13,356 nt of DNA from Acidobacteriota bacterium (lineage in GTDB: Bacteria; Acidobacteriota; Blastocatellia; Pyrinomonadales; Pyrinomonadaceae). The notes below the pieces were generated by a model. The model was not told the origin of the DNA. It worked only from the letters and a program-made list of their open reading frames with translations, and ran no database searches. Below are positions 1 through 13,356 of this stretch, piece by piece. The DNA lies in NCBI GenBank assembly GCA_003222935.1, contig QHXL01000146.1:1-13356 (forward strand), read 5' to 3'. How positions within the stretch are numbered: the stretch's first letter is position 1; each line of letters opens with the position of its first letter. Made by a program: the position numbers and the translations under genes.

Positions 1-74
1 CAAGCAGTTCTGTGTTACACAGGCACGCGAACAAGGTTCGTGAATTTTGGTTAGCCAAAACTGAACGAGGGCTC

Positions 75-2015
75 GTGTCAACTTCCACAACCAACATAGA
101 TTCAGTGCTCCACGAGGAGCGCGTCTTCCCTCCGCCTCCTGAGTTTTCGCAAAACGCTCACATCAAATCGATGGATGAGCTTGAGCGTCTGCGTGAAGAA
201 GCCACTGCCGACCCGGAGACCTTCTGGGGTCGACACGCAGAACAGGAACTTCACTGGTTCAAGAAATGGGATTCCGTGTTGAAGTGGAACCCGCCACACG
301 CAGAGTGGTTTGGCGGCGGGAAGATCAACATCTCCTACAACTGTCTTGACCGTCATCTTTCAACCTGGCGCAGAAATAAGGCAGCACTGATCTGGGAAGG
401 CGAACCGGGCGACACACGTACCTTTACCTACCAACAACTTCATACCGAGGTCTGCAAGTTCGCCAATGTTCTGAAGCATGCCAATGTCCAGCGTGGCGAT
501 CGAGTTGCGCTATACATGCCGCTGATCCCGGAGTTAGCGATTGCCATGCTGGCGTGTGCCCGCATTGGTGCAACACATTCGGTAGTGTTTGGCGGCTTTT
601 CCAGCTCGGCGCTTATCGATCGAATCAATGATGCCAGTTGCAAAGTCGTCGTTACCGCGGATGGCGGTTGGCGACGCGGCAATGAAGTAAAGCTGAAACC
701 GGCTGTCGATGAAGCTCTAAAACAGACTCCTTCAGTAAACGCTTGCATCGTGGTTAAACGAACAGGCTCGCCAATTCACATGCAGCCTGGTCGGGATTTC
801 TGGTGGCAAGAGTTGATGGAAACGGTCGACGCCAAGTGCGCCGCCGAAGAGTTGGACAGTGAACATCCCCTTTTCATTCTCTACACCTCTGGCACCACTG
901 GGAAACCAAAAGGAATTCTGCACACGACCGCTGGATATTTACTGCAAACGCATCTCACCACGAAGTGGGTCTTCGATCTCAAAGACGAAGACGTTTACTG
1001 GTGTACTGCGGCTATCGGGTGGGTGACTGGTCATAGTTACGTTGTCTATGGACCACTCTCAAACGGTGCGACTGCGTTGATGTATGAAGGGGCGCCGAAT
1101 TTTCCTGAACCTGACCGATTCTGGGAGATCATCGAACGTCATCGCGTGAATATCTTTTACACCGCGCCGACAGCCATCCGCGCCTTTATCAAGTGGGGTG
1201 AACAATGGCCTTTGAAACACGACCTCTCGAGTTTGCGTCTCCTTGGCACGGTAGGTGAACCGATCAATCCGGAAGCGTGGATGTGGTATCGAGAGTTGAT
1301 TGGTAAGGGGCGTTGTCCAATCGTCGATACCTGGTGGCAAACCGAAACCGGCGCGATCATGATCACTCCGTTGCCTGGCGCAACACCAACAAAACCAGGT
1401 TCGGGCACCAAGCCTTTTCCGGGCATCGAAATGGACGTTCTGACTCGAGACGGAAAGTCGGTCGCGGCAAATCAGGGAGGTTATCTCGTAATCAAACGAC
1501 CCTGGCCGTCGATGTTGCGCACAATCTGGGGCGACGACGAGCGTTATCGTGACGATGGAATTTACTTTGCAGGTGATGGCGCGCGTCGCGACAAGGATGG
1601 TTATTTCTGGATTATGGGTCGTATCGACGACGTGATTAACGTAAGTGGGCATCGTTTGGGTACTGCCGAAATTGAAAGCGCATTGGTCTCACATAGTTCT
1701 GTCGCAGAAGCAGCAGTAGTAGCGCGCCCACATGATTTGAAAGGTTCGGCGATCGTCGCGTTTGTGACCCTCGAGGGTACGCACCGACCATCAGATAAAC
1801 TGAATCAGGAGTTGCGCGACCACGTCGCGAAAGAGATCGGGGCCCTGGCCCGTCCAGATGACATTAGATTCAGCGACGCATTGCCAAAAACCCGCTCAGG
1901 CAAAATAATGCGACGTCTGTTGCGAGAAATTGCGACAAGCGGATCGGTTGCTGGCGACGTAACGACGTTGGAAGACTTCTCAGTGCTGGAGAAGCTTCGG
2001 AGTGATGAAGAATAG
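75..2015 (+). CDS. acs: Acetyl-CoA synthetase (AMP-forming)
   Basis: Activates acetate to acetyl-AMP and then acetyl-CoA, using ATP and CoA, in the cytoplasm. The protein is collinear with E. coli Acs as I remember it. The adenylate-forming P-loop [11 protein letters not shown] is at about residues 270-280, DTWWQTETG at about 418-426, and the hinge/C-domain stretch [20 protein letters not shown] follows. The motif [11 protein letters not shown] carries the catalytic, acetylation-regulated Lys at residue 610, matching E. coli Lys609. Numbering is from the GTG at 75, giving 646 residues against 652 in E. coli. That GTG follows GAGGG at 67-71, although the 3-base spacer is short. The frame stays open to the left edge with another GTG at 12, so a longer N-terminus cannot be excluded; the extra 21 residues do not look like Acs. 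It stands alone, and a long inverted repeat follows the stop. All core motifs are intact. The family call is very secure, the start less so. Confidence 0.96.
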
Positions 2016-2057
2016 ACCAACGAAGGGCTCGTGGATTGCGATCTCAGATATAACAAT

Positions 2058-2182
2058 CATTTTCCAGATCTCATTTGACATTCATCAGTTGTCACTCGAA
2101 TTACGTAGACCCGGGGCTAAACAGCAGACCATTGACCAAACCAAATGACAACTGATGACCGTCAAATGGGATCTGGAAAATG
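2058..2182. repeat. Heptamer-type inverted repeat, copy 1
   Basis: Two 37-base arms, 2058-2094 and 2146-2182, are reverse complements at 34 of 37 positions around a 51-base loop. The arms run from CATTTTCCAGATC to CAGTTGTCA. Inside the left arm the sequence falls into degenerate 7-base steps (TCATTTG, ACATTCA, TCAGTTG). It fills most of the gap between acs and the first PilZ gene, so a transcript could fold it into a long stem between them. No T-run follows either arm, so it is not a classical Rho-independent terminator. The same core recurs at 4361-4506 and partly at 5645-5667. Confidence 0.85.
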
Positions 2183-2216
2183 ATTCCCAACGCCCTAACG
2201 TTCCACCCAAATCACG

Positions 2217-2223
2217 AGGAGGT
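2217..2223 (+). promoter_or_regulatory. Strong Shine-Dalgarno fixing the PilZ gene start
   Basis: The sequence AGGAGGT lies 6 bases before the ATG at 2230. It is the strongest ribosome binding site noticed in the window. It decides against the in-frame ATG at 2155, which has no such site and lies inside the right arm of repeat copy 1. Confidence 0.85.
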
Positions 2224-2229
2224 GCCCCA

Positions 2230-2646
2230 ATGGCTCGTCACATGGAATTTGAAAATCGCTCTGGGCCACGCTATCTAGCAAGCCTGGAAGTCAAAGCCGA
2301 GTGGGATGAACCAACCGGTACTCACATCGTTGCCGAAGGCACGACGGAGAATGTTGGACCAGAAGGCACGTTAGTACATTTACCACGACAGTTACCCGAT
2401 GTTGGTAGTACAGTTCGCCTTGAAGTAATGGGCGAAAATGGCGAACTTCTGCAAGTAATCGCCGAAGTGCTACGCATCGAAAGAAACCCCGGTCATCCGT
2501 TAGCCGCTTTACAGCTGGTAGGCGAGACAGATGAATGGAAAGGGTTAGTTTGGGAACCCGCTGCTCCACGAGTTGCTCCACCTCCACCGGTAGAAGAATC
2601 GGAGGCGGACGAAGACGCGGAGGATGATGACGACCTAACACACTGA
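2230..2646 (+). CDS. PilZ-like domain protein with acidic tail
   Basis: A small cytoplasmic protein of 138 residues, probably a PilZ-type beta-barrel; canonical PilZ proteins bind cyclic di-GMP. RxxxR is present at residues 10-14 (RSGPR). The second motif, normally D/NxSxxG, reads NVGPEG at 41-46, so the conserved Ser is Gly and binding may be weak or lost. Strand-rich sequence continues to about residue 106, where LAALQLVG resembles the end of the PilZ barrel. A Pro-rich linker and a strongly acidic tail (about residues 122-135) follow. The start at 2230 is chosen from the AGGAGGT at 2217. The stop is 12 bases before a second PilZ-like gene, so the two are probably co-transcribed with the AI-2E-family gene. 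The domain call rests on pattern and length; the ligand is unproven. Confidence 0.75.
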   Translation: MARHMEFENRSGPRYLASLEVKAEWDEPTGTHIVAEGTTENVGPEGTLVHLPRQLPDVGSTVRLEVMGENGELLQVIAEVLRIERNPGHPLAALQLVGETDEWKGLVWEPAAPRVAPPPPVEESEADEDAEDDDDLTH

Positions 2647-2658
2647 GGCCCTGGTACA

Positions 2659-2997
2659 ATGACAACCCCCAATGAATATGAAGTGCCGCCCCAAGACAGG
2701 CGAAGGTTGATGCTGGCGATTGAAGATGAAACCTTGAAAGAGTCGATCGGAATAGGCGAACCGGGAGATATTAGCGTTGGTGGAGTGCGCGTCAGGAATC
2801 TTCCGAAGTGTCCCGATGTGATGGTGGGTGATCAGCTAGGTTTGTTAATGCTGGACTCTGACGACTCGTTGTCGCTGAGCGGCGAAGTGGTTCATCATGG
2901 AACTCCTGACACGTTCGGTGTCCAGTTTCACGAATTAACTGGCGCTCAACAGCGCGCAGTCGAGGATATGATCGAACGTTTACATTCGCGGCTGTAA
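2659..2997 (+). CDS. PilZ-domain protein
   Basis: A 112-residue cytoplasmic protein with the usual length of a single PilZ domain. GDISVGGVRV contains a canonical D37-x-S39-x-x-G42 cyclic di-GMP motif. The C-terminal FGVQFHELTGAQQRAVEDMI (from about residue 86) matches the typical final strand and helix of PilZ domains. The N-terminal arginine cluster QDRRRL is present, but a strict RxxxR is absent. GAGG at 2645-2648 overlaps the previous stop codon and gives a 10-base spacer to this ATG, suggesting coupled translation. The next gene begins 20 bases downstream. Its target cannot be told from sequence; the neighbouring membrane protein is one candidate by position only. Confidence 0.82.
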   Translation: MTTPNEYEVPPQDRRRLMLAIEDETLKESIGIGEPGDISVGGVRVRNLPKCPDVMVGDQLGLLMLDSDDSLSLSGEVVHHGTPDTFGVQFHELTGAQQRAVEDMIERLHSRL

Positions 2998-3017
2998 CAG
3001 CCCATCGATAAGCGAGC

Positions 3018-4331
3018 TTGAGCAACCAAGAAAACAAAGAACCGGCAGCGCCCGGCCTTCGTGCAGCTGTCGACGCGGCTGGCCCTCCCACACGTGTCGT
3101 CCTCCGTCTCATCTTTATCGTTCTTGCCGTCGCGGTTGTCCTGTGGGTGGTAGTAAAGCTGACCGGCGTAATTCTGCTACTCGTCTTATCGATCTTTTTT
3201 GCTTACCTCGTATCACCGCTCGTTGATTTCATTCGACGACCGAGGACAATTGGCAGCCGAACAATCGCCATCCCGAGAACGATAGCGATTATTCTTTCCT
3301 ACCTGGTTATCCTGGGCGTTATCGTTCTCGCGGTTTTTGTAATTCTTCCAAGCCTGAGCAATCAGTTTCCCGAGTTCACAGCGCAAGCCAAGAGTTATTG
3401 GAAAACCCTCGGTGAAAGGGCACAAGCGCTAAATGAGTACTTTCGGTCGCGACGGATGCCAGGACCGGTCGTCGACGCCGTCAATCACCAGGTGCCTGTT
3501 GTCATCGAGAAGATCAGCGCCAAAGGCAGTGAAATAGTTTCGGCCTCTCTGGCATACCTGGCTTTTGTTCCCTGGTTGGTGTTGATTCCGATACTTGGCT
3601 TTTTCTTACTTAAAGATGCGGAGAGTTTTCGTAGGTCCGCGCTGCAGATGCTCCCGAAGGGTCGTTGGCGTTGGCGTGGAGACGAGTTCTTTCAGGACTT
3701 GAACAGTACCCTGGCGGCATACACACGCGCGCAACTAACCGCCTGTTTATTAATCGGTGTCGTCTGCGCAATTGGATTCACGGTTTTGGGATTACCCGGT
3801 GGACTGGTGATGGGCGTGATAGCCGGCGTGTTTGAGTTTGTACCGCTGGTTGGACCATTGGTAATTGCCATCACGGCAGCGCTTCTCGCCTTGCTACACG
3901 CAGGTCCATTTAGTGCGTTCCTGGTTCTGCTGTTTCTCGGCGTCCTGCGAATCGTGCATGACTACTTCACCTATCCGCGATTGATCGGACAAGGTATTCA
4001 CTTACATCCATTGGCAGTGATCTTCGCAATTTTGTCAGGCGCTGAACTTGGTGGTATCGCAGGAATATTCCTCGCGATTCCGGTCGTTGCTATTCTGACG
4101 GTGAGTTATCGACATTGGATGGAGCATCGAGGTAGTGAGGGACTCGCAGACCTTCTCGAACCGACTCCGCCGGTTACCGCACCATTGACCGAGGAAGCAA
4201 CAACCGAACACTCGCCACAAATACATCCTCATTTTCACTCACCAGAACATCCGGACGTCGATACAACACCAGAGGAGATGGCCCGACATCGTCCTGATTT
4301 GACGACCGGCGAGCTGCGGATGCCGGAGTAG
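3018..4331 (+). CDS. AI-2E family membrane transporter
   Basis: A 437-residue inner-membrane protein of the AI-2E / UPF0118 family, whose members are proposed exporters or ion antiporters; the substrate is not predictable here. Hydrophobic segments lie at about residues 27-48, 50-72, 88-112, 176-198, 240-258, 262-292, 296-312 and 330-362. The family signature is clear in the late region: FVPLVGP at 274-280, YPRLIGQGIHLHPLAV at 319-334 and GAELGGIAGIFLAIPVVAIL at 341-360. A soluble tail of about 65 residues, rich in His, Pro, Thr and acids (for example HPHFHSPEHPD), extends past the usual family end. The start is a TTG, the first possible start after an in-frame stop at 3009, with only a weak ribosome binding site. 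It is the third gene of a tight unit behind two PilZ-type genes and converges on carA. Confidence 0.9.
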   Translation: MSNQENKEPAAPGLRAAVDAAGPPTRVVLRLIFIVLAVAVVLWVVVKLTGVILLLVLSIFFAYLVSPLVDFIRRPRTIGSRTIAIPRTIAIILSYLVILGVIVLAVFVILPSLSNQFPEFTAQAKSYWKTLGERAQALNEYFRSRRMPGPVVDAVNHQVPVVIEKISAKGSEIVSASLAYLAFVPWLVLIPILGFFLLKDAESFRRSALQMLPKGRWRWRGDEFFQDLNSTLAAYTRAQLTACLLIGVVCAIGFTVLGLPGGLVMGVIAGVFEFVPLVGPLVIAITAALLALLHAGPFSAFLVLLFLGVLRIVHDYFTYPRLIGQGIHLHPLAVIFAILSGAELGGIAGIFLAIPVVAILTVSYRHWMEHRGSEGLADLLEPTPPVTAPLTEEATTEHSPQIHPHFHSPEHPDVDTTPEEMARHRPDLTTGELRMPE

Positions 4332-4360
4332 TTCAGTCAAGGGCGGCCGTCGGGAAAGAT

Positions 4361-4506
4361 TTATTGGTCATTGATCATTTTCCAGATCTCATGTGACATT
4401 TTTCAATTGCAATTTTCAAAACCCGATGCAACTGATGTTCTGATCTAATCAAAATTGACAACTGAAAAATGTCAAATGAGATCTGAAAAATGCCAAAGAC
4501 CAATAA
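4361..4506. repeat. Heptamer-type inverted repeat, copy 2
   Basis: Arms 4361-4416 and 4451-4506 pair at about 50 of 57 aligned positions, with one gap on each side, around a 34-base loop. The outer ends are perfect (TTATTGGTC with GACCAATAA). The left arm divides into 7-base steps: TCATTGA, TCATTTT, CCAGATC, TCATGTG, ACATTTT, TCAATTG. It fills the gap between two convergent genes, so it could act as a two-way transcript end, although no clean T-run is present. The inner core is the same as in copy 1. Confidence 0.85.
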
Positions 4507-4524
4507 TGCTTTGGACCTTAAAAA

Positions 4525-5622
4525 CTAGGACTTACCTTCCATAAGCTCCACAAACCTTCGAAAATGATGTGAAGCATCGTGAGGACCTGGTGCTGCTTCT
4601 GGATGGTATTGAACGGAAATCACCGGCAGCGTTCGATGTCTCATTCCCTCGACACACTGGTCGTTGAGATTGATATGAGTAACTTCTACTTCAGGCGGCA
4701 AAGTGTCGGCGCTTACTGCAAAGCCGTGGTTGTGTGAAGTGATCTCCACCCCTTTGCCCGAAAGCTCTTTCACCGGCTGGTTCCCGCCTCGATGACCAAA
4801 TACGAGTTTGAAAGTATTTCCACCAAATGCTCGTCCGAGTAGTTGATGACCAAAGCAGATCCCGAATAGCGGTAGTTTGGCGTCTACGAGACGCTTGATT
4901 TCTTCAACCTCGCGATTCATCGACGCCGGGTCCCCTGGTCCATTCGACAAAAATATTCCATCCGGATTGAGTGCAAGAACGTCTGCCGCTGAAGTTGACG
5001 AAGGTACGACGGTCGTGCGGACGCCCAGTTGTGCCAGTTCACGTAAAGAATTCCTCTTGACGCCATAGTCGTAACAAACAACGTGAAAGCGTTCAGTGCC
5101 TTCTGCGGCAAAGTCGTAAGCTTCCCTGGTGGTTACCACACTCGCGAGTTCGCGATTTGCCATCGGTGGTGATTGAAGAGCCTTCTGGACCACGCTCGTC
5201 TCATCTGTATCTACCGTAGAAAGGCAAGCCCGCATGGCCCCTTTGTCGCGTATGTGACGTACCAGCGCACGAGTGTCTATACCTTCGAGTGCGACGATAT
5301 TACAGCGCTTCAAATAATCGGCCAAACTCTCTTCGGCGCCCCAGTTTGATGTCAGTCTACTGGCCTCACGAACGACAAATCCTTCAACCCACGGTCGCGA
5401 CGATTCGGAGTCCAGCTCATTCACGCCGTAATTGCCGATGAGCGGATAAGTCATACAAACGATTTGGCCGGCGTATGACGGGTCCGTTACCACTTCCTGA
5501 TAGCCAGTCATCGAAGTGTTGAAGACCATCTCGCCACAAACTTCTCCATCGGCCGCCCACGAGCGACCCCTGAAAGTTCGGCCGTCCTCGAGAGCTAAGA
5601 GTGCAGGTTTTTTACTGGGCAT
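4525..5622 (-). CDS. carA: Carbamoyl-phosphate synthase small (glutaminase) subunit
   Basis: Releases ammonia from glutamine and channels it to the large subunit CarB to make carbamoyl phosphate for arginine and pyrimidine synthesis, in the cytoplasm. At 365 residues it matches the usual 360-385. The CarA-specific N-terminal domain is clear ([34 protein letters not shown]). The class I glutaminase domain follows, with FLSNGPGDP at 224-232, nucleophile Cys256 in [11 protein letters not shown], and His340 and Glu342 in [13 protein letters not shown]. The motif TSHNHGF at 295-301 is also typical. The start at 5622 gives the expected N-terminus, although no good Shine-Dalgarno is visible. carB is not adjacent: the next - strand gene upstream is the YIP1-TPR gene, and downstream is the convergent AI-2E-family gene. 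All catalytic residues are present. Confidence 0.97.
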
Positions 5623-5644
5623 ATGTTTTAGACAGGGAAACAGA

Positions 5645-5794
5645 TTTATCGGTCATTGCTCATTTTCTATTTCCATACGTCATTTTAAGAATGGTCAGTA
5701 GTCAGTAGTCCGTTGTAGGGGCAAATAATCGAGACTCGTGGAAAAATCAGCTACTACAACTGACTACTGACGACGGACTACTGACCACTCTTAA
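5645..5794. repeat. Heptamer-type inverted repeat, composite copy 3
   Basis: The left flank 5645-5667 matches 4360-4382 of copy 2 at 21 of 23 positions. It is followed by an inverted repeat with arms 5685-5718 and 5754-5794. The arms pair at 32 of 34 positions once a 7-base block (CGTCGTC) is counted as an insertion in the right arm. Both arms are built from 7-base units such as AGTAGTC. The right arm runs into the 3' end of the YIP1-TPR gene and includes its stop codon. It lies between the carA start and that gene, so it could fold at the end of the upstream transcript and sit ahead of carA. Confidence 0.8.
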
Positions 5795-7073
5795 TAAACT
5801 GCTCCGCCTCATTCATCCAGCGCTTGCTAGCTCGATACTTGTAAGCCGGCGCTGTCTTCACAGCTTCGATACATTCCTGCATCAGGCTTGCAGCCTCACG
5901 ACGATGGCCCAGGCCGGCGTGAGCACGACCCATCAAGTACAAACCCTCCGGATCCGAAGGCCTATGTTCCAGGAACTGCTCAAGAGCGCCACGCGCGTCG
6001 TCGTATTGACCCGCCGCGATGTAAGTAGCCGCCACTTCACGCCAAATCTCGTGGAGCGAGTGCGCCTGGTTTCGGGTAACCACTTGTTCGAAATGTCGGA
6101 TTGCGTCCCCATAACGTTTCTGGGAACGCGCTATTCGGCCGAGTTGGTAACTCGCGTCAATCTCTTCAGGATCAATCTGGACCGCGCGCTCGAACCGCTC
6201 GCGTGCCGCATCGAGTTCACCACGATTCTGATGAATCAATCCAAGATTGTAATGAGCCGAAGCGTCAGCTGGATTGAGGGTGGCCGACTCGAGATTCTGT
6301 TTGAACGCGGCCCTCGCACGCTGTCCCCCCATGATTTCGCCGAAGTAACCACGCAGAAGCATGAAGGCAAAGAACAGTAAGAAAGGCGATCCAAAGATTC
6401 CGGAAAACAGGTGCTCGGCAATCGGCGCCACAAAGAACGATGCTATGCCCCCTAAGAAGGCGATCCCGAATGCGCGTATAGCCGAAAGTCGAAAAGTTTC
6501 CCTGACGCCAAACACAATTCCGATGGAGAGAAAGGCAAGCTTTACTGTTAAGAAAAGCGTTTGCGAAACGATAACAGGATTCTTTAGTGCGGCTGCCACC
6601 TCCGGTGTGGTCGGAAACAGCGTGCGCATTTGATCCGTTTGTTGGACCATGCTGGCGACCTGTGCCGCCTGAATACCCGTGTAGTGTAGGAATGTCGCCG
6701 CAACAATGGCCGCTAAGTTTGCGGCAGTAATCACATAAAGAATTGTGGCTGCAAACGGTGCGTACTCCTGGCTCAGCACCACGCGAAAGCTACCGCGGCG
6801 ATCAAATACATTGAGGATTAGCAAAAGGATCGGAACGACAATTACGGCGATGAGGACGATGAAACGCAGGTCTTGAAAACTTTCTCGCCAAATTCCACCA
6901 GTCGTACCCCACGTGTAGATTCCGGAGAACCTCGATGTTATGAAGCTGTAGGCGAGTTGACTGAAGAACGCGATGACCGCAATTGGCAACAATGATCCAC
7001 GATCGCGAGCCTCGCGCATTCCGCGCAGAGGCGCGTAGAAGATCATCAATACCAGAGCTAACCAGCCAATCAT
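5778..7073 (-). CDS. YIP1-like membrane protein with TPR domain
   Basis: A 431-residue protein. The first 245 residues form a multi-span membrane domain (hydrophobic stretches at about 1-13, 28-45, 70-90, 105-130, 168-190, 200-217 and 228-242) in the style of the Yip1 family. Residues 265-430 are tetratricopeptide repeats, clearest at about 271-304 and 305-338, with further copies to about 408 (for example SAHYNLGLIHQNRGELDAA). TPRs bind proteins, so a role as a membrane-anchored scaffold is likely, but no partner or substrate is evident. It starts 21 bases after the lepB stop on the same strand and is probably in an operon with it. The last codons and TAG stop lie in the right arm of repeat copy 3, so the C-terminal end may have been set by the repeat. 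The Yip1 assignment is less sure than the TPR one. Confidence 0.85.
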   Translation of the reverse strand: MIGWLALVLMIFYAPLRGMREARDRGSLLPIAVIAFFSQLAYSFITSRFSGIYTWGTTGGIWRESFQDLRFIVLIAVIVVPILLLILNVFDRRGSFRVVLSQEYAPFAATILYVITAANLAAIVAATFLHYTGIQAAQVASMVQQTDQMRTLFPTTPEVAAALKNPVIVSQTLFLTVKLAFLSIGIVFGVRETFRLSAIRAFGIAFLGGIASFFVAPIAEHLFSGIFGSPFLLFFAFMLLRGYFGEIMGGQRARAAFKQNLESATLNPADASAHYNLGLIHQNRGELDAARERFERAVQIDPEEIDASYQLGRIARSQKRYGDAIRHFEQVVTRNQAHSLHEIWREVAATYIAAGQYDDARGALEQFLEHRPSDPEGLYLMGRAHAGLGHRREAASLMQECIEAVKTAPAYKYRASKRWMNEAEQFIKSGQ

Positions 7074-7094
7074 AGAAGACAGAATAACTCGAAA

Positions 7095-7811
7095 CTACCG
7101 GGGTGAGTCATTAGGGGGAAAGTCTCCATCAGTAGCATCGCCGGTTGGCGGCGGCACAGGAGGAGCGATGTTTTCGTGATGAATCACGCTTGCTGCTGCC
7201 AACGGCCAATAGCGAAACAGAGCCTTCCCGTAAATGTACTTCTTTGGAACCAGCCCCCACATTCGCGAATCGCTGGAATTATCGCGATTGTCGCCCATTA
7301 CAAAATAGTAATTTGGCCTGATGTAGGTGGGGGGAGAACTCTTATGTGACAAGTTGAGTCGCTGATCCAAATAGGTTTCAGAGAGATCGCGACCATTAAC
7401 TCGAACCGTTCCTTCGTGAATCTCCACTGTATCTCCCGGTAAACCGATCACTCGCTTGATATAGCTCTTCGAGGGGTCATCGGGAAACCAGAAGACGATT
7501 ATGTCTCCACGATCCAATTTGGGCGCCCAACGATAGTCGTCGTAATAAATCAGCTTGTTGACGAAGATTCGTTCACCGTCGTGCAGTCGCGGCAACATGG
7601 AGGTTCCTTCCACTTTCACTGGTTGAACGATAAAAACGACAACCAACGCCGCGATCATAAGAGCGAAAACCAGGTCGCGAAGTAACAAACGCGCTTCTGA
7701 CCAAAGATCATCACGCGACGAGTCGTCAGGTCTCTGAACCTGAATGTCTTTGTCGTCGTCGATGTGTACGCCGCCAAACGGAGGTGGCTTGCGTCTTCTA
7801 ATTCCAAACAT
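7095..7811 (-). CDS. lepB: Signal peptidase I
   Basis: Cleaves signal peptides from exported proteins at the outer face of the inner membrane, using a Ser/Lys dyad. It is a 238-residue protein. An acidic and basic cytoplasmic head of about 45 residues precedes a single membrane anchor at about 46-64. The nucleophile is Ser71 in VEGTSMLP, the general base Lys119 in [12 protein letters not shown], and the conserved [14 protein letters not shown] box is at 173-186. A Pro-rich, probably flexible tail (about 215-238) extends beyond the usual end. The ATG at 7811 gives a normal N-terminus; the Shine-Dalgarno is weak. The YIP1-TPR gene follows 21 bases downstream. The two exported proteins encoded at 8056-12332 carry signal peptides and would be typical substrates. 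Confidence 0.96.
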
Positions 7812-7903
7812 ACGCGTTCAATAAGGATCCTCGGACCGCTCAAACACTTACGTCCTCGAATCGATTTTGAGGTTAGCTTTCGAACCGGTGCTTGTCAAAC
7901 AGG

Positions 7904-8010
7904 GGAATCAGCCGCAGATAAACGCAGAAAGACGCAGATCGGATAAAAAGAGTCAGCTGTTTTTGACACTTCTGATCTGCGTCTTTCTGCGTTTATCTGC
8001 GGCTGATTCC
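7904..8010. repeat. Perfect 37-base inverted repeat
   Basis: Arms 7904-7940 and 7974-8010 are exact reverse complements over 37 bases, with a 33-base loop. The left arm carries a degenerate 10-base periodicity (CGCAGATAAA, CGCAGAAAGA, CGCAGATC). It sits between the stop of the 1075-residue protein gene and the start of lepB, both on the - strand. It may end or stabilise the upstream transcript or lie in the lepB leader. CGCAGAT-type intergenic repeats occur in many environmental bacteria as far as I recall. No transposase is nearby. Confidence 0.9.
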
Positions 8011-8055
8011 GCTTTCTCCCTTCCCGACCTTTTTGAACTAATCTGCCAGCTATTC

Positions 8056-11000
8056 TCAGTTCGCAAACCGTCGTCGATACTCCGCCGACAAAATAAACGC
8101 CTTAACCATTTCAGCATTCACAAAATTTCCGTGGAACTGGTTAAGTTTATTCAGCCAAAAGTTATAACCGGATAAGTCATTGTCAGGGGCGTCGTCCGGG
8201 TTACGTCTCAAGTAACCAAAGTACTGCATCAAAACGAACGCTCGATTGAACTCCCGTTGGGCCAACGTTTGGTTTTCACCAAGACGACGAAGTACACGCC
8301 CTCGTGCGCCGTTGAAGTTATTGAACTCATCGATCGACGCTTGTCGCTCTGACGGCGTTGGAACAATGCCGGCGTGCGCATAAAGTGCATCTACAAACTC
8401 GGCCGGGGTTTGTGTTACCGGATACAAGGCAATGAATTCCGGTCGCTCGACAAACTCATTAGCGAAGGCAGTTTTGTTTGCATCCAACTTGGCTTCCCAC
8501 CCCGTAACTCCCACCACAACTCCACGACCGATGCTTTGCGTGTCTTTTAAGAACTCGAGGTAACGCACCAAACCATTTGGGCGGTTCAACGCCGCGTTAT
8601 AGAAGCGGTAAACAAGATAGCCAGTCTCCTGGAACTCAATCGAGAGAAAGTAGGCGGCGGAGACGTTGATCCGTTTCACATCAGTGCAGTGGACATCACT
8701 ACCGCAGCCGGTAATCTCGTTCGTCCAAAACGCATGGCCACTAGGATCAGCCTCGCGATTGAGAAAATCAAAATAGTGCTCGTCCACATAGATACCTGCA
8801 ACGTCATACGGATTGACCGACTGTTCCGTCGCGTCGTCAAGAATAGTTAGTGTCGCAACGCCGAGACTTCCCACTATCGCACCACCTGAAGGATTACTAA
8901 GTGTCAGAGTTGCTGTCTCAGTCCCTTCCACGACTGCATCCTCGGTAATTGATACTCTGAATGTCTTTACTGACTCTCCCACTCCAAAAATCAAGGTTCC
9001 TACAGCTACGGAATAGTCTGTTGCCTGCTTTGCAGTGCCGTCGCTGGTGGCGTAGTTGACTGCCACGATTCGATTGAGATCGCCACTTCTGGTCACAATG
9101 ATCTCAACTGCAGTTGGGTCTTCCATCACGATGTAGTTCGCAGCGCTGAACTGCAGGTTGTTAGGTGGTAATGATTGGCGAACAAAAAAGAGCGGTACTG
9201 GTTCATCAAAGGCGGTTCCAAACACTTCAGAGGTAGATGCTCCGCTGGTTCTTGAAAGAAACCACGTTCCTGGTGAGCTACGGAAAATGGCCACATCCGC
9301 TCTCCCATCACCGTCGTAGTCCGCGGGAGTTGGCATGTCGCCGGGTAAACCAAACTGTACGAACTGTAGCCCCACAGTACTCATTTGAATGGACCAGATT
9401 CCGCTGCTTGGGCTGTAGACGGCAAGATCGGTTACACCATCGTCGTCGTAGTCGGCTGGCGCAGGAATGTCATCACTTGTGCCGAAGTTAATAGATGAAG
9501 TGGCGCCGGTTGAGCTTAACAAGATGCCAAAACTAGCTGTCGACGAACGCCAGTAAGACGCGTCTGACTTACCATCGCCATCAAAGTCACCGATTAAAGG
9601 AATATCTCCTACCGTTCCCATTACCAGAGTGACCGTTTGGCCATTCGAACTGTTGATTCTGATCCATTCACCCGTTGAAGGACGGAATACGCAACGATCC
9701 GATTTTTCGTCACCGTCGAAGTCTCCAGGTACAGGTAAATCTCCAGTCATGCCCAGATCCACACCGGAAAGATTAGAGTTTGAGCTGAACTGGATGAACC
9801 ACAAGCCGATGGGACCGCGTCTGAAAACTGAAAGATCAGTCTTACCATCGCCGTCGTAGTCGGCGGGCGCTTGCAAATCACCGGCTGCTCCAAATTGGCG
9901 TGCCCGAGCGCCGCTCGAGCTCTCGCGTACGGACCATAATCCATTGACCGGGTTAAAGATCGAGACGTCGGCCTTTTTGTCCCCGTCAAAATCTGGGAAG
10001 GTCAGTCTAGGTGAAGTGAAGAAGTAAACAGCACCTTGTCCATTTGGCGAAGTTAGATTCTTTTCCGAGGCACCCACGGCAAGTCGGCCTGAGCCGAAGG
10101 CCAGGCTTCCTCCAAAACGGTCGCCGTTGAATGGATCGCTGGGCGTGAGTTTCTGTTGTTCAGTCCAGGCGGACGAAACTTTTTGGAAGGTGTAAGCCGA
10201 GCCAGCGTCTGGTCCAACTGCCGTGTCATCTTCGCGAGCCCCAATTGCGACTACTCCACGACCGATTGCTACAGACCAACCGAAACGATCGATTGCCGCG
10301 CCGTCCGAGGCAACGAGTTTTTGTTCAAGATTCCAAATCGAACCGTCGAATTGGAAAACGTATGCTGCTCCGGCCTGTGACTTTCCTGCGACGGGAGTAT
10401 CCTCGCGCGCTCCACCCACGAGAGTGTTACCTTCAATTGCAACTGCGCCACCAAAATTGTCGCCGTTGGTTCCATCAAGGATAGCTAGCTTCTGTTGAAG
10501 GCTATATAGACCACCGCCGATCTCGACATAAACATAGACTGCGCCCGCTGCCGTCTGTGGAATGTCGGCGCCGGGAGAACCGACGACGAGTTTGTCGCCG
10601 CTTATGGCGAGGGAGTCGCCAAAAAGATCTCCGAGTATCACGCCACCAGCTGGTGTTAACTTTTGCGTTTCGGTCCAAACGCTTCCAGTTCGACGATAGA
10701 GGTAGGCTGAGCCCGCCGACGCATTGCCCGGCAAGTCAGCGAAGTGAGAACCAACGACAATACTATCGCCCTTAATCGCCACTGCGTTTCCAAATTCGTC
10801 GTCAGCAGTCGAGTCGCTTGCGGTTAACTTTTGCTGTTGAGTCCAGGTTGTACCGTTTCGGACAAAAACGTACGCCGCACCGTTGTTGTTGAAACCAGCA
10901 TTCGCTTGATAGGCGCCTATAACGATCGTGTCACTACTTATCGCAACCGATTGGCCGAACTTGTCCGACGCAGCACCGTCGTTCGCGAGCAACTGTGCCT

Positions 11001-11283
11001 GTTGAGTCCACGTGCCTGCATTGAGGACGTAAACAAACGCTGCGCCTGCCTGGGAAGCGGTGGTCGAATCGAAGCGAGCGCCAACCACCATTGTGTTTCC
11101 GTCAATGGCGATCGCGTAACCGAACTGGGCGCCGACACCTCTTGGCGTACTCGTAATCTTTTGCTTTTGTGAAAAGCTTGCTGCCAGGACGGGCGCTGCA
11201 AATACCAGGATAGCTAGTACCAAAGTGATGCGAATGTCCCAATGCGACTTCGTTTGATTCGACTGTTTGATTTGATCGTTCAT
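8056..11283 (-). CDS. Exported FG-GAP / Calx-beta / DUF4214 protein
   Basis: A 1075-residue exported, probably surface or extracellular protein. A signal peptide spans about residues 1-35 (hydrophobic 19-34, likely cleavage near VLAA). Residues 36-425 hold seven repeats of the form QQKL-x-FG-x-(S/A)(V/L)AI-x-G-x-x-(V/L)VVGA, the blade pattern of FG-GAP beta-propellers. Residues 431-700 hold six more of about 45 residues, each opening with a calcium-loop-like DxDxD (D431, D475, D521, D567, D611, D655). A Calx-beta domain covers about 708-817, ending LTILDD. Residues 825-1075 resemble DUF4214, with HYFDFLNREADPSGHAFW near 836 and a second, weaker copy near 1021-1071. GAGGTG lies 5 bases before the ATG. 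An ECF-type promoter element lies 41 bases upstream. Adhesion or matrix binding is a fair guess from the domains; no catalytic motif is seen. Confidence 0.93.
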   Translation of the reverse strand: MNDQIKQSNQTKSHWDIRITLVLAILVFAAPVLAASFSQKQKITSTPRGVGAQFGYAIAIDGNTMVVGARFDSTTASQAGAAFVYVLNAGTWTQQAQLLANDGAASDKFGQSVAISSDTIVIGAYQANAGFNNNGAAYVFVRNGTTWTQQQKLTASDSTADDEFGNAVAIKGDSIVVGSHFADLPGNASAGSAYLYRRTGSVWTETQKLTPAGGVILGDLFGDSLAISGDKLVVGSPGADIPQTAAGAVYVYVEIGGGLYSLQQKLAILDGTNGDNFGGAVAIEGNTLVGGAREDTPVAGKSQAGAAYVFQFDGSIWNLEQKLVASDGAAIDRFGWSVAIGRGVVAIGAREDDTAVGPDAGSAYTFQKVSSAWTEQQKLTPSDPFNGDRFGGSLAFGSGRLAVGASEKNLTSPNGQGAVYFFTSPRLTFPDFDGDKKADVSIFNPVNGLWSVRESSSGARARQFGAAGDLQAPADYDGDGKTDLSVFRRGPIGLWFIQFSSNSNLSGVDLGMTGDLPVPGDFDGDEKSDRCVFRPSTGEWIRINSSNGQTVTLVMGTVGDIPLIGDFDGDGKSDASYWRSSTASFGILLSSTGATSSINFGTSDDIPAPADYDDDGVTDLAVYSPSSGIWSIQMSTVGLQFVQFGLPGDMPTPADYDGDGRADVAIFRSSPGTWFLSRTSGASTSEVFGTAFDEPVPLFFVRQSLPPNNLQFSAANYIVMEDPTAVEIIVTRSGDLNRIVAVNYATSDGTAKQATDYSVAVGTLIFGVGESVKTFRVSITEDAVVEGTETATLTLSNPSGGAIVGSLGVATLTILDDATEQSVNPYDVAGIYVDEHYFDFLNREADPSGHAFWTNEITGCGSDVHCTDVKRINVSAAYFLSIEFQETGYLVYRFYNAALNRPNGLVRYLEFLKDTQSIGRGVVVGVTGWEAKLDANKTAFANEFVERPEFIALYPVTQTPAEFVDALYAHAGIVPTPSERQASIDEFNNFNGARGRVLRRLGENQTLAQREFNRAFVLMQYFGYLRRNPDDAPDNDLSGYNFWLNKLNQFHGNFVNAEMVKAFILSAEYRRRFAN

Positions 11284-11324
11284 GGTTGCACCTCACGCTC
11301 AACTAAAAACTACTGCTATTGATC

Positions 11325-11353
11325 TACGCGCAGGTGGTGAGAAATTTGGCGGA
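11325..11353 (-). promoter_or_regulatory. Putative ECF sigma promoter, copy B
   Basis: Read on the - strand this is TCCGCCAA, 13 bases, then TGCGCGTA. It matches the element at 12389-12417 at 23 of 29 positions and has the same spacing as the one at 13014-13042. The final CGTA would be the -10 and CCGCCAA the -35, about 17 bases apart, as usual for ECF promoters. It leaves a 41-base leader before the ATG of the 1075-residue exported protein. Assignment to the nearby sigma factor is inferred. Confidence 0.72.
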
Positions 11354-11365
11354 TGCGGGTTTAGG

Positions 11366-11456
11366 AATGTCCGATATGCTTTAGCTTGTCGTGACTTGAT
11401 TTAGTGCCATCTCAGCTGTAATCAGAGTCACGACAAGCTGAAGCATATCGGACATT
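11366..11456. repeat. 31-base inverted repeat
   Basis: Arms 11366-11396 and 11426-11456 are reverse complements at 30 of 31 positions (AATGTCCGATATGC paired with GCATATCGGACATT), around a 29-base loop; the mismatch could be a G-U pair in RNA. It begins 6 bases beyond the stop of the OB-fold protein gene and ends 12 bases before promoter copy B, so it may separate the two - strand transcripts. It is unrelated in sequence to the other repeats in the window. No T-run is attached. Confidence 0.87.
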
Positions 11457-11462
11457 TCTTAT

Positions 11463-12332
11463 TTACTCCGGTACTGTGCAGTCTTTCAAAACCAGGAAAC
11501 CTTTTGAGTTTGCGAAGCCATCGCCCAGGCCTTTGACTGTGCCATCGACAGTTACCTCTTCCCCCGCATTAAACCGGCTCACTTTCGCACTCTGAGAACT
11601 GTTCAAGTAACAATGTGCCATCATGTAAGTTGATACCGACGATTTGAAGGTCAAGACAATGTTTCCTGCGCGATCGAGTTCGACGGTGTTTACAGTGCCA
11701 AAAACTCTCATGCGTTTGCCTATGTATGTCTGATTGGCGCGAACCTCATTAGTCTCAAATTCTCGAACGAGTGCAGCGACGTGCATCGCGCCGGTTGGAG
11801 AGACTGCTGCCGGCTCATTTACTTTCGCCAGGGAATCGATTGGTTCGATGCTGCTCACGAAAGCAACCAGCTGGGACAAATAAGTTTCGTCGTTTGCAAT
11901 TCCCAAAATGCTGATTACAGTTTTCCCGCGGCTTAACACCGTCAGAAACGCAGCCGCTCTTGCTCCCTGAACTTCGATTCCCGCGCCTCCCGAAATGCCG
12001 ATCCAACCTGCGGCTGATTCAGTTTCAGTTTTGGGCTTAGGGTCTGCTTTGAATGGTTTGACAACCAGTTGACTCCACTCGTGGTTGAAGTCGCTTTGCG
12101 CATCGCCGCTACCGGGTGTGGCGCCGTATAGCGTGATAAAGCAGTAAGCTCCGGTCGCCTCATTCTGCTTACTGAACACAACGACATTCTCCTTCGATGT
12201 TTTCACCCAGTCCTGGGGCGGTTTGTAACGCACAAGCCCTAACGTTTCCGTTTGACCAGACGCGATGGTAATGGTGAACAGACAAATAATCTGAGCAACG
12301 AGAAAACAGCGAATTAGGTTTGGTCTCTTCAT
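11463..12332 (-). CDS. Exported protein with OB-fold (tRNA_anti-like) domain
   Basis: A 289-residue protein of unknown function. Residues 1-26 form a signal peptide (basic start, hydrophobic 9-24, Ala/Ser/Gly cleavage region). Residues 30-165 are an unassigned domain with YKPPQDWVKT and VVKPFKADPKPKTET stretches. Residues 183-288 look like the OB-fold 'tRNA_anti-like' family: EFETNEVRANQTYIGKRMRV, then FGTV, AHCYL, GEEVTVDGTVKGLG and a final VLKDCTV. Despite the family name, an exported copy is unlikely to act on tRNA. AGAGGGA just before the ATG is a good ribosome binding site. An ECF-type promoter element lies 56 bases upstream, and the gene is divergent from the ECF sigma gene. The signal peptide is confident; the OB-fold call is moderate. 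Confidence 0.85.
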   Translation of the reverse strand: MKRPNLIRCFLVAQIICLFTITIASGQTETLGLVRYKPPQDWVKTSKENVVVFSKQNEATGAYCFITLYGATPGSGDAQSDFNHEWSQLVVKPFKADPKPKTETESAAGWIGISGGAGIEVQGARAAAFLTVLSRGKTVISILGIANDETYLSQLVAFVSSIEPIDSLAKVNEPAAVSPTGAMHVAALVREFETNEVRANQTYIGKRMRVFGTVNTVELDRAGNIVLTFKSSVSTYMMAHCYLNSSQSAKVSRFNAGEEVTVDGTVKGLGDGFANSKGFLVLKDCTVPE

Positions 12333-12388
12333 GCTTCCCTCTATGGCTTAATGGACAAATTTCGTTAGAACGAGTTCCCCTATCTATT

Positions 12389-12417
12389 TACGCGCAAGCG
12401 GTGTAAGAATTGGCGGA
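12389..12417 (-). promoter_or_regulatory. Putative ECF sigma promoter, copy A
   Basis: On the - strand this reads TCCGCCAA, 13 bases, TGCGCGTA. It lies in the 117-base gap between the divergent sigma and OB-fold protein genes and points at the OB-fold gene, leaving a 56-base leader. It matches copy B at 23 of 29 positions. No equivalent in the + direction is seen ahead of the sigma gene within this gap. Confidence 0.72.
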
Positions 12418-12449
12418 GTCGTGGCAGAACCTGACGGCCAGAGTGAACT

Positions 12450-13013
12450 ATGGAAACCTCATCTGACGAAGTATCTGGGTTATTGCAGGACTGGGGCGGG
12501 GGCAATCAGCAGGCACTCGAGAAACTAGTGCCCCTCATCTATGCTGAGTTACGCCAGATGGCACATCGCTGTCTCTATCGCGAACGCCCTGGCCACACAC
12601 TCCAAACTACAGCACTGGTTCACGAAGCCTACTTAAAACTAATCGACCAAAGAGACACGCACTGGCAGAATCGTGCCCACTTTTTTGCGATTGCCGCACA
12701 AGCGATGCGGCGCATACTCGTGGATAATGCGCGACGTCACCAGGCCTTAAAGCGCGGCGGTCCCGCCGAGAACCTGGAACTGGACGAAGCGGCCAATGTC
12801 TCGCTCGATCCTGATCCCATCCTCCTGCCACTGGACGAAGCTCTTGTCCGACTCGCCGAGATCGATCAACAACAAAGCCGAGTCGTAGAACTTCGCTTTT
12901 TTGGTGGACTGACTATTGAAGAGACCGCTGAAGTGTTGGGTCTTTCTGTTGACATGGTTAAGCGTGAGTGGGCCATGGCACGCGCCTGGCTACGACAGTA
13001 TCTCAGCGATTGA
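12450..13013 (+). CDS. ECF sigma factor, TIGR02999-type
   Basis: A 187-residue RNA polymerase sigma factor of the extracytoplasmic-function class, closest in style to the TIGR02999 / Sigma70_ECF family. Region 2 spans about residues 8-97, with the family-typical LQTTALVHEAYLKL at 51-64 and HFFAIAAQAMRRILVDNARR at 78-97. Region 4 spans about 130-184, with RVVELRFFGGLTIEETAEVL at 144-163 and the recognition helix near SVDMVKREWAMARAWL at 166-181. There is no adjacent anti-sigma factor with a zinc motif. Members of this family are often paired with serine/threonine kinases, and a kinase begins 82 bases downstream. The ribosome binding site ahead of the ATG is weak. Likely targets are the three matching promoter elements nearby (inference). 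Confidence 0.94.
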   Translation: METSSDEVSGLLQDWGGGNQQALEKLVPLIYAELRQMAHRCLYRERPGHTLQTTALVHEAYLKLIDQRDTHWQNRAHFFAIAAQAMRRILVDNARRHQALKRGGPAENLELDEAANVSLDPDPILLPLDEALVRLAEIDQQQSRVVELRFFGGLTIEETAEVLGLSVDMVKREWAMARAWLRQYLSD

Positions 13014-13042
13014 TCCGCCATTCCCTCCGTCGCCTGCGCGTA
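13014..13042 (+). promoter_or_regulatory. Putative ECF sigma promoter, copy C
   Basis: TCCGCCAT at 13014-13021, 13 bases, then TGCGCGTA at 13035-13042. It begins on the base after the sigma stop codon. Core boxes and spacing equal copies A and B except for one base in the -35 box. It points at the kinase gene, leaving a 53-base leader that contains the GC hairpin. The kinase would therefore have its own promoter beyond any read-through from the sigma gene. Confidence 0.68.
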
Positions 13043-13050
13043 TTAATTGT

Positions 13051-13076
13051 AGGGGCGGCACTCCGTGGCCGCCCCT
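13051..13076. repeat. GC-rich palindromic hairpin
   Basis: AGGGGCGGC at 13051-13059 and GCCGCCCCT at 13068-13076 form a perfect 9-base stem with an 8-base loop. It lies between promoter copy C and the kinase ATG at 13096, so it would be in the kinase leader RNA. Similar GGGGCGGC palindromes are common interspersed repeats in several phyla as I recall. No T-run follows, so simple termination is unlikely. Confidence 0.8.
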
Positions 13077-13095
13077 GGATACCCGCTACTTAGAA

Positions 13096-13356
13096 ATGAA
13101 CGAAACCTGGCAACAACTAAAAACCATCTTCCATGCAGTCATGGATCTCGATCCCACGGAACGAGCTTCGTATATAGCCCAAGCCTGTGCCGGCGACAAC
13201 GAATTGCGAAACCAAGTTGAGCGTCTTCTCTCCGCTCATGATCAATCCGGTGCGTTCCTTGTGTCTCCAGCTCAATTGGTCGCCACTCAGACCGGTAATG
13301 AGGGCGACGATTTTCGAGACCAGCGAGAAGGTGAGCGCATCGGCCCCTACAAAATA
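13096..13356 (+). CDS. Serine/threonine protein kinase, N-terminal fragment
   Basis: The frame is open from ATG 13096 to the window edge, giving 87 residues, so the gene is cut by the window and not by a stop. The opening follows a pattern common in acidobacterial Ser/Thr kinases: W-x-x-L-K-x-I-F-H-A-V at about 5-15, LDPTERASYIAQACAGDNEL at 18-37, VERLLSAHDQSGAFL at 42-56, and GERIGPYKI at 79-87, where the kinase domain normally begins. The ATP loop and catalytic residues lie outside the window. The gene follows the ECF sigma gene on the same strand and has its own copy of the putative ECF promoter. It is likely to signal together with that sigma factor. The ribosome binding site is weak. Confidence 0.85.
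   Translation, partial: MNETWQQLKTIFHAVMDLDPTERASYIAQACAGDNELRNQVERLLSAHDQSGAFLVSPAQLVATQTGNEGDDFRDQREGERIGPYKI

Follow-up and report, generated by a model that had tools for sequence, protein, structure and literature searches.

Three bipartite elements around a sigma factor gene

The window, that is, the entire stretch of 13,356 nucleotides analyzed here, carries near its end a gene for an extracytoplasmic function (ECF) sigma factor, and the genes around it are preceded by three bipartite elements with identical boxes at identical spacing. The question raised by this locus is whether these elements are promoters read by the adjacent sigma factor and how the sequence that would be recognized compares with that of related sigma factors. 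The sigma gene (12450..13013, + strand) encodes a protein of 187 aa matching PF07638 (2.7e-59) and belongs to TIGR02999 (Sig-70_X6), scoring 228.1 bits vs. the curated cut-off of 126.15. Downstream on the same strand, a Ser/Thr protein kinase gene begins (13096..13356, +) and is cut by the contig end; its first 87 aa gave no Pfam match and are identified by homology, with 53% identity to the N terminus of the kinase of the related locus L050, which runs on into PF00069. On the opposite strand are gene A (8056..11283, −; 1075 aa), with FG-GAP repeats, Calx-beta, and DUF4214 in the domain search, and gene B (11463..12332, −; 289 aa), with a tRNA_anti-like domain (PF12869, 4.4e-13). By eye, both proteins have signal-peptide-like N termini.

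The element, TCCGCCA-N14-TGCGCGTA, occurs in the window in exactly three exact copies, each 41-56 bases 5′ of a different gene. The gene A copy is at 11325..11353 (−), with the −35 box TCCGCCA at 11347-11353 and the −10 box TGCGCGTA at 11325-11332; the gene B copy is at 12389..12417 (−), with the boxes at 12411-12417 and 12389-12396; and the kinase gene copy is at 13014..13042 (+), with the −35 box (13014-13020) starting directly 3′ of the sigma stop codon and the −10 box at 13035-13042. All three sites were predicted originally at exactly these positions and on these strands, and the leaders of 41, 56, and 53 bases given for them, leading to gene starts at 11283 (−), 12332 (−), and 13096 (+), are right as well. 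The spacing is identical, as proposed, with the correction that the layout is 7 + 14 + 8 bases rather than one with N13, the A/T after the seventh base falling outside the box. The N14 stretches and the flanks differ among the three copies, in agreement with the view that this is not a copied repeat.

Even when 3 mismatches are tolerated, no match beyond these three turns up in the window, vs. a mean of 0.38 and a maximum of 2 in 200 dinucleotide shuffles of the window searched at the same stringency, none of which reached three. In the whole assembly (5,193,765 bases in 695 contigs, fragmented and 88.6% complete), the three copies are the only matches with 0-1 mismatch, so that no further regulon member was found elsewhere in it at this level; the next best matches have 2 mismatches, and up to 3 mismatches the excess over the reversed-pattern control is modest (162 vs. 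118). A scan at up to 1 mismatch, put forward as a check of the original prediction, thus singles out these sites in their own assembly but not across genomes: the 59 genomes searched, own included, gave 105 matches vs. 59 for the reversed pattern, a scattered background, and the three exact matches outside the own genome fall in three different genomes. Because the word is scattered background across genomes, what counts as signal is not the word itself but the clustering of three copies that are each placed correctly.

In all three copies, TGCGCGTA stands 14 bases past the −35 box, which corresponds to a CGT-type −10 at a fixed distance from the −35, a trait of ECF promoters. The AAC that is usual in the −35 of ECF promoters is absent: the box is TCCGCCA in the window and mostly TGAGCCN or TGAGGGN at those relatives that have a site. 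No sigma-70-type promoter was found between 11200 and 13150 (shuffle mean 1.8), and Rfam at gathering scores returned no match.

Sister loci carry different −35 boxes in corresponding places

The own genome encodes 15 TIGR02999 proteins above the family cut-off, and the locus of the closest paralog, L031, whose sigma factor is 73% identical to that of the window, contains TGAGCCA-N14-TGCGCGTA twice, before the divergent gene and between the sigma and kinase genes. In the same two positions, L051 has TGAGCCG twice, L079 has TGAGCCA and TGAGCCG, and L189 has TGAGCCG and TGAGCCA. The closest relative found, L050 (sigma 84% identical), carries a TGCGCCA site, that is, an intermediate −35; its site corresponding to the gene B promoter differs at 1 of the 14 N14 positions, and its kinase gene is preceded only by the degenerate CGCGCTA-N14-TGCGCGTT. 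In a tree of 45 loci, the window sigma groups with that of L050 as its sister (support 100/99), both belonging to a six-member clade, the other four members of which have TGAGCC. Gene A is 68% identical to the partial divergent frame of L079 and 69% identical to that of L031; in front of these three genes, the −10 box is identical, and two of the seven −35 bases differ. The −10 of the window also recurs at the C392 paralog, and among the loci examined TCCGCCA occurs at this one locus only. Judged by the sister loci, with TGAGCCA, TGAGCCG, or TGCGCCA in the corresponding places, the −35 of the window is derived. A scan of named genomes contributed a single locus, L188, from a Pyrinomonadaceae metagenome-assembled genome (sigma 58% identical).

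A putative divergent promoter in a subset of the family

The original prediction offered TCCGCCA..TGCGCGTA as a candidate motif for the TIGR02999 group, and this generalization is not supported: the site typical of related loci is a different one, TGAG(CC/GG)N-N14-NNCGCGTW, and precedes the divergent gene. For scoring, a two-box matrix was built from TGAG seed sites on the divergent strand, so that the conservation of TGAG is partly built in; the cut-off was >10, and the opposite strand served as control. The first 124 loci came from 59 genomes and were picked by similarity to the window sigma; the matrix was then kept fixed for 76 fresh loci (96 before duplicates were removed), chosen by family score and by similarity to Glu171, Lys171, or window sigma factors, plus L188, and for 19 further loci drawn over the phylum. 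On the divergent strand, 33 of the first 124 loci vs. 2 of 124 controls exceeded the cut-off, an in-sample figure because the matrix was trained there; among the fresh loci, the counts were 20/76 vs. 0/76, and among the phylum loci 5/19 vs. 0/19, all five outside the class of the window. Downstream of the sigma gene, the excess was weak in the first loci (24/124 vs. 10/124), with 10/76 vs. 8/76 in the fresh loci (7 vs. 3 at a score >14) and 0/19 vs. 0/19 over the phylum. Since the divergent excess holds in fresh and phylum loci and the downstream excess is weak, the divergent promoter is general to a subset of the family, and the putative promoter before the kinase gene is clear in the clade of the window and in some of the Glu171 loci but not outside these. 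No divergent-gene site scoring >10 was found at 91 of the 124 first, 56 of the 76 fresh, and 11 of the 15 own-genome TIGR02999 loci.

The bases 3′ of the −10 lie outside the matrix, and there we found a start-site signature, with T as the seventh base and a purine as the eighth, in 35 of 47 sites vs. 3 of 32 control matches, at unequal cut-offs (sites scoring >14, control matches >8). The 47 sites all come from outside the clade of the window; of the 32 divergent ones among them 25 have the signature, and of the 15 downstream ones 10. Because the signature was not used for finding the sites and is present nonetheless, it supports promoter function. The gene A and gene B sites fit it exactly, which would place their starts at 11317 and 12381, respectively; at the kinase gene site these letters are shifted by one base in the 3′ direction, with a predicted start at about 13051.

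Searches with a simplified pattern and without a matrix were less discriminating. TGAGSSA-N16-CGCGTW has four exact copies in the own genome, all four beside TIGR02999 genes (C392 and C525); over the 59 genomes, it gave 134 matches vs. 81 for the reversed pattern, so that outside the own genome many matches must be background. In a matrix-free search for site pairs, most self-pairs scored at the level of cross-pairs (12-13) and only high scorers were informative. Self-pairs scoring at least 14 numbered 10, 9, 11, 11, and 12 of 124 for gaps of 12 to 16, vs. 8, 13, 5, 5, and 7 of 600 cross-pairs; being similarly frequent at every gap, they provide no test of spacing. Autoregulation was considered as well and set aside, the motif facing the sigma gene with a score >10 in 2 of the 124 first and none of the 76 fresh loci.

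Elsewhere, on contig 10 of genome G036, a stretch of 4.3 kb (42209-46495) beside the sigma gene of L075 contains TGAGCCA-N16-CGCGTT four times in the same orientation, possibly a larger local regulon.

The −35 box follows the recognition helix of region 4.2

The recognition helix of the window sigma, V167-D168-M169-V170-K171-R172-E173-W174 (12948..12971, +), was located by protein position, alignment to SigW, and covariation. In a 38-row table, hand-picked from the scans with four TTAGAGG loci, L071, and L072 added by eye and L042 (Glu171, TGAGGGA, poor −10) left out, HATVER-type helices pair with TGAGGG and PATVKR-type helices mostly with TGAGCC; PGTVMR pairs with TTAGAGG, IDTVKR with TGCGCCA, and VDMVKR with TCCGCCA. 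The exceptions in this table are Gln171 with TGAGGGA (L087) and Lys171 with A at −31 (L071, L137). A single rule, taking the best divergent site scoring >10, brings L042 in and leaves the by-eye additions out. Under this rule, C at −31 accompanies Lys or Arg171 in 20 of 21 loci vs. 0 of 12 with other residues, and in fresh loci in 10 of 11 vs. 1 of 8; like the other counts given here, these ignore the kinship of the loci. Likewise, TGAGGG precedes the divergent gene in 4 of 5 fresh Glu171 loci vs. 0 of the 70 others with a parsed helix (the Fisher test took 71 non-Glu loci); the helix was unparsed in 6 of 200 loci (L038, L040, L041, L112, L143, L234).

Among Glu171 loci, 15 of 20 have a GG site scoring >10, with none in L032, L043, L045, L122, and L232; 14 of the 15 with a GG site also carry His167, and GG may thus require more than Glu171. 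The tree includes 14 Glu171 loci, which all fall into a single clade, with L087 elsewhere. L190 is a counterexample: downstream of its Lys171 sigma gene lies TGAGGGA with a spacing of 13 bases, and the control strand has TGAGGGA as well. Asp168 goes with C at −33 in L149 and L151, and L091 and L126 disagree; for the Asp168 and Met169 steps (C-33 and C-34 in the window), support comes mainly from two sister loci. A search with gapped 5-mers for a motif shared by Asp/Glu168 sigma factors gave nothing above control.

Sites of the same locus also resemble each other: over 20 loci, the mean −35 distance within a locus was 0.30 vs. 2.00 on permutation, with none of 20,000 permutations as low, in a set that includes loci noticed for their alike sites and sites below the cut-off (L050 downstream, L071, L114). 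Within the clade of six, the concordance is modest (0.67 vs. 1.50 permuted, fraction 0.044).

When the family profile was aligned with HMMER to the SigW chain 5wuq, K171, M169, and R172 of the window sigma corresponded to K170, T168, and T171 of SigW. In the complex of Bacillus subtilis SigW, as its base contacts are described, K170 reads G′-31 and T168 and T171 read A-34 (PMC6713349). The helix positions that track the −35 thus match or adjoin the base-contacting residues described for SigW, and K171, like K170, would read the template-strand G at −31 (PMC6713349). Unlike SigW, with its −35 GAAACCT, the window has TCCGCCA, and its sigma factor has Met at a described contact position with Asp beside it (PMC6713349).

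The genes preceded by the sites provide a further comparison. Homologs of gene A at L031 and L079 carry TGAGCCA vs. TCCGCCA in the window, and a family of ~150-aa proteins has TGAGGGA or TGAGGGG beside Glu171 sigma factors and TGAGCCC beside the Lys171 sigma factors of L081 and L155. Since the same target families have different −35 boxes beside different sigma factors, the −35 follows the sigma factor, not the target. Overall, these data suggest that the DNA-reading helix and the start signal change together across related loci; sister sigma factors encoded by the same genome would thus probably each recognize a signal of their own.

The ~150-aa family itself has signal-peptide-like starts (IPFxFxxGxxxLPAGEY) and is encoded divergently from twelve Glu171-type sigma genes (L035, L054, L059, L061, L062, L073, L088, L096, L101, L153, L229, L230), with relatives at the Lys171 loci L081 and L155; in the tally of secreted targets, L231 and L233 had no usable frame. 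The TTAGAGG sites belong to Met171 sigma factors (L065, L067, L114, L118), and the C at −33 of the Asp168 sigma factors L149 and L151 is found in TCCGAGT and TTCAACT; these two pairings may be further letters of the code, the disagreement of L091 and L126 noted above applying to the second.

Alternative readings and a proposed circuit

We consider the three elements to be promoters of the adjacent ECF sigma factor, with a probability of roughly 0.86. Directly, this reading is based on identical boxes and spacing before three genes, found in the assembly only here at 0-1 mismatch; comparatively, it draws on corresponding elements at sister loci, a −35 that changes in step with the helix, and the start signature at fixed spacing. 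The original prediction of an ECF-type promoter, most probably read by the sigma factor at 12450-13013 and defining a local regulon, is strengthened by the sister-locus sites and by the tracking of region 4.2 by the −35. It is improbable that the elements instead bind another transcription factor, an activator or repressor of the three genes, with the sigma factor as a bystander: a dimeric regulator would also account for bipartite boxes at fixed spacing, but the elements are directional and nonpalindromic, lie 41-56 bases before the gene starts, and include a −10-like box, 3′ of which the start signature appears at related sites, and their −35 half varies with sigma residues at or beside the SigW −35-contact positions. 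About equally improbable is that they are promoters read by another of the ECF sigma factors encoded in the genome. Such a reading could appeal to the many TIGR02999 paralogs and to the −10 held in common with the C392 paralog, but in the assembly copies with 0-1 mismatch surround only this sigma gene, and sister sigma genes with sites have their own version of the −35. That the matches arose by chance, or by recent copying of a single DNA segment, is a very remote prospect, the background frequency of the word in related genomes at up to 1 mismatch notwithstanding, given that no shuffle reached three matches, that the N14 stretches and flanks differ, and that other genomes have sites in corresponding positions.

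If the adjacent sigma factor does read the elements, a kinase-controlled circuit can be proposed. In region 2.2, the window sigma has Q52-T53-T54-A55 (12603..12614, +, placed by protein position) instead of the acidic DxxD. QTTA occurs in 73 of 182 parsed relatives, with Thr at the third position in 157 and Ser in 22 of the 182 (region 2.2 was unparsed in 18 of 200 loci), and of the 184 loci whose downstream sequence extends for 900 bases or more, 147 encode the kinase signature HRDxKPxN there, in the orientation of the sigma gene; PF00069 was found in the L031 and L050 kinases. The sigma factor would be inactive until the neighboring Ser/Thr kinase phosphorylates it, probably at Thr54. Once active, it would read T-35 C-34 C-33 G-32 C-31 C-30 A-29 together with CGCGTA and transcribe the kinase gene, in positive feedback, as well as the secreted-type neighbors gene B and gene A. 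No copy of the motif faces the sigma gene, which makes its autoregulation through the motif improbable, and feedback would therefore run through the kinase.

The ancestor of the window sigma would have read TGAGCCA, with the protein and its −35 changing jointly since then. Such a joint divergence would insulate this sigma factor from the paralog with 73% identity that the same genome encodes. A general code, in which the helix sets the −35 (Lys171, CC; Glu171 with His167, GG; Met171, AG; Asp168, C-33; Met169, C-34) and the joint switch from TGAGCCA through TGCGCCA to TCCGCCA yields insulated circuits, strikes us as slightly better than an even bet.

Relation to known systems

Two hallmarks of ECF43 sigma factors with Hanks-type kinases are present in the window, namely a Ser/Thr kinase gene adjoining the sigma gene, recognized through the homology of its N terminus to the L050 kinase (the kinase domain proper would lie past the end of the contig), and an uncharged region 2.2 motif agreeing with the QTTA consensus presented for ECF43 (PMC13147305). 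In the accounts of EcfP/PknT from Vibrio parahaemolyticus and EcfK/PknS from Xanthomonas citri, ECF43 members have QTTA in region 2.2, where most ECF sigma factors have acidic residues for core binding; EcfP and EcfK are switched on by the neighboring kinase, and EcfK additionally depends on a second site in its own linker (PMC13147305, PMC8999054). Unlike these systems as described, here the kinase gene and the divergent genes carry a putative promoter of the sigma type, and phosphorylation is a prediction. At all seven places of the EcfK paper that name a "promoter", a consensus of the target promoters is absent.

A promoter motif for TIGR02999-type sigma factors was not found in the literature searched, mostly outside subscription journals. 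ECF motifs are commonly derived from autoregulatory promoters, and a likely reason for the lack of a reported motif is that the sites precede the neighbors rather than the sigma gene. The analysis of ECF sigma-promoter specificity by Todor et al. 2020 reportedly found that ECF residues and promoter bases covary; in contrast to that analysis as described, the present promoters belong to genes next to the sigma gene, and the series was assembled from sister loci, with one pair within one genome. Within the literature searched, the promoter class for kinase-linked sigma factors and the stepwise −35 series appear to be new. In a family as numerous in this genome as TIGR02999, the series TGAGCCA, TGCGCCA, TCCGCCA would offer a concrete and cheap test of how protein and DNA can change in pairs while function is kept, as well as a source of candidate orthogonal sigma-promoter pairs.

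An imperfect inverted repeat at 11363-11459, between gene B and the gene A promoter, has 34-base arms that are 94% complementary and separated by 29 bases. By eye, long palindromes seem to be present between the sigma and kinase genes in L031 and L051, and the leader of the kinase gene in the window contains a GC-rich hairpin-like stretch, GGGGCGGC...GCCGCCCC, at 13052-13075.
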